Below are positions 1-64,000 of a stretch of 64,000 bases of DNA, one piece after another. Source of the DNA: Rhizobacter sp. AJA081-3. GTDB lineage: Bacteria; Pseudomonadota; Gammaproteobacteria; Burkholderiales; Burkholderiaceae_C. The DNA is taken from contig NZ_CP059067.1 of the NCBI RefSeq assembly GCF_017795745.1, positions 2,294,001 to 2,358,000 on the forward strand. Reading direction: 5' to 3'. The notes under the pieces were generated by a model. The model saw nothing but the letters and a program-made list of their open reading frames with translations. It was not told where the DNA came from and made no database searches. Within the stretch, counting starts at the first letter, position 1; every line of letters begins with the position of its first letter. Both the position numbers and the translations under genes were made by a program.

Positions 1-1028
<1,028 letters not shown>

Positions 1029-1038
1029 CGCACCGGGG

Positions 1039-1059
1039 CGGACGGCTCGCCCGTCCGTT
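1039..1059 (+). terminator. Possible terminator of hppA
   Basis: Perfect 7-bp inverted repeat CGGACGG/CCGTCCG with a 5-base loop, 11 bp after the hppA stop and just before the convergent HAD gene end. Only two T residues follow, so it is a weak intrinsic terminator at best. Confidence 0.35.
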
Positions 1060-1658
1060 CAGCGTGACAGCCAGGTCCGGGTGAATTCCGCCAGGTCCTG
1101 GTGGACACTGGCGACGATGGCCAGTTCCGGGCCTGTGTTCGGGCTGCCATTGGGCGCCCGCAGGACCAAGGCCTTGTGCACGCTGTCCGGAATGCCGCGG
1201 AAGTACGGCAGATAGTCGTCGACGAAGGCCTCGGGGCGCAGTTCTTCGACCACGTCCGCCTTCGGGCTTCGCTCGGTCTCCCGGTTGCCTGTGGCGATCA
1301 CCCGCTCGATGGGGAAGCCATGGCTGCGCAGGTTGTGCAACCGGGCCCCTTCGAAACGGGCATCGAGCGCTGAAACGCACACCAGATCGAAACCCGCCTC
1401 CCTCAATCGATGGCAAGCCTGCACGGCGCCCTCCATGGGCGGCACGCTTGACCAAAACAACTCGCCGAACTCCGACTTGAATCGCTGCCGCCGGAACATG
1501 CCCAGCCGCGGCACCTTCCACCGGTCCATCGGCCAATAGGCCTGGGGATCGCGCTCGTCCGGATAGTGGCCGAAAGCGCGCTGCCATGCAGCCGCATATG
1601 CGAGATGGAAATCCAGCAGCACACCATCGGCATCCAGGGCAATCACGGGTCGGCGCAT
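1059..1658 (-). CDS. HAD-superfamily hydrolase
   Basis: A 199-aa soluble protein. The N-terminal IALDADGVLLDF holds the HAD nucleophile motif DxDGV (Asp9, Asp11). CVSALD in the middle fits the motif II Ser/Thr position, and FVDDYLPY near residue 150 fits the motif III/IV acidic pair, with a Lys shortly before it in SPKADV. Such proteins are mostly small-molecule phosphatases; the substrate cannot be read from the sequence. It is convergent with hppA and preceded by about 150 bp of intergenic DNA, so it is probably a single-gene unit. Start chosen at the ATG giving MRRPVIALDADG. Confidence 0.8.
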   Translation of the reverse strand: MRRPVIALDADGVLLDFHLAYAAAWQRAFGHYPDERDPQAYWPMDRWKVPRLGMFRRQRFKSEFGELFWSSVPPMEGAVQACHRLREAGFDLVCVSALDARFEGARLHNLRSHGFPIERVIATGNRETERSPKADVVEELRPEAFVDDYLPYFRGIPDSVHKALVLRAPNGSPNTGPELAIVASVHQDLAEFTRTWLSR

Positions 1659-1816
1659 GCAGCCACTCTAGCGTTTTGCCCCGCTGCCGCATCGGCCTTG
1701 ATGGTCGGCCTGTGCAACCGTTTACGCGGGTGTTGCGGAATGCTGGGACAATAGCGGGTTGACAGGGGCATCCAGCGCCCCCATCTCTGCGTCTTGCACT
1801 TCGGATTGACCGCGCC

Positions 1817-2071
1817 ATGACCACACGCCGCCCCTCGCCCCCCGCCACTCCGGATTCGTCGATGAAGCTTCGACAGACCCAGGCAGAGTACACGGCAGCC
1901 CGACCCAGTTCCGAGCCCGGTATCCGCCCGTTGATGTCGAGCTCGAAGATGTACGTCTGCCGTCGTTGCCAGGCGAACTTCAAGACCGGTGATGGCAAGC
2001 CCGATCCGCGCCTGCCCGGCCTGGGCAAGTGCAACGCCTGCTTGGCCACGGCGGCAACCACCGCCGCCTGA
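1817..2071 (+). CDS. Small zinc-ribbon-like protein of unknown function
   Basis: An 84-aa protein with no recognised family. The N-terminal 40 residues are Ser/Pro/Thr-rich and look disordered. The C-terminal half has two CxxC knuckles, YVCRRC and KCNAC, about 25 residues apart, the arrangement of a minimal zinc ribbon. The ATG at 1817 has no strong ribosome binding site; an in-frame ATG at 1862 (MKLRQTQ) is an alternative. The stop lies 14 bp before a strong 13-bp inverted repeat. It stands alone between a divergent HAD gene and a convergent microgene. A DNA- or RNA-binding role is only a guess. Confidence 0.55.
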   Translation: MTTRRPSPPATPDSSMKLRQTQAEYTAARPSSEPGIRPLMSSSKMYVCRRCQANFKTGDGKPDPRLPGLGKCNACLATAATTAA

Positions 2072-2079
2072 GGCGACCC

Positions 2080-2121
2080 AAAAACCCGAAAGCCCGGGTC
2101 CTTGCGGTCCCGGGCTTTCGG
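2080..2121 (-). terminator. Intrinsic terminator downstream of the LexA-box microgene
   Basis: Perfect 13-bp inverted repeat (arms 2086-2098 and 2109-2121, CCGAAAGCCCGGG and its complement) with a 10-base loop. Read on the minus strand it is followed after one G by TTTTT, the form of a rho-independent terminator. On the plus strand no T-run follows, although it may still help to end the 84-aa gene transcript. Confidence 0.8.
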
Positions 2122-2131
2122 CCGTCTGGGG

Positions 2132-2215
2132 TCAGAGCCAGGTCCAGATGCGGCGCAACCAAGTCGGTGCGCGGTTCGGCTTGGGTCGATAGAGTTCGCG
2201 GAACGTGGATTGCAT
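2132..2215 (-). CDS. Predicted SOS-controlled microprotein (27 aa)
   Basis: A short frame encoding 27 aa, beginning MQSTFRELYRP and ending TWLRRIWTWL. It carries five Arg, one Lys, one Glu and three Trp; the C-terminus could form a short cationic amphipathic helix. A perfect Shine-Dalgarno AGGAGG (2224-2229) sits 8 bases before the ATG at 2215; a second ATG at 2221 is only 2 bases from it. Two CTG-N10-CAG boxes lie directly upstream and a strong terminator begins 10 bp after the stop, so the gene forms a complete transcription unit of about 190 bp. No family is recognised. The size resembles SOS-induced membrane peptides such as E. coli TisB, but there is no sequence similarity. Coding status is inferred from context. 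Confidence 0.6.
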   Translation of the reverse strand: MQSTFRELYRPKPNRAPTWLRRIWTWL

Positions 2216-2239
2216 GATCATGTCCTCCTGAGGACTTAA

Positions 2240-2273
2240 CTGTATGCAACATCAGTACTGTATGCAAGCACAG
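2240..2273 (-). promoter_or_regulatory. Two tandem LexA-type (SOS) boxes over a sigma70-like promoter
   Basis: Two 16-bp sites, CTGTATGCAACATCAG (2240-2255) and CTGTATGCAAGCACAG (2258-2273), both match CTG-N10-CAG. The second is flanked as TACTGTAT, the E. coli-like half-site. Read on the minus strand, TTGCAT and TACAGT lie 17 bp apart and could be -35 and -10 elements, both covered by the boxes. The AGGAGG of the 27-aa gene follows about 10 bases after the -10. Confidence 0.7.
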
Positions 2274-2315
2274 ATCATCCGCCTCGTGCGGGTCACGCAT
2301 CCCTGATCGGCTCCG

Positions 2316-2353
2316 CAAAAGCAAAAAGCCCGGTACCAAGAAGGCACCGGGCT
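2316..2353 (-). terminator. Intrinsic terminator after tRNA-Pro
   Basis: An 8-bp inverted repeat (2327-2334 AGCCCGGT, 2346-2353 ACCGGGCT) followed on the minus strand by TTTTGCTTTT. It lies 11 bp beyond the encoded CCA end of the tRNA and probably ends the translation operon transcript. Confidence 0.85.
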
Positions 2354-2364
2354 CTCACTGTCTT

Positions 2365-2441
2365 TGGTCGGGGTGGCGGGATTCGAACTCGCGACCCCTT
2401 GCACCCCATGCAAGTGCGCTACCAGGCTGCGCTACACCCCG
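2365..2441 (-). tRNA. tRNA-Pro (anticodon GGG)
   Basis: A 77-nt cloverleaf: acceptor CGGGGTG/CACCCCG, D-arm AGCGCAGCCTGGTAGCGC, anticodon stem CTTGC/GCAAG with loop ATGGGGT (anticodon GGG, reading CCC and CCU), T-loop TTCGAAT and an encoded CCA end. The T-stem GCGAG/CCCGC carries one A-C mismatch. It follows the MerR-type gene on the same strand and may be processed from the same transcript. Confidence 0.95.
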
Positions 2442-2486
2442 ACGAAGCCTTGCATTATAGAGTGAAATCTGCCGCTCTCTCGGGAC

Positions 2487-2927
2487 TCACAGGACGAGCA
2501 GCGCTCGGATCGCAAGCAGTTCGCCTCTGATCTCGCCGGGGTCGAGCATGGACATCGGCTCCGATGCGGCCTGGCCTTCTGCCGAAGACGCCGGATCCTC
2601 CAGCGCCGCGGCCATGTCGATCACCTCGTCGGGCTCATCGATCGCAGGCCCCGCTTCGGCATCTCGCGGAATGGCCGCATCCGATAGCCGGTTGCGCGCC
2701 CCGCTGATCGTGAAGCCCTGTTCGTACAGGAGCTCACGGATGCGCCGGATCAACAGCACCTCATGGTGCTGGTAGTAGCGCCGGTTGCCCCGGCGCTTCA
2801 TCGGCTTGAGTTGGGTGAACTCCTGCTCCCAATACCGAAGCACGTACGGCTTCACCCCGCACAAGTCGCTCACCTCACCGATCGTGAAGTATCGCTTGGC
2901 GGGGATGGCTGGGAGCGCTTTCTCCAT
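2487..2927 (-). CDS. MerR-family transcriptional regulator linked to ihfA
   Basis: A 146-aa protein. Residues about 12-80 form a MerR winged-helix domain (YFTIGEVSDLCGV, LRYWEQEF, RRGNRRYY, IRRIRELLYEQGF). The last 60 residues are acidic and low in complexity, with no cysteine-based metal site, so it is unlikely to be a metal sensor. In Betaproteobacteria a MerR-type gene commonly follows ihfA, as here, 34 bp downstream of it. The ATG at 2927 is preferred; an upstream TTG would add three residues. Target genes are unknown. Confidence 0.9.
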   Translation of the reverse strand: MEKALPAIPAKRYFTIGEVSDLCGVKPYVLRYWEQEFTQLKPMKRRGNRRYYQHHEVLLIRRIRELLYEQGFTISGARNRLSDAAIPRDAEAGPAIDEPDEVIDMAAALEDPASSAEGQAASEPMSMLDPGEIRGELLAIRALLVL

Positions 2928-2961
2928 CAAAATCAATAAGATCCCAAGAGAAAGCTAGACT

Positions 2962-3324
2962 TTACTCGAACTCTTCCCCTGCCGGTATGTCACCTTGCAC
3001 GACTCCCTTGAGTTTGTGGCTGGCGTGGAAGGTGACAACGTTGCGCGCCTTGATCGGAATGGCCTCCCCCGTGCGCGGATTTCGCCCTGGTCGCGGGGCC
3101 TTGCGGCGGATGTTGAAGTTGCCGAAGCTGGACAGCTTGACATCCTCGCCAGTCACCAGCGTGCCGTGGATGATCTCGAAGAAGGCCTCGACCATGTCCT
3201 TGGATTCGCGCTTGTTCAGCCCGAGCCGTTCGAACAACAAGTCGGCCAGTTCCGCCTTGGTGAGCGTGGGCGTCTCGATGGTCGGCAGGACGACCCGGTT
3301 CCGCGGCGTGTCGTTGTCGCTCAT
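2962..3324 (-). CDS. ihfA: Integration host factor subunit alpha
   Basis: A 120-aa DNABII protein. [24 protein letters not shown] forms the helical dimerisation part, and [22 protein letters not shown] with [18 protein letters not shown] forms the beta-arm that inserts in the minor groove (RPGRNP carries the intercalating Pro). About 20 extra residues precede the usual start and 13 follow the usual end. With IhfB it bends DNA in promoters, recombination and replication. It lies 11 bp downstream of pheT, the arrangement also found in E. coli. Confidence 0.98.
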
Positions 3325-3335
3325 GGTTTTTGCCC

Positions 3336-5750
3336 TCAGCCCCGCAGGCGCACACCCAGGCGAGCCTGGAGCGTGGCCAGCACCTCGGCCACGGTGGCCT
3401 CGATGCGTTCATCGGTCAGTGTGTTTTCGTTGTCCAGCAACTCCAGTCGGACAGCGAGACTGCGCTCGCCGGGCTTCATGTCGGCCGTGTCCGACGCCGG
3501 TCTGTAGATGTCGAACAGACGCGCCGAGCGCACGAGCCCGCCACGGCCTGCGCCAATGGCATCCATGAGCGCGCCATGGGTGACCCGCTCGGCCGCAACC
3601 AGAGCGATGTCGCGAACCGCCACTTGCTGGCGCGGAATCGGCATGAACGCGGGCAGATCGCGCTCCTGCAGCGCGTCCAGGTCGAGTTCGAACAGCAGCG
3701 GCGCCGACGGCAACTCGTAGGCCTGGCGCCAACGCGGATGCAGTTCGCCCACATGTCCGATCGAGCGACCGGCCAGTTCAATCCGCGCACAGCGCCCCGG
3801 ATGCATCGCTGGGTGCTCGGCCGTCACGAAGACCGCGCTGCGTGGCGCAAGCAACGCCTCGATGTCACCCTTGACGTCGAAGAAGTCGACCGCGCGTTCC
3901 TTGCTGCCCCATTGCAGCACGTCGCTGCGGCCCCAGGCCAGCCCGGCCAGTCGCCGCGGCTGCACCAGACCGGCAACTGCCGTCTCCGCGTCCACCGCAG
4001 ACGCGTCGCGGCGGAACACGCGCCCCGCCTCGAACACGCGCACGCGGCTCGCCTTGCGGGCCAGGTTCGACTGCAACACCGCCACCAGGCTGCCCAGCAG
4101 GCTGGAGCGCATCACCGACAAGGGGCTGGCGATGGGGTTGAGCACGCGGATCGGGTCAGCATTGCCGGCCAGTTCATGCTCCCAGCGCTCTTCGACGAAG
4201 CTGAAGCTGATCGTCTCCTGGTAGCCCAGGCCCGCGAGAACTTGCCGCAACGCGCCCGTGCTTCGTTGCGACTCGGTCCGCACGCGAGCCGTCACCGGCG
4301 CCAGCGGCGGTGTGTCCGGCAGCGACTGGTAGCCCAGCACGCGAATCACTTCCTCGATCAGGTCCTCCTCGATCTTCAGATCGAAGCGCCACGACGGTGG
4401 CGTCACGGTGAGCACTCCCGCGTCGGCACTGAACTTCAAGCCCAGCCGCTGCATGACGCCTTCGCACTGCGCCTGCGTGACCGGCATGCCGATCACCTTG
4501 GCGGCGCGGGCCACGCGCAGACGCACAGGTTCGGCCGCGGGCAGGCGAAGCACCTGGTCGTCCATCGGGCCGGCCTCGCCACCGCAGATGTCGATGATCA
4601 GCCGGGTGATGCGTTCGATGTGCTCGACCGTCAGCGCCGGATCCACGCCGCGCTCAAATCGGTGCCCGGCGTCGGTGGCAAAGTTGAAGCGCCGCGAGCG
4701 CCCAGCCACCGCATCCGGCCACCAGAAGGCGGCCTCCACATACACGTTGCGTGTCGCACCGGACACCGCAGTGGCTTCGCCGCCCATGATGCCGGCCAGC
4801 GATTCGACAGCCTCGTCGTCGGCGATCACTCCGACCTGTGCATCGACCTCGATGGTGTTGCCGTTCAGCAGCTCCAGCTTCTCGCCCGGTCGCCCCCAGC
4901 GAACCGTCAGGCCACCGTGGATCTTGTCCAGATCGAAGATGTGCGACGGGCGTCCGAACTCGAACATCACGTAATTCGAGATGTCCACCAGCGCCGTCAC
5001 CGAGCGCTGGCCACAGCGCGCCAAACGGTCCACCATCCAGGCCGGCGTGCGCGCCTGCGGGTTCACGCCGCGCACGACGCGGCCGGAGAATCGGCCACAC
5101 AGATCGCTGGCCTCGACCTTCACCTTCAGCACCGCATCGTGCGACACAGGCACCTGCGGGAAGCTCGGCACCTTCAGTGGCGCACCGGTCAAGGCCGCCA
5201 GCTCGCGCGCGATGCCGTAGACGCTCAGGCAGTGCGCCAGATTGGGCGTGAGCTTGAGCGTGAAGATGGTGTCGTCGAGCGCCAGCTGGCTGCGAATGTC
5301 GACGCCGACTTTCGCCGACTCGTCCAGCACCAGCAAGCCGCCATGGTCTTCCGACAGCTTGAGCTCGCGCGCTGAGCACAGCATGCCCTGGCTCTCGACG
5401 CCGCGCAGCTTGCCGAGCTTGATCACGAAGGTCTTGCCGTCCTCGCCCGGCGGCAGTTGCGCCCCGACGAGCGCGCAGGGCACGTGCATGCCCGCGCGCA
5501 CGTTCGGCGCACCGCAGACGATCTGCAGCGTCGTGCCGGTGCCGGCGTCGACTTCGCAGACGTTCAGGCGGTCCGCATTCGGATGCTGCGTCACCGCGAG
5601 CACCTTGGCGACGACCACGCCGCTGAACGGCGGTGCGGCCGGATGGGTCTCTTCGACTTCCATGCCGGCCATCGTCAGCAGTTCTGACAACTCAGCCGTG
5701 GAGATCGGAGGATCGCAGTACTCGCGCAGCCAGGATTCAGGAAACTGCAT
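3336..5750 (-). CDS. pheT: Phenylalanine--tRNA ligase beta subunit
   Basis: An 804-aa protein, normal for bacterial PheT. The tRNA-binding OB-fold lies at about 40-150 ([24 protein letters not shown]), the B3/B4 editing region around 210-380, B5 around 405-475, the catalytic-like core to about 690, and the C-terminal anticodon-binding (FDX-ACB) domain from about 705 ([16 protein letters not shown]) to RLGVRLRG. It pairs with PheS as (alpha-beta)2 and hydrolyses Tyr-tRNA-Phe. It starts 10 bp after the pheS stop in the same operon. Confidence 0.98.
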
Positions 5751-5760
5751 GGCTCGGGAA

Positions 5761-6804
5761 TCAGTTGAATTGCGACAGGAAGCGCAGGTCGTTCTCGAAG
5801 AACAGCCGCAGGTCGTTCACGCCGTAGCGAAGCATCGTCAGACGGTCCGGGCCCATGCCGAACGCGAAGCCGATGTGGCGCTCCGGATCGAGGCCGAAGT
5901 TGCGCACCACGTTCGGATGCACCTGGCCGGAGCCCGCCACCTCGAGCCACTGGCCCTTGAGCGGCCCGCTGGAGAAGGCGATGTCGATCTCGGCGGAGGG
6001 CTCGGTGAAGGGGAAGAACGAGGGCCGGAAGCGCAGCGTCAGCTCATCGGTCTCGAAGAATCGCCGGCAGAAGTCGGTGAACACGACCTTCAAGTCCTTG
6101 AAGCTCACGTTCTCGCCGATCCACAGGCCTTCGCATTGATGGAACATCGGCGAGTGCGTGGCGTCACTGTCGACGCGGTAGGTGCGGCCCGGCGCGATGA
6201 CGCGGATCTCGGGCATGTGCTCCTTGCCGGCATGCTTCTTCGCATGCGAGCGCGCATAGCGCACCTGCATCGGCGAGGTGTGAGTGCGCAGGTTCAGCCA
6301 TCGGCCCTCGGCGTCCTTCAGGTCGACGTAGAAGGTGTCCTGCATCGAACGCGCGGGGTGGTTCTCGGGGCTGTTCAGCGCGGTGAAGTTGTACCAGTCG
6401 GTCTCGATCTCCGGGCCATCGGCCACGTCGAAACCCATCGAGCCGAAGATGGCCTCGATGCGTTCGATGGTGCGGGTCACCGGGTGCAGGCCGCCGATGC
6501 CGCGCTGTCGGCCCGGCAGCGTGATGTCCAGCGACTCCGACTTCAGTTGGGCCTCCAGTTCGGCCTGGCCAAGCGCGTCGCGGCGCGCCTGCAGCAAGGC
6601 CTCGACCTGCTGCTTGGCTGCATTGATCAGCGCGCCGCGGGCCTTCTTTTCGTCGACCGGCAAGGCACCCAGCGCCTTCAGCTGCTCGGTGACACGGCCT
6701 GACTTCCCGAGGTATCGCGCCTTGGCGTTCTCGAGTTCGGCGGGCGTCGCTGCCTTCGCGAAGTCGGCCTTCGCGTCGTCGACGAGGGGAGCGAGATCGT
6801 TCAT
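5761..6804 (-). CDS. pheS: Phenylalanine--tRNA ligase alpha subunit
   Basis: A 347-aa protein from the ATG at 6804 ([15 protein letters not shown]). A longer frame from a GTG at 6891 would run through a terminator-like hairpin and is rejected. An N-terminal coiled coil is followed by the class II core: [21 protein letters not shown], motif 2 region around [19 protein letters not shown], and motif 3 [17 protein letters not shown] near the C-terminus. It activates Phe and charges tRNA-Phe. It lies 138 bp after rplT, separated by a terminator-like stem-loop, and is coupled to pheT. Confidence 0.98.
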
Positions 6805-6836
6805 CGCATCGGAGCCTGAGAGACCTTCACCACAAG

Positions 6837-6864
6837 AAAAAAGGCCGCACACGAGGTCGGCCTT
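6837..6864 (-). terminator. Terminator or attenuator between rplT and pheS
   Basis: A 7-bp perfect stem (AAGGCCG/CGGCCTT) with a 10-base loop, followed on the minus strand by TTTTTT after the arm. It lies 32 bp before the pheS start. No phenylalanine-rich leader peptide is visible between rplT and this hairpin, so it is either a partial terminator or is regulated some other way. Confidence 0.75.
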
Positions 6865-6942
6865 GGAAAGCTGAGCCGGCACCGCTTTCACGGGCCAGCG
6901 CTGCGGCGGCCGAGGCGCGTTAGCGCCCGGTCGCGCAGGGGG

Positions 6943-7299
6943 TCAAGCGAGTTGGGCCTTCACCTTGTCGACGATGCTGCCGAAGCCGGCAGGATCGTTC
7001 ACGGCCATGTCGGCAAGGACCTTGCGGTCGATGTCGATCTGGGCCTTCTTCAGGCCAGCCATGAACTTGCTGTAGGTGAGCCCGAGACCCCGGCTCGCCG
7101 CGTTGATGCGGGCGATCCAGAGTTGGCGGAAGACACGCTTCTTGGTACGACGATCACGGTAGGCATATTGCCCGGCCCGCATCACCGCTTCCTTGGCGAT
7201 GCGGAACACGTTCTTGCGGCGGCCGCGGAAGCCCTTGGCCAGGACCAGAATCTTCTTGTGACGTGCGCGGGCGGTGACACCACGTTTGACGCGAGGCAT
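6943..7299 (-). CDS. rplT: 50S ribosomal protein L20
   Basis: 118 aa, the normal length. Starts [30 protein letters not shown], the basic tail that enters 23S rRNA during early assembly. [23 protein letters not shown] is the globular domain signature. In many bacteria L20 also represses its own operon by binding leader mRNA. It lies 30 bp after rpmI. Confidence 0.99.
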
Positions 7300-7329
7300 T
7301 TCTTACTCCTTCAACAATGGGTCAGAGAA

Positions 7330-7533
7330 TCACAGGCCGGCAAATGGCAGCATCTGCGCCATGTGGCCCATGTTGGTCTCGTGCACGGTGACAGCACCAC
7401 GCAGGTGGCGCTTGTTCTTCGTGGACTTCTTGGTGAGGATGTGGCGCTTGAACGCCTGGCCCCGCTTGACGGTGCCCCCCGGACGCACGCGGAACCGTTT
7501 GGCCGCGCTCTTCTTGGTCTTCATCTTGGGCAT
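7330..7533 (-). CDS. rpmI: 50S ribosomal protein L35
   Basis: 67 aa: [20 protein letters not shown], then GHILTKK-like ([18 protein letters not shown]) and [18 protein letters not shown]. This is a complete L35. The ATG at 7533 follows a strong AAGGAG. It sits between infC and rplT as in most bacteria, with a 119-bp leader that contains a nested stem-loop. Confidence 0.98.
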
Positions 7534-7555
7534 GACTGCTCCTTCTTTGTTGCTG

Positions 7556-7598
7556 CTGCAGGCGCCGGTGAATGTTCCACCGTCTTGTTGGCCTGCAG
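7556..7598 (-). promoter_or_regulatory. Nested stem-loop in the rpmI-rplT leader (candidate L20 autoregulatory site)
   Basis: On the minus strand an outer 8-bp helix CTGCAGGC/GCCTGCAG (7591-7598 with 7556-7563) encloses CAACAAGA, an inner 5-bp helix CGGTG(GAACATT)CACCG, then GC. This gives a helix, an asymmetric internal loop and a hairpin, about 22 bp before the rpmI start. L20-dependent repression of rpmI-rplT is known in E. coli and Bacillus; this element's role here is inferred from position and structure only. Confidence 0.5.
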
Positions 7599-7652
7599 TC
7601 GCTTCTGACAACGCCCCGGCGACCAGACCGAGGCATTGAACTCTTCGAACTC

Positions 7653-8201
7653 CTACTTGCGCTTGGGCGCCAGCACCATGATCATCTGGCGGCCTTCGAG
7701 CTTGGGCATGTGCTCCACGACCGAGACATCCGCCAGTTCGTCTCGGATGCGTTCGAGCAGTCGCATGCCGATGTCCTGGTGGGTGATCTCGCGGCCGCGG
7801 TAACGCAGCGTGACCTTGCCCTTGTCGCCGTCTTCCTCGATAAAGCGGCGCAGGTTGCGCATCTTGATCTGGTAGTCGCCTTCGTCCGTGCCCGGACGGA
7901 ACTTCACTTCCTTGACTTCGACGATCTTCTGCTTGGACTTGGCTTCCGCTGCGCGCTTTTGCTCTTGGTACTTGAACTTGCCGTAGTCCATCAGTCGGCA
8001 CACCGGAGGGTCTGCCTGGGCCACGATCTCCACCAGATCAACGTCCATCTCGCCCGCCATGCGCAGGGCTTCCTGGGTCGATACGATGCCCAGAGGTTCG
8101 TTCTCGGGGCCGTTCAGGCGGACTTCGGGGGCCATGATCTCGCGGTTGAGCCGGTGCTTGCGCTCGGCGTTCGGAGTACGGCGGTCAGCAAAAGTAGCGA
8201 T
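7653..8201 (-). CDS. infC: Translation initiation factor IF-3, with a rare ATC start
   Basis: IF-3 binds the 30S subunit, blocks premature 50S joining and rejects non-AUG starts. The frame upstream of the first ATG (8135) remains homologous ([22 protein letters not shown]), matching the IF-3 N-terminus, so the true start is most likely ATC at 8201, preceded by GAAAGG 8 bases away. That gives 182 aa. N-domain: [22 protein letters not shown]; linker [19 protein letters not shown]-domain: [18 protein letters not shown]. Known infC genes use AUU or other rare starts for autoregulation. Confidence 0.95.
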
Positions 8202-8290
8202 GGTTGGTACCTTTCAGCGGACTCCAAGGCAAGAGAAGCCCAAAAAAACGATTTGCGCGCCGGCCTCCCAGGGCATGACCACCGTCGTGG

Positions 8291-10210
8291 TCACACTTTC
8301 CGGGCAATGTCGTCGGCGATCTTCGCTAGGAAGTCGGCCAGCGGCATCACCCCGAGATCCTGGTTGCCCCGGGCGCGCACGGCAACAGCCCCGTTTGCCT
8401 TCTCCTTGTCGCCTACGACGAGGATGTACGGGACCTTCTGCATCGAATGCTCGCGGATTTTATAGGTAATCTTCTCGTTGCGCAAATCGGTCGCAACTCT
8501 AAGTCCTTGTTTTTGCAGCGATTTGGCCACATCCAAGGCGTAGTCGGCCTGGGAGTCGGTGATGTTGAGCACGCTGACCTGCTGCGGCGCCAGCCAGGCC
8601 GGCAGCGCGCCGGCATGCTGTTCGATCAGGATCCCGATGAAACGCTCGAAGCTGCCGATGATCGCCCGGTGCAGCATCACGGGGTGGGCGCGACCGCTGC
8701 TCTCGGTCACGTATTCGCCGCCCAGGCGCTCGGCCGTGTTGAAGTCGACCTGCATCGTCCCGCACTGCCACTGGCGGCCGATCGCATCCTTGAGCGTGTA
8801 CTCGATCTTCGGGCCGTAGAAGGCACCGTCGCCGGGCGACACGATGAACTCGACACCCGAGCGCCGCAGAGATTCCATCACGGCATGCTCCGCCTTGTCC
8901 CACAGTTCGTCGGAACCGACCCGGTTCTGCGGGCGCGTCGCGACCTTGTAGATGATGTCGGTGAAGCCGAAGTCGGCGTAGACCTTCTGCAGCAGCGTCG
9001 TGTAGGCGACGCACTCGTCGAGGATGTGGTCCTCGGTGCAGAAGATGTGGCCATCGTCCTGCGTGAAGCCGCGCACCCGCATGATGCCGTGCATCGAGCC
9101 GCTGGGCTCGTTGCGGTGGCACTGCCCGAATTCGCCATAGCGGATCGGCAGATCCCGGTAGCTGCGCATGTGCGAGCTGAAGATCAGCACGTGGCCGGGG
9201 CAGTTCATCGGCTTGAGCGCGTATTCACGCTTCTCCGACTCCGTCGTGAACATGTTCTCGCGGTAGTTGTCCCAGTGGCCGGTCTTTTCCCACAGGCCCT
9301 TGTCGAGGAGCTGCGGGCCCTTGACTTCGAGGTAGCCGTTGTCGCGGTAGATCTGCCGCATGTACTGCTCGACGTTCTGCCACAGCGCCCAGCCCTTGGG
9401 GTGCCAGAACACCAAGCCCGGCGCATGTTCGTCGATGTGGAACAGGTCGAGCTCGCGGCCCAGCTTGCGGTGGTCGCGCTTCTCGGCTTCCTCGAGCATG
9501 TGCAGGTACTTCTGCAGGTCGTCCTTGCTCGCCCAGGCCGTGCCGTAGATGCGCTGCAGCATCTCGTTGCGATGGTCGCCGCGCCAGTAGGCGCCGGCCA
9601 CCTTCATCAGCTTGAAATGCTTGAGTCGCCCCGTGGAGGGAACGTGTGGGCCGCGGCACAGGTCCTCGAAGGCGCCTTCTCGATACAGCGAGACATCCTC
9701 GCCGGCCGGGATGCTGGAGATGATCTCCGCCTTGTAGTGCTCGCCGAGGCCTTTGAAGTAGGCCACGGCCTCGTCGCGCGGCAGCACGCGGCGCTCGACC
9801 TTCTCGTCCTTGCGGGCCAGTTCGCTCATCTTCGCCTCGATGGCCGCCAGGTCTTCCGGCGTGAAGGGGCGCTTGTACGAGAAGTCGTAGAAGAAGCCGT
9901 TCTCGATCACCGGGCCGATCGTCACCTGCGCCTCGGGGAACAGCTCCTTCACCGCGTAGGCGAGCAGGTGCGCCGTCGAGTGGCGGATCACCTCCAGCCC
10001 GTCGGCGTCCTTGTCGGTCAGGATGGCCAGCGATGCATCGGCCTCGATGCGGTGGCTGGTGTCCACCACGCGGGCGGCATCGCCCTGCCCCACGCGGCCG
10101 GCGATCGCCGCCTTGGCCAGGCCCGGGCCGATGGAGGCGGCCACTTCGGCCACCGTCACCGGGCCGGGATATTCACGCCGGGAACCGTCGGGCAATTGGA
10201 TCGAAACCAT
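8291..10210 (-). CDS. thrS: Threonine--tRNA ligase
   Basis: 639 aa. TGS domain at 1-65 ([13 protein letters not shown]), editing domain around 65-225 with [17 protein letters not shown], class II core around 245-535 (motif 2 [19 protein letters not shown]; zinc Cys in MNCPGH) and anticodon-binding domain to the end ([15 protein letters not shown]). It charges tRNA-Thr and removes Ser-tRNA-Thr. The ATG at 10210 is 6 bases from GGAG; the GTG just before it is too close. It heads the translation operon, just behind a Thr-rich leader peptide and a terminator. Confidence 0.98.
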
Positions 10211-10225
10211 CACGAACTCCGAAAA

Positions 10226-10253
10226 ACAAAAAGGCGCGGACCATGCCGCGCCT
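10226..10253 (-). terminator. Intrinsic terminator in the thrS leader (attenuator)
   Basis: Perfect 8-bp stem AGGCGCGG/CCGCGCCT with a 6-base loop (CATGGT), followed on the minus strand by TTTTGTTTTT. It ends about 16 bp before the thrS start codon and 47 bp after the stop of the leader peptide, where an amino-acid attenuator would be. Confidence 0.85.
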
Positions 10254-10299
10254 CAATGAACAAGGGGATGCTGTCAGAAGGTCGTCGCGCGCAGCAGTG

Positions 10300-10347
10300 C
10301 TAGACCTTGCCGGTCCAGCTCGTAGTCCGCGGTGTCATAACCGTCAT
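10300..10347 (-). CDS. Threonine-rich leader peptide upstream of thrS
   Basis: A 15-codon frame, MTVMTPRTTSWTGKV, with five Thr codons out of fifteen (ACG, ACA, ACT, ACG, ACC). The ATG at 10347 is preceded by AAGGGCGAGAAAGG. A -10-like TACAAT (minus strand, 10378-10383) lies about 30 bp upstream, overlapping the end of the lipoprotein gene. The arrangement of promoter, Thr-rich peptide, terminator and thrS matches amino-acid attenuation as known for thrL or pheM in E. coli. The leader segment CGCGGAC is complementary to GTCCGCG in the terminator arm, but the full pairing scheme was not resolved by eye. Confidence 0.65.
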   Translation of the reverse strand: MTVMTPRTTSWTGKV

Positions 10348-10385
10348 GCCTTTCTCGCCCTTGCTGGTTGAGCCCGTATTGTATT

Positions 10386-10829
10386 TCAGTAGCGGTAGAC
10401 CTGATTGTTCTCGATGCGCACCCTGTCGCCGACGCGCAGTTCCGAGAGTTGCTGGTAGTCGAACGTGCGCACCTGGCCTTGTTGCGTCACGATGGCCACA
10501 CGGTAGAAGTCCTGCGCGCCACGCTTGTTCTTCTCGATCTGGTTGCCGACCACGGCGCCGCCGACGGCGCCGACGATGGTGCCTGCCGTACGCCCGGAGC
10601 CACTGCCGATCTGGCGGCCGACGACGGCGCCGACCGCGGCGCCGAGCAGGGCCCCGCCGCCGGTGGTCTGGCTCTCGGCACGGACCAGATCGATGCTCTG
10701 CACCTGTCCGTACTCGACCTGATAGGCCGACGGAGTCGGTGCGCTCGGTTGCGTGGCCGGATGCGTGGCGCAGCCGGCAGCGATCACGGTGGCGAGCAGG
10801 GCGGCCGTCAGGCGGATGGTTCGTTGCAT
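10386..10829 (-). CDS. Glycine-zipper outer-membrane lipoprotein (SlyB/PcpY-like)
   Basis: 147 aa from the ATG at 10829. Lipoprotein signal MQRTIRLTAALLATVIAAGC with lipidated Cys20. Residues about 55-105 form a two-helix glycine-zipper (GGGALLGAAVGAVVGRQIGSG, then AGTIVGAVGGAVVGNQIEKN), typical of the 17-kDa antigen/SlyB group. The C-terminal 45 residues are a small beta domain (DFYRVAIVTQQGQVRTFDYQQ). It is probably anchored in the outer membrane and contributes to envelope integrity; the molecular role is not known from the sequence. Its stop overlaps the proposed thrS promoter. Confidence 0.88.
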   Translation of the reverse strand: MQRTIRLTAALLATVIAAGCATHPATQPSAPTPSAYQVEYGQVQSIDLVRAESQTTGGGALLGAAVGAVVGRQIGSGSGRTAGTIVGAVGGAVVGNQIEKNKRGAQDFYRVAIVTQQGQVRTFDYQQLSELRVGDRVRIENNQVYRY

Positions 10830-10850
10830 GTGCTTCTCCTCGAGTTGGGG

Positions 10851-10876
10851 GTCCGCACACCCTGTGGCGTGCGGAC
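10851..10876. repeat. 8-bp inverted repeat upstream of the glycine-zipper lipoprotein gene
   Basis: GTCCGCAC and GTGCGGAC separated by 10 bases, 22 bp upstream of the lipoprotein start. No T-run on either side, so it is more likely an operator or 5' UTR hairpin than a terminator. Confidence 0.4.
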
Positions 10877-10963
10877 CGGTTCCCATTCAACGCGCCATCG
10901 TGCGCGTGGAAGCACAGATTGCGAGCAAAGAAGTGTTGCTGATGCTCGCCGATCACTACGCCA

Positions 10964-11209
10964 TCACTTCAGGATTTCCGGTTCGGCGTCGTCGGGCTGG
11001 GGCGGCGCGAAGGCCGCCACGTCCAGCGGCTCCCGGTCATCAGGTGCCGTGGCGGCCACCAAAGCGAGCCAGTTCGCCATGCCGGCGGCACTGTCGCTGG
11101 CATCGGCCGGCACCGAGTCGGTGACGGACGGCGGAGCATCACCTCCACCGCCGCAAGCGGCAAGCAGCAGGACCATCAAGCAGGTCGAGACATAGGCCTT
11201 GGTCTTCAT
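10964..11209 (-). CDS. Small lipoprotein, hypothetical
   Basis: 81 aa from the ATG at 11209. A lipoprotein signal with lipobox LLLAAC (Cys19) is followed by GGGGD and a Ser/Asp/Ala-rich linker, then NWLALVAATAPDDREPLDVAAFAPPQPDDAEPE. No family is recognised. It starts 11 bp after the DUF4331 gene in the same orientation, so the two are probably co-transcribed and may work together at the outer membrane. Longer upstream frames lack a signal and are rejected. Confidence 0.7.
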   Translation of the reverse strand: MKTKAYVSTCLMVLLLAACGGGGDAPPSVTDSVPADASDSAAGMANWLALVAATAPDDREPLDVAAFAPPQPDDAEPEILK

Positions 11210-11220
11210 GATGGTGTCCT

Positions 11221-12765
11221 TCACTGCGCGCCCGCACCGGCGATCGGCGTGCTCAGGTAGGGGAAGCCCGGCAGCAGCGGCACCACCGCCTGGTCCACAG
11301 CGTCGTGCAGCCTGAACGCGGTCTCCTTCAGCGGCACGGCGGAGGGCTTGCAAGCCACACCGAAGCCGAAGGCGTTGGTGTCGCCGTTGGCCATGCACAG
11401 CCCGCCCATGACCGCCACCAGCGAGATGTCGACCACGTCGTCCTTCGGGCGGCGGCCGTTCGGGAAGCCGGCGAAGTCGCTGCCACCGGACAGCACGCTG
11501 CCGACGATGCCCAGCCGGTTCTGCTGCGCGAAGGGCACTGCCGCGATGCCGGTGTTCAGCCGAAGTTCTTCCGAGGCCACCACGTTCGCCGGCTGGTTCA
11601 CGCCGGGGATGCCGGTGAGGAAGGTCGTGACGAGGTCGGTGCGCGGGAAGTTGGTCGGCGCCGTGTTCGGCAGGCCTAGCGCGATCTCCAGCAGCGCTGG
11701 CAGCGTCGGGTTGGTCACGTAGTCGGCGAACTGGCCGTCGTCCTTCGGCTTGGAGCCGTTGAAGCGGTCCTTGTCGGGCAGGCCGATCACCACCTCGTTG
11801 ACCAGCGGCATGCCCAGGCGCGAGACCTGCGTCCAGGCGCCGCCGCTCACCGCCGTGGTCTGGTGGCCCTTTTTCGGCGTCGGGTCGAGCAGCGAGCCCT
11901 GGCGCAGGCTGGCCGTCGTCCAGGCGCCGATCACCGGCTCGTTGCCCTGCACGAGGCAGCTCTTGTGCACCTCGAGCGCAAGCGAGGTCACATTCGCATC
12001 GCCGATGGTGTTCGGCGCCGCGTTGATCAGCGCCGGATCTGTGATCACCGCCACCGGCGCGTTCACCAGGTCGAAGATCGTGCCGAGGTTGACGGCGAAA
12101 GCCTCCTTGCGCTGGCCGACGAACATCTTCGCGGGCATGTTGCAGCCCGGCACATTGACGCTGTAGACGTGCTTGGCCGCGTAGCCGGCGTAGTCGGGAA
12201 TCGTCTTGGTGCCGATGTTGTCGACCGGCTTGTCGAACACCTTGCTGCCGCCGCTGGAGTTCGTCACCGACGCGCGGGCGCCGCTGCGCCGATCGCCGCG
12301 CACCACCTCGACGCTGTAGGTCTCGGTGACATTGAGCGCGGGCGAGCGCAGGTCGGTCACCTGCCCAGCCTGAGTCAGCGGGATGGCCACGTTCTTGCCA
12401 CCGACCGGCAGCGCGATCGAGTTCAGCTTGTTCTGGAAGCGGAACTGGAAGCTGATGTCTTCCTTCGCGTCGCCGTTGTTGTCGACGTGGATCTCGTACA
12501 GCGCATTCGGATCCATCTTGAAGTAGTTGGGGCCGCCATACGGGGCCTGCAGCGGCTGGTAGTTGGCGATCAACGTGACGTAGCCTTCGCGTCCGGTCTC
12601 GTAGCTCATGAACATGTAGAGGTCGGTGCCGTCCACCTTGGGTGCGGTGGTGATGAACGGCGCCTCCCGGTGGCTGGAGGCCAGCGCCGCGGCCGATCCG
12701 GCAGCGGCAAGGATCGCGGCAGCCAGCGGCAGCCAGCGAGGACGGAAATGCTTCTCAGGGGTCAT
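11221..12765 (-). CDS. DUF4331 domain-containing exported protein
   Basis: 514 aa. Sec-type signal peptide at about 1-29 (LPLAAAILAAAGSAAALA), then SSHREAPFITTAPKVDGTDLYMF, the opening of the DUF4331 family, whose members begin with this SHREAP motif. The family spans nearly the whole length; DNNGDAKEDISFQFRF is a D/N-rich turn like those that bind calcium. It is secreted or periplasmic, of unknown function, and paired with the small lipoprotein gene just downstream. Confidence 0.88.
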   Translation of the reverse strand: MTPEKHFRPRWLPLAAAILAAAGSAAALASSHREAPFITTAPKVDGTDLYMFMSYETGREGYVTLIANYQPLQAPYGGPNYFKMDPNALYEIHVDNNGDAKEDISFQFRFQNKLNSIALPVGGKNVAIPLTQAGQVTDLRSPALNVTETYSVEVVRGDRRSGARASVTNSSGGSKVFDKPVDNIGTKTIPDYAGYAAKHVYSVNVPGCNMPAKMFVGQRKEAFAVNLGTIFDLVNAPVAVITDPALINAAPNTIGDANVTSLALEVHKSCLVQGNEPVIGAWTTASLRQGSLLDPTPKKGHQTTAVSGGAWTQVSRLGMPLVNEVVIGLPDKDRFNGSKPKDDGQFADYVTNPTLPALLEIALGLPNTAPTNFPRTDLVTTFLTGIPGVNQPANVVASEELRLNTGIAAVPFAQQNRLGIVGSVLSGGSDFAGFPNGRRPKDDVVDISLVAVMGGLCMANGDTNAFGFGVACKPSAVPLKETAFRLHDAVDQAVVPLLPGFPYLSTPIAGAGAQ

Positions 12766-12893
12766 GGTCTCTTCCTTCGGTGGTCAGGACAGCGGCCCAG
12801 GGACGCGGGGCCGTTCTTCGCAACACCGCATCGAGATGCGTCGCGGTGTCCGGCTGCCTTACGCAGCCCCCGAAGGAATGGATGCAGGCCCGT

Positions 12894-13967
12894 TCAGACG
12901 AGCGGCTGCGGCTCGATCGAGCCGGGCGAATCGAGCCAGTGCGCGAACTCGTCGGCCAGCCGCTCGCTCTCTCGCACCGCCGTCGACCAGGCCGCGACGC
13001 GCGCAACGAGGTCGTCGCCGTAGCGCTGGAAGTCGCTGCGGTCGGGCAGCTTCGCGTTCGGCAGGCTGGCGATCCAGGCCGGGCTGGGCGACAGCACGAC
13101 GACGTTGTCCAGGTGCTGGGTCGCGCGGTGGCGGTGGCGCAACGCCTTGTCCAGCCAGCCGGGAATCACGGTCTTCTGGAAATGCGGGTACAGGACCAGG
13201 CCGGCGTTCATCGATGCGTAGTCCAGATGCAGGTGGTAGTCGGTGATGCCGCCGTCCCAGTAAGCACCGCGCGGGCCGCCGGGAACGTCGTGCACCGCCT
13301 GCAGCCAGAACGGAATCGAGCAACTGGCCAGCAGGCTGGGCTGCAGGTTGTCGGCGCGCAGCGGCACGACATGGGTGCGGAAGTCGTGCAGGTGCAGCGG
13401 CAGGGGCTCGCGCGCGTCGGAGAAGATCACGCGCTCCAGCCAGCCGCCCATCGCCTTGCGGCTGAGCGCATTGGTGGCGAAGGCACCGAGGTAACCCAGC
13501 GGCGTGCGGAACCGGCCTTCGCGCCCGAGCAGGTGGCGCCCGCGGCTGGTGAACACGTGCAACCGGTAGCGCGGATGCGCCAGCACCTGCGCCTCGCGGC
13601 CGCCGAAGCGCTCGGCCAGCTTGGCGCCGAACACCTTGCTGACGTGCGCAGCCTTCGGTGCCTTGCCCGGCGCGTGCTCGTAGTGCTGGTGGATGTAGTC
13701 GTCGGCCATCTGCGCGAAGGCCGCGGCCGGGTCGTCCAGGCAGGCCGAGGCCATGCGCCACGATCCGATCGAGGCGCCGAGCAAGTGCACCGGGTGCGTG
13801 CTGCCCGCCAGCCATTGGCCGAAGATGAAACGATCGAGCGGGTTGAGCACCAGACCCTTCGGCCCGCCGGCCGCGGCGGGAATGACATGCACGTCGACTG
13901 GCGGCAGCCCGTGCTCGCGCAGATGGCGCAGGGCGCGGGGTCCGGCATGGATCTGCAGGGCTTGCAT
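12894..13967 (-). CDS. Patatin-like phospholipase family protein
   Basis: 357 aa from the ATG at 13967. It carries the patatin features in order: glycine-rich oxyanion loop AAGGPKG at about 33-39, nucleophile elbow GASIGS (GxSxG) at about 66-71, and the DGG catalytic Asp motif ([10 protein letters not shown]) near 238. No signal peptide. Family members are lipid acyl hydrolases of the cytoplasm or inner membrane face; the substrate is unknown. Divergent from the nitrile hydratase operon with a 40-bp gap. A GTG/ATG choice further upstream would overlap that operon. Confidence 0.85.
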
Positions 13968-14007
13968 GGGCCGCCACTGTAGCGAAGCCCGCGTTAGGAT
14001 CTGCGCC

Positions 14008-14643
14008 ATGGGACATGACCACGATCACTCGGACGACCACGACCACGATCACAGCGAACTCGGCGAGATGGACCTGCGCGTTCGCGCACTCGAGACGGTG
14101 CTCGGGCAGAAGGGCTACATCGATCCGGCCGCGCTCGACGTGCTGATCGACACCTACCAGACCAAGATCGGCCCGCGCAACGGCGCACGCGTCGTCGCCA
14201 GGGCCTGGTCGGACCCGGCCTTCGCCGACTGGCTGCGCCGCGACGCCACCGCCGCCATCGCCTCGCTCGGCTACACCGGCCGCCAGGGCGAGCACATGGT
14301 GGCGGTGGTGAACACACCCGCAGAGCACCACATGGTCGTGTGCACGTTGTGCAGCTGCTACCCCTGGCCGGTGCTCGGCCTGCCGCCCACCTGGTACAAG
14401 AGCGCGCCCTACCGCTCGCGCGCCGTGAAGGACCCGCGCGGCGTCCTCGCGGACTTCGGCGTCACGCTGCCCGAATCGACCGGGATCCGCGTGTGGGACT
14501 CCACCGCGGAGGTGCGCTATCTCGTCATCCCGCAACGCCCTGCCGGCACCGAGGGCCTCAGCGAGGAGCAGCTCGCCGCGCTGGTGACGCGCGACTCGAT
14601 GATCGGCACCGGCCTGGCCCGTTCGCCCGGAGGGGCCGCATGA
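14008..14643 (+). CDS. nthA: Cobalt-type nitrile hydratase alpha subunit
   Basis: 211 aa. [17 protein letters not shown] at about 111-127 is the metal site; CTLCSC (Thr in the second position) is the cobalt-type form, whereas iron-type enzymes have CSLCSC. The two inner Cys are oxidised in active enzymes. The enzyme hydrates nitriles to amides. The N-terminus is unusual, with [15 protein letters not shown] carrying seven His within 15 residues, a possible metal-handling tail. ATG at 14008 with AGGA upstream. Its stop overlaps the start of nthB (ATGA). Confidence 0.95.
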
Positions 14644-15299
14644 GCTACGTGACGCACGCCGACCTCGGCGGCCGTGAAGGCTACGGCGCCGCGTTGCCCG
14701 AGGCCGAAGGCGATCTGTTCCATGCCGACTGGGAGCCGCGCGCCCTCGCCTTGACGCTGGCCATGGGCGCCACAGGCTCATGGAACATCGACGCCAGCCG
14801 CAGCGTGCGCGAGACGCTGCCCGACTACGCACAGCTCAGCTACTACCAGATCTGGCTGGCGGCGCTGCAGCGCCTGATTCAGCAGCGCGCCATGCTGTTC
14901 GACGACGAGCTGGCCGCGGCGCAGAGCATGCATCCCCCGGCTCCGGTGGCCCGAGTGCTGGCAGCCGAGAACGTGCCGGCCGTGCTGGCCAAGGGCTCGC
15001 CGACAGAACGGCCCGCCACCGCGGCGGCGCGCTTTGCGCTTGGCCAGCGCGTGCGCACGCGCAGCGAGCGCGTCGACCACCACACCCGGCTGCCCGGCTA
15101 CGCCCACGGCCGACTCGGCACCATCGAGCGCGTGCACGGCGCGCATGTGTTCGCCGACACGCATGCGCAGGGCCTGGGCGAACAGCCGCAGTGGCTGTAC
15201 ACGGTGGTGTTCGATGGCCAGGAACTCTGGGGCGCCGATTCCGCCGCCGGGCTGCGCGTCTCGGTCGACGCCTGGGAACCCTACCTGGAGGCCGCATGA
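14640..15299 (+). CDS. nthB: Nitrile hydratase beta subunit
   Basis: 219 aa, the usual size. The N-terminal half ([34 protein letters not shown]) is the helical part that embraces the alpha subunit; the C-terminal SH3-like barrel contains [35 protein letters not shown] and [14 protein letters not shown]. Translationally coupled to nthA and followed immediately by the activator gene. Confidence 0.95.
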
Positions 15300-15658
15300 G
15301 CCTGGCCGCCCTGCCCCACCAGCCGATGGCCGGCGACGAGCCGGTGTTCCGCGAACCCTGGGAGGCGCATGCCTTCGCGCTGGCCGTGAGCCTGCACCAG
15401 AAAGGCCTGTTCAGCTGGACGGAATGGGCTGCCGCGCTGGCCGCGCAGATCTCCCGCGCGCAGGCGCAGGGCGATGCCGACCTCGGGGACACCTACTACC
15501 GGCATTGGCTCGCCGCGCTCGAGTCGCTGGTCGCCGACAAGGGCGCGAGTTCCGCGCAGGAGCTCGGTCGCTACCGCGACGCCTGGGACCGCGCCGCCGA
15601 CCGCACGCCGCACGGCCAACCGATCGAGCTGCTGCCGCGCGACTTCGGCCCAGCCTGA
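15296..15658 (+). CDS. Nitrile hydratase accessory (activator) protein, P14K-like
   Basis: 120 aa, overlapping the nthB stop (ATGA). It resembles the N-terminal half of the beta subunit (FREPWEAHAFALAVSLHQKGLFSWTEWAAALAAQI, YYRHWLAALESLVADKG), as do the cobalt-type self-subunit-swapping chaperones that deliver cobalt-loaded, oxidised alpha subunit. It is therefore a separate gene, not a frameshifted piece of nthB. It ends 18 bp before the convergent tex gene. Confidence 0.88.
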   Translation: MSLAALPHQPMAGDEPVFREPWEAHAFALAVSLHQKGLFSWTEWAAALAAQISRAQAQGDADLGDTYYRHWLAALESLVADKGASSAQELGRYRDAWDRAADRTPHGQPIELLPRDFGPA

Positions 15659-15676
15659 ACCCGGCCCCAGCGCCGT

Positions 15677-18040
15677 CTACTTGCGCGGCTGCAGCTTCGC
15701 GAACGCCGCCGCCATCGCCGACCCGCCTTGCGCCTGGGCCCCGGCACCGCGCGGTGCTCCGGGCCGTTCGCCCCGCGCCGCCGGCCGGAAGCTGTTGTCG
15801 CTGCGCTCGCCCTTGGCCACTGGCTTGGCGTCGAGCTTCATCGTCAGCGAGATGCGCTTGCGCGCCAGGTCGACCTCGAGCACCTTCACCTTGACGATGT
15901 CGCCGGTCTTCACGACCTCGCGCGCGTCGTTGACGAACTTGTTCGACAGCTGGCTCACATGCACCAGGCCGTCCTGGTGCACACCCAGGTCGATGAAGGC
16001 GCCGAACTGCGCGACGTTGCTGACCGTGCCTTCCAGCGTCATGCCGGGCTCCAGGTCCTTGATGTCTTCCACGCCGTCGTTGAAGCGTGCCACCTTGAAG
16101 TCGGGGCGCGGGTCGCGGCCGGGCTTCTCGAGTTCGGCGAGGATGTCCTTCACCGTGATGATGCCGAATTGATCGTCGGCGAAGGCCTCCGGCTTCAGCG
16201 CGCGGATCACGTCGCTGCGGCCCATCACCTCGGCCGCGGGCCGCTTCACCGCAGCGAGCAGGCGCTCGACCACCGGGTAAGTCTCGGGGTGCACGCCCGA
16301 CTGGTCCAGCGGGTTGTCGCCATCGCGGATGCGCAGGAAGCCGGCGCACTGCTCGAAGGTCTTGGCGCCCAGGCCGCTCACGTCGAGCAGCTGCTGTCGG
16401 TTGCGGAAGGCGCCGTTCGCGTCGCGCCAGCGCACGATGCTCGAGGCCACCGCGCCGGACAGGCCCGACACGCGCGACAGCAGCGGCGCCGAGGCGGTGT
16501 TCAGGTCCACGCCCACCGAGTTCACGCAGTCCTCGATCACCGCGTCCAGGCTCTTCGCCAGCTCGCTCTGGTTGACGTCGTGCTGGTACTGGCCCACGCC
16601 GATGCTCTTGGGCTCGATCTTCACCAGCTCCGCCAGCGGGTCCTGCAGGCGCCGCGCGATGCTCACCGCGCCGCGCAGGCTGACGTCGAGCTCGGGAAGC
16701 TCCTTGCTCGCGTACTCGCTGGCCGAATACACCGAGGCGCCGGCCTCGCTGACGACCACTTTCTCGATCTTCGCGTCGGGCGCGAGTTGCTGGATGCGCT
16801 TGATCAGGTCGGCGGCCAGCTTGTCGGTCTCGCGGCTCGCCGTGCCGTTGCCGATGGCGATCAGGTTCACGCCGTGCGTAGCCACCAGCCGGCCCAGCGT
16901 GTGCAGCGAGCCTTCCCAGTCGCAGCGCGGCTCGTGGGGGTAGACGGTCGAGGTGTCGAGCACCTTGCCGGTGGCGTCGACGATCGCCACCTTGCAGCCG
17001 GTGCGGATGCCCGGGTCCAGCCCCATCACCACGCGCGGGCCCGCCGGCGCGGCCAGCAGCAAGTCGCGCAGGTTCTCGGCGAAGACCTTGATGGCGATCC
17101 TTTCGGCCTCCTCGCGAAGGCGCGAGAACAGGTCGCGCTCCAGGCTCAGGCTGAGCTTGACCTTCCAGGTCCATGCGATGGTTTTGCGGATGAGTTCATC
17201 ACCCGGGCGCTTCGAATGGCGCCAGCCCAGGTGCACGGCGATGCGGCCTTCGGCCAGCGTGGGCTGGCCCGGCACGACCTCCTCGTCGAGCACCAGCTTG
17301 GCATCGAGGAACTCCTGCGTGCGCCCGCGCAGCACCGCCAGCGCGCGGTGCGACGGCACGGTGCGGATCGGCTCGGCGTAGTCGAAGTAGTCGCGGAACT
17401 TGGCGGCGTCGGGATGCGTGCCGTCCTTGCCATCGAGCAGCTTGCTGCGGAACAGGCCCTCGGCCCACAGCCACTCGCGCAGCTTGCCGATCAGCGCGGC
17501 ATCTTCGGCCCAGCGCTCGGAGAGCAGGTCACGCACGCCGTCGAGCACCGCATGCGCATCGGCGAAGCCGCCTTCGGCGTTGACGAAGGCCGGCGCTTCG
17601 GCCAACGGGTCGAGCGAGGGGTCGGCGAACAGCTTGTCGGCCAGCGGCTCCAGGCCCGCCTCGCGGGCGATCATGCCCTTGGTGCGGCGGCGCGGCTTGT
17701 AGGGCAGGTAGATGTCTTCCAGCTCCTGCTTGGTCGGCGCGGCTTCCACCGCGGCGCGCAGCTCCGGTGTGAGCTTGCCCTGCTCCTCGATGCTCTTGAG
17801 CACCGCGGCGCGGCGGTCCTCGAGCTCGCGCAGGTACGACAGGCGCGCCTCGAGTTCGCGCAGCTGGATGTCGTCGAGGCCCTCGGTGGCCTCCTTGCGG
17901 TAGCGGGCGATGAAGGGCACCGTGGCTCCGCCGTCGAGCAGCTCGATGGCAGCATTCACCTGGGCCGGCCGAACCTTCAGCTCGGCCGCAATCTGCAGAA
18001 GAATCTTGTTCAAGTCCCTGGGGCCCGCGGGGGGCAGCAT
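15677..18040 (-). CDS. tex: Tex-family transcription accessory / S1 RNA-binding protein
   Basis: 787 aa from the ATG at 18040. Order of domains: N-terminal helical region with [23 protein letters not shown], YqgF/RNase H-like fold ([18 protein letters not shown]), helix-hairpin-helix ([21 protein letters not shown]) and C-terminal S1 domain ([31 protein letters not shown]), then a disordered basic tail. Tex binds nucleic acid and influences transcription and stress survival. A longer frame upstream of 18040 lacks similarity. Confidence 0.96.
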
Positions 18041-18107
18041 CGCAAAGCGGCGCAGTGTGCCACAGGGGCCGACACGCTTCGTTGCATCGGCCGCGTTGCG
18101 GCCCGGC

Positions 18108-18809
18108 TCAGTCGTCGGCAGCGAGCCCCGCCCGCCACACCGACGCGGCAGCCGAGAACATCGACGCCTCGCCCGCAGCGACGCCAGCGGCGGCCCGGCG
18201 CACCCAGGCCAGCGTGTCATGGTGGCTGCGCGGTACAAGTTCGCGCGAGCGTTCCGCCATCAGCCAGGCATGCAGCCGCGCATACAGCTGCGGGTGATGC
18301 TGCTGCGTCCAGGCCAGGCCGACCAGGTCTCCGTAGCCCTCTTCGCGCCGCGTTGCCTGCATGTCCCGCCAGGCGTCCTGCAGTTCCGGCCCCACCGCCT
18401 CCGGCACGCCGGCGACGAAGCCCGCGGGCAGCGCGTACCAGTTGCCATCGAGATAGCGGCGGCAGTGGCCGAGTTCGTGCGCGGCCATCAGCTCGAGCGT
18501 CGGATCGAGCAGCTCCGGCTCGATGCGATCGAGCGTCGCCTGGGCCTCGGGATTGCCGCGCATCGACAACACCAGCTTGCAGCGCCCGTCGACGAAGGCC
18601 ATCGCCAGCGGCGCGGTGCCGGCGCTGGGCTGCGGCTGCACAACGATGTCGAGGGCGAGACCCGACGCTCGCGCGTAGCTGATCACCGGCCGCATCCCCT
18701 GCAGCCAGCGGGTCTCGGTGGCACTCAGATCGGCGGCGCAAACCCCCGAGGCGGCCCACATCACTGCCAGGCCGCGGCACATCCGGACACACGGTCGCAG
18801 GCACCTCAT
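18108..18809 (-). CDS. Exported protein with an HExxH zinc-protease-like motif, hypothetical
   Basis: 233 aa. A short signal-like N-terminus ([17 protein letters not shown]) ends near residue 26. [21 protein letters not shown] around 113 contains HELGH, the zincin HExxH motif, with further acidic residues downstream that could complete a site. No family is assigned. It could be a periplasmic metallopeptidase or only resemble one. It lies 67 bp downstream of the tex start region on the same strand and is divergent from the next gene. Confidence 0.65.
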
Positions 18810-18971
18810 GCCCTGTGTTTCGGTCCGATCGACCGGATCTTGAGCCTGCTCACCTTCCGTGCGCTATCGAACTGACCGGGCGCGCACAAGGGAGTACCTT
18901 GCATGATGGCCGGTCGGCGGCGCCTGCATCGATGGAGCGCCGATCAAGAAGGCCGAACCGAGGAGATCAAC

Positions 18972-19613
18972 TTGCGTCATCTTTTGATCGTGTTGTCGTT
19001 GTGGATGGCCTCGGCCCTGCCAGCCTGGGCCCAGGTCAGCATCGGCATCGGCATGCCTGGTGTGAGCATCGGCATCAATCTGCCGGTCTATCCGCGGCTC
19101 GTGCGCGTGCCCGACTACCCCGTCTACTACGCACCGGGGCTGCAGGCGAACTTCTTCTTCTACGACGGCCTGTATTGGGTCTTCGAGGGCGACAACTGGT
19201 ACTCGAGCACCTGGTACAACGGGCCGTGGTCGATGGTGGAGCCCATGTACGTGCCGGTCTACGTGCTGCGCGTTCCGGTGCGCTACTACCGCAGCCCGCC
19301 GGTGTACTTCCGCGGCTGGCGCGCCGATGCACCGCCGCGCTGGGGCGACCACTGGGGCAACGACTGGCAGCAGCGCCGTGACGGCTGGGACCGCCGCGAC
19401 CGCTCGCGGCCGCCGCCGCCCGCACCGCTACCGAGCTACCAGCGCAAGTACCCGCACGAACGTTATCCGCAGGCGGAACAGCAGCCGCAGCTGCGCGACA
19501 AGAACTATCGCTACCAGCCGCGCGATCCGGTGGTACGCGAGCGATTCCAGCCGCCCGGCCAGAACAAGGATCGCGGCCGCGACGATCACCCGAACCAGGG
19601 GCGCAACAAGTAG
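18972..19613 (+). CDS. Secreted aromatic- and proline-rich protein, hypothetical
   Basis: 213 aa from a TTG at 18972 that follows GAGGAG by 6 bases; upstream ATGs lack a ribosome site. Signal peptide LRHLLIVLSLWMASALPAWAQ. The mature part starts with VSIGIGMPGVSIGINLPVYP, then a Tyr/Trp-rich stretch (YYAPGLQANFFFYDGLYWVFEGD), and ends in a basic Arg/Pro/Gln-rich tail. Such proteins recur in Burkholderiales but have no known function. Followed by three more small envelope genes on the same strand. Confidence 0.7.
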   Translation: MRHLLIVLSLWMASALPAWAQVSIGIGMPGVSIGINLPVYPRLVRVPDYPVYYAPGLQANFFFYDGLYWVFEGDNWYSSTWYNGPWSMVEPMYVPVYVLRVPVRYYRSPPVYFRGWRADAPPRWGDHWGNDWQQRRDGWDRRDRSRPPPPAPLPSYQRKYPHERYPQAEQQPQLRDKNYRYQPRDPVVRERFQPPGQNKDRGRDDHPNQGRNK

Positions 19614-19669
19614 CCCTGCGGGCCCTGCCGAACCTCCCCGATGTCCCACCCCCACCCAGGAGAGTCACC

Positions 19670-19984
19670 ATGACCTCACGCCATTTCGCCGCTGCTTCGC
19701 TGACCGCTTTCGTCCTTCTCGCGGGGACTGGCTGCGCCGTCACGCGCGGCCAGGAAACCGTCGGCGCCTATGTGGACGACGCGACCATCACCACGCAGGT
19801 GAAGAGCCGCTTCATCGAGAACAAGGATGTCGACGCCGCGTCGATCCGCGTCGAGACGCTGAACGGCACGGTGATGCTCTCGGGCTTCGCCAAGAACGCC
19901 ACCGAGAAGGGCACGGCCGAGGCCATTGCGCGCAAGGTCAACGGCGTGAAGATGGTCAAGAACGAAATCGCCATCCGGCCCTGA
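19670..19984 (+). CDS. BON-domain lipoprotein
   Basis: 104 aa. Lipoprotein-like signal ending LLAGTGC (Cys22), then one BON domain (DATITTQVKSRFIENKDVDAASIRVETLNGTVMLSGFAKN, VKMVKNEIAIRP), which binds phospholipid in OsmY/DolP-type proteins. Probably periplasmic, with an envelope or osmotic stress role. AGGAGAG 5 bases before the ATG. First of three closely spaced small genes (37-bp and 12-bp gaps). Confidence 0.9.
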   Translation: MTSRHFAAASLTAFVLLAGTGCAVTRGQETVGAYVDDATITTQVKSRFIENKDVDAASIRVETLNGTVMLSGFAKNATEKGTAEAIARKVNGVKMVKNEIAIRP

Positions 19985-20021
19985 GCCGATCGCGGCAAGA
20001 CATGACACGAGGAGACAAATC

Positions 20022-20168
20022 ATGCTCGAAACGATTGCGGTCATCCTGGTCGTGCTGTGGCTTCTCGGCCTCGTCACTTCCTACACCATGGGCGGCCTGA
20101 TCCACGGGCTGCTTGTCATTGCCATCGTGGTGATCCTGATCCGGGTGATCCAGGGCCGGCGCCTCTGA
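20022..20168 (+). CDS. Lmo0937-family small membrane protein
   Basis: 48 aa: MLETIAVILVVLWLLGLVTS, then YTMGGLIHGLLVIAIVVILIRVIQGRRL. Two hydrophobic helices with a central glycine hinge are characteristic of this family. AGGAG lies 9 bases upstream. Members are often co-located with BON or other stress envelope genes, as here. Function unknown. Confidence 0.85.
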   Translation: MLETIAVILVVLWLLGLVTSYTMGGLIHGLLVIAIVVILIRVIQGRRL

Positions 20169-20180
20169 GGAGCACATGTC

Positions 20181-20402
20181 ATGAACGGAATCAGGATCGT
20201 TGCCGTCGTATTGATCGTCGCCGGCGTACTCGGGTTGATGTACGGCGGCTTCAGCTTCACCAAGGAAACCCACCAGGCCAAGCTCGGGCCGATCGAACTC
20301 TCCGTGAAGGAGAAGGAGACGGTGAACGTGCCGATGTGGGCCGGCGTGGGCGCCATCGTGATCGGCGGCGCCTTGCTGCTCTTCGGCAGCAAGCGCAGCT
20401 AA
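20181..20402 (+). CDS. Small two-helix inner-membrane protein, hypothetical
   Basis: 73 aa. One helix at about 5-25 (IVAVVLIVAGVLGLMYGGF), a short polar loop (TKETHQAKLGPIELSVKEKE) and a second helix at about 52-68 (MWAGVGAIVIGGALLLFGS). Start at 20181, 12 bp after the previous gene with AGGAG upstream. Its stop overlaps the end of the convergent flavoprotein gene. No function assigned. Confidence 0.8.
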   Translation: MNGIRIVAVVLIVAGVLGLMYGGFSFTKETHQAKLGPIELSVKEKETVNVPMWAGVGAIVIGGALLLFGSKRS

Positions 20403-21685
20403 GCGGGCGGCTCGGCGCCCGCAAGGCGCTGCGCCACGCCCTGCCCCGCCACCCGGCCGCTGGCCAGGCTGGCGGTGAGCAGGTAGCCGCCTGTCGGCGC
20501 CTCCCAGTCGAGCATCTCGCCGGCGCAGAACACGCCCGGCAGCGAGCGCAGCATCAGCGCCTCGTCGAGCGCCTCGAAGCGCACGCCGCCGGCACTGCTG
20601 ATGGCCTCGTCGATCGGCCGCGCGGCGACCAGTGTGATCGGCAGCGACTTGATCGCCGCGGCCAGCGCTGCCGGGTCGGTGAACACCCCACGCGGCAGCA
20701 GCTCGTGCAGCAGCGCCGCCTTCACGCCGTCCAGGCCGAGCCGGCTCTTCAGGTGCGTCGACAAGGAACGCGAACCGCGCGGGCGCGCCACCTCGTCGCG
20801 CACGAACTCGGCGCTGCGCTCGGGCAGCAGATCGATCTCGGCGACGGCCTGGCCATTCGCAGCGATGGTGTCGCGCAGCAGCGCCGAGGCCGCATAGACC
20901 AGGCTGCCCTCGATGCCCGATTGCGTGACGACGAACTCGCCGCGCTGCTCGAAGCGCCGGCCGTCGGGCGCCGTGCAGCGCAGCGCCACGTTCTTCATCG
21001 GCGCACCGGCGAAGCGGCTCTTCAGGTGATCGCTCCACGCTGCGACGTCGAAGCCGCTGTTCGAGGGCTGCAGCGGCGCCAGGTCCACGCCGCGTTCGGC
21101 CAGCAACGGCACCCAGGCACCGTCGGAGCCCAGCCGGGCCCAGCTCGCCCCGCCAAGCGCCAGCACGACCGCGTGTGCCTGCACGACGATCTCGCCCTGC
21201 GGCGCGGCGAAGCGCAGCGCATGCGCGCCCTCGCTGGCCGGCGCCCAGCCCAGCCAGCGGTGGCGCATGTGGAACTTCACGCCCGCTTCGCGCAGGCGGT
21301 GCAGCCAGGCGCGCAGCAGTGGCGCGGCCTTCAGGTCGGTGGGAAAGACCCGCCCCGAGCTGCCGACGAAAGTGTCGACACCGAGGCCCCGGGCCCAGGC
21401 CCGCAATGCGTCGGGGCCGAACACGCGCAGCCAGGGCGCGACCCGGTCGCGCGCCGCGCCGTAGCGGCCAAGGAAGGGCTCGATCTCCTCGCTGTGCGTC
21501 AGGTTGAGCCCGCCCTTGCCGGCGAGCAGGAACTTGCGGCCCACCGAGGGCATGGCGTCGAACAGCTCGACCGTCACGCCCGCATCGGCCAGCGCCTGCG
21601 CAGCCATCAGCCCGGCCGGCCCGCCGCCGACGACCACGGCCTGCAGCAAGATCGGTGTGTCGGCGGGCATGGGAAGGGTCGTCAA
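20399..21685 (-). CDS. FAD-dependent oxidoreductase of the HI0933/TIGR03862 group
   Basis: 428 aa. N-terminal dinucleotide-binding motif VVVGGGPAGLMAAQALADAGVTVELFD at about 17-43, then GRKFLLAGKGGLNLTHSE, the family signature, and a C-terminal FAD motif GVFCAGEMLDWEAPTGGYLLTASLASGRVAG. HI0933-type proteins are cytosolic flavoproteins of unknown substrate. An internal ATG at 21670 is an alternative start. Divergent from the DUF1223 gene. Confidence 0.9.
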   Translation of the reverse strand: MTTLPMPADTPILLQAVVVGGGPAGLMAAQALADAGVTVELFDAMPSVGRKFLLAGKGGLNLTHSEEIEPFLGRYGAARDRVAPWLRVFGPDALRAWARGLGVDTFVGSSGRVFPTDLKAAPLLRAWLHRLREAGVKFHMRHRWLGWAPASEGAHALRFAAPQGEIVVQAHAVVLALGGASWARLGSDGAWVPLLAERGVDLAPLQPSNSGFDVAAWSDHLKSRFAGAPMKNVALRCTAPDGRRFEQRGEFVVTQSGIEGSLVYAASALLRDTIAANGQAVAEIDLLPERSAEFVRDEVARPRGSRSLSTHLKSRLGLDGVKAALLHELLPRGVFTDPAALAAAIKSLPITLVAARPIDEAISSAGGVRFEALDEALMLRSLPGVFCAGEMLDWEAPTGGYLLTASLASGRVAGQGVAQRLAGAEPPA

Positions 21686-21774
21686 GCGTGAGGGCGGCGC
21701 AGTGTGACACAGCCCGCACTGTCAGACCGAGGCGGCAGACGCGACGAAGTGGCAGATCCATCCCAGGAGCCCCC

Positions 21775-22515
21775 ATGCCCATCCGACCCATTACCTGGCT
21801 GGCCGCCACGGCCTTCGTCGCCAGCGCGCCCGTCGCGCTCGCGCAAGGCGGTGCGAGTTGCAGCGCGCGCAGCGGCGACACCGTCACGCCGGTGATCGAG
21901 CTCTACACCTCCGAGGGCTGCAGCTCCTGCCCGCCCGCCGACCGCTGGCTGTCGCGCATCAGGCCCGACACGCCGGCCGTCGCGCTCGCCTTCCACGTCA
22001 ACTACTGGGATCGCCTGGGCTGGCCCGACCGCTTCGCCTCCAGCGAGTTCACGCGGCGCCAAGCCGAACAGCAGGCCGTGAACGGAGCGCGCGTCAGCTA
22101 CACGCCGCAGGTGGTGGTGCAGGGGCGCGACCGGCCCGACTGGCCGGGCATCGTGCTGCCGATGGCCCCGTCGGCCTCGCCGCTGGTGGACGTGGCGATC
22201 AGCGGCGACGGCCGCAGCTTCGACGCGCAGGTGCAGATGCGCCCCGGCGCCCCATCGCGCCTGGCGGCCTTCTGGGCGGTCACCGAGAACGGCCACCGCA
22301 GTGCGGTGACGGCGGGCGAGAACGCCGGCGAGAAGTTGGCCCACGACCACGTGGTGCGCGAGCTGCATCGCGTGCCGCCCTGGACGGGCGCGAGCATTCG
22401 CCTCAGCTTCAGCCCCGCTGCCGCGCCGGATGCGTCGCACCCGCGCGCGCTCAGCCTGGTGGTGATCGATGCGGCGACCGGCCGGCCGCTGCAGGCGCTA
22501 CGGCTGCCCTGCTGA
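21775..22515 (+). CDS. DUF1223 thioredoxin-like exported protein
   Basis: 246 aa from the ATG at 21775 with CAGGAG upstream. Signal peptide ending ASAPVALAQG. VIELYTSEGCSSCPPADRWLS around 40-60 contains the CSSC redox-type pair typical of DUF1223. Thioredoxin-like fold, periplasmic; partner unknown. Its 3' end overlaps the convergent ASCH-domain gene by 18 bp. Confidence 0.9.
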   Translation: MPIRPITWLAATAFVASAPVALAQGGASCSARSGDTVTPVIELYTSEGCSSCPPADRWLSRIRPDTPAVALAFHVNYWDRLGWPDRFASSEFTRRQAEQQAVNGARVSYTPQVVVQGRDRPDWPGIVLPMAPSASPLVDVAISGDGRSFDAQVQMRPGAPSRLAAFWAVTENGHRSAVTAGENAGEKLAHDHVVRELHRVPPWTGASIRLSFSPAAAPDASHPRALSLVVIDAATGRPLQALRLPC

Positions 22516-23010
22516 GGATGCCGGCTGCGGCCAGACGAGCTCGAAGTACTCGAGCACCAGCTCGGTGGTCTCGCCGATCTCGAAGCCTTCACGGTCGGCC
22601 TGCTCCGACCAATCCTGCCGGTGTGCGACCAGCCACCACTGCAGCGTGAGATCGCCCTCGCCCGCGGTGAAGGCGAACTCGTCGTCGATCTCGTTGAAGT
22701 GGCGCAGTTCCACGTGCGAGTTGCGCACGATGGCGCGCGGGTGGCCGGCGCCGTCGAGCACGACGAGGTGCTCGCCCGGGGCCGGCAACGGATCGAGATC
22801 CTTCTCGAACTCGCGCCTGAGCGTGGCGTGCGCGCGCTTGACGCCGTTGCACACCAGCAGCGCGAGCTCGTCGGCCAGGGCCCGCGTGCTGCCGAACGAG
22901 GCCGCGGCGAAGCCTTCCACCTGCACGCCGCAGGTTCGTTGGTAATCCAGCCAGAAGGGCTCGATCTCCTCCCTGCGGCCGGGCGCCGGCGGATCGTCGG
23001 GCCGCGCCAT
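22498..23010 (-). CDS. ASCH-domain protein
   Basis: 170 aa. PFWLDYQRTCG near the N-terminus and LVVLDGAGHPRAIVRNSHVELRHFNEIDDEFAFTAGEGD in the middle are ASCH-domain features (a PUA-like RNA-binding fold). ATG at 23010 shares a base with the stop of the upstream SDR gene, so it is the last gene of the long acyl-CoA operon. Its role there is unclear. Confidence 0.85.
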   Translation of the reverse strand: MARPDDPPAPGRREEIEPFWLDYQRTCGVQVEGFAAASFGSTRALADELALLVCNGVKRAHATLRREFEKDLDPLPAPGEHLVVLDGAGHPRAIVRNSHVELRHFNEIDDEFAFTAGEGDLTLQWWLVAHRQDWSEQADREGFEIGETTELVLEYFELVWPQPASSAGQP

Positions 23011-23921
23011 CAGTCGGTCGCGCGCAGCGCCTGGCGCAGGCCTTGGCCGATCTCGGGCTTGAGCGCGAAGGGGTCGGTCGGGTTGCGGCCGAGCATGATG
23101 TCCTCCAGCCGCGTCTGCACGCTGGCCAGCGACTTCGGGTGGCTGTAGATGTAGAAGCGCCCCTCGCGCACCGCGTCCATCACGAACTGCCCCACCTGCG
23201 CCGCGGTGACCTTGCCGCTGGTCACCGCCTTGTCGCTCATCGCCTGCGCGATCAGCTGGCTCTTCGTCGGCCGCACGTCCGACTCCTGCATCTCGGCCGG
23301 CCGGTTGCGCTGGCTCTGGTGAATGCCGGTGGGCACGAAGAAGGGGCACAGCACCGAGGCGCCGATCTGGTCGGTAACCAGGCGCAGGTCCTGGTAGAGC
23401 GTCTCGCTCATCGCCACCACGGCGTGCTTGGTGACGTTGTAGACGCCCATGTTCGGCGCGTTCAGCAGCCCGGCCATCGAGGCCGTGTTGACGATGTGGC
23501 CCTCGTAGGACGGGTCGGTGCGCGCGGCCTCGACCATCATCGGCGTGAACACGCGCACGCCATGCGCCACACCCATCAGGTTGACGCCGACCACCCACTC
23601 CCAGTCCTTCAGCGAATGCTCCCAGATCAGCCCGCCTGCCCCCACGCCGGCGTTGTTGAACACCAGGTGCGGCGCGCCGAAACGCGCGCGTGTCGCCTCG
23701 CCCATCGACTCGACCTCGGCGGCCTTGGACACGTCGAGCCGGAAGCCCATCACCTGCGCACCGAGGCCGCGGATCTCTTCCACCGCGCGGTCCAGCGCAT
23801 CCTGCTGCACGTCGGCCATGACGAGGTTCATGCCCTCGCGCGCGGCGATGCGCGACACCTCCAGGCCGAAGCCCGAACCCGCACCGGTGATGACCGCGGT
23901 GCGTCCCTTGAACGTCTTCAT
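23010..23921 (-). CDS. SDR-family oxidoreductase
   Basis: 303 aa. NAD(P) motif TGAGSGFG (about 12-19), LDVSKAAEVE and NNAG (VFNNAGVGAGG), catalytic Ser in NTASMAG and YNVTK (YxxxK). The C-terminal 80 residues extend beyond the SDR core (VREGRFYIYSHPKSLASVQTRLEDI). Probably oxidises or reduces a hydroxyl/keto group of an acyl or alicyclic intermediate. Overlaps the GST-like gene by 4 bp (ATGA). Confidence 0.9.
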   Translation of the reverse strand: MKTFKGRTAVITGAGSGFGLEVSRIAAREGMNLVMADVQQDALDRAVEEIRGLGAQVMGFRLDVSKAAEVESMGEATRARFGAPHLVFNNAGVGAGGLIWEHSLKDWEWVVGVNLMGVAHGVRVFTPMMVEAARTDPSYEGHIVNTASMAGLLNAPNMGVYNVTKHAVVAMSETLYQDLRLVTDQIGASVLCPFFVPTGIHQSQRNRPAEMQESDVRPTKSQLIAQAMSDKAVTSGKVTAAQVGQFVMDAVREGRFYIYSHPKSLASVQTRLEDIMLGRNPTDPFALKPEIGQGLRQALRATD

Positions 23922-24850
23922 GCTTTCGCTTCCTTCCTGATCTGGAACCCGATGCGCGGGAAATGAACGTGCAGCCTGCCCGCGCGCTCGTCGTGCCGCT
24001 CGATGACCACTTCTTCGCTCGTCAGCCCGACCAGCGCGCCGGCGACCGGGTCGCGGCCGTAGTCAGTGGGCGTGACGGTGACCCCCTCGCCGGCCTCGAA
24101 GCCGAGCCCCGGCTCGACCTGCACCGGCTCGTGCGAGGTTGCGGCCGCGGCCAGTTCGATGGCTTGCGCGCTCTTCATGACCGTGGGCTCACCGTGGCCG
24201 AAACTGGCGACGCGGGCATACCAGGCGCGCAGGCGTGCGAACGGCTCGAGGATGACCACCATCGGCGGCGCCAGGTGGATGAACCACAGGCAATGTGCCA
24301 CCGAGAAGTCGGCGATGCTCGCCTGGCCGCCGAACAGGAAGGCCCGGCCGTCGGCGAGTTGCTCCTCCAGCCGCACCAGGTAGGCCTTCAGGGCCACGGT
24401 GGCATCGGCCGGCGTCTGCCGCGTCATGCCGGCGGTGAAGGGTGCGCGGTCGGCTGCGAAGGCCTTCAGGCCCTCGGGCGGCACGCCGGCCATCACATGG
24501 GCGATGCCCTGCGGCTGCAGCGTGTACGGGATGACGGCCCAGAACAGCGTGGCGTCGGCCCATTGCGCCAGCGTCTGTGCGGCACCGGCGACGCCGGGCG
24601 GGTACAGCGGCGGCGTGGGCTGCGCGCGATCGATCACGCGGGCCATCAGCGCGGTGTCGCACCAGATGTCGGCGCCGTGCTGCAGGAAGGGCGTGCGCCG
24701 GTATCCGCCGGTGAGCGCCACTACATCGGGCTTGGGCAACATGCTGGGCACGTGCACCGATTGCCAGGCCATGCCCTTGAAGCCGAACACGAGGCGGATC
24801 TTCTCGGAGAACGGCGAGTTCGCGTAGTGGTGAAGGATGAACGGATGCAT
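23918..24850 (-). CDS. Glutathione S-transferase-like protein with C-terminal extension
   Basis: 310 aa from the ATG at 24850. N-terminal thioredoxin-like GST domain (FILHHYANSPFSEKIRLVFG, TGGYRRTPFLQHGADIWCDT), helical domain with FLFGGQASIADFSVAHCLWF, then about 75 residues of a small beta-rich domain (VTVTPTDYGRDPVAGALVGL). This three-part form is found in Burkholderiales. Substrate unknown. Located 13 bp after the AidB-like gene. Confidence 0.85.
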   Translation of the reverse strand: MHPFILHHYANSPFSEKIRLVFGFKGMAWQSVHVPSMLPKPDVVALTGGYRRTPFLQHGADIWCDTALMARVIDRAQPTPPLYPPGVAGAAQTLAQWADATLFWAVIPYTLQPQGIAHVMAGVPPEGLKAFAADRAPFTAGMTRQTPADATVALKAYLVRLEEQLADGRAFLFGGQASIADFSVAHCLWFIHLAPPMVVILEPFARLRAWYARVASFGHGEPTVMKSAQAIELAAAATSHEPVQVEPGLGFEAGEGVTVTPTDYGRDPVAGALVGLTSEEVVIERHDERAGRLHVHFPRIGFQIRKEAKA

Positions 24851-24863
24851 GGGGCCTTTCAGT

Positions 24864-26513
24864 TCAGGAGGGCATGCCGCGCGCAATGATCGCGTCGAAG
24901 GCAGTCGACGCACTCAGCGTGCCGAAGGCCTGGCCCCAGTCGCCGCCCAGTCTCGAGCGGCAGAAGGCCTCGAAGACGAAGTCCGGCGCGTGCTGGCGCA
25001 GCAGCGCGGCCTGCACCGCGAGCGCCACGTCCTGCGCGAGGCGGCGCGCCTCGACCTCGTCGGTGGCGCCGTCGAAACGCGAAGGCAGCGCGTCGGTGAA
25101 TCGGTCGAAGGCGGCGTGTGTACCGCGCGCCGGCGCGAGTTCGGTGGCCAGCGCCTCGGCCACCGAGCCGCCCTTGCCACCCTGGCGAAGCGCGCGAAGC
25201 AGGTCCAGCGCCATGATGTTGCCGGCGCCTTCCCAGATCGAGTTCAGCGGCATCTCGCGGTAGACGCGCGCCATCACGCCCTCGCCCGCTTCCTCGACGT
25301 AGCCGTTGCCGCCCAGGCACTCCATCGCCTCCTGGGCCAGCGCGCTGCCGCGCTTGCAGATCCAGAACTTCGACACCGGCGTGAGCACCCGCCGCATCAG
25401 CGATTCGAAGGGGTCGTCCTGCCGGTCGATGGCGCGCGCCAGGCGCAGCGCCAGCGCGGTGGCCGCCTCGGACTCGAGCGCCATGTCGGCGAGCACGTTC
25501 TTCATCAGCGGCTGGTCGACGAGGCGCTTGCCGAAAGCCTCGCGCTGCGCGGTGTGGTTGAGCGCGAGGCTGAGCGCCTGGCGCATCAAGCCCGCGGTGC
25601 CGAGCGCGCAGTCCAGCCGCGTCAGCGTGCCCATCTCGAGGATCTGCGCGACGCCTCGGCCGACCTCGCCGACGCGCCAGGCGCTCGCGCCGAGGAACTC
25701 CACCTCGGAGCTGGCGTTGGCATGGTTGCCCAGCTTGTCCTTCAGGCGCTGCACGTGAATGGCGTTGAGCGTGCCGTCGGGCAGCACGCGCGGCAGAAAG
25801 AAGCAGCTCAGGCCGCCCTCCTCCTGCGCGAGCACGAGGAAGGCATCGCACATCGGCGCCGAGAAGAACCACTTGTGGCCGACCAGCGTGAAGCGCGCGC
25901 CCCAGGGCGTGTCTTCGGCGAAGGCGGCGCGCGTGGTGTTGGCACGCACGTCCGAGCCGCCCTGCTTCTCGGTCATGCCCATGCCCATGGTCACGCCGGG
26001 TTTGTCGGTGAAGGGCATGAGCCGCGGGTCGTAGGCGGTGCTGGCCAGGCGCGCGAACCAGGCGTCGAACACGGCGCGGTTGGCGCGCAGTGCCGGCGTG
26101 ACGGCGTAGGTCATCGAGATCGGGCAGAGGATCGACGGCTCGAGTTCGGTGAACTGCATGAAGGCCGCGGCGCGTTCGACGTGCGCGCCGGGACCCAGCG
26201 ACCAGGGACGGCCGTGCAGCCCGGCGGCCACGGCCTCGCCCATCAGCGCGTGGTAGCTCGGGTGGAACTCGACCTGGTCGATGCGTCGGCCGAAGCGGTC
26301 GTGGCTGAGCAGGCGTGGCGGATGCGTGTTGGCCAGCCGCGCATGCGTCTGCCAGGTGCTGCTGCCCCATCGCACGCCTTGCGCGAGGCGCGGTGCTTCG
26401 TCGCTGCCCGGCAGGTGGAAGGCCAAGGCATCGCGCAGCGGGCGGTTCGTCGCGTAGAGGTTGTAGTCGACCAGCGGCGCAGGCTGGTTGTAGACCTCGT
26501 GGGTCGCAGTCAT
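24864..26513 (-). CDS. Acyl-CoA dehydrogenase family protein, AidB-like
   Basis: 549 aa. PISMTYAVTPALR and MGMGMTEKQGGSDVRANTT match the AidB branch, which has a longer N-terminus than ordinary acyl-CoA dehydrogenases. The C-terminal NSIWEGAGNIMALDLLRAL holds the likely catalytic Glu (about 427). FAD-dependent; AidB of E. coli binds DNA and protects against alkylation, while relatives oxidise isovaleryl-type substrates. The setting suggests the metabolic role. 10 bp after the CurA-like gene. Confidence 0.92.
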   Translation of the reverse strand: MTATHEVYNQPAPLVDYNLYATNRPLRDALAFHLPGSDEAPRLAQGVRWGSSTWQTHARLANTHPPRLLSHDRFGRRIDQVEFHPSYHALMGEAVAAGLHGRPWSLGPGAHVERAAAFMQFTELEPSILCPISMTYAVTPALRANRAVFDAWFARLASTAYDPRLMPFTDKPGVTMGMGMTEKQGGSDVRANTTRAAFAEDTPWGARFTLVGHKWFFSAPMCDAFLVLAQEEGGLSCFFLPRVLPDGTLNAIHVQRLKDKLGNHANASSEVEFLGASAWRVGEVGRGVAQILEMGTLTRLDCALGTAGLMRQALSLALNHTAQREAFGKRLVDQPLMKNVLADMALESEAATALALRLARAIDRQDDPFESLMRRVLTPVSKFWICKRGSALAQEAMECLGGNGYVEEAGEGVMARVYREMPLNSIWEGAGNIMALDLLRALRQGGKGGSVAEALATELAPARGTHAAFDRFTDALPSRFDGATDEVEARRLAQDVALAVQAALLRQHAPDFVFEAFCRSRLGGDWGQAFGTLSASTAFDAIIARGMPS

Positions 26514-26523
26514 GACCCGCCCC

Positions 26524-27543
26524 TCAATTCAGCTTGACGAGCTGCTTCCCGAAGTTCTTCCCCTTGAGCAGACCGATGAAGGCTTCCGGCGCATCCTCGA
26601 TCCGAGGCGCGATCGACTCCCGGTACTTCAGCTTTCCGGTCGCCACCAGCGTCCCAAGCTCAGTCAAGGCCTCAGGCCACACCTCCATGTGCTCGCTGAC
26701 GATGAAGCCCTCGACCCGCAGCCGCATCTTCAGGATCAGCGACGGATCCGACAACGGGATCGGAGCGCCGTCGTAGCCACTGATCATCCCGCACAGCGCG
26801 ATGCGGCCGAAGGGGTTCATGCGCCGCAGGATCGCATCGAGGATCACCCCGCCGACGTTCTCGAAGTTGCCGTCGATGCCCTTCGGCGCCGCCTCGGCCA
26901 GCGCCGCGTCGAGCGACTTGGCATCGCGGTGCGCCTTGTAGTCGACGCAGGCATCGAAGCCGAGTTCGTCGACCACGTAGCGGCACTTGTCGGCGCCGCC
27001 GGCGATGCCCACGACACGGCAGCCGCGCAGCTTGGCGAGCTGGCCCACCGCGCTGCCCACCGCGCCGCTGGCCGCACTCACCACGATCGTCTCGCCGGCC
27101 TTCGGCATGCACAGCTTCACCAGCCCGTACCAGGCCGTCACGCCCGGCATGCCCACCGCACCGAGGTAGGCGGACAGCGGCACGTGCGTGGTGTCGACCT
27201 TGCGCATCATGCCCATCTGGTTGCCGTCGACGACGCTGTACTGCTGCCAGCCGCCCATGCCGACCACCTTGTCGCCGGCGGCGTATTTCGGGTGGCGCGA
27301 CTCGACCACCTCACCGGCCGTGCCGCCGCCCATCACCGCGTCCAGCGGTTGCGGCTGCGCGTAGCTCTTGGCGTCGCTCATGCGCCCGCGCATGTAGGGG
27401 TCGAGCGAGAGGAAATGGTGGCGCACCAGCACCTGCCCGTCCTGCAGCGCCGGCAGCGCCGTCTCCACGAGGCGGAAGTTGGCGGCGGTGGCTTCGCCTG
27501 CCGGACGCGAGGCCAGCAGCCATTGTTTGTTCGTCGTTGCCAT
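26524..27543 (-). CDS. Zinc-independent MDR oxidoreductase, CurA/prostaglandin reductase type
   Basis: 339 aa from the ATG at 27543 with GGAG upstream. NFRLVETALPALQDGQVLVRHHFLSLDPYMRGRM is the family opening; AASGAVGSAVGQLAKLRGCRVVGIAGG is the NADP Rossmann loop; FENVGGVILDAILRRMNPFGRIALCG follows. No structural zinc cysteines. Reduces conjugated double bonds of enones. Within the acyl-CoA operon it may reduce an unsaturated intermediate. Confidence 0.92.
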   Translation of the reverse strand: MATTNKQWLLASRPAGEATAANFRLVETALPALQDGQVLVRHHFLSLDPYMRGRMSDAKSYAQPQPLDAVMGGGTAGEVVESRHPKYAAGDKVVGMGGWQQYSVVDGNQMGMMRKVDTTHVPLSAYLGAVGMPGVTAWYGLVKLCMPKAGETIVVSAASGAVGSAVGQLAKLRGCRVVGIAGGADKCRYVVDELGFDACVDYKAHRDAKSLDAALAEAAPKGIDGNFENVGGVILDAILRRMNPFGRIALCGMISGYDGAPIPLSDPSLILKMRLRVEGFIVSEHMEVWPEALTELGTLVATGKLKYRESIAPRIEDAPEAFIGLLKGKNFGKQLVKLN

Positions 27544-27554
27544 GGGGTACTCCT

Positions 27555-27992
27555 TCAGTCTGAGGCGTTCAGCCTCTGGATGCGGCGGCCGCCGGCCGGC
27601 AGCCCCTTCATGTACTTGAACGTGCCGGTGGCGTGCGCGATGCGCTCGCCCTTCTCGTCGAACACCGTGCCTTCGGTGAAGGCCAGTGACGCGGTGCGGT
27701 GCAGCAGCGAGCCGCGCGCCGTCAGCCGCCCGAGCCCGGCGCGCAGGAAGCTCGTCTTCATCTCGATCGTCACCACGCCGGGCGACTCGGGATGGCCGGG
27801 CTGGTTGGGGCTGCGCGCGGCATGAGCCATGGCCACGTCGAGCAGCGTCATGGTGACGCCGCCGTGGGCCACGCTCCACGAGTTGGTGAGCTCCTCGCGC
27901 AAGGTCAGCGCGAGTTCGGCCTGGCCCGCCTCGCAGACGAGCAGTTCCATGCCGACCAGGTCAACGAAGGGGATCTGCGCGAGGAATTTCAT
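27555..27992 (-). CDS. PaaI-family acyl-CoA thioesterase
   Basis: 145 aa hot-dog protein. SWSVAHGGVTMTLLDVAMAHAA is the PaaI helix with HGG; VTIEMKTSFLRAG and HRTASLAFTEGTVFDEKGERIAHATGTFKYM complete the sheet. Hydrolyses acyl-CoA, recycling CoA. Start ATG at 27992 overlaps the SDR stop (ATGA). One of two such genes in the operon. Confidence 0.9.
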   Translation of the reverse strand: MKFLAQIPFVDLVGMELLVCEAGQAELALTLREELTNSWSVAHGGVTMTLLDVAMAHAARSPNQPGHPESPGVVTIEMKTSFLRAGLGRLTARGSLLHRTASLAFTEGTVFDEKGERIAHATGTFKYMKGLPAGGRRIQRLNASD

Positions 27993-28780
27993 GCGCCGTG
28001 GTGCACTGCGCTCACGCCGCCGTCGACCGCGAGGATCTGCCCGGTGATGTGCTTGCCGGCGGCCGAGGCGAACAGCAGCGCCGCGCCCTTCAGGTCGTCG
28101 TCGTCGCCGATGCGGCGCAGCGGCGCGGCGCGCGACAGCGTGTCCACGCCGATGCGCTCCAGCGTGCCCTTGGTCATCTTGCTCGGGAAGAAGCCCGGCG
28201 CCAGCGCGTTGACGGTGATGCCATGCTCGCCCCACTCGCCGGCCAGCGTGCGCGTGAAGTTGACGACCGCGCCCTTGCTCGTGCCGTAGGCGATGAACTC
28301 CACGTCGCCCGATCCCGACAGGCCGGCGATCGAGGCCACGTTGATGATGCGGCCGTGCTTGCGCGGGATCATGCTGCGCTTGCCGATCTGCTGGCTCATC
28401 AGGAAGATGCTGCGGATGTTCAGGTTCATCACCTTGTCCCAGGCTTCCAGCGGGTAGTCCTCGGCCGGCGCGCCCCAGGTGGCACCGGCGTTGTTGACGA
28501 GGATGTCGATGTCGCCCAGGCGCTGCAGCGCCTCGCTGGCCACGCGCTCCACTTCAGAGGGCTGGCTCATGTCGGCGGCCACCCAGCGCGCATCGATGCC
28601 CTTGGCCTGCAGGTGCGCCATCGCCTCCTCCAGGTCGCCGGCCTTGCGCGCGGTGAGGAAGACCTTCGCGCCCGCCTCGCCCAGCGCCTCGGCGATCTGC
28701 AGGCCCAGGCCGCGCGAGCCGCCGGTGACGAGGGCATTCTGGCCGGACAGGTCGAACAGCTTCTGGATGGGGGTGCTCAT
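27989..28780 (-). CDS. SDR-family oxidoreductase, FabG-like
   Basis: 263 aa. TGGSRGLG at about 19-26, NNAG (VNNAGATWGAP), catalytic Ser in VASIAG and YGTSK, and C-terminal GQILAVDGGVSAVH typical of FabG-type 3-ketoacyl or alcohol dehydrogenases. Lies 25 bp after the M3 peptidase gene and overlaps the thioesterase gene. Confidence 0.92.
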   Translation of the reverse strand: MSTPIQKLFDLSGQNALVTGGSRGLGLQIAEALGEAGAKVFLTARKAGDLEEAMAHLQAKGIDARWVAADMSQPSEVERVASEALQRLGDIDILVNNAGATWGAPAEDYPLEAWDKVMNLNIRSIFLMSQQIGKRSMIPRKHGRIINVASIAGLSGSGDVEFIAYGTSKGAVVNFTRTLAGEWGEHGITVNALAPGFFPSKMTKGTLERIGVDTLSRAAPLRRIGDDDDLKGAALLFASAAGKHITGQILAVDGGVSAVHHGA

Positions 28781-28805
28781 GGTCGGTCTCCTTGATCGAA
28801 TCGGG

Positions 28806-30773
28806 TCACTGCAGGTTCAGGCTCTTGTAGAAGGCCTCGCGATTGCCCGCGCGCCCGAGGAATCGCTGCACCAGCTCTTCGGGCAGCACCTGGCCGCCGT
28901 TGGCCAGCACGATGTCGCGGTAACGGCGGCCCACCACCGGGTCGAGCCGGTCGGCGGCGAACGCGGTGCGCAGGTCTTCGGCCACCACCAGGCTCCACAT
29001 GTAGGCGTAGTAGCCGGCCGAGTAGCCGCCGGCCACGTGGCTGAAGTTGGCCGGGAACATGCTGCCCTTGACGTGGCCGACCGGCGTCGCCGACTCCATG
29101 CGCGCCCACAGGCGCATCGGGTCCTCGGGGCGGGCGCCGTACAGCGCGAGGTCGTAGCGCGCGAAGATCAGTTGCCGCGAGGTGGCGATGCCCTTGGCGA
29201 AATGCCGCGCGCGGCCGGCACGCTCGATCATCTCGGGGGGCATCGGCGGGCAGTCCGCGCAGACTTGCTGAAACAGCGCCAGCACCTTCGGGTCGTAGAC
29301 CCAGTCTTCCAGCATCTGCGACGGGGCCTCGACGAAATCGAGCTTGGTGTTGGTGCCGCCCTGCAGCGTGTAGCGCGTCTTCGACAGCAGCGCGTGCAGC
29401 GCATGGCCGAACTCGTGCAGCAGCGTCTCCAGCTCCGACAGCGTCAGTCCCTTGTCGTTGAAGTTGACCACCAGCGCCGCGGCCGGCAGCCGGCCGGCGC
29501 GCGTGGAGACGTTTCGGAACGACCAGACCGCCGCGTGGTTGTACTTGTCGGCGCGCGGATAGAGGTCGACGAACAGCGTGCCGAGCAAGGTGCCGGCTTC
29601 GTCGCGTGCCGCGTAGGCCTGCGCCTTCGGGTGCCACAGGGTCTGCTGCACCGGCTCGAAGCGCACGCCGAACAGCCGCTGTGCCAGCGTGAACACGAAG
29701 TCCAGGCTGCGCTGCGGCGGGAAGTAGGCCCGGAAGGCCTCCTGGTCCACCGCATAGGTCTGCTCGCGTGCCTTCTCGGTGAAGTAGCGCAGGTCCCAGC
29801 GCTTGATCGTCGTGGCCTGCAGCGCCGTGTTCGTTTCGCGGGCCTTGGCCTCACGCAGCAGACCCAGGTCGACCCGTTCGCGCTGCGCGACGGCGTCCTG
29901 CACCTCGGCCAGGAAGCGCGACGCCTCGGCCTCGCTGCGCGCCATGCGCCGGCGCAGCACGAAATCGGCATACGACGCGAAGCCGAACAGCTTCGCGTAC
30001 TCGCGGCGCAGTTGCGCGAGTTGCGCCAGCGTCTTCAGGTTGGCGGCGCCGCCTTGCGCCATCGTGGCCCGCCACATGCGCTCGCGGGTCTCGGCGCGCA
30101 TCGCCTTGTCGAGCACCGGCTCGGCACTCGGGTAGTCCAGGCCGAGCAGGTATCGGCCGCGCGCGTCGCGCGGGGCGTTCTTCCACACGTCGGCGGGCAC
30201 GCCCTCGAGCTCGGCCTCGGTGTAGGCCACGCGCTCTCGGCTTTCGCGGATGCGGCGGTCGAACAGCTGCGACAGCCGCGTCAGCTCGCTGTTGATCTTG
30301 CGCGCGCGCTGCTGCGCCTTGCGCGGCAGGCCGACGCCGGAATCCTCGAAGGCGTCGAGCTGGTCGCGTTGCAGGCGGCGCTCGATGTCGTCGGCCGGCC
30401 GGGCCTGTTTGAGTCGGGCGTAGACCTTGGCGTTCTGCAGGAAGCCAGTGCTGAATCCCTGGAAGGCCAGATCGCAGGCATCGGCCGCGTCGCGCACGTC
30501 CTTGGCCGGGTGCACGCCGGGCAGCAGCCACAGCGGGCCGAGCGAGTCTTCGGTGCGGCGCATCAGGGCATCGAGCGCGTCGAAGACGTCGCCGCCTTCC
30601 GGCAGGGTCTCGATGGCGCGGGCCTGCTGCTTCAGGTCGGCCAGCAGACGATCGCACTCGGCGCGCACCTGCGCCGCGCCGTCGTAGCGCGGGAACTCGT
30701 AGACCTGCGCCGCCGCGACCTGCACCGCAGCGACCATCAGCGCCGCGACCAGAAACTTCCAGCCAGATGTCAT
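28806..30773 (-). CDS. M3-family metallopeptidase, exported
   Basis: 655 aa. Signal peptide FLVAALMVAAVQVAAA, so periplasmic, unlike cytosolic oligopeptidase A. HEFGHALHALLS at about 450 is the zinc site HExxH, with the third ligand region LDFVEAPSQMLEDW (Glu) about 25 residues on. Thimet-oligopeptidase-type enzymes cut short peptides. Its place in a fatty-acid operon is odd. Start overlaps the upstream small membrane gene (ATGA). Confidence 0.93.
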   Translation of the reverse strand: MTSGWKFLVAALMVAAVQVAAAQVYEFPRYDGAAQVRAECDRLLADLKQQARAIETLPEGGDVFDALDALMRRTEDSLGPLWLLPGVHPAKDVRDAADACDLAFQGFSTGFLQNAKVYARLKQARPADDIERRLQRDQLDAFEDSGVGLPRKAQQRARKINSELTRLSQLFDRRIRESRERVAYTEAELEGVPADVWKNAPRDARGRYLLGLDYPSAEPVLDKAMRAETRERMWRATMAQGGAANLKTLAQLAQLRREYAKLFGFASYADFVLRRRMARSEAEASRFLAEVQDAVAQRERVDLGLLREAKARETNTALQATTIKRWDLRYFTEKAREQTYAVDQEAFRAYFPPQRSLDFVFTLAQRLFGVRFEPVQQTLWHPKAQAYAARDEAGTLLGTLFVDLYPRADKYNHAAVWSFRNVSTRAGRLPAAALVVNFNDKGLTLSELETLLHEFGHALHALLSKTRYTLQGGTNTKLDFVEAPSQMLEDWVYDPKVLALFQQVCADCPPMPPEMIERAGRARHFAKGIATSRQLIFARYDLALYGARPEDPMRLWARMESATPVGHVKGSMFPANFSHVAGGYSAGYYAYMWSLVVAEDLRTAFAADRLDPVVGRRYRDIVLANGGQVLPEELVQRFLGRAGNREAFYKSLNLQ

Positions 30774-30967
30774 TCGTCCTTCTCCGGATCCATGCGGGAG
30801 CGCACCCAGACGAGCGCGCCGCCGATCAATGCCAACAACGACCCGAGTCCCGCCAGCACGCGGCCAAGACCCCGACCCTCGCCCTCGACCGCCAGGCCCA
30901 GCCCCACCAGCAGCAGACCGCCGAAGATGAAGGCCCAGATCAGCTTGTCGACCGTGGAGGCGCGCAC
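30770..30967 (-). CDS. Small two-helix membrane protein, hypothetical
   Basis: 65 aa from a GTG at 30967, with no clear ribosome site but tight spacing to the upstream acyl-CoA dehydrogenase stop (overlap), which suggests translational coupling. Helices at about 9-27 (LIWAFIFGGLLLVGLGLAV) and 39-56 (AGLGSLLALIGGALVWV); acidic tail MDPEKDE. No family recognised. Confidence 0.6.
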   Translation of the reverse strand: MRASTVDKLIWAFIFGGLLLVGLGLAVEGEGRGLGRVLAGLGSLLALIGGALVWVRSRMDPEKDE

Positions 30968-30969
30968 GG

Positions 30970-32805
30970 TCAGAACCAGGCTTCGTCCATGGTGCGGCAG
31001 GTGTCGTCGCGGCTGGTCACCACCTGCAACCAGGCGCCCACGCGCGGCAGTTCGTGGCGGAAGAAGAAGCGGCAGGCGGCCAGCTTGCCCTGCAGCAGCG
31101 CGTCGTCGAGCGTCGCGGCTCGGGCCTGGGCGCACAGCGCCACGTCGAGCCAGATCCAGCCGAGCACCAGATGCCCGAAGGCCTGCAGGTAGGGCGTGGC
31201 GTTTGCCAGCGCCTCTTCCGGGTTGCCAGTCGCCCAGGCGGCCTTGGTGGCGGCTCCGACCTGCGCCAGCGTGGCCGCGAGCGTGTTGGCCTGTTCAGCG
31301 AAACCGGGCAAGGCGATCGCGCGTTCGATGGTCGCGTTGATGCGCGAGGCCAGCAGCTGCAGGCCCTTGCCGCCGTCCATCACCACCTTGCGGCCGAGCA
31401 GGTCGAGTGCCTGGATGCCGTGCGTGCCCTCGTGGATCATATTCAGGCGGTTGTCGCGCCAGTACTGCTCGACCGGGAAGTCGCGCGTGTAGCCGTAGCC
31501 GCCGTGCACCTGGATGGCCAGGCTGTTGGCTTCGAGGCACCATTCGCTCGGCCAGCTCTTCGCGATCGGCGTGAGCATCTCCAGCAGCAGCGCGGCCTGC
31601 GCTGCGTTCTCGGGCGCTCCGGTGTGCGCCTCGTCCACCAGGCGAGCGCAGTACAGCTCCAGCGCCAGCGCGCCTTCGCAGTAGCTCTTCTGCGCGAGCA
31701 GCATGCGTTTCACGTCGGCATGTCGAATGATGGGGATCTGCGGCAAGGTCGCATCCTTGCCGCCAGGGCCCATCGGCCGGCCCTGGGGCCGGTCCTTCGC
31801 ATAGGCCAGGCTCGCCTCGTAGCCCGCGTAGCCGAGCATGGTCGCGCCCAGACCGACGGCGATGCGTGCCTCGTTCATCATGTGGAACATGCAGCGCAGG
31901 CCTTCGCCCGGCTTGCCGACCAGGTAGCCGATGGCGCCGGGGGCACCACGCACCGGGAACTTGCCCTCGCCGAAGTTCAGCAGCGTGTTCGGGATGCCGC
32001 GGTAGCCGAGCTTGTGGTTCAGGCCGGCCAGCGCCACGTCGTTGCGCTCGCCGGTGAGCTGCCCATCGGTGCCGACCAGCTTCTTCGGCACGATGAACAG
32101 CGAGATGCCGCGCGTGCCCGGCACCAGCTTGCCGTCGGGCCCGGGGATCTTCGCCAGCACCAGGTGGACGATGTTCTCGGTCAGCTCGTGCTCGCCGTTG
32201 CTGATCCACATCTTGTTGCCGCGCAGGCGGTAGCGCGGGCCCAGCGGCTCGGCCTCGAAGTCGAGGCCATCCGGTACGGCGCGCGTGACCACGTCCGACA
32301 GGCTGGAGCCGGCCTGTGGCTCCGACAGGCACATGGTGCCGCTGAAGCGCCCGCCGAACTCGTTGGCCGCGAACACCTGCTGCTGCATCGGCGTGCCGTG
32401 CGCCATCAGCAGGTTGGCGTTGCCGCTGGTCAGCATGCCGCCGCCGCCGATGCCGATGCCGGCCTTGGAGAAGAAGCTGTTGGCCGCCATCTCGACCACG
32501 CAGGGCAGCTGCATGCCGCCGAGTTCGTAGTCCTGCGCCGCGGCGAGCATGCCCGACTCGGCGTAGGCCTTCGCCGCGGCGTGGCTGGCCGCGGGCAAGT
32601 GCACCTTCTCGCCGTCGAACCAGGGCTCCTCGGTGTCGGCCAGGCGATTGAAGGGCGCGAACTTCTCGGCGGCGAGCTTCTCGCACATGTCGAGCACGGC
32701 GTCGAAGGTCTCGCGGTTGTGGTCGGCGAAACGCTCGCGCGATTGCAGCGAGGCCACGTCGAGCCAGTCGTGGAGCAGGAAGTCGGCGGTGCGGCGGTAG
32801 CTCAT
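30970..32805 (-). CDS. Acyl-CoA dehydrogenase with C-terminal extension
   Basis: 611 aa from the ATG at 32805. MCLSEPQAGSSLSDV and NKMWISNGEHELTENIVHLVLA are FAD/substrate segments; RLNMIHEGTHGIQALDLLGRKV around 458 carries the catalytic Glu. The last 130 residues form the extra domain seen in about 600-aa FadE-type enzymes of Pseudomonas and Burkholderiales. Introduces the 2,3-double bond. Overlaps the thioesterase stop by 4 bp. Confidence 0.95.
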   Translation of the reverse strand: MSYRRTADFLLHDWLDVASLQSRERFADHNRETFDAVLDMCEKLAAEKFAPFNRLADTEEPWFDGEKVHLPAASHAAAKAYAESGMLAAAQDYELGGMQLPCVVEMAANSFFSKAGIGIGGGGMLTSGNANLLMAHGTPMQQQVFAANEFGGRFSGTMCLSEPQAGSSLSDVVTRAVPDGLDFEAEPLGPRYRLRGNKMWISNGEHELTENIVHLVLAKIPGPDGKLVPGTRGISLFIVPKKLVGTDGQLTGERNDVALAGLNHKLGYRGIPNTLLNFGEGKFPVRGAPGAIGYLVGKPGEGLRCMFHMMNEARIAVGLGATMLGYAGYEASLAYAKDRPQGRPMGPGGKDATLPQIPIIRHADVKRMLLAQKSYCEGALALELYCARLVDEAHTGAPENAAQAALLLEMLTPIAKSWPSEWCLEANSLAIQVHGGYGYTRDFPVEQYWRDNRLNMIHEGTHGIQALDLLGRKVVMDGGKGLQLLASRINATIERAIALPGFAEQANTLAATLAQVGAATKAAWATGNPEEALANATPYLQAFGHLVLGWIWLDVALCAQARAATLDDALLQGKLAACRFFFRHELPRVGAWLQVVTSRDDTCRTMDEAWF

Positions 32806-33248
32806 GGGGTGTCGGGCTTCGCGGCCTCGGGCAGCGGGACGATGGTGCCCTGCGCCATCGCGCAGAGTTTCTCGCCATGGATCGTGACGGCGTAGACCTC
32901 GCAGCGGCACACGGCCTGCGACTTGCCGACGTACTCGGCGCGGGCCCGCGCGACGAGCCGGTCGCCGACCGCCGGGCGCACGTAGTTGATCTTGTACTCG
33001 CTGGTCACCACCGGCACGCTCAGTGCGGTGCCGCCGGCGTAGGTGAGCGCGTTGTCGGCCAGGTAGCTGACCACGCCGCCGTGCAGGAAGCCGTTCTGCT
33101 GCTTCAGGTGCTCGGCGACGGTCAGCTGCAGTTCGCAGCGGCCGGGCTCGAGGGCGTTGAGCTGCGCGCCCATCAGCACGCTGAAGGGCTGCCGGGAGAG
33201 CACCTCGCGGCCCATGGCGAGGAAGTCATCGTGTGACACGGCGTCCAT
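32802..33248 (-). CDS. PaaI-family acyl-CoA thioesterase
   Basis: 148 aa from the ATG at 33248 (GAGGAG 9 bases upstream; an earlier TTG is less likely). QQNGFLHGGVVSYLADNALTYAGGT is the hot-dog helix; SEYKINYVRPAVGDRLVARARAEYVGKSQAVCRCEVYAV follows. Second thioesterase of the operon, only distantly similar to the one at 27555-27992. Confidence 0.9.
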   Translation of the reverse strand: MDAVSHDDFLAMGREVLSRQPFSVLMGAQLNALEPGRCELQLTVAEHLKQQNGFLHGGVVSYLADNALTYAGGTALSVPVVTSEYKINYVRPAVGDRLVARARAEYVGKSQAVCRCEVYAVTIHGEKLCAMAQGTIVPLPEAAKPDTP

Positions 33249-33262
33249 TTGGATCAGGCTCC

Positions 33263-34042
33263 TCAATAGGACTTGAACGCGATCACCGAACGGATCTCGG
33301 CCGTCGCCTCGGGCGTCGGGAAGGGCGGCAGTTCCACGATCGCGGCAGCGATGGCGTCCTGCACCCTTTCCTGGTACGGCGCGGTCGAGCGACGCAGGAC
33401 CGCGGTCTGCAGGTCAGTTTCGATCTCCGCCGGCGCCGACGAGAAGCTGTAGGTGATGCCCATCGGGCCGACCCTCATGGACACGGGCAGTTGCGCATTG
33501 TTCGCATGGGTGCGGGCCTCGAGTTCCCGACTCGGGTGAACGATCTTGTCCTGCATGCTCGCCCAGACGGTACTCAGGATGCCCAGCGCCTGCAGATAGC
33601 GCACGTCGCTCTCCCGCTTCGCCTGCTCCGGTGTCGCTGCGGGCTTGCCGGCTTCGAGTCGCGAGATGTCCGTTTGCGCGAGCGTCCAGCGGCCGGCTTC
33701 CACGTAGCTCTGCGCCACGCCCTGACCGAGCCCGTGCATCTGCACCAGCAGCTTGGCGGCGGCGCTCTCACCATGCTTCGCAGCCGTCTCGAGGTAGGGC
33801 CGGGCCCGAGCGGGGTCTCGCTTGACGCAGTCCCCGCGGTAGAAGATGTAGCCCATGAGGAAGTAGGAGCGCCGCTCGCCCTCCTTGAGGCCGCGATTGA
33901 GGCTCTCGATCACGGCCTCGCAGCGGCCCTGCTTCAGGTCGCGGACAGCTTCCTCGGAAGGGTCGAGGCCTGCGGCCGACACCGGCGAGGCCACAGCGGC
34001 GCAGACCGCTGCCGCCACGACCGGACGCAGACCGCCGCTCAC
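33263..34042 (-). CDS. Exported Sel1/TPR-like repeat protein
   Basis: 259 aa from a GTG directly behind the thiolase stop (no gap). Signal peptide VAAAVCAAVASPVSAAG. Helical repeats of Sel1 type (YFLMGYIFYRGDCVKRDPARARPYLETAAKHGESAAAKLLVQ). The C-terminal 90 residues include a small beta region. Periplasmic; probably a protein-interaction scaffold. Its inclusion in an acyl-CoA operon is unexplained. Confidence 0.75.
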   Translation of the reverse strand: MSGGLRPVVAAAVCAAVASPVSAAGLDPSEEAVRDLKQGRCEAVIESLNRGLKEGERRSYFLMGYIFYRGDCVKRDPARARPYLETAAKHGESAAAKLLVQMHGLGQGVAQSYVEAGRWTLAQTDISRLEAGKPAATPEQAKRESDVRYLQALGILSTVWASMQDKIVHPSRELEARTHANNAQLPVSMRVGPMGITYSFSSAPAEIETDLQTAVLRRSTAPYQERVQDAIAAAIVELPPFPTPEATAEIRSVIAFKSY

Positions 34043-35218
34043 TCACAGCACCTCGAACACGCCCGCCGCCCCCATGCCGCCGCCGATGCACATCGTCACG
34101 ACGACACGCTTGGCGCCGCGGCGCTTGCCTTCGATCAGCGCATGGCCGGTCAGGCGCTGGCCGCTCACGCCGTAGGGGTGGCCCACGGCGATGGCGCCGC
34201 CGTTGACGTTGAGGCGATCCATCGGGATGCCCAGCGTGTCGGCGCAGTACAGCACCTGCACGGCGAAGGCCTCGTTGAGCTCCCACAGGTCGATGTCGGC
34301 CACCGTCAGGCCCAGGCGCTTGAGCACCTTGGGCACGGCGAACACCGGGCCGATGCCCATTTCGTCGGGCTCGCAGCCGGCCACCGCGAAACCGAGGAAG
34401 CGGCCCAGCGGCTTGAGGCCCTTGCGCTCGGCCACGCGCTCGTCCATCACGATGCAGGCGCCAGCGCCGTCGCTGAACTGGCTGGCATTGCCCGCGGCGA
34501 TCACGCCACCCGGCAGCGCCGGCTTGATGCCGGCCACGGCTTCGTAGGTGGTGCCGGCGCGCAAGCCTTCGTCGGCGCTGCAGGTCATTTCCTTGGTCCG
34601 CAGGCCGAGCTGCGCATCGGCCACACCGGCCATCACCGTGATCGGGGCGATCTCGTCCTTGAACTTGCCGGCCTCCTGCGCGGCGCAGGCCTTCTGCTGG
34701 CTGGCTGCGCCGTACTGGTCCATGCGCTCGCGGGCGATGTTGTAGCGCTTGGCCACCTGCTCGGCGGTCTGCAGCATGCTCCAGTAGATCTCGGGCTTGT
34801 GCTCGGCCAGCCAGGGGTCGGCCAGCATGTGCTTGTTCATCTCGTTCTGCACGCACGAGATGCTCTCCACGCCGCCGGCGGCGAAGATCTCGCCTTCGCC
34901 GGCGATGACGCGCTGCGCCGCCATCGCGATGGTCTGCAGGCCGCTGGAGCAGAAGCGGTTCACCGTCATGCCGCTGGTGGTGATCGGCAGGCCGGCGCGC
35001 AGCGCGATCTGGCGCGCGATGTTGGCGCCGGTGGCGCCCTCGGGGTTGGCGCAGCCCATGATGACGTCGTCGACCTCGGCCGGCGCGATCCCGGCGCGTT
35101 CGACGGCGGCCTTGAGGGCGTGGCCGCCGAGCGTGGCGCCGTGGGTCATGTTGAAGGCACCCTTCCAGCTCTTGGCGAGCGGGGTGCGGGCGGTCGAGAC
35201 GATCACGGCTTGGGTCAT
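34043..35218 (-). CDS. Acetyl-CoA acyltransferase (thiolase)
   Basis: 391 aa. Nucleophile Cys near 90 in [11 protein letters not shown], His near 349 in [10 protein letters not shown] and the second Cys near 376 in [17 protein letters not shown]. These are the three thiolase motifs. Performs the last beta-oxidation step; the FadA-like sequence and partner FadB-like gene support degradation rather than synthesis. 16 bp after the HD-domain gene. Confidence 0.95.
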
Positions 35219-35234
35219 CGGGTTCTCCTGTGAA

Positions 35235-35816
35235 TCAGGCGGCCGGCATCGCCGCCTTGTAGATGCTGTTGCGGGGTTGCGCGAAGACGCGCCGGAGCAT
35301 CGGCACGAACTCGCCGATCGGCAGCGTCTCGGCTTTCGGGTCGAAGGCCGGGTTGTCGTAGAGCGCGCAGAACTCGGCGGTGCGCTCGTAGTGTGGGTGG
35401 CCGGCGAACTGGTCGCGCAGGTTGCGGTCCAGCCCCAGGTGGTGGAAGAAGTAGTAGCCCTGGAAGATGCCGTGGTGCTGCACCATCCAGAGGTTCGCTT
35501 CGCTGACCACCGGCTTGAGGATCGCCGCGGCCACGTCGAAGTGGCTGAACGGCGCCAGCGTGTCGCCGATGTCGTGCAGCAGCGCGCAGACCACGTACTC
35601 CTCGTCGCGGCCGTCGCGCAGCGCGCGCGTGGCGGTCTGCAGCGAGTGCGTGTAGCGGTCGACCGGAAAGCCGCCGTAGTCGCCCTCGAGCAGCTTCAGG
35701 TGCGCGATCAGCCGGTCGGGCAGCGCCTTCACGAACGGCGCGTACTCGCCGACGATCTTGCGCCAGTCGTCCGCGGTGCTTTCCTCCATGCGGGTGAAGG
35801 TGGCGCGGTCGTTCAT
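35235..35816 (-). CDS. HD-domain phosphohydrolase-like protein
   Basis: 193 aa. [16 protein letters not shown] and [12 protein letters not shown] (HD motif) around 55-92, then [19 protein letters not shown] with further His residues. Similar HD proteins often accompany acyl-CoA or choline genes; the reaction is unknown. 19 bp after the FadB-like gene. Confidence 0.85.
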
Positions 35817-35835
35817 GGCGTGGGTTCCGTCGTTC

Positions 35836-37929
35836 TCAGCTGAAGGTCTTGCCTTCGGCCGCCAGCCTGGCGAGCAGCGGCGCCGGCTCCCAGAACTTGG
35901 CGTCGTCGTTCGGGTTCTTCGCGAAGCGCTTCATCGACTGCACGACATTGAACAGGCCCACCGTGTCGGCGTAGCACATCGGGCCGCCGCGGTGCAGCGG
36001 GAAGCCGTAGCCGGTCAGGTAGACCATGTCGATGTCGGAAGCACGCAGCGCGATGCCTTCCTCGACGATGCGCGCGCCCTCGTTGACCAGCGCGAAGACC
36101 AGGCGCTGCACGATCTCTTCGTCGCCGATCTTGCGCGGCGTGAGGCCCATGGTCTTGCGGTGCTCGGCGATCATGTCCTCGACCAGCTTGGACGGGATGG
36201 CGTCGCGCTTGCCGGGCACGTAGTCGTACCAGCCGGCATTGGTCTTCTGGCCGAAGCGGCCGAGCTCGCACAGCAGGTCGGCCGTCTTGCTGTAGCGCAG
36301 GTTCGGCTTTTCCAGGTAGCGGCGCTTGCGGATGTACCAGCCCACGTCGTTGCCGGCCAGGTCGCCCATGCGGAACGGGCCCATCGCGAAGCCGAACTTC
36401 TCGGCCGCCTTGTCCACCTGCGCCGGCGTGCAGCCTTCTTCGAGCAGGAAGCCGGCCTGGCGCGAGTACTGCTCGATCATGCGGTTGCCGATGAAGCCGT
36501 CGCACACACCCGAGACCACGCAGGTCTTCTTGATCTTCTTGCCCAGCTGCATCACCGTGGCGAGCACGTCCTTGGCGGTGTTCTCGCCGCGCACGACTTC
36601 CAGCAGCTTCATCACGTTGGCGGGGCTGAAGAAGTGCGTGCCGATCACGTCCTGCGGGCGCTTCGTGAAGCTGGCGATCTTGTTCACGTCCAGCGTCGAG
36701 GTATTGGAGGCGAGGATCGCGCCGGGCTTCATCACCTCGTCGAGCGTCTTGAACACCTGCTCCTTCACGCCCATGTCCTCGAACACGGCCTCGATGACCA
36801 TGTCGGCGTCCTTCAGGTCGTCGTACTTCAGCGTCGTGCTCAGCAGGCTCATGCGCTGGTCGTACTTGTCCTGCTTGAGCTTGCCCTTCTTGACCTGGGC
36901 CTCGTAGTTCTTGCGGATGGTGGCGACGCCACGGTCCAGCGCCTCCTGCTTCATCTCGAGCATGACGACCGGGACACCGGCGTTCAGGAAGTTCATCGCG
37001 ATGCCGCCACCCATGGTGCCGGCGCCGATGACGGCGAGCTTCTTGACGGCGCGCACCGGCGTGTCGGCCGGCACGTCGGGAATCTTCGTCGTCGCGCGTT
37101 CGGCCATGAAGGCATGACGCAGTGCCTTGCACTCCGGCGTGAGCATGAGGTTCATGAAGAGCTCGCGCTCGTACTTCATGCCCTCGTCGAACTTCATCGT
37201 CGTCGACGCGGCCACGGCGTCCACGCACTTCAGCGGCGCCGGGAAGTTGCGCGCCATCGCGCCCACGGTGTTGCGCGCGAACTGCAGGTAGGCCGGCGCG
37301 CTCGGGTGCGTGACCTTCAGGTTGCGCACCAGCGGCAGCGGGCGCTTGTCGACGATCTCGTGCGCGAAGGCGATCGCGCCGTCCATCAGGTCCCCCTCGA
37401 CGATGCGGTCGAACAGCTTCTGCCCCGGCGCCTTGGCGAGCAGCTCGCTGGCCACCGGCTCGCCGCTGACGATCATGTTCAGCGCGTTCTCCAGGCCGAG
37501 CACGCGCGGCAGGCGCTGCGTGCCGCCGGCGCCCGGGATCAGGCCGATCTTCACTTCCGGCAGCGCGATCTGCGCGCCCGGCGAAGCCACCCGGTAGTGG
37601 CAGCCCAGCGCCAGCTCCAGCCCGCCTCCCATGGCCACGCTGTGCACCGCGGCGACGATGGGCTTGCTCGAGGCTTCGAGCGCCAGGATCACGCTGAGCA
37701 GGTTGGGCTCGGCGATCGCCTTGGGCGAGCCGAACTCGCGGATGTCGGCGCCGCCCGAGAAGGCCTTGCCGGCGCCGGTGATCACGATGGCCTTGACGGC
37801 TGCATCGGCCAGCGCCTTTTCCAGGCCGTTGACGATGCCCAGGCGGGTGTCGTAGCCGAGGCCGTTGACCGGCGGGTTGTCGAGCGTGATGACGGCGACG
37901 TCGCCGCGGGTCTGGTAGGTGGCGGTCAT
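35836..37929 (-). CDS. Bifunctional enoyl-CoA hydratase / 3-hydroxyacyl-CoA dehydrogenase (FadB-like)
   Basis: 697 aa. N-terminal crotonase part with GGGLELALG and ALPEVKIGLIPGAGGTQRLPR, where both catalytic Glu are kept. NAD-binding domain from about 297 (LAVIGAGTMGGGIAMNF) with GTHFFSPANVMKLLEVV (catalytic His); the C-terminal domains run to about 690 (ALVNEGARIVEEGIALRASDIDMVYLTGYGFP). First gene of the 15-gene operon, following 123 bp of intergenic DNA. Confidence 0.96.
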   Translation of the reverse strand: MTATYQTRGDVAVITLDNPPVNGLGYDTRLGIVNGLEKALADAAVKAIVITGAGKAFSGGADIREFGSPKAIAEPNLLSVILALEASSKPIVAAVHSVAMGGGLELALGCHYRVASPGAQIALPEVKIGLIPGAGGTQRLPRVLGLENALNMIVSGEPVASELLAKAPGQKLFDRIVEGDLMDGAIAFAHEIVDKRPLPLVRNLKVTHPSAPAYLQFARNTVGAMARNFPAPLKCVDAVAASTTMKFDEGMKYERELFMNLMLTPECKALRHAFMAERATTKIPDVPADTPVRAVKKLAVIGAGTMGGGIAMNFLNAGVPVVMLEMKQEALDRGVATIRKNYEAQVKKGKLKQDKYDQRMSLLSTTLKYDDLKDADMVIEAVFEDMGVKEQVFKTLDEVMKPGAILASNTSTLDVNKIASFTKRPQDVIGTHFFSPANVMKLLEVVRGENTAKDVLATVMQLGKKIKKTCVVSGVCDGFIGNRMIEQYSRQAGFLLEEGCTPAQVDKAAEKFGFAMGPFRMGDLAGNDVGWYIRKRRYLEKPNLRYSKTADLLCELGRFGQKTNAGWYDYVPGKRDAIPSKLVEDMIAEHRKTMGLTPRKIGDEEIVQRLVFALVNEGARIVEEGIALRASDIDMVYLTGYGFPLHRGGPMCYADTVGLFNVVQSMKRFAKNPNDDAKFWEPAPLLARLAAEGKTFS

Positions 37930-37983
37930 GCGGGGTCCTCTCGATCGGGACGGTGGGGACAGAACGGAAATGGGAGCAGAAAA

Positions 37984-37995
37984 GAACGGTCGTTC
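37984..37995. promoter_or_regulatory. Candidate operator upstream of the FadB-like gene
   Basis: GAACGGTCGTTC: 5-bp arms GAACG/CGTTC with a 2-base centre, 55 bp before the start codon of the first gene of the acyl-CoA operon. The form suits a TetR-type repressor of fatty-acid genes; the assignment is a guess from position and symmetry. Confidence 0.4.
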
Positions 37996-38052
37996 GATTC
38001 TAGGATGCCGGCGGAATGTCGTTCTGTCGCTGCAGTGACAGGCGATGGTGGT

Positions 38053-38754
38053 TCAGACCTCCAGCCACTCCTTCCGAATATAGGCGTTGCCGCGCAGCTC
38101 GGCCGGCGTACCCTCGAAGACGATGCTGCCATGGCCCATGACGTAGCAGCGCTGCGAGATCTCCAGCGCGATGGTGAGCTTCTGCTCGACCAGCAGCACC
38201 GAGATGCCGCGGTTCTTCAGTTCCTGCAGGTACTTGGCGACCAGTTCCACGATCATCGGCGCCAGGCCCTCCGTGGGCTCGTCGATCATGATCAGGTCGG
38301 GGTCGCCCATCAGCGTGCGGCACAGCGTGAGCATCTGCTGCTCGCCGCCGGACATCACGCCGGCCTGGGTGTGCTGCCGCTCCTTCAGTCGCGGGAACAG
38401 CCGGTACATGTCGTCGAAGCTCCAGCGCGGCTTGGCCTGTCCGCGCTTCTCGCCGAGCATCAGGTTCTGGTGCACGGTGAGCTTGGGGAAGATGTCGCGG
38501 TTCTCCGGCACATAGCCCAGGCCCAGGTGGGCGATCTCGAAGGGCTTGCGGCCGAGCACCTCCTGGTCGCGGAACTTCACCGAGCCGGTGCCGTCGACCA
38601 GGCCCATGATGGCCTTCACCGTGGTCGAGCGGCCCGCGCCGTTGCGGCCGAGCAGCGCGACGATCTCGCCCGGCTGCACGTTCATCTGCACGCCATGCAG
38701 CACGTGGCTCTTGCCGTAGTAGGCGTGCAGGTTGTCGACCTTCAAGAGGCTCAT
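38053..38754 (-). CDS. livF: LIV-type ABC transporter ATP-binding protein LivF, Walker A Lys replaced by Arg
   Basis: 233 aa from the ATG at 38754. Walker A reads GRNGAGRSTT: the expected Lys is Arg. Signature MSGGEQQML and Walker B LIMIDEP are normal. It forms a heterodimer with LivG on the cytoplasmic face of LivHM. Last gene of the livKHMGF operon; overlaps livG by 4 bp. Confidence 0.95.
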   Translation of the reverse strand: MSLLKVDNLHAYYGKSHVLHGVQMNVQPGEIVALLGRNGAGRSTTVKAIMGLVDGTGSVKFRDQEVLGRKPFEIAHLGLGYVPENRDIFPKLTVHQNLMLGEKRGQAKPRWSFDDMYRLFPRLKERQHTQAGVMSGGEQQMLTLCRTLMGDPDLIMIDEPTEGLAPMIVELVAKYLQELKNRGISVLLVEQKLTIALEISQRCYVMGHGSIVFEGTPAELRGNAYIRKEWLEV

Positions 38755-39527
38755 ACGTGCGCCCCCGACGCCTGCGCCTCGGCCAGCACCGAGCCGAGGT
38801 AGGCCTCCTGCACGCGCGGGTTGGCGCGCACGGCTTCGGGCGTGTCGAAGGCGATCACCTCGCCGTAGACCAGCACCGCGATGCGGTCGGCCAGGCCGAA
38901 CACCACGCCCATGTCGTGCTCCACCGTCAGCAGCGTCTTGCCCACCGTGACCTCGCGGATCAGCTGCACGAAGCGCGTGGTCTCGCTGCGGCTCATGCCG
39001 GCGGTGGGCTCGTCGAGCAGGATCACGTCGGCGCCGCCGGCGATGGTGATGCCGATCTCCAGCGCGCGCTGCTCGGCGTAGGTGAGGTTCATCGCCAGCA
39101 CGTCGCGCCGCTTGTCGAGCTTGATCATCTTCAGCACCTCGTCGGCGCGGTCGTTGGCATCTTTCGCGTCGGCCAGGAAACGCCAGAACGAATAGCGATA
39201 GCCGCGCGACCACAGCACCGCGCAGCGGATGTTCTCGAACACCGACAGCCGCGTGAACAGGTTGCTGACCTGGAAGCTGCGCGCCAGGCCCATGCGGTTG
39301 ATCTCGAAGGGCTTGCGGCCGAGGATGGACTTTCCGTTGACGAGGATGTCGCCGGTGCTGGCATGGAAGCGCCCGCTGATCAGGTTGAACAGCGTCGACT
39401 TGCCAGCGCCGTTCGGCCCGATGATGGCCACGCGCTCGCCCTGCTTCACCGACAGGCTGGCGCCGCGGATGATCTCGGTCTTGCCGAAGCTCTTGCGCAC
39501 GTCCTTCAATTCGACGGCGAAGCTCAC
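38751..39527 (-). CDS. livG: LIV-type ABC transporter ATP-binding protein LivG
   Basis: 258 aa from a GTG at 39527 with GGAGGG 7 bases upstream; overlaps the livM stop (GTGA). Walker A GPNGAGKST, Walker B VILLDEP and a degenerate signature NLTYAEQRALEIG, as usual for LivG. Powers the transporter with LivF. Confidence 0.95.
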   Translation of the reverse strand: MSFAVELKDVRKSFGKTEIIRGASLSVKQGERVAIIGPNGAGKSTLFNLISGRFHASTGDILVNGKSILGRKPFEINRMGLARSFQVSNLFTRLSVFENIRCAVLWSRGYRYSFWRFLADAKDANDRADEVLKMIKLDKRRDVLAMNLTYAEQRALEIGITIAGGADVILLDEPTAGMSRSETTRFVQLIREVTVGKTLLTVEHDMGVVFGLADRIAVLVYGEVIAFDTPEAVRANPRVQEAYLGSVLAEAQASGAHV

Positions 39528-40816
39528 AGTGCTTCCCTCCGCTTGATTTCCTTCTCGATCTCGCCCTGCACTTCGCCCCATTCGTGGGCGAAGCTGCGCC
39601 GCGCGAGCTCGAACATGCCGGCGCCGGTGGCCAGCACGAACACCGCGCCGAACCAGGTGTTCGCGCTGGCGGTGTTCAGCGGCGCACCGAGGAAGTTCAT
39701 CACCGGGCCCAGCGCCGGGTTCAGCTGCACGTGGTAGACCATCTCGATCATCGCCGCGGCACCGAGCAGCAGCGTGGCCCCGGCGCCGCCCAGCGCCAGG
39801 TAGGCCGTCCACAGCCGCCGCAGCTTGCCGAAGGCGGCCACGCGCAGGTTCATCATGATCAGGCTGGCCACGCCGCCGGGCGCGTACATCACCATGAACA
39901 GGAAGATCAGGCCGAGGTAGAACAGCCAGGCCTTGGTCCACTCCGACAGCAGCACGATGCCGATGACCATCAGCACCGCGCCGATGATCGGGCCGAAGAA
40001 GAAGGTCGCGCCGCCGAGGAAGACGAACAACAGGTAGGCGCCCGAGCGCGAGGCCCCGACCACCTCGGCGGTGACGATCTCGAAGTTCAGCGCCGCCAGG
40101 CCGCCGGCGATGCCGGCGAAGAAGCCGGAGATCATGAACGCGCGCCAGCGCACCTGCTGGGTGTCGTAGCCGATGAACTCGACGCGCTCCGGGTTGTCGC
40201 GCACGGCGTTGAGCATGCGGCCCATCGGCGTGCGCGTCAGCGCGAACATCGCCGCCGTGGCCACGAAGCAGTACAGCGCGATCAGGTAGTAGACCTGCAC
40301 CTGCGGGCCGAAGCTGATGCCCAGCACCGGCTTGCCGATCACGCGGTTGCTCGAGATGCCGCCTTCACCGCCGAAGAACTCCGGCAGCATCAGCGACATC
40401 GACCACACGAGCTCACCCACACCCAGCGTGATCATCGCGAAGGTGGTGCCCGACTTCTTGGTCGTCACATAGCCCAGCAGCGCGGCGAAGGCGAAGCCGG
40501 CCAGCCCGCCGACCAGCGGGATCAGACTGACCGGGATGCCGAACTTGCCGGCGGCGGCGAAGTTCAGCGTGTGGATGGCCAGGAAGGAGCCCAGGCCCGT
40601 GTACACCGCATGGCCGAAGCTGAGCATGCCGCCCTGCCCCAGCAGCACGTTGTAGGACAGGCAGGCGATGATGGCAATGCCGATCTGCGAAAGCATCGTG
40701 AGGCCCAGGCTGCTCGTCCAGACCATCGGCGCGAGCATCAGCACCAGCGCGAACACGCTCCAGATCAGCCAGCGGCCGACATTCCAGGGCTTGAAACGGT
40801 AGACGTTCGAGGCCAT
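39524..40816 (-). CDS. livM: LIV-type ABC transporter permease LivM, with C-terminal extension
   Basis: 430 aa, longer than the common 320-360. The core has about eight to ten helices with YNVLLGQGGMLSFGHAVYTGLGSF and the EAA-like GRMLNAVRDNPERVEFIGYD. After MYAPGGVASLIM about 100 residues add two more predicted helices (AYLALGGAGATLLLGAAAMI, FGAVFVLATGAGMFEL) and a charged tail. 4 bp after livH. Confidence 0.95.
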   Translation of the reverse strand: MASNVYRFKPWNVGRWLIWSVFALVLMLAPMVWTSSLGLTMLSQIGIAIIACLSYNVLLGQGGMLSFGHAVYTGLGSFLAIHTLNFAAAGKFGIPVSLIPLVGGLAGFAFAALLGYVTTKKSGTTFAMITLGVGELVWSMSLMLPEFFGGEGGISSNRVIGKPVLGISFGPQVQVYYLIALYCFVATAAMFALTRTPMGRMLNAVRDNPERVEFIGYDTQQVRWRAFMISGFFAGIAGGLAALNFEIVTAEVVGASRSGAYLLFVFLGGATFFFGPIIGAVLMVIGIVLLSEWTKAWLFYLGLIFLFMVMYAPGGVASLIMMNLRVAAFGKLRRLWTAYLALGGAGATLLLGAAAMIEMVYHVQLNPALGPVMNFLGAPLNTASANTWFGAVFVLATGAGMFELARRSFAHEWGEVQGEIEKEIKRREAL

Positions 40817-40820
40817 CGGC

Positions 40821-41849
40821 TCAGTCCTCTCGCGAACCGAGCAGGCCGCGGGGTCGCAGGATCAGGATCAGCACCAGCAGCAGGTAGGGCAGGATCGGCG
40901 CCGTCTGCGCCAGGGTGATCTTGGCCAGCGGGTAGATCGGGCTGTCGGGCCCGATGCTCCAGCCGATGCCGCGGCCGATGTCGATGAAGGATTTGTCCAC
41001 CGTCAGCGGCAGCGTCTGCAACAGCCCGATGAGCAGCGAGCCGACGAAGGCCCCGGGCAGCGAGCCCATGCCGCCGACCACGATGACGGCGAAGATGATC
41101 GGCCCGATGTTCGACATGTTGGGCTCGGTGACGAAGGTGATGCCGCCGGTCACGCCGGCCAGGCCGGCCATCGCGCAGCCCGCGCCGAACACCAGCATGA
41201 ACACCCGCGGCACGTTGTGGCCGAGCGACTCGGCCATCTCCGGATGCGTGAGCGCCGCCTGGATCACCAGGCCGATGCGGGTGCGCGTGAGCAGCAGCCA
41301 CAGGCCGAGCAGCATGAACATCGCCACGCCGGCCAGGAAGGCGCGGTTCAGCGGGAAGCGCGAGCACTGCACCACCACGTCGGCCGCGCCCTTGCACATC
41401 GCCTCGGGCGCCACGCCGAGCACGAAGCGCATCGACTCGGCCGACGACTGCACCAGCGTGAAGGCGGTGCCCTGCAAGGCCGGCGGCGGCGAGAACGGCA
41501 CCGAGGTCCGGCCCCAGATCAGCTGCACCAGTTCGTAGAGCACGTACGACAGGCCGAAGGTGACGAGCAGCTCGGCGACATGGCCGAACTTGTGCACCTT
41601 GCGCAGCACCAGGCGCTCGAACAGCGCTCCGGCGACGCCCACCAGCAGCGGCGCCAGCACCAGCGCGGCCCAGAAGCCGACCAGGCCGGACAGCGTGTAG
41701 GCAAAGTAGGCGCCGAGCATGTAGAAGCTCGCGTGCGCGAAGTTCAGCACGCCCATCATGCTGAAGATCAGCGTCAGGCCCGAGCTGAGCATGAACAGCA
41801 GCAGCCCGGAGCTGATGCCGTTGAGCAGGTTGATGAGGAACTGGTCCAA
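40821..41849 (-). CDS. livH: LIV-type ABC transporter permease LivH
   Basis: 342 aa membrane protein. MDQFLINLLNGISSGLLLFMLSSGLTLIFSMMGVLNFAHASFYMLGAY is the family opening; QAALTHPEMAESLGHNVPRVF is the coupling loop. Pairs with LivM. A 78-bp gap with a GC-rich hairpin separates it from livK. Confidence 0.95.
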   Translation of the reverse strand: MDQFLINLLNGISSGLLLFMLSSGLTLIFSMMGVLNFAHASFYMLGAYFAYTLSGLVGFWAALVLAPLLVGVAGALFERLVLRKVHKFGHVAELLVTFGLSYVLYELVQLIWGRTSVPFSPPPALQGTAFTLVQSSAESMRFVLGVAPEAMCKGAADVVVQCSRFPLNRAFLAGVAMFMLLGLWLLLTRTRIGLVIQAALTHPEMAESLGHNVPRVFMLVFGAGCAMAGLAGVTGGITFVTEPNMSNIGPIIFAVIVVGGMGSLPGAFVGSLLIGLLQTLPLTVDKSFIDIGRGIGWSIGPDSPIYPLAKITLAQTAPILPYLLLVLILILRPRGLLGSRED

Positions 41850-41873
41850 GGCCGACCCGGAAACGCTAGCCAG

Positions 41874-41910
41874 TAAAGAGAAGGCCCGCGGGAGGCGGCT
41901 CCGGCGGGCC
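41874..41910 (-). terminator. GC-rich hairpin between livK and livH
   Basis: Stem GGCCCGC/GCGGGCC (41904-41910 with 41883-41889) followed on the minus strand by TTCTCTTT. Such partial terminators often allow the binding protein to be made in excess of the membrane parts. Confidence 0.55.
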
Positions 41911-41927
41911 CGTCGGGAGTCAGGCGA

Positions 41928-43166
41928 TCAGGCGCCCGGCCGCTTCATCTGGCACGAGGTCGGCGTGCTCGAGACGTAGGGCTCGAACACCTTGTCCTGC
42001 ACCCAGGTGTAGCCGGTGCCTTCGGCGTTCCACTGCTTCTTCGGATCGCTGATCTTCTTCCAGGTGGCGATGTACAGCGGCTGCTGCAGCTGGTGGTCGG
42101 CCGCGCGCACGGTCACGTCGCCCGAGAAGCTCTTCACCGTCAGGCCTTCCATCGCCATGGCCACCTTCACAGGGTCGGTGGACTTGGCCTTGGCGATGCC
42201 GGCGGCCAGCGTGGGCAGCACATGCAGCGTGGACAGCAGCGACAGGTCGTCCTTGAACTTGGCGCTGAATTCCTGGGTCCACTTGGCCAGTTCGGGGATG
42301 TTCTGGTGGCCGATGTAGACGAACTTGATCTTGCCGTCCATCATCGGGCCGATCGCCGAGGGCGAGCCGTTGGCGCCGGCGTAGTAGGTGTAGAAGTTCG
42401 CGTCGAGGCCGGCGTCCTTGGCGGCCTTGATGAGCAGCGACATGTCGGTGCCCCAGTTGCCGGTCACCACGCTGTCGGCGCCCGAGGCCTTGATCTTGGC
42501 GATGTAGGGCGCGAAGTCGCGCACCGAGCCGATCGGGTGCAGGTCTTCGCCAACGATCTGCACGTCGGGCCGCTTGCGGGCCAGAGCCTCCTTGAAGAAC
42601 TTGGCGACCTGATGGCCGTGCGCATAGTTCTGGCCGATGATGTAGACCTTCTTGACGTTCTTCTCGTCCTTCATGTACGTCGTCAGCGCCTCCATCTTCA
42701 TGGACGTGTCGGCGTCGAAGCGGAAGTGCCAGAAGCTGCACTTGCTGTTGGTCAGGTCAGGGTCGACAGCGGCGTTGTTGAAGAACACCACTTCCTTGCC
42801 GGGGTTGCGCTCGTTGTGCTTGTTGATCGCATCGATGATCGCGCCGGCCGCGCCCGAGCCGTTGCCCTGGGTGACGTAGCGGATGCCCTGGTCGATCGCG
42901 GCCTTGAGCACCGTCAGGCTTTCTTGCGGCGAGGCCTTGTTGTCGAACGAGACGACCTCGAACTTCACGCCCGCCGGGTTGTTGGCACTGACCTTCTCGG
43001 CGACGAACTGGAAGGTCTTCAGGCTGTTCTGGCCGATGTTGGCGAACGGGCCCGACAGCGGGTCGATCCAGGCGATCTTGACCGTCTCGCCCTTCTGCGC
43101 CCAGGCGGCGCCGGTGAGCAGCATCGCACCGCAGAGGGTGCCCAGGGCATGTTTCGTGAAGTTCAT
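41928..43166 (-). CDS. livK: LIV-type ABC transporter substrate-binding protein
   Basis: 412 aa periplasmic protein. Signal peptide ALGTLCGAMLLTGAAWAQ; mature GETVKIAWIDPLSGPFANIGQNSLKTFQF is the type I binding-protein start. Larger than LivK of E. coli (about 370). Relatives in Burkholderiales often bind carboxylates or aromatic acids rather than leucine; the neighbouring acyl-CoA genes favour such a substrate. Confidence 0.93.
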   Translation of the reverse strand: MNFTKHALGTLCGAMLLTGAAWAQKGETVKIAWIDPLSGPFANIGQNSLKTFQFVAEKVSANNPAGVKFEVVSFDNKASPQESLTVLKAAIDQGIRYVTQGNGSGAAGAIIDAINKHNERNPGKEVVFFNNAAVDPDLTNSKCSFWHFRFDADTSMKMEALTTYMKDEKNVKKVYIIGQNYAHGHQVAKFFKEALARKRPDVQIVGEDLHPIGSVRDFAPYIAKIKASGADSVVTGNWGTDMSLLIKAAKDAGLDANFYTYYAGANGSPSAIGPMMDGKIKFVYIGHQNIPELAKWTQEFSAKFKDDLSLLSTLHVLPTLAAGIAKAKSTDPVKVAMAMEGLTVKSFSGDVTVRAADHQLQQPLYIATWKKISDPKKQWNAEGTGYTWVQDKVFEPYVSSTPTSCQMKRPGA

Positions 43167-43240
43167 GTCGATCTCCGGAAGTCGTGAAGTCCTCTGCGGG
43201 ACAAAGCCCCCGCACGGTAGCGGAACGCACCCGCATTGGC

Positions 43241-43257
43241 CTTTAGGGACTACCCCG
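43241..43257 (-). promoter_or_regulatory. GGGG-N4-CCCTA-type motif upstream of livK
   Basis: Read on the minus strand, CGGGGTAGTCCCTAAAG about 75 bp before the livK start. A similar GGTTTACCCCTA lies at 45041-45052 in the divergent region between the acyl-CoA ligase and msrB. The binding protein is not known. Confidence 0.3.
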
Positions 43258-43299
43258 AACGCTTGTCACCGTCGGGACAAGGGTCTCGTGCCGTCGCGC

Positions 43300-44946
<1,647 letters not shown>

Positions 44947-45117
44947 GGTCGAACTCCGTGTGCAAAGGTGGAAAGTGACGCAGCGTACGCTTGCTGCGAT
45001 GCAGCGATGATAGGAAGCGCGGCGGGGGCCCTCGGCTTGCGGTTTACCCCTAGCGCCCTGCGGGTGGGGGCCGCTGGCTACACTGCCCGCGCCGACGATC
45101 GAGAAGGCCCTTCCAGC

Positions 45118-45516
45118 ATGAGCGACTACAAGGTCAAGAAAACCGATGCCCAGTGGCGAGCCGAGCTCGACCCGATGCAGTACCAGGTGGCGCGCCAGGC
45201 GTCCACCGAGCGGCCCTTCACCGGCAAGTACTGGGATCACTGGCAAGCCGGGCACTACAACTGCGTGGGCTGCGGCACACCGCTGTTCGAGTCGGACACC
45301 AAGTTCGACGCCGGCTGCGGCTGGCCGAGCTACTGGCAACCCGTCAACGCCGAGGTGATCGAGCGCGTGGTCGACAAGAGCCACGGCATGGTGCGCGTCG
45401 AGGTGCGCTGCAACAACTGCGGCTCCCACCTCGGCCATGTGTTCGAGGACGGGCCGGCGCCGACGGGGGAGCGCTTCTGCATCAACTCCGCCGCGATAGA
45501 CTTCGCGGCCAAATGA
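45118..45516 (+). CDS. msrB: Peptide methionine-R-sulfoxide reductase MsrB
   Basis: 132 aa. Zinc cysteines 49/52 (CVGC) and 98/101 (CNNC), catalytic Cys121 in [17 protein letters not shown] motif. Reduces Met-R-sulfoxide in proteins using thioredoxin. Overlaps the yciB start (ATGA). Divergent from the acyl-CoA ligase. Confidence 0.97.
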
Positions 45517-46151
45517 AGATCCTTTTCGACTTCCTGCCCATCTTCCTGTTCTTCGGCACCTTCAAGTTCGCCGAAGGCCGCAAGGAATGGGCGGCGCGCT
45601 TCGCGTCCGACAACCTCGGCTTCCTGGTTTCCGGCGGCGTGGTCGGCCCGGGCGAGGCGCCGGTGCTGCTGGCCACGCTGGTGGTGATCGTGGCCACGCT
45701 GGCGCAGGTGGCCATCATCCTGGTGCGCGGCAAGAAGGTCGACACCATGCTATGGGTGAGCCTGGCGCTGGTCACCGTGATGGGCGGCGCGACGATCTGG
45801 TTCCACAACGAGACCTTCATCAAGTGGAAGCCCAGCGTGCTGTACTGGGTGATGGGCCTGGCCTTCTGGCTGAGCCAGGTGATGTTCCGCAAGAACCTGC
45901 TGCGGGCGCTGATCGGCGAGCAGCTGACGCTGCCGGCGGGCGTGTGGCAGCGGCTGAACTTCGCCTGGATCGCGTTCTTCGCGTTCATGGGGCTGCTCAA
46001 CCTGTACGTGGCCTACAGCTTCAGCACCGACACCTGGGTGAACTTCAAGCTGTTCGGCGGCATCGGGTTGATGCTCGTCTTCACCATCGCGCAGGGCTTC
46101 TACATCAGCAAGCACGTCGAGCCCGAAGCGGGCGAGGCGCCGCGCACGTGA
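45513..46151 (+). CDS. yciB: Inner-membrane-spanning septation protein A (YciB family)
   Basis: 212 aa, five predicted helices. [21 protein letters not shown] is the conserved start; [18 protein letters not shown] and [21 protein letters not shown] are family segments. Implicated in cell-envelope and septum formation. Coupled to msrB upstream and to the bolA-like gene downstream (GTGA overlap). Confidence 0.95.
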
Positions 46152-46414
46152 GTGTTTCGGCGCAAGACATCGAAGCGGCACTGCGCGCGGAACTGGCGCC
46201 CACGGCCGTCGAGGTGCGCGACGACAGCCACCTGCATGCCGGCCACGCCGGCGCCCGCGAAGGCCGCCATTTCAGCGTGAGCGTCGCCAGCCCGCGCTTC
46301 AACGGTTTGTCACGGGTGGCACGGCATCGCCTCGTTTATGATGCCCTGCGCAGCCTCATCCCCCAGGGCATCCACGCCCTGGCCATCGACGCCCGGGACT
46401 CGGGCGACAACTGA
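46148..46414 (+). CDS. BolA-family protein
   Basis: 88 aa from a GTG at 46148 overlapping the yciB stop. IEAALRAELAPTAVEVRDDSHLHAGHAG and FNGLSRVARHRLVYDALRSLI are BolA features: the His pair available to a glutaredoxin Fe-S cluster and the helix-turn-helix-like segment. Likely a partner of a monothiol glutaredoxin in Fe-S handling. 13 bp before the ppiC-type gene. Confidence 0.93.
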   Translation: MSVSAQDIEAALRAELAPTAVEVRDDSHLHAGHAGAREGRHFSVSVASPRFNGLSRVARHRLVYDALRSLIPQGIHALAIDARDSGDN

Positions 46415-46427
46415 CCCTCTCCCCGCC

Positions 46428-47246
46428 ATGAAGACCCTCCCCCTGTCGTTCCGCCTTTCCTCGCTCGTGCTGGCCACCGTGCTCGCCACGCCGCTGGCCG
46501 CCCAGGCCCAGAACATCGCCATCGTGAACGGCAAGGCCGTGCCCAAGGCACGCGTCGAGGCGCTGATGAGCCAGGCCCTGCGCCAGGGCAACCAGCAGCG
46601 CACGCCCGAGCTCGAGCAGCAAGTGCGCGACGAGGTCGTCCTGCGCGAGATGTTCATGCAGGAAGCCGAGAAGCGCGGCCTGGCCGCTTCGGCCGACTAC
46701 AAGGCGCAGATGGAGTTCGCGCGCCAGACCATCCTGATCCGCGAGCTGTTCGCCGACTACCAGAAGAAGAACCCGGTCACCGATGCCGAAGTCCAGGCCG
46801 AGTACGACAAGTTCAAGAGCCAGTCCGGCGGAACCGAGTACCGCGCCCGCCACATCCTGGTCGAGAAGGAAGACGAGGCCAAGGCGCTGATCGCGCAGAT
46901 CAAGGGCGGCGCCAAGTTCGAGGACCTGGCAAAGAAGAGCTCGAAGGACCCGGGCTCCGGCGAGAACGGCGGCGACCTCGATTTCGCCGCGCCCGGCGCC
47001 TACGTGCCCGAGTTCTCGCAGGCGATGGTGAAGCTCAAGAAGGGCGAACTCACCGAGACGCCGGTGAAGTCGCAGTTCGGCTGGCACATCATCAAGCTCG
47101 AGGACACGCGCGAAGCCAAGTTCCCGCCGCTCGAGGAAGTCAAGGGCCAGATCCAGCAGCGCATCGGCCAGCAGAAGCTCGCCGAATTCCGCGACGGCAT
47201 CCGCTCCAAGGCGAAGACGGACTACAAGTTCTCCAACGCGAACTGA
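46428..47246 (+). CDS. Periplasmic parvulin-type peptidyl-prolyl isomerase
   Basis: 272 aa. Signal peptide SLVLATVLATPLAAQAQ. N-terminal SurA-like helices (FMQEAEKRGLAASADYKAQ), PpiC domain at about 134-230 (YRARHILVEKEDEAKALI, FEDLAKKSSKDPGSGENGGDLDF, GWHIIKLEDTR), then a helical tail. Assists folding of outer-membrane or periplasmic proteins. Last gene of the msrB-yciB-bolA group. Confidence 0.95.
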   Translation: MKTLPLSFRLSSLVLATVLATPLAAQAQNIAIVNGKAVPKARVEALMSQALRQGNQQRTPELEQQVRDEVVLREMFMQEAEKRGLAASADYKAQMEFARQTILIRELFADYQKKNPVTDAEVQAEYDKFKSQSGGTEYRARHILVEKEDEAKALIAQIKGGAKFEDLAKKSSKDPGSGENGGDLDFAAPGAYVPEFSQAMVKLKKGELTETPVKSQFGWHIIKLEDTREAKFPPLEEVKGQIQQRIGQQKLAEFRDGIRSKAKTDYKFSNAN

Positions 47247-47253
47247 TCGCTCC

Positions 47254-47272
47254 CCGGGGCATTGCGCCCCGG
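47254..47272. terminator. Hairpin between convergent ppiC-type and LolD-like genes
   Basis: CCGGGGC/GCCCCGG with a 5-base loop, 8 bp after the isomerase stop and 15 bp from the convergent gene end. No T-run either way; placed to act as a bidirectional terminator, but weak by sequence. Confidence 0.4.
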
Positions 47273-47287
47273 AATGCGTCCCCCGCC

Positions 47288-47974
47288 CTACATCGCCAGC
47301 GCGCCGAGGTCGACCCGCCCGGCCTCGATGCGCAGCTGGCGGTCGCAGCGCGCGGCGATGCCGCGGTCGTGGGTCACCAGCACCAGAGTCGTGCCGGTCT
47401 CGCGGTTCAGTTCGAACATCAGCTCCATGACCTTCTCGCCGGTGGCGAAGTCCAGGCTGCCGGTGGGTTCGTCGGCCAGCAGCACCGCCGGCTGCACGAC
47501 GAAGGCCCGCGCCAGCGCCACGCGCTGCTGCTCGCCGCCGGACAGCACCTTCGGATAGTGCCGCAGGCGCTCGCCCAGGCCGACCCGGCCGAGCATCTCG
47601 GTGGCCAGCACCCGCGCATCGCGGCGGCCCTGCAACTCCAGCGGCAGCATCACGTTCTCCAGTGCCGTCAAGTTGGCCAGCAGCTGGAAGCTCTGGAACA
47701 CGAAGCCCACCTTCTGCGCCCGCAACGCGGCGCGGGCATCCTCGTCGATCGCGAAGATGTCGACGCCGGCAAGCTTGACGGTGCCCGTGGTTGGCGTGTC
47801 CAGCCCGGCGATGATCGACAGCAGCGTGCTCTTGCCCGAGCCCGACGCGCCGACGATGGCGGCCGACTGACGCGCCGCCAGGGAGAAGTCGATCTCGTGG
47901 AGAATCGTCAAGGTACCGGTGGAGTCGTGCACCTGCTTGGTGACGCGCTCGACTGCAATGATGGGTTCGGACAT
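47288..47974 (-). CDS. ABC transporter ATP-binding protein, LolD/YbbA-like
   Basis: 228 aa. Walker A GASGSGKST, signature LSGGEQQRVALARA, Walker B VLLADEPTGSLD. The pair with a divergent tesA-type gene matches ybbA-tesA in E. coli, whose product works with a YbbP-type permease; no permease gene is in this window. Its ATG overlaps the divergent ATG of tesA within CATG. Confidence 0.9.
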   Translation of the reverse strand: MSEPIIAVERVTKQVHDSTGTLTILHEIDFSLAARQSAAIVGASGSGKSTLLSIIAGLDTPTTGTVKLAGVDIFAIDEDARAALRAQKVGFVFQSFQLLANLTALENVMLPLELQGRRDARVLATEMLGRVGLGERLRHYPKVLSGGEQQRVALARAFVVQPAVLLADEPTGSLDFATGEKVMELMFELNRETGTTLVLVTHDRGIAARCDRQLRIEAGRVDLGALAM

Positions 47975-48659
47975 GAATGAGAGTCGGGTTCGACACGCGG
48001 CCACACGCCGCGACTGGCTGGCGCACTGTAGCCTGCTCGCGCTGGGCCTGTGGGCCGCGGGGGCGAATGCCGCGACGCCAACCGCCACGGCCTCGCCGAA
48101 GGCGGCGACCATCCTCGTGGTCGGCGACAGCCTGTCGGCCGAGTACGGCCTGCCGCGCGGCGCCGGCTGGGTCGCGCTGCTCGAGCAGCGCCTGGCCAAG
48201 GAAGGCTTCGCCGCCAGCGTCGTCAATGCCAGCATCAGCGGCGACACCAGTTCGGGCGGGCGTTCGCGCCTGCCGGCGCTGCTCAAGCAGCACCGGCCCA
48301 CGCTGGTGGTGATCGAGCTCGGCGGCAACGACGCCTTGCGTGGCCTGCCGCTGGCGATGACGCGCGACAACCTGGCGCAGATGGTGAAGGCCTCGCGCGC
48401 GGCTGGCGCCAAGGTGCTGGTGCTGGGCATGCAGGTGCCGCCCAACTATGGCCGCAAGTACGGTGACGACTTCTTCGCCCTGTTCCCGGCGGTGGCCCGG
48501 GCGGGTGGCGCCGCGCTGGTGCCCTTCCTGCTCGAGGGCGTGGCGAACGCGCCCAACGCCGAAGCGATGTTCCAGCCCGACCGCATCCATCCGGTGGCCG
48601 CGGCGCACCCGGTGATGCTGGGCAACGTCTGGCCGGTGCTGGCGCCCCTGCTCAGGTAG
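47973..48659 (+). CDS. tesA: Arylesterase / acyl-CoA thioesterase I (GDSL type)
   Basis: 228 aa. Signal-like helix LAHCSLLALGLWAAGANAA, then GDSLSAEYG (nucleophile Ser), GGNDALRG (oxyanion Asn) and DRIHPVAAAH (Asp-His), the SGNH hydrolase motifs. Periplasmic esterase/thioesterase. The first ATG overlaps the start codon of the divergent ABC gene, so one of the two starts may be further in. Confidence 0.93.
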   Translation: MNESRVRHAATRRDWLAHCSLLALGLWAAGANAATPTATASPKAATILVVGDSLSAEYGLPRGAGWVALLEQRLAKEGFAASVVNASISGDTSSGGRSRLPALLKQHRPTLVVIELGGNDALRGLPLAMTRDNLAQMVKASRAAGAKVLVLGMQVPPNYGRKYGDDFFALFPAVARAGGAALVPFLLEGVANAPNAEAMFQPDRIHPVAAAHPVMLGNVWPVLAPLLR

Positions 48660-48680
48660 CGCTTCGCGAGCTCGGTCGGC

Positions 48681-50666
48681 TCAGCGCTCGCGCACTGCCC
48701 CCGGGCGGTCGTCGCGCTCGCGGCGTTGTTCGGGCGCACGTTGCGGCTCGGCCTGCGGCGCTCGCGCGCCCGCATCGGGCCGATTGGCTTGCCCGTTCTG
48801 CTGGCCGGCGCCGCGCATCACCGCCCCTGGGTTCACCGCGGGCACCGGCGTGGCCGCCGGGCGCTGAACGGGTACCACCGGCTGGGCCGGTTGCGCCGTC
48901 GCGGGCCTCGGCAGGGGCTGAGCCTGGGGCGGCTGCGCGGGCTGAGCCGGCTGCGCGGGTTGCGCTGGCTGCACGGGGCGGATCGCCGGCGACGTTTGCG
49001 GCATCGGCAGCGGGCGCACCGCCGGCGGCGCCACGACGGCCGGTGGGGTGACCGGGGCCGTGCGAACCTGAGGCTGGTCCTGCGGTTGCGGCCGGACCTG
49101 CGGCTGCGTCGGTTGCACCGGCTGGAGTTGCGGCTGCGGTTGCGCAGGCCGGCCATCCGGGGCCTGGCGCACCACGTCCGGCTGGTCACCCCGCTTGAAG
49201 TTCGGGATTCGTTCGCGCACGGCCGGCGAGAGGCCGCCGGCGGGCGCAGGAGTCGGCCGCACCGCGGGCGCGTCCGGGCGGCGCTGGATGGGCGGTGGCG
49301 CCGCCACCTGCGGCGCCGCGACGATGTTGCCGCGCGGCGCCTCGGTGCCAAGCTCTCGCACAGCCGGCGAACTGCGCCACTGGGCCGCGGCTGCCGCCAC
49401 CGGCTGGCGCGTCGTCAGCGTGTTCGCGGGGACCACCGTCACCGCATGCGGGAACTTGCGATTGCGGTAGTCGCGTTCGCCCACCGCCTGCTGCGGGTTG
49501 TTGATGATGGTGGTGATGTTGGTGATGTTGGTGACATGCGTGACGTTGACGTTGCGCACGTAGCCCGGGCTGACGCGGTAGGTCGGCACGTAGACCTCGC
49601 GCGGTGCCAGCGGCACCCAGCCGACGGCCGGCCCGCCACCCACGGTGATGCCGATCTGAAGGCGCGGCCCGCCGATCCAGGCCACCAGCGCGGGCGCGTA
49701 GACCGGACGGCGCACGTAGGTGCCCGGCGACCAGCACCAGCTGGCGCCGACATAGACCCAGCGGCCGTAGTGGAACGGCGCGAAGCCCCAGGGCGCGTCG
49801 TCGACCCAGGTCCAGCCCCAGGGGGCGACCCAGGCCCAGCGGCCGGTGGTGTAAGGCGCCCAGCCGGCCGACACGCCGCGCGGCACCCACAGCGCGCCGT
49901 ACTCGGGGTTCTGCTGCCAGGCGCCGTAGCGGTCGAGGTCCTCGACGCCGGTCATCTCGGGCGAGACGTAGCGTGTGGACACGCTGCGGTCGTCGGCGCG
50001 GTCGCGCTCGGCGACCCAGCCGGCGAAGGCGTCGCGCACCGGCTCGACAATGCTGTACTGCGCGGCGTTGGCGTTGTCGAGCCAGAACTCGGCCCGCTGG
50101 CCGGTGAACACCGTCAGCGCGCTGCCGGGCCCTTCGTAGAGGGCCTGGCCGGATTGCACCGTGACGCGGCTGGTGTCGTCTTCGCGGTCGAAGCGGTAGC
50201 GGCCGGTGCGCTGCGCGGTGAATCGGCCTTCGCTGGTGCGCAGCTCGAACTCGGGCACGGCCTCGCGGCTGCGCAGCCGCACGGCCAGGCTGCCGCCGTG
50301 CAACTGCACCGACAGGTGCTCGTCATCGAGCCGCAGCAACTCGAACTCGCTGCCGCGGTCCACTCTCAGGGTGGTCGAGCCGATGCGGATCTCCGCACGG
50401 CCGTCGCCATCGGTGGCCACGCGGTCACCGGCGGTCAAGGGCCGGTTGCGCTCGGCGGCGATCCATTCGCCTTCTTCCGGGTGATAGAGCCACACCTGTC
50501 CCTGCACCTCGGAGATGCGGCCGACCCGGCCGGGCGGGTCGATCGCCTCGCCCTGGGCCTGCGAGGGCACGGGCGCGGCCAGCGCAGTGCCGGCCTGCAG
50601 CAGCGGGAAGGCACACAGGGCCGCCAGGGCCAGGCTGTGCAACAGACGGGGAGTTTGGCTTCGCAT
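48681..50666 (-). CDS. FecR-domain / DUF6600-type exported protein with long Pro/Gln-rich tail
   Basis: 661 aa from the ATG at 50666. Signal peptide LALAALCAFPLLQAGTALA. FecR-like beta domain at about 45-200 (GRISEVQGQVWLYHPEEGEW, GDRVATDGDGRAEIRIGSTTLRVD), then Trp-rich segments (WVAPWGWTWVDDAPWGFAPFHYGRWVY) and about 230 residues of Pro/Gln/Ala repeats (QPAQPAQPAQPAQP). Periplasmic or surface-associated; function unknown. The tail repeats could vary in length between strains. Confidence 0.85.
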   Translation of the reverse strand: MRSQTPRLLHSLALAALCAFPLLQAGTALAAPVPSQAQGEAIDPPGRVGRISEVQGQVWLYHPEEGEWIAAERNRPLTAGDRVATDGDGRAEIRIGSTTLRVDRGSEFELLRLDDEHLSVQLHGGSLAVRLRSREAVPEFELRTSEGRFTAQRTGRYRFDREDDTSRVTVQSGQALYEGPGSALTVFTGQRAEFWLDNANAAQYSIVEPVRDAFAGWVAERDRADDRSVSTRYVSPEMTGVEDLDRYGAWQQNPEYGALWVPRGVSAGWAPYTTGRWAWVAPWGWTWVDDAPWGFAPFHYGRWVYVGASWCWSPGTYVRRPVYAPALVAWIGGPRLQIGITVGGGPAVGWVPLAPREVYVPTYRVSPGYVRNVNVTHVTNITNITTIINNPQQAVGERDYRNRKFPHAVTVVPANTLTTRQPVAAAAAQWRSSPAVRELGTEAPRGNIVAAPQVAAPPPIQRRPDAPAVRPTPAPAGGLSPAVRERIPNFKRGDQPDVVRQAPDGRPAQPQPQLQPVQPTQPQVRPQPQDQPQVRTAPVTPPAVVAPPAVRPLPMPQTSPAIRPVQPAQPAQPAQPAQPPQAQPLPRPATAQPAQPVVPVQRPAATPVPAVNPGAVMRGAGQQNGQANRPDAGARAPQAEPQRAPEQRRERDDRPGAVRER

Positions 50667-50800
50667 GGGGTGCCTCGTTCTTGTCAGATCCGGCCCGGGC
50701 GCCGACACGGCAGCCAGGCTGTACCCCAGCAACGCGCCGAGGGCTGCAGCAGCCGACCACGCCACTGCGGGCGACACACAGCTTTACACACCCGCAGCGT

Positions 50801-51337
50801 TCAGTCGTCTTCCGCCGCGTCCAGGCCGGGGAACAGCACGCTGGTATAGCCGAAACGGCTGAAATCGCGCACCCGCATCGGATAGAGCTTGCCGATGAGG
50901 TGGTCGCATTCGTGCTGCACGACGCGGGCATGGAAGCCCTCGGCCTCGCGCTCGATGCGCTGGCCTTTCGGGTCGAAGCCGGTGTAGCGAATGCGTGCGA
51001 AGCGCGGCACCACCGCGCGCAGGCCCGGCACCGAGAGGCAGCCCTCCCAGCCTTCGTCCTCTTCGTCGGACAGCGGCTCGATGCTCGGGTTGAGCAGCAC
51101 CGTCTCGGGCACCGGCTCGCGGTCCGGGTAGCGGCGGTTGGTGGTGAAGCCAAAGATCACCAGCGCCAGATCCACGCCGATCTGCGGCGCCGCCAGGCCG
51201 GCGCCTTCGGCGGCGCGCATGGTCTCGAACATGTCGCGGATCAGCGCGTGCAGCTCCGGCGTGTCGAAGGCCTGTACCGGCTTGGCGACGCGCAGCAGCC
51301 GCGGGTCGCCCATCTTGAGGATTTCTCGAATGGTCAT
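50801..51337 (-). CDS. def: Peptide deformylase
   Basis: 178 aa. Motif 1 [10 protein letters not shown], motif 2 EGCLSVPG (metal Cys) and motif 3 QHECDHLIG (HExxH). Removes the N-formyl group from nascent proteins. It differs from the usual def next to fmt and is probably a second copy, at the end of the propionyl-CoA operon (ATGA overlap with the VOC gene). Confidence 0.96.
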
Positions 51338-51810
51338 CCGGCGATGGTAGCGAAGGCCGCAATGACCTCCGGCGGCGCCTGCACCAGTTCGATCAGGACG
51401 CCCTCGCCGCCGATCGGGAACTCTTCGCTGCCCTTCGGGTGCATGAAGCAGATGTCGAAGCCGGCCGCACCCTTGCGGATACCGCCAGGCGCGAAGCGCA
51501 CGCCATTGGCACCCAGCCACTCGACGGCCTTGGGCAGATCGTCGATCCACAGGCCGATGTGGTTCAGCGGCGTGGCGTGCACGGCGGGCTTCTTGTCCGG
51601 GTCCAGCGGCTGCATCAGGTCGACCTCGACCTTGAACGGCCCCGCACCCATCGCACAGATGTCCTCGTCGACGTTCTCGCGCTCGGAGCGGAAGGTGCCG
51701 GTGACCTTGAGGCCGAGCTTGTCGACCCACAGCGTCTTCAACCGCTCCTTGCTCAGGCCGCCGATGGCCACCTGCTGGATGCCCAGCACCTTGAACGGAC
51801 GCCCGCTCAT
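51334..51810 (-). CDS. VOC-family protein, candidate methylmalonyl-CoA epimerase
   Basis: 158 aa with two babab units: [29 protein letters not shown] and [25 protein letters not shown], ending [14 protein letters not shown]. The metal ligands of VOC enzymes would be Gln/His and Glu at these edges. It sits between pccA and def with ATGA overlaps on both sides. Carboxylase makes (S)- and mutase uses (R)-methylmalonyl-CoA, so an epimerase is needed; the assignment is from context. Confidence 0.8.
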
Positions 51811-53837
51811 TGGAACTCCAGGATGATCTGGTCGACCGCGAGGCTCTCGCCCTTGCTCGCCGACACCTTGGCGACCACGCCGTCCTGCTGCGCGACGAGG
51901 ATGTTCTCCATCTTCATCGCCTCGATCACGGCCAGCTTCTCGCCGGCGCGCACCGCCTGGCCGGGCTGCACGGTCACGTCGACCAGCAGCCCAGGCATCG
52001 GCGAGAGCAGGAAGCGCGACAGGTCGGGCGGCGCCTTGAAGGGCATCAGCGCCTCCAGTTCGGCGGCGCGCGCCGACAGCACGCGCGCGTTGACCTGCAG
52101 GCCGTTGTGGACGATGCGGTAGTGCAGCCCGATGCGCTCGATCTGCGCGAAGAACGGTCGGCCGTCGATCTCGCCGCTGACGGCGATGTCGCGCAGCGGG
52201 CCGGCGAAGCGCAGCTTCGAGGTCTTGCCGCCGAGGGTGACGCGGTAGCTGCCGTCGCCGTCGGTCACGCGCACCGGCGTCTGGCGGCGCTGGCCTTGCT
52301 CATCGGCCAGCACGACGACGAAGTCCTCGCCCACCTGCAGTTCATGGCCAGGCAACTGCCCGGTGATGCGCGAAGCACGCTCGCGCATGCGCCGGTGCGC
52401 CGCCGCGGCGAGCAGGATCAGGAAACCCGGGTCGTCGTGCGGCACCAGCGCGGCCGAGAAGCCCTTCGGGTAGTTCTCGGCGATGAAGCCGGTGTTGAAG
52501 TCGCCCGCGACGAACTTCGGGTGCGCCAGCAGCGCCGACTGGAAGGGGATGTTGCTCGACACGCCGCGGATCACGAAGGCGTTGAGCGCCTCGCGCATCT
52601 TGCGGATCGCGTCGTCGCGGTCCAGGCCGTGCACGATCAGCTTGGCGATCATCGAGTCGTAGTACATCGGGATCTCGCCGCCCTCGTACACGCCGGTGTC
52701 CACGCGCACGCCGCCGCCTTCGGGCACCGGCATCGCCGATTCCATGGTCTGCACCGGCGGCTGGTACTTCACCAGGCGGCCGGTGGAGGGCAGGAAGTTG
52801 CGGAACGGGTCCTCCGCATTGATGCGGCACTCCATCGCCCAACCGCGGCGCGGGATCTGCGCCTGCGTGAAGCGCAGCTTCTCGCCGGCGGCGACGCGGA
52901 TCATCTGCTCCACCAGGTCCAGCCCGGTGATCGACTCGGTGACCGGGTGCTCCACCTGCAGCCGGGTGTTCATCTCGAGGAAGTAGAAGCTCTGATCCTT
53001 GCCGACCACGAACTCCACCGTGCCCGCGCTCTGGTAGTTCACCGCCTTCGCCAACGCCACGGCCTGCTCGCCCATCGCCTTGCGCGTGGCCTCGCTGATG
53101 AAAGGCGACGGCGCCTCCTCGATCACCTTCTGGTGCCGGCGCTGGATCGAGCACTCGCGCTCGTGCAGGTAGACGCAGTTGCCGTGCGCGTCGCCGAGCA
53201 CCTGGATCTCGATGTGGCGCGGCTCCTCGACGAACTTCTCGATGAACACGCGGTCGTCGCCGAAGCTGTTCTTTGCCTCGTTGCGGCAGGAGCTGAAGCC
53301 CTCGAAGGCCTCCTTGTCGTTGAAGGCCACGCGCAGGCCCTTGCCACCACCGCCGGCGCTGGCCTTGATCATCACCGGGTAGCCGATGTCCTTGGCGATC
53401 TTCACCGCCGACTCGGGCGTCTCGATCACGTCGTTGTAGCCGGGGATGGTGTTGACCTTGGCGGCCATCGCCAGCTTCTTGGACGCGATCTTGTCGCCCA
53501 TCGCGGCGATCGAGGCGTGCTTCGGGCCGATGAAGGTGATGCCCTCCTCCTCGACGCGGCGCGCGAACTCCTCGTTCTCCGAGAGGAAGCCGTAGCCCGG
53601 ATGCACGGCCTGCGCACCGGTCTGCTTGCAGGCGGCGATGATCTTGTCCATCACCAGATAACTCTCGCGGCTGGGCGCCGCGCCGATGAACACCGACTCG
53701 TCGGCCAGTTCGACGTGGCGCGCATCGCGATCGGCCTCGGAGTAGACGGCGACGGTGGCAATGCCCATCTTCCTGGCCGTCTTGATGACGCGGCAGGCGA
53801 TCTCGCCGCGATTCGCAATGAGGATCTTCTTGAACAT
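51807..53837 (-). CDS. pccA: Propionyl/acyl-CoA carboxylase alpha chain (biotin carboxylase + BCCP)
   Basis: 676 aa from the ATG at 53837. Biotin carboxylase domain from the start ([25 protein letters not shown]), ATP-grasp loop [28 protein letters not shown]; middle linker domain; C-terminal biotinyl domain with EAMKMEN (biotin Lys about 641). Works with PccB. 20 bp after pccB. Confidence 0.96.
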
Positions 53838-53857
53838 GGTGGGTGTCTCCTCCGTCC

Positions 53858-55390
<1,533 letters not shown>

Positions 55391-55404
55391 GGTCTCGTGT
55401 CTCC

Positions 55405-56412
55405 TCAGTGCTTGGGATGTTCGAACAGGTTCAGCAGCGCGCGCGCGGCCGCGGAAGGGGCGATGCGCGCGTCGACGACGTCGCGCAGGATCTGCGGCAG
55501 CGCCTGGCGCACCGCGGGGTGGTGGTCGAAGTCGGCACGCAGGCCGGCATGCACGCTGTCCCACATCCAGGCCAGCGACTGCTGCTGGCGCCGGGCATCG
55601 AATTCGCCGCCGGCGCGCCGCTTGGCATGGAAGTTCTGCACCATGGTCCAGAAAGCATCGACGCCCTGCGCCTTCAGCGCGCTGATCTGCATCACCTGCG
55701 GCTGCCAGCGGTCGCCGGATTGCGCCGGGTGGCCGTGAAAGTTGAAGACGCGCAGCGCGCTGGTGATCTGCGCCTGCGCTCGCGTGGCGGCGGCGGCGTC
55801 GAGGTCGGCCTTGTTGATGACGACCAGGTCGGCCAGCTCCATCACGCCTTTCTTGATGGCCTGCAGGTCGTCGCCGGCGTTGGGAAGCTGCAGCAGCACG
55901 AACATGTCGGTCATGCTGGCCACCGCGGTCTCGCTCTGGCCGACGCCCACCGTCTCGACGATCACCACGTCGTACCCCGCGGCCTCGCACACCAGCATGG
56001 CCTCGCGCGTCTTCTCGGCCACGCCGCCGAGCGTGCCACTGGCGGGGCTCGGGCGGATGTAGGCGGCCTCGTTGACCGAGAGGAGCTCCATGCGCGTCTT
56101 GTCGCCGAGGATGGAGCCGCCGGACACGCTCGACGACGGGTCGATCGCCAGCACCGCCACGCGGTGGCCCTGGGCGATGAGGAACAGGCCCAGTGCCTCG
56201 ATGAAGGTCGACTTGCCCACGCCCGGCACGCCGGAGATGCCCAGGCGGATCGCCCGGCCCGTGTGCGGCAGCAGCGCATTGAGCAGCGCATCGGCGCGCG
56301 CGCGGTGGTCGGCGCGCGTCGATTCGAGCAGTGTGATGGCCTTGGCCAGCGCACGCCGCTCGCGGCGGCGCACGCCCTCCATCAAGGCCTGATCGGGGGC
56401 CGGCAGGCTCAC
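55405..56412 (-). CDS. meaB: Methylmalonyl-CoA mutase-associated GTPase MeaB
   Basis: 335 aa G3E GTPase. Walker [10 protein letters not shown] at about 60, [18 protein letters not shown] (switch region), [10 protein letters not shown] and VINKADLD (NKxD). Gates cofactor loading and protects the mutase. 4 bp after scpA. Confidence 0.96.
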
Positions 56413-56416
56413 GGGC

Positions 56417-58579
<2,163 letters not shown>

Positions 58580-58657
58580 GTTCATCTCCTCGGGCTTGGC
58601 TCACCGCTGCTCACACTCTGCGCTTTGCAGGGGTGGACGGAAACGCCGCGCTTGGCC

Positions 58658-58677
58658 ATAATTCAAAATTGAATTAT
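58658..58677. promoter_or_regulatory. 20-bp palindromic operator between scpA and the GntR gene
   Basis: ATAATTCAAAATTGAATTAT: 9-bp perfect arms (ATAATTCAA/TTGAATTAT) with a 2-base centre. It is very AT-rich compared with its surroundings, 79 bp upstream of scpA and 46 bp upstream of the divergent GntR/FCD gene. Best reading: the binding site of that regulator, controlling both directions. Confidence 0.7.
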
Positions 58678-58722
58678 ATCTTCAGTGCCTTGGCTTTCAG
58701 CCAGCTTTCGCCACCCGCCACC

Positions 58723-59412
58723 ATGCCCGCGCTGCACCCCGACCTCCCCGTTCTCGCCGCGGGCCAGCCGCGCGCGAGCGGCCGCCTGGGTACGCGCGCG
58801 CTGTACGAACAGGTGGCCGAGCAGCTGCGCACGCGCATCCTCGCCCACACGCTGGCGCCGGGCAGCTGGATCGACGAGCAGGCGCTGGCCGCCGAGTACG
58901 GCATCAGTCGCACGCCGCTGCGCGAGGCGCTCAAGGTGCTGGCCGCCGAAGGCCTCGTGACGATGAAGCTGCGCCGCGGCGCCTACGTCACCGAGGTGTC
59001 CGAGCGTGATCTGGCCGAGGTCTTCCACCTTCTCGCGCTGCTGGAAAGCGACGCGGCGCGCATCGCCGCGCAGAAGGCCACGCCGGCCGAGATCACCGAG
59101 TTGCTGGCGATCCACGACGAGCTCGAATCGGCCATCGACGACCGCGACCGCTTCTTCGCCGCCAACGAGCGCTTCCACTTGCGCCTGCTCGAGATCGCCG
59201 ACAACCGCTGGCGCATCCAGGTGGTGGCCGACCTGCGCAAGGTGATGAAGCTCAACCGCCGCCAGTCGCTGTTCAAGCAAGGCCGCCTCGAGGCCTCGCT
59301 GAGGGAGCACCGGCTGATCATGGCGGCGCTGAAAGCCCGCAATGCCGAGCGGGCGCGCGCACTGATGCACAAGCACCTCGAAGCCGGCCGCGAAGCCGCA
59401 GCGCTGGCCTGA
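58723..59412 (+). CDS. GntR-family (FCD) transcriptional regulator of the propionyl-CoA operon (inferred)
   Basis: 229 aa from the ATG at 58723. Winged helix at about 25-90 (LYEQVAEQLRTRILAHTLAPGSWIDEQALAAEYGISRTPLREALKVLAAEGLV) and FCD ligand domain at about 100-215 (FFAANERFHLRLLEIADN). Such regulators respond to small organic acids or acyl-CoA. The divergent position and the palindrome in between suggest it controls scpA-meaB-pccBA; the ligand is unknown. Confidence 0.9.
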   Translation: MPALHPDLPVLAAGQPRASGRLGTRALYEQVAEQLRTRILAHTLAPGSWIDEQALAAEYGISRTPLREALKVLAAEGLVTMKLRRGAYVTEVSERDLAEVFHLLALLESDAARIAAQKATPAEITELLAIHDELESAIDDRDRFFAANERFHLRLLEIADNRWRIQVVADLRKVMKLNRRQSLFKQGRLEASLREHRLIMAALKARNAERARALMHKHLEAGREAAALA

Positions 59413-59443
59413 GCCGGCGCACGCCGCTGCGACAATCGGCGGC

Positions 59444-60022
59444 ATGAGCCGCCCCATCCTCGCCCTGATCGCCGCCGTGCCCCGCAATCGCGTCATCGGC
59501 CGCGGCAGCGATCTGGTCTTCCACGAGAGCGAAGACCAGAAGCACTTCCGCCGCGTGACGCTGGGCTGCCCGGTGATCATGGGCCGCAAGACATGGGACT
59601 CGCTGCCGCCGCGTTTTCGCCCGCTGCCGGGGCGGCGCAACATCGTCGTCACACGCAACGCGCAGTGGTCGGCGGAAGGTGCGCTGCGCGCTGGCTCGAT
59701 CGACGAGGCCCTGCAGATCGCAGCCGATGCCGCCCGCGTCTTCGTGATCGGTGGCGCCGAGCTCTATGCGCTGGCGCTGCCGCAAGCCGACGAACTGGTG
59801 CTCACCGAGATCGACGCCGAACTCGACGGCGATGTCTTCTTCCCGGACTGGCCGCGCGCCCAGTTCAGGCAGACTTCCTCCGAGCCGCATGTCACCGCCG
59901 GTGGCGTCGGCTACCGCTTCAACCACTACGTCCGGCAGGCGACCGCTTCGTCCTCGGGCACGGTTCAGCCCGCCGGCTCCGGCGGCCGCAGCGACAGCAG
60001 CCCGCCGATCAGCGATTCGTAG
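59444..60022 (+). CDS. folA: Dihydrofolate reductase
   Basis: 192 aa. LALIAAVPRNRVIGRGSDLVFHESEDQKHFRRVTLGCPVIMGRKTWDSLPPRFRPLPGRRNIVVTRN and VFVIGGAELYALAL are DHFR signatures. The usual LPWHLPEDL reads LVFHESEDQ here: the catalytic acid is kept but the conserved Trp is Phe. About 25 residues (QATASSSGTVQPAGSGG onward) extend past the normal end and overlap the convergent amidase gene by 58 bp. Confidence 0.95.
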   Translation: MSRPILALIAAVPRNRVIGRGSDLVFHESEDQKHFRRVTLGCPVIMGRKTWDSLPPRFRPLPGRRNIVVTRNAQWSAEGALRAGSIDEALQIAADAARVFVIGGAELYALALPQADELVLTEIDAELDGDVFFPDWPRAQFRQTSSEPHVTAGGVGYRFNHYVRQATASSSGTVQPAGSGGRSDSSPPISDS

Positions 60023-61428
60023 GCCGCGGCCACGCGCAGCAGGGCCGCGTCGGCCTGCGGCTTCGCGATCAGCTGCAGGCCGGCGGGCCAGCGCCCGTTG
60101 GCATGAAAGCCGGCCGGAACGCTGATGCCCGGCGCGCCGGCGAAAGTGGCGTAGATCGTCGACTCCATCCAGCGGTGGTAGGTGTCCATCTCGCGGCCGG
60201 CGACGTGCGTCGGCCAGCGCTGCCCGATCGGGAATGGCCACACCTGCGTGACCGGCAGGGCGAGCACGTCGAAGCGCTCGAAGAGTTCGAGCATGCGCGC
60301 ATGGAATGCCGTGCGGACTTCGCTGGCGCGCATGAACTCGGTGAAGCTCAGCGTCGCGCCCTGGTCGTATTCCCACAGCGCCTCGGGCTTGATGCGTTCG
60401 CGCGCACCGGGCCGCCCCAGCAACGCCCTGATCCGCGCACCGACGAGTGCCCGGCGCCACACCAGCCAGGCATCCCAGAGCCGCTCTGCGTCGAAGCCCA
60501 AGGCCGTGGGCTCGACCTGCGCGCCGGCCGCGGCGAAGCGCGCCAGCGCGGCTTCGGCCACGTCGAGCAGCCCCGGCTCCATCGCCAGGTGGCCGCCGAG
60601 ATCGCCGAGCCAGGCAATGCGCAGGCCGCGCAGCGTGGCCGGGTCGGCCGCGGCCTGGAAGTCCTGCGGCCCCTCGGCGATCGACAGCGGCGCCCGCGGG
60701 TCATGGCCGGCCTGGATGGACAGCAGTTTCGCGAGGTCCTTCACCGTGCGCGCCATCGGCCCCTCGGTGCCGAGCTGGCTGACCCAGGTGTCGGCCGCTG
60801 GCCAGTACGGCACGCGGCCCTGGCTCGGGCGCAGGCCGAAGATGTTGGCCCAGGCCGCCGGGTTGCGCAGCGAGCCCATGAAGTCCGAGCCATCGGCCAC
60901 CGGCAGCAGCCGCTGTGCGAGCGACACCGCAGCGCCGCCGCTGCTGCCGCCGGCGCTGACCGCCGGGTCCCAGGCGTTCGGCGTGGCGCCGAACAGTTCG
61001 TTGAAGGTGTGCGAGCCCAGGCCGAACTCGGGCAGGTTGGTCTTGCCCACGACGATGCAGCCGGCGGCTTTCATTCGCGCGGCCATCACGCTGTCGCGCG
61101 CCGGCAGCGCATCGGCGAGCAGCGGACTGCCCAGCGTGTTCGGGAAGCCGGTCACCGGCGAGGCGTCCTTGATCGCCTGCGGGATGCCGTGCAGCCAGCC
61201 GCGTGAACGGCCCTGCTCGAGCTCGGCATCGCGCTCGTCGGCCTGGCGCAGCAGCACCTCATCGGGTGCCAGGTTGACGATGGCGTTCAGCCGCGGGTTG
61301 AGCCGGTGGATGCGCTCAAGGTACGCGCCCATCACCTCGCGGCACGACACGCGGCGCGCATGGATCGCCGTCGACAGCGCATCGGCGTCGAGCGCGGTGA
61401 GGTCGCCGAGGTCGCCCAGGCGGCTCAT
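59965..61428 (-). CDS. Amidase (amidase signature family)
   Basis: 487 aa. Catalytic Lys in GIPQAIKDASP, cis-Ser and nucleophile Ser in VSAGGSSGGAAVSLAQRL, the Ser-cisSer-Lys triad. The rest of the core (GLRPSQGRVPYWP, GTEGPMARTVKDLAKLL) is typical. Cytosolic, substrate unknown; it could act on amides from the nitrile hydratase but lies 44 kb away, 35 bp downstream of selD on the same strand. Confidence 0.92.
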   Translation of the reverse strand: MSRLGDLGDLTALDADALSTAIHARRVSCREVMGAYLERIHRLNPRLNAIVNLAPDEVLLRQADERDAELEQGRSRGWLHGIPQAIKDASPVTGFPNTLGSPLLADALPARDSVMAARMKAAGCIVVGKTNLPEFGLGSHTFNELFGATPNAWDPAVSAGGSSGGAAVSLAQRLLPVADGSDFMGSLRNPAAWANIFGLRPSQGRVPYWPAADTWVSQLGTEGPMARTVKDLAKLLSIQAGHDPRAPLSIAEGPQDFQAAADPATLRGLRIAWLGDLGGHLAMEPGLLDVAEAALARFAAAGAQVEPTALGFDAERLWDAWLVWRRALVGARIRALLGRPGARERIKPEALWEYDQGATLSFTEFMRASEVRTAFHARMLELFERFDVLALPVTQVWPFPIGQRWPTHVAGREMDTYHRWMESTIYATFAGAPGISVPAGFHANGRWPAGLQLIAKPQADAALLRVAAAYESLIGGLLSLRPPEPAG

Positions 61429-61463
61429 GGCGGTGTCATCGCGGCCGCCGCGCAGGCTCGCTG

Positions 61464-62528
61464 TCAGGCGACGACCAGCCTCGGCGCTCCGCTGGCGGCA
61501 GTCACGCCGCCCACCACAGCGGCCTGTGCGAAGCCGTGGCGCTGGAAGGTGGCGAGCACCGCATCGAGCGATGCGGGCGTGCAGGCCACCAGCAGGCCGC
61601 CGCTGGTCTGCGGGTCGGTAAGCAGCGCGCGGTCTTCGGCGGCGAAGTTCGCCGGCAGACTCACATCGCTGCCATAACCCGCCCAGTTGCGCCCCGAAGC
61701 GCCTGTGACAAAGCCCTGCGCAGCGAGTTCGCGCACGCCACTCATCAGCGGCACGGCGGCCCAGTCCAGGTGCACTTCGCAGCGCGCCCCGCGGGCCATC
61801 TCCAGCGCGTGGCCGGCCAGGCCGAAGCCGGTGACGTCGGTCAGCGCGTGCACGCCGGGCAGCGCGGCGAGCTCGGGGCCGGGCGTGTTGAGCTTGGTGG
61901 TGGTCTCGATCATGCGGGCGTAGCCAGCGTCGCCCAATTCACCCTTCTTCAGCGCCGCCGACATCACGCCCACGCCCAGCGGCTTGCCGAGCACGAGCAG
62001 GTCGCCCGGCTGCGCATCGGCATTTCGCTTGACGTGCTTCGGATGCACCAGCCCCAGCGCCACGAGGCCGTAGATCGCCTCGACGGAATCGATGGTGTGG
62101 CCGCCGGCGATCGGGATGCCCGCGGCGCGGCACACCGAGGCGCCGCCTTCGAGGATGCGGCCGATGGTCTGCGTGGACAGCACGTTGATCGGCATGCCCA
62201 CCAGCGCCAGCGCCATGATCGGGCGGCCGCCCATGGCGTAGACATCGCTGATGGCATTGGTGGCGGCGATGCGGCCGAAATCGTGCGGGTCGTCGACGAT
62301 GGGCATGAAGAAGTCCGTCGTCGCGATCAGCGCCTGCTCGTCGTTGAGCTGGTAGACGGCCGCGTCGTCGGCGGTCTCGATGCCCACCAGCAGCTCTTTC
62401 GGGATCGGCATCGCGGCCGTGCCCTTGAGGATCTCGGAGAGCAGGCCCGGGGCGATCTTGCAGCCGCAGCCGCCGCCGTGCGACAGCGAGGTCAGGCGGG
62501 GTTCGGCGGGTTTTTCGGGTGCGTTCAT
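61464..62528 (-). CDS. selD: Selenide, water dikinase (selenophosphate synthase; SenC role in the selenoneine cluster)
   Basis: 354 aa. SHGGGCGCKIAPG places Cys21 and Lys24 at the active-site positions (Cys, not Sec). ATTDFFMPIVDDPHDFGRIAATNAISDVYAMGG, GGHTIDSVEAIYG and LTDVTGFGLAGHALEMA are SelD motifs. Makes selenophosphate from selenide and ATP. Overlaps senB (ATGA), so its selenophosphate probably feeds selenoneine synthesis and perhaps tRNA or Sec use. Confidence 0.95.
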   Translation of the reverse strand: MNAPEKPAEPRLTSLSHGGGCGCKIAPGLLSEILKGTAAMPIPKELLVGIETADDAAVYQLNDEQALIATTDFFMPIVDDPHDFGRIAATNAISDVYAMGGRPIMALALVGMPINVLSTQTIGRILEGGASVCRAAGIPIAGGHTIDSVEAIYGLVALGLVHPKHVKRNADAQPGDLLVLGKPLGVGVMSAALKKGELGDAGYARMIETTTKLNTPGPELAALPGVHALTDVTGFGLAGHALEMARGARCEVHLDWAAVPLMSGVRELAAQGFVTGASGRNWAGYGSDVSLPANFAAEDRALLTDPQTSGGLLVACTPASLDAVLATFQRHGFAQAAVVGGVTAASGAPRLVVA

Positions 62529-63505
62529 CGTCGGTCTCCGGGGTCGGTGCGTTCTGTCAGTTCGGCCAGCAGGCGGTGCAGCGTGTCGCGTTCGGCCTGC
62601 GGCGAGAACAGCGGCGCGCGTTGCGCCACCTGGCGCGTCAAAGCCGGCAGCATATCGGCATCGTCGCGGGCGCGCTCCAGCAGGGTCGCCAGTGCTGCGT
62701 CGTCGCCGGGCGAAAAGTAGCCGTCGTAGTCTTCTCCGAGCAGGCCCAGGTTGCCGTCGATGCGCGAGGCCAGCACCGGCGTGCCGCTGCGCACGGCCTC
62801 GATGACCACGTGCGCCCCGCCTTCCATCCGGCTCGGGTGTACCAGCACATGGGCCGCCTGGATGCGCCGCCGGGTGGCCGCGTGCGGCAGCGCGCCGAGC
62901 CAGCGGTAGTTGGACTGCGCTGCGGCGCGCGCCTGCGCCAGCGCGCCCAGCGCCGGGTCGAGCGCCGCGCCGACATGGTCGAGCAGGATGTCGCTGCGCG
63001 AGGCCAGCCGCTCGGCGGCACGCAGGTAGGAGCGCGGATCCTTCTCCTCGCGCAGGTGGCCCACCATCAGGGCGCGCAGATGGCGCATCGTTCGCGGCAG
63101 CACGCGACGCGCCGGGCAGGACTGCAGCACCACGCGGCAGCGCTCGCGCAAGTCCAGCGGCAGCCGTTCGCAACCCAGTTCATTGAGCACCACGAGGCGG
63201 TCGGCGCGCTGAAGCGAGCCTTGCGCGTCGGCATCGCTGTCGATGTCGCGGTACAGGTCGGTGCCGGTGAGCACCAGCACCAGCGGCCGCTGCGGGTGCG
63301 CGGCGCGCCAGGCTCTCACCGAAGCCGCCGAGCGGCGGGCGTGCAACGCGATCATCAACGCTTCGTCGCCGCCGCGCCACTGGCCCGTCAAGGCAACGTT
63401 GTAAGCTGGACGCAGCAAACGCGACCAACGCTGCGCGGTCTGCCAGTTGCCGTTGTTGGCGTCCGCCAGCGCCGGGGTCACGATCACGATGGATTCACGA
63501 TGCAC
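62525..63505 (-). CDS. senB: SenB-type selenosugar synthase (TIGR04348 glycosyltransferase)
   Basis: 326 aa. IVIVTPALADANNGNWQTAQRW is the characteristic start; GT-B fold with VGHLREEKDPRSYL and SRMEGGAHVVIEAVRSGTPVLASRIDGNLGLLG. In the described selenoneine pathway SenB joins selenophosphate to UDP-GlcNAc to form a selenosugar. Start GTG at 63505 abuts the senA start. Confidence 0.9.
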   Translation of the reverse strand: MHRESIVIVTPALADANNGNWQTAQRWSRLLRPAYNVALTGQWRGGDEALMIALHARRSAASVRAWRAAHPQRPLVLVLTGTDLYRDIDSDADAQGSLQRADRLVVLNELGCERLPLDLRERCRVVLQSCPARRVLPRTMRHLRALMVGHLREEKDPRSYLRAAERLASRSDILLDHVGAALDPALGALAQARAAAQSNYRWLGALPHAATRRRIQAAHVLVHPSRMEGGAHVVIEAVRSGTPVLASRIDGNLGLLGEDYDGYFSPGDDAALATLLERARDDADMLPALTRQVAQRAPLFSPQAERDTLHRLLAELTERTDPGDRR

Positions 63506-64000
63506 GTCGCAAGCCTAACGCCAGTGGCACGTCTGGCCCGAGAGGGAAATGCCGATGTCGTCGCCCAGGCGCTGCAAGCCAGCCGGCGCGATACGCTGGC
63601 GACCTTCGCGTTGTACGAGCAGGCGCTGCCGGGCCTGGACGTGCCAAGACGGGGCGAGCTGAACCCGCCGCTGTGGGAACTGGGCCACATCGGCTGGTTC
63701 CAGGAGTACTGGCTGGTGCGCAATCCGCTCCGCGGCCACGGTGCGGCCGCCGACCCCGACGCACCGCGCGGCCGGCCGCTGCGCCCCGACGCCGATGCGC
63801 TCTACAACTCCAGCCGCGTGCCGCACGACTCACGCTGGTCGCTGCCGCTGCCCGATGCGCAGCGCACCCGCGACGAGCTGGTGCGTCAACTGGATTCGAC
63901 GCTGGCGCTGCTGGGCGGCGTCGACGCTGGCGACGACGATTCGCTGTATTTCTACCGCCTCGCCCTGCTGCACGAAGACATGCACCACGAGGCGGCGCTC
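63500..64000 (+). CDS. senA: SenA-type selenoneine synthase, N-terminal part (cut by window end)
   Basis: An open frame of 167 codons running off the right edge. N-terminal DinB-like domain as in EgtB/SenA: DTLATFALYEQAL, WELGHIGWFQEYWLVRNP (His63) and LLHEDMHHEAAL (His158, His162, Glu164 as iron-site candidates). SenA couples trimethylhistidine with a selenosugar. EgtB, the ergothioneine enzyme, is the alternative, but the adjacent senB and selD favour SenA. ATG at 63500; the start is tight against senB. Confidence 0.85.
   Translation, partial: MHVASLTPVARLAREGNADVVAQALQASRRDTLATFALYEQALPGLDVPRRGELNPPLWELGHIGWFQEYWLVRNPLRGHGAAADPDAPRGRPLRPDADALYNSSRVPHDSRWSLPLPDAQRTRDELVRQLDSTLALLGGVDAGDDDSLYFYRLALLHEDMHHEAAL

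Follow-up and report, generated by a model that had tools for sequence, protein, structure and literature searches.

Two proteins hold back cell division until DNA has been repaired: SulA of E. coli, which is the larger and binds FtsZ, and SidA of Caulobacter. FtsZ itself carries a C-terminal tail that docks on FtsA, ZipA, MinC and others. SidA of Caulobacter crescentus (29 aa) is described as a LexA-controlled division inhibitor that crosses the inner membrane as a transmembrane protein and binds FtsW (PMC4211646). TisB (29 aa) and DinQ (27 aa) of E. coli are described as LexA-controlled, membrane-inserted helical toxins with RNA antitoxins (PMC8309996). An account of predicted LexA regulons in beta-proteobacteria includes two hypothetical proteins, hypA, for which it reports no homologs outside the beta-Proteobacteria with multiple chromosomes, and hypB, which it gives as exclusive to Burkholderia (PMC3323433).

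The locus described here lies in a 64-kb window (the whole stretch of DNA that was analysed) and has the features of a LexA-controlled gene for a 27-aa peptide. It resembles SidA in size, LexA control and proposed role, but SidA spans the membrane whereas the peptide family has no spanning stretch, a distinction drawn only from the description of SidA. Size and LexA control are likewise shared with TisB and DinQ, and a net positive charge, as in the peptide, is reported for TisB; neither the spanning helix nor the RNA antitoxin of these toxins was found for the peptide, and here too it is the descriptions that set them apart. The likeness to SulA lies in the proposed role as an SOS division brake, and hypA and hypB are set apart from the peptide by their described distribution alone, not by sequence. 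LexA-controlled micropeptides are thus a known kind, and the peptide family and the second small protein that accompanies part of it appear to be without known relatives. The predicted SOS response of Sphaerotilaceae and Comamonadaceae would thereby gain two unnamed components, a micropeptide family under selection and an accompanying small protein.

The candidate unit is encoded on the minus strand. Box 1 (CTGTGCTTGCATACAG, 2258-2273) matches the LexA-type pattern CTGTN8ACAG exactly and box 2 (CTGATGTTGCATACAG, 2240-2255) has one mismatch; both have the CTG-N10-CAG pattern and their starts are 18 bp apart. Box 1 holds a -35-like TTGCAT (2262-2267), and box 2 together with the next base holds a -10-like TACAGT (2239-2244), giving the arrangement TTGCAT-N17-TACAGT. 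Judged from the position of the -10 element, the leader would be only ~17 nt long. It includes a Shine-Dalgarno sequence, AGGAGG (2224-2229), 8 nt before the ATG (2213-2215) of a 27-codon frame (MQSTFRELYRPKPNRAPTWLRRIWTWL plus stop, 2132-2215, with the stop at 2132-2134). An alternative in-frame ATG at 2219-2221 would give 29 codons and a 29-aa product and lies 2 nt after AGGAGG; the shorter frame is likelier because both the AGGAGG spacing and the starts of relatives fit the ATG at 2213-2215. Sites resembling a Shine-Dalgarno sequence are present at 59 of the 72 distinct loci of the family (loci and genomes carry L and G numbers below). The AGGAGG of the window lies within a perfect palindrome, GTCCTCAGGAGGAC (2222-2235), which can fold over it and may add translational control; similar hairpins are present in L008 and L126 and are not general among the loci.

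The frame is followed by a hairpin with a T5 tail, a probable terminator (2080-2121, minus strand), in which RNAfold places the stem region at 2086-2121 and the tail corresponds to A5 on the plus strand at 2080-2084. The hairpin adjoins the end of a plus-strand frame (1817-2071) that lies downstream on the opposite strand. Upstream, a terminator-like stem (2324-2356) behind a tRNA-Pro gene separates the unit from that gene; this stem was the only one listed by a terminator scan, which did not list the hairpin at 2086-2121. A scan for sigma-70 consensus promoters reported none on either strand, and the sense promoter of the unit was missed too. All of the elements read by the initial annotation (tandem boxes, -35/-10-like elements, AGGAGG, 27-codon frame and T5 hairpin) are present in the sequence. 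Two features of this neighbourhood are local: a crude script placed terminator-like sites after only 6 of the 72 loci, so the terminator is no family feature, and a tRNA neighbour occurs in just 7 of 60 loci scanned, so the tRNA neighbourhood is not general either.

LexA-type boxes are present in the window and in its genome at background numbers. The window contains 10 boxes with up to one mismatch, compared with 17 expected from shuffles, and the whole genome (5.4 Mb) contains 21 exact boxes, compared with 19 for the reversed pattern. The boxes alone therefore prove nothing, and it is conservation that decides. By eye, some of the 21 exact boxes precede frames for DinB, ImuA, a UvrD-like helicase and an integrase; in the window genome lexA and recA each have a box with one mismatch, and imuA has an exact box. 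An exact LexA-type box of this genome at ~3101375 (L199) lies directly before a frame that by eye resembles an integron-type integrase.

Relatives of the peptide occur in part of its own GTDB family. A tblastn search with the peptide in 299 genomes of this family returned a series of matches, and a profile search found at least 60 places in at least 57 of the 299 genomes at E values up to 1.4e-6. The profile was extended in two steps and leaves a clean gap, with nothing between 1.4e-6 and 5e-4; an E limit of 0.05 gives a tally of 91 genomes, and those beyond the gap are left out of the count. A scan of 84,980 genomes with the pattern W-[L/F]-R-R-[ILMV]-W-x-W-[L/F]-stop, which is blind to the boxes, yielded 39 matches, 35 of them relatives by eye, and these belong, where genera are named, to Rubrivivax, Azohydromonas, Rhizobacter, Piscinibacter, Hydrogenophaga, Inhella and Aquincola. 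The family thus extends over Sphaerotilaceae and Comamonadaceae (Hydrogenophaga being a member of the latter), mostly in environmental bacteria.

At greater distance the matches become weak. The first profile gave at least 10 weak matches besides the own genome in 300 genomes of the order, and among the matches listed none combines the full motif with a nearby box. L040 combines RQMYSP and PRWL with a box of one mismatch 242 nt upstream but is without the W-x-W end; in L041 the sequence RQFYRP...LPPWKKRIYRW runs up to the stop, and its contig provides only ~50 nt of upstream sequence. A later profile searched in 369 genomes of the class returned the own genome alone among the matches listed, and the peptide had no match in plasmids, in phages or, as a DNA pattern, in viral contigs. 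Within the family, the frame is open in the close relative L002. In L005 (G004, a genome 77% complete) an exact box precedes a frame that is altered close to the C-terminus and does not end there; decay or an assembly error may be the reason.

The boxes accompany the frame across these relatives. A box with up to one mismatch lies within ~200 nt upstream of the peptide match in 31 of 32 loci that were read (30 from the tblastn search in family genomes and two others). At the 60 family places such a box is found within 150 nt upstream in 52 and within 420 nt in 58, and an exact box in 41 and 45 respectively. Control windows of 420 nt, drawn from the whole of the same loci and not from intergenic DNA only, contain a box with up to one mismatch in 82 of 1250 cases and an exact box in one of 1250. 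Over the 72 distinct loci, the 150 nt before the start contain a box with up to one mismatch in 66 and an exact one in 54 (controls, 34/1440 and 0/1440). Of ten non-homologous matches, two show a one-mismatch box at up to 200 nt and none an exact box. Two loci found last and outside the building of the profile (L158 and L159) both have a box in their upstream sequence. Of the 35 relatives from the pattern scan, 34 have a box with up to one mismatch within 250 nt and 29 an exact one; the single relative without a box, L080, is among 13 that had already been met, and the 22 new ones are all boxed, 19 exactly. None of the four unrelated pattern matches (in Pyrinomonadaceae, Sedimentisphaerales, Alphaproteobacteria and Clostridiales) has a box within 250 nt. 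As such, a LexA-type box is conserved at the predicted promoter of the peptide gene in relatives, and a short protein profile paired with an operator can find genes of fewer than 30 codons with conserved repressor sites.

The promoter geometry is also retained where boxes occur in tandem. Two or more boxes are present within 150 nt in 23 of the 72 loci, and 17 have two boxes 18 bp apart. Among 19 tandem loci with a spacing of 17-19, a TTG in box 1, 17 nt and the TACAGT of box 2 recur in 14, the departures being L022, L051, L084, L133 and L146. At loci with this 17-nt hexamer geometry LexA would therefore cover both promoter elements. The tight, cooperative repression suggested earlier for the window is plausible on this account, but most loci of the family have a single box.

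The frame itself has the substitution pattern of a coding gene. Uncorrected pN/pS is 0.27 over 19 disjoint pairs of relatives, with 131.7 synonymous changes over 376 sites and 109.3 nonsynonymous changes over 1163 sites; one pair, L023/L051, has a value of 1.11. This ratio indicates purifying selection on the 27-codon frame. The alternatives of a small RNA, or of a frame and boxes that coincide by chance, would agree with the background frequency of the exact box pattern and with the 181-nt fold (z-score -2.4, with the terminator hairpin as its strongest part), but they are scarcely credible given the conservation at the protein level, the pN/pS value and the retention of boxes in dozens of genomes. 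We consider it highly probable that this is a real peptide under LexA control, as had been proposed from the window alone.

The 64 distinct peptides are 26-36 aa long (median 27) with a net charge of +1 to +7 (mean +4.8), and share motifs at both ends. The N-terminal motif is R-Q-x-Y-x-P (R-E-L-Y-R-P in the window peptide) and is followed by a proline-broken linker. The C-terminus of relatives is mostly P-x-W-L-R-R-[IVL]-W-x-W-[LF]-stop, and the window peptide ends TWLRRIWTWL. Counted from the end, P is present at -11 in 63 of the 64, and W at -9 in 58, at -4 in 61 and at -2 in 63; 51 peptides have three Trp, and the last residue is L in 35, F in 27 and C in two. In each of the 60 family members, no more than three residues separate the end of the profile from the stop.

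The initial annotation knew of no described family for the peptide, and none emerged from the searches. Three peptides compared with Pfam and NCBIfam matched no family, SulA included, at E values up to 10. When all 64 members were compared, PHROGs gave scattered weak matches (best 0.011) and Pfam a best match of 0.0064 (Mso1_Sec1_bdg, seven members), both taken as chance, with no match to SulA in Pfam; the best PDB match, at an E value of 8.9, is not convincing. No description of the peptide was found in the literature within scope, most subscription journals lying outside it.

A second small gene accompanies part of the family. A protein of ~65 aa is encoded beside the peptide gene on the same strand in 21 of the 72 loci by profile search, and additionally in L130 and L137. 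It follows the peptide in 17 of the 21 and precedes it in L031, L080, L136 and L138; in L076 frame coordinates place the partner core after the peptide. The partner has the motif RYVWESRFGxMLIEV...YVNGxxVEP (for example in L011, L050, L136 and L138). No family was matched in Pfam (3 and 16 proteins) or NCBIfam (3 proteins), solved structures gave nothing convincing (best E 0.47), and plasmids, phages and viral contigs contained no match. An AlphaFold2 model is of low confidence overall (mean pLDDT 69.1), its better part being a core of four strands at residues 28-56. Since the partner lies beside the peptide in 21 of 72 loci, part of the family would form a two-gene SOS unit. The description of the locus as a minimal unit accordingly fits the window but not those 21 loci. 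In G097 three partner-plus-peptide units are present (L136, L137 and L138), in which F replaces the first Trp of the peptide.

The second gene also bears on the loci without a near box. In most members of this kind another small gene precedes the peptide and the box is found at a greater distance upstream, clear cases of a small gene between box and peptide being L080, L130, L136 and L138; L025 and L035 just have a longer stretch between box and peptide. The two family places with no box of up to one mismatch within 420 nt are L031, which has a two-mismatch box only, and L137, whose exact box lies 360 nt ahead of the partner core.

These arrangements raise the possibility that the peptide is one half of a two-protein SOS module, in which the acidic partner acts with the cationic peptide or neutralises it. 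The pairing survives although the order of the two genes swaps, the partner is negatively charged in 14 of 16 proteins (mean -2.25, compared with +4.8 for the peptide), and it is also under selection (pN/pS 0.27 over seven pairs). However, 51 of the 72 loci, that of the window included, are without a partner nearby, and none was found in the 64-kb window or in the sequence flanking the 21 exact boxes in its genome. In L150, moreover, the partner frame contains a stop codon although that of the peptide is whole, and we regard a module of this type as unlikely.

Other neighbours are mostly local. Five gene clusters recur in at least three of the 72 loci: the unit with its partner, a polymerase cluster and three 3-locus clusters, which are found among close relatives, apart from one that links L003 with L121 and L122. 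Division genes have no neighbourhood link to the peptide gene. Four peptide genes of a divergent branch (L142, L145, L146 and L150) stand head to head with genes related to one another, of which the L145 one was identified as DNA polymerase II, and the peptide gene of L033 is head to head with a DEAD_2 helicase. The box is shared with the neighbour in these five loci and is therefore weaker evidence there. Such neighbours would suit a peptide whose target is not division but the repair machinery, be it RecA, a translesion polymerase or the clamp; sharing of a LexA box explains them, however, and besides the partner no neighbour recurs widely. No clamp-binding motif was recognised in the peptide, which we take to count against an action on repair, and we judge that explanation very improbable.

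We tentatively favour a different role, that of an SOS-induced micropeptide acting at the membrane surface to delay cell division, similar in role to SidA and seemingly unrelated to it. LexA would occupy the two boxes, and with them both the -35 and the -10 element of a short promoter, and its cleavage upon DNA damage would free the promoter. The very short leader and strong ribosome site would then yield a burst of the 27-aa peptide, whose C-terminal Trp/Arg segment may form a short helix along the membrane's inner face, and the peptide would hold back division until the DNA is repaired. Contact with the membrane surface is the more probable part of this scheme, and we think it rather likely; control of division is a possibility to which we give somewhat less than even weight. 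In the segment PxWLRRIWxWL-COOH the hydrophobic residues fall on one side of a helix, and over the last 10 residues the helical moment is weakly above that of shuffles (17 of 64 peptides below 0.05). The maximum 15-residue hydropathy over the 64 peptides is 0.67, so a membrane-spanning helix is not predicted. Against the division role stand the lack of a spanning stretch such as SidA has, the missing neighbourhood link to division genes and the recovery of the peptide from 57 of 299 family genomes only, a lower bound.

The division brake is favoured because there is no spanning helix in the peptide and no SulA is recognised in this lineage. The SulA profile PF03846 matched 21 of the 299 family genomes, 15 of them above the Pfam cut-off, and the window genome (G000) is not among them. 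Eight of the matches were read (L111-L118); they are all alike and ImuA-like by eye. Two matches compared with NCBIfam are above the ImuA cut-off and far under the SulA cut-offs, and the imuA product of G000 likewise passes the ImuA cut-off and falls far below those for SulA. For the other 13 matches the assessment used the length of the frame alone (246-387 aa), with the exception of G087, a partial match with stops. A genuine SulA was thus not recognised in the 299 genomes, whether the peptide is present or absent, and for this reason the idea that SulA and the peptide are complementary in distribution was dropped. The peptide makes testable how bacteria without a recognised SulA stop dividing upon DNA damage.

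The same physical properties can be read as those of a membrane-active peptide that disturbs the inner membrane, lowers cellular energy and produces dormant, tolerant cells in the manner proposed for TisB and DinQ. The size class and LexA control are those described for these toxins (PMC8309996), and the peptide is cationic and Trp-rich with an Arg-rich C-terminal segment. However, none of the 64 peptides has a spanning stretch, the predicted leader is too short for a structured 5' region of the tisB type, and the conserved N-terminal motif exceeds what membrane activity needs. No antisense-like promoter appeared in the promoter scan, the one that overlooked the sense promoter too, and no Rfam RNA other than tRNA lies nearby. 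A TisB-like role, to which the locus had been likened at the outset, is therefore not established, the tests for an RNA antitoxin being weak ones, and we consider it rather unlikely.

A more specific form of division control is suggested by the tail of FtsZ, with which the peptide can be aligned. The peptide segment [V/A/L/T]-P-x-W-L-R-R corresponds to I-P-A-F-L-R-K of the FtsZ C-terminus, but differs in having Trp for Phe, usually no preceding acidic residue and an additional IWxWL. The peptide could thus be an SOS-induced decoy in which the C-terminal V-P-x-W-L-R-R imitates the FtsZ tail, a proposal that we consider quite improbable. If it were true, a membrane-bound burst of peptide would pull FtsZ tethers and regulators off the Z-ring, giving a division checkpoint by mimicry without a recognisable SulA, with the acidic partner as its tuner. 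Mimicry of the FtsA membrane anchor was considered as well and rejected, since the FtsA tails of six genomes end in sequences like WFLGNF-, WFIGNF- and FIVGNF- and are by eye too unlike the peptide.

The statistics of the FtsZ likeness, which was noticed after the peptides had been seen, are suggestive at best. The tail pattern [VILAMT]P.[WFL][LIM][RK][RK] fits 39 of the 64 peptides, and for 44 of the 64 the best FtsZ-tail score is matched by under 5% of shuffles; 227 of 41,417 eleven-residue stretches from ORFs of the window reach as good a score against a consensus peptide. The FtsZ tail is itself constant, with IPAFLRKQAD present in all 11 genomes in which FtsZ was found, out of 12 searched (G002 gave none).
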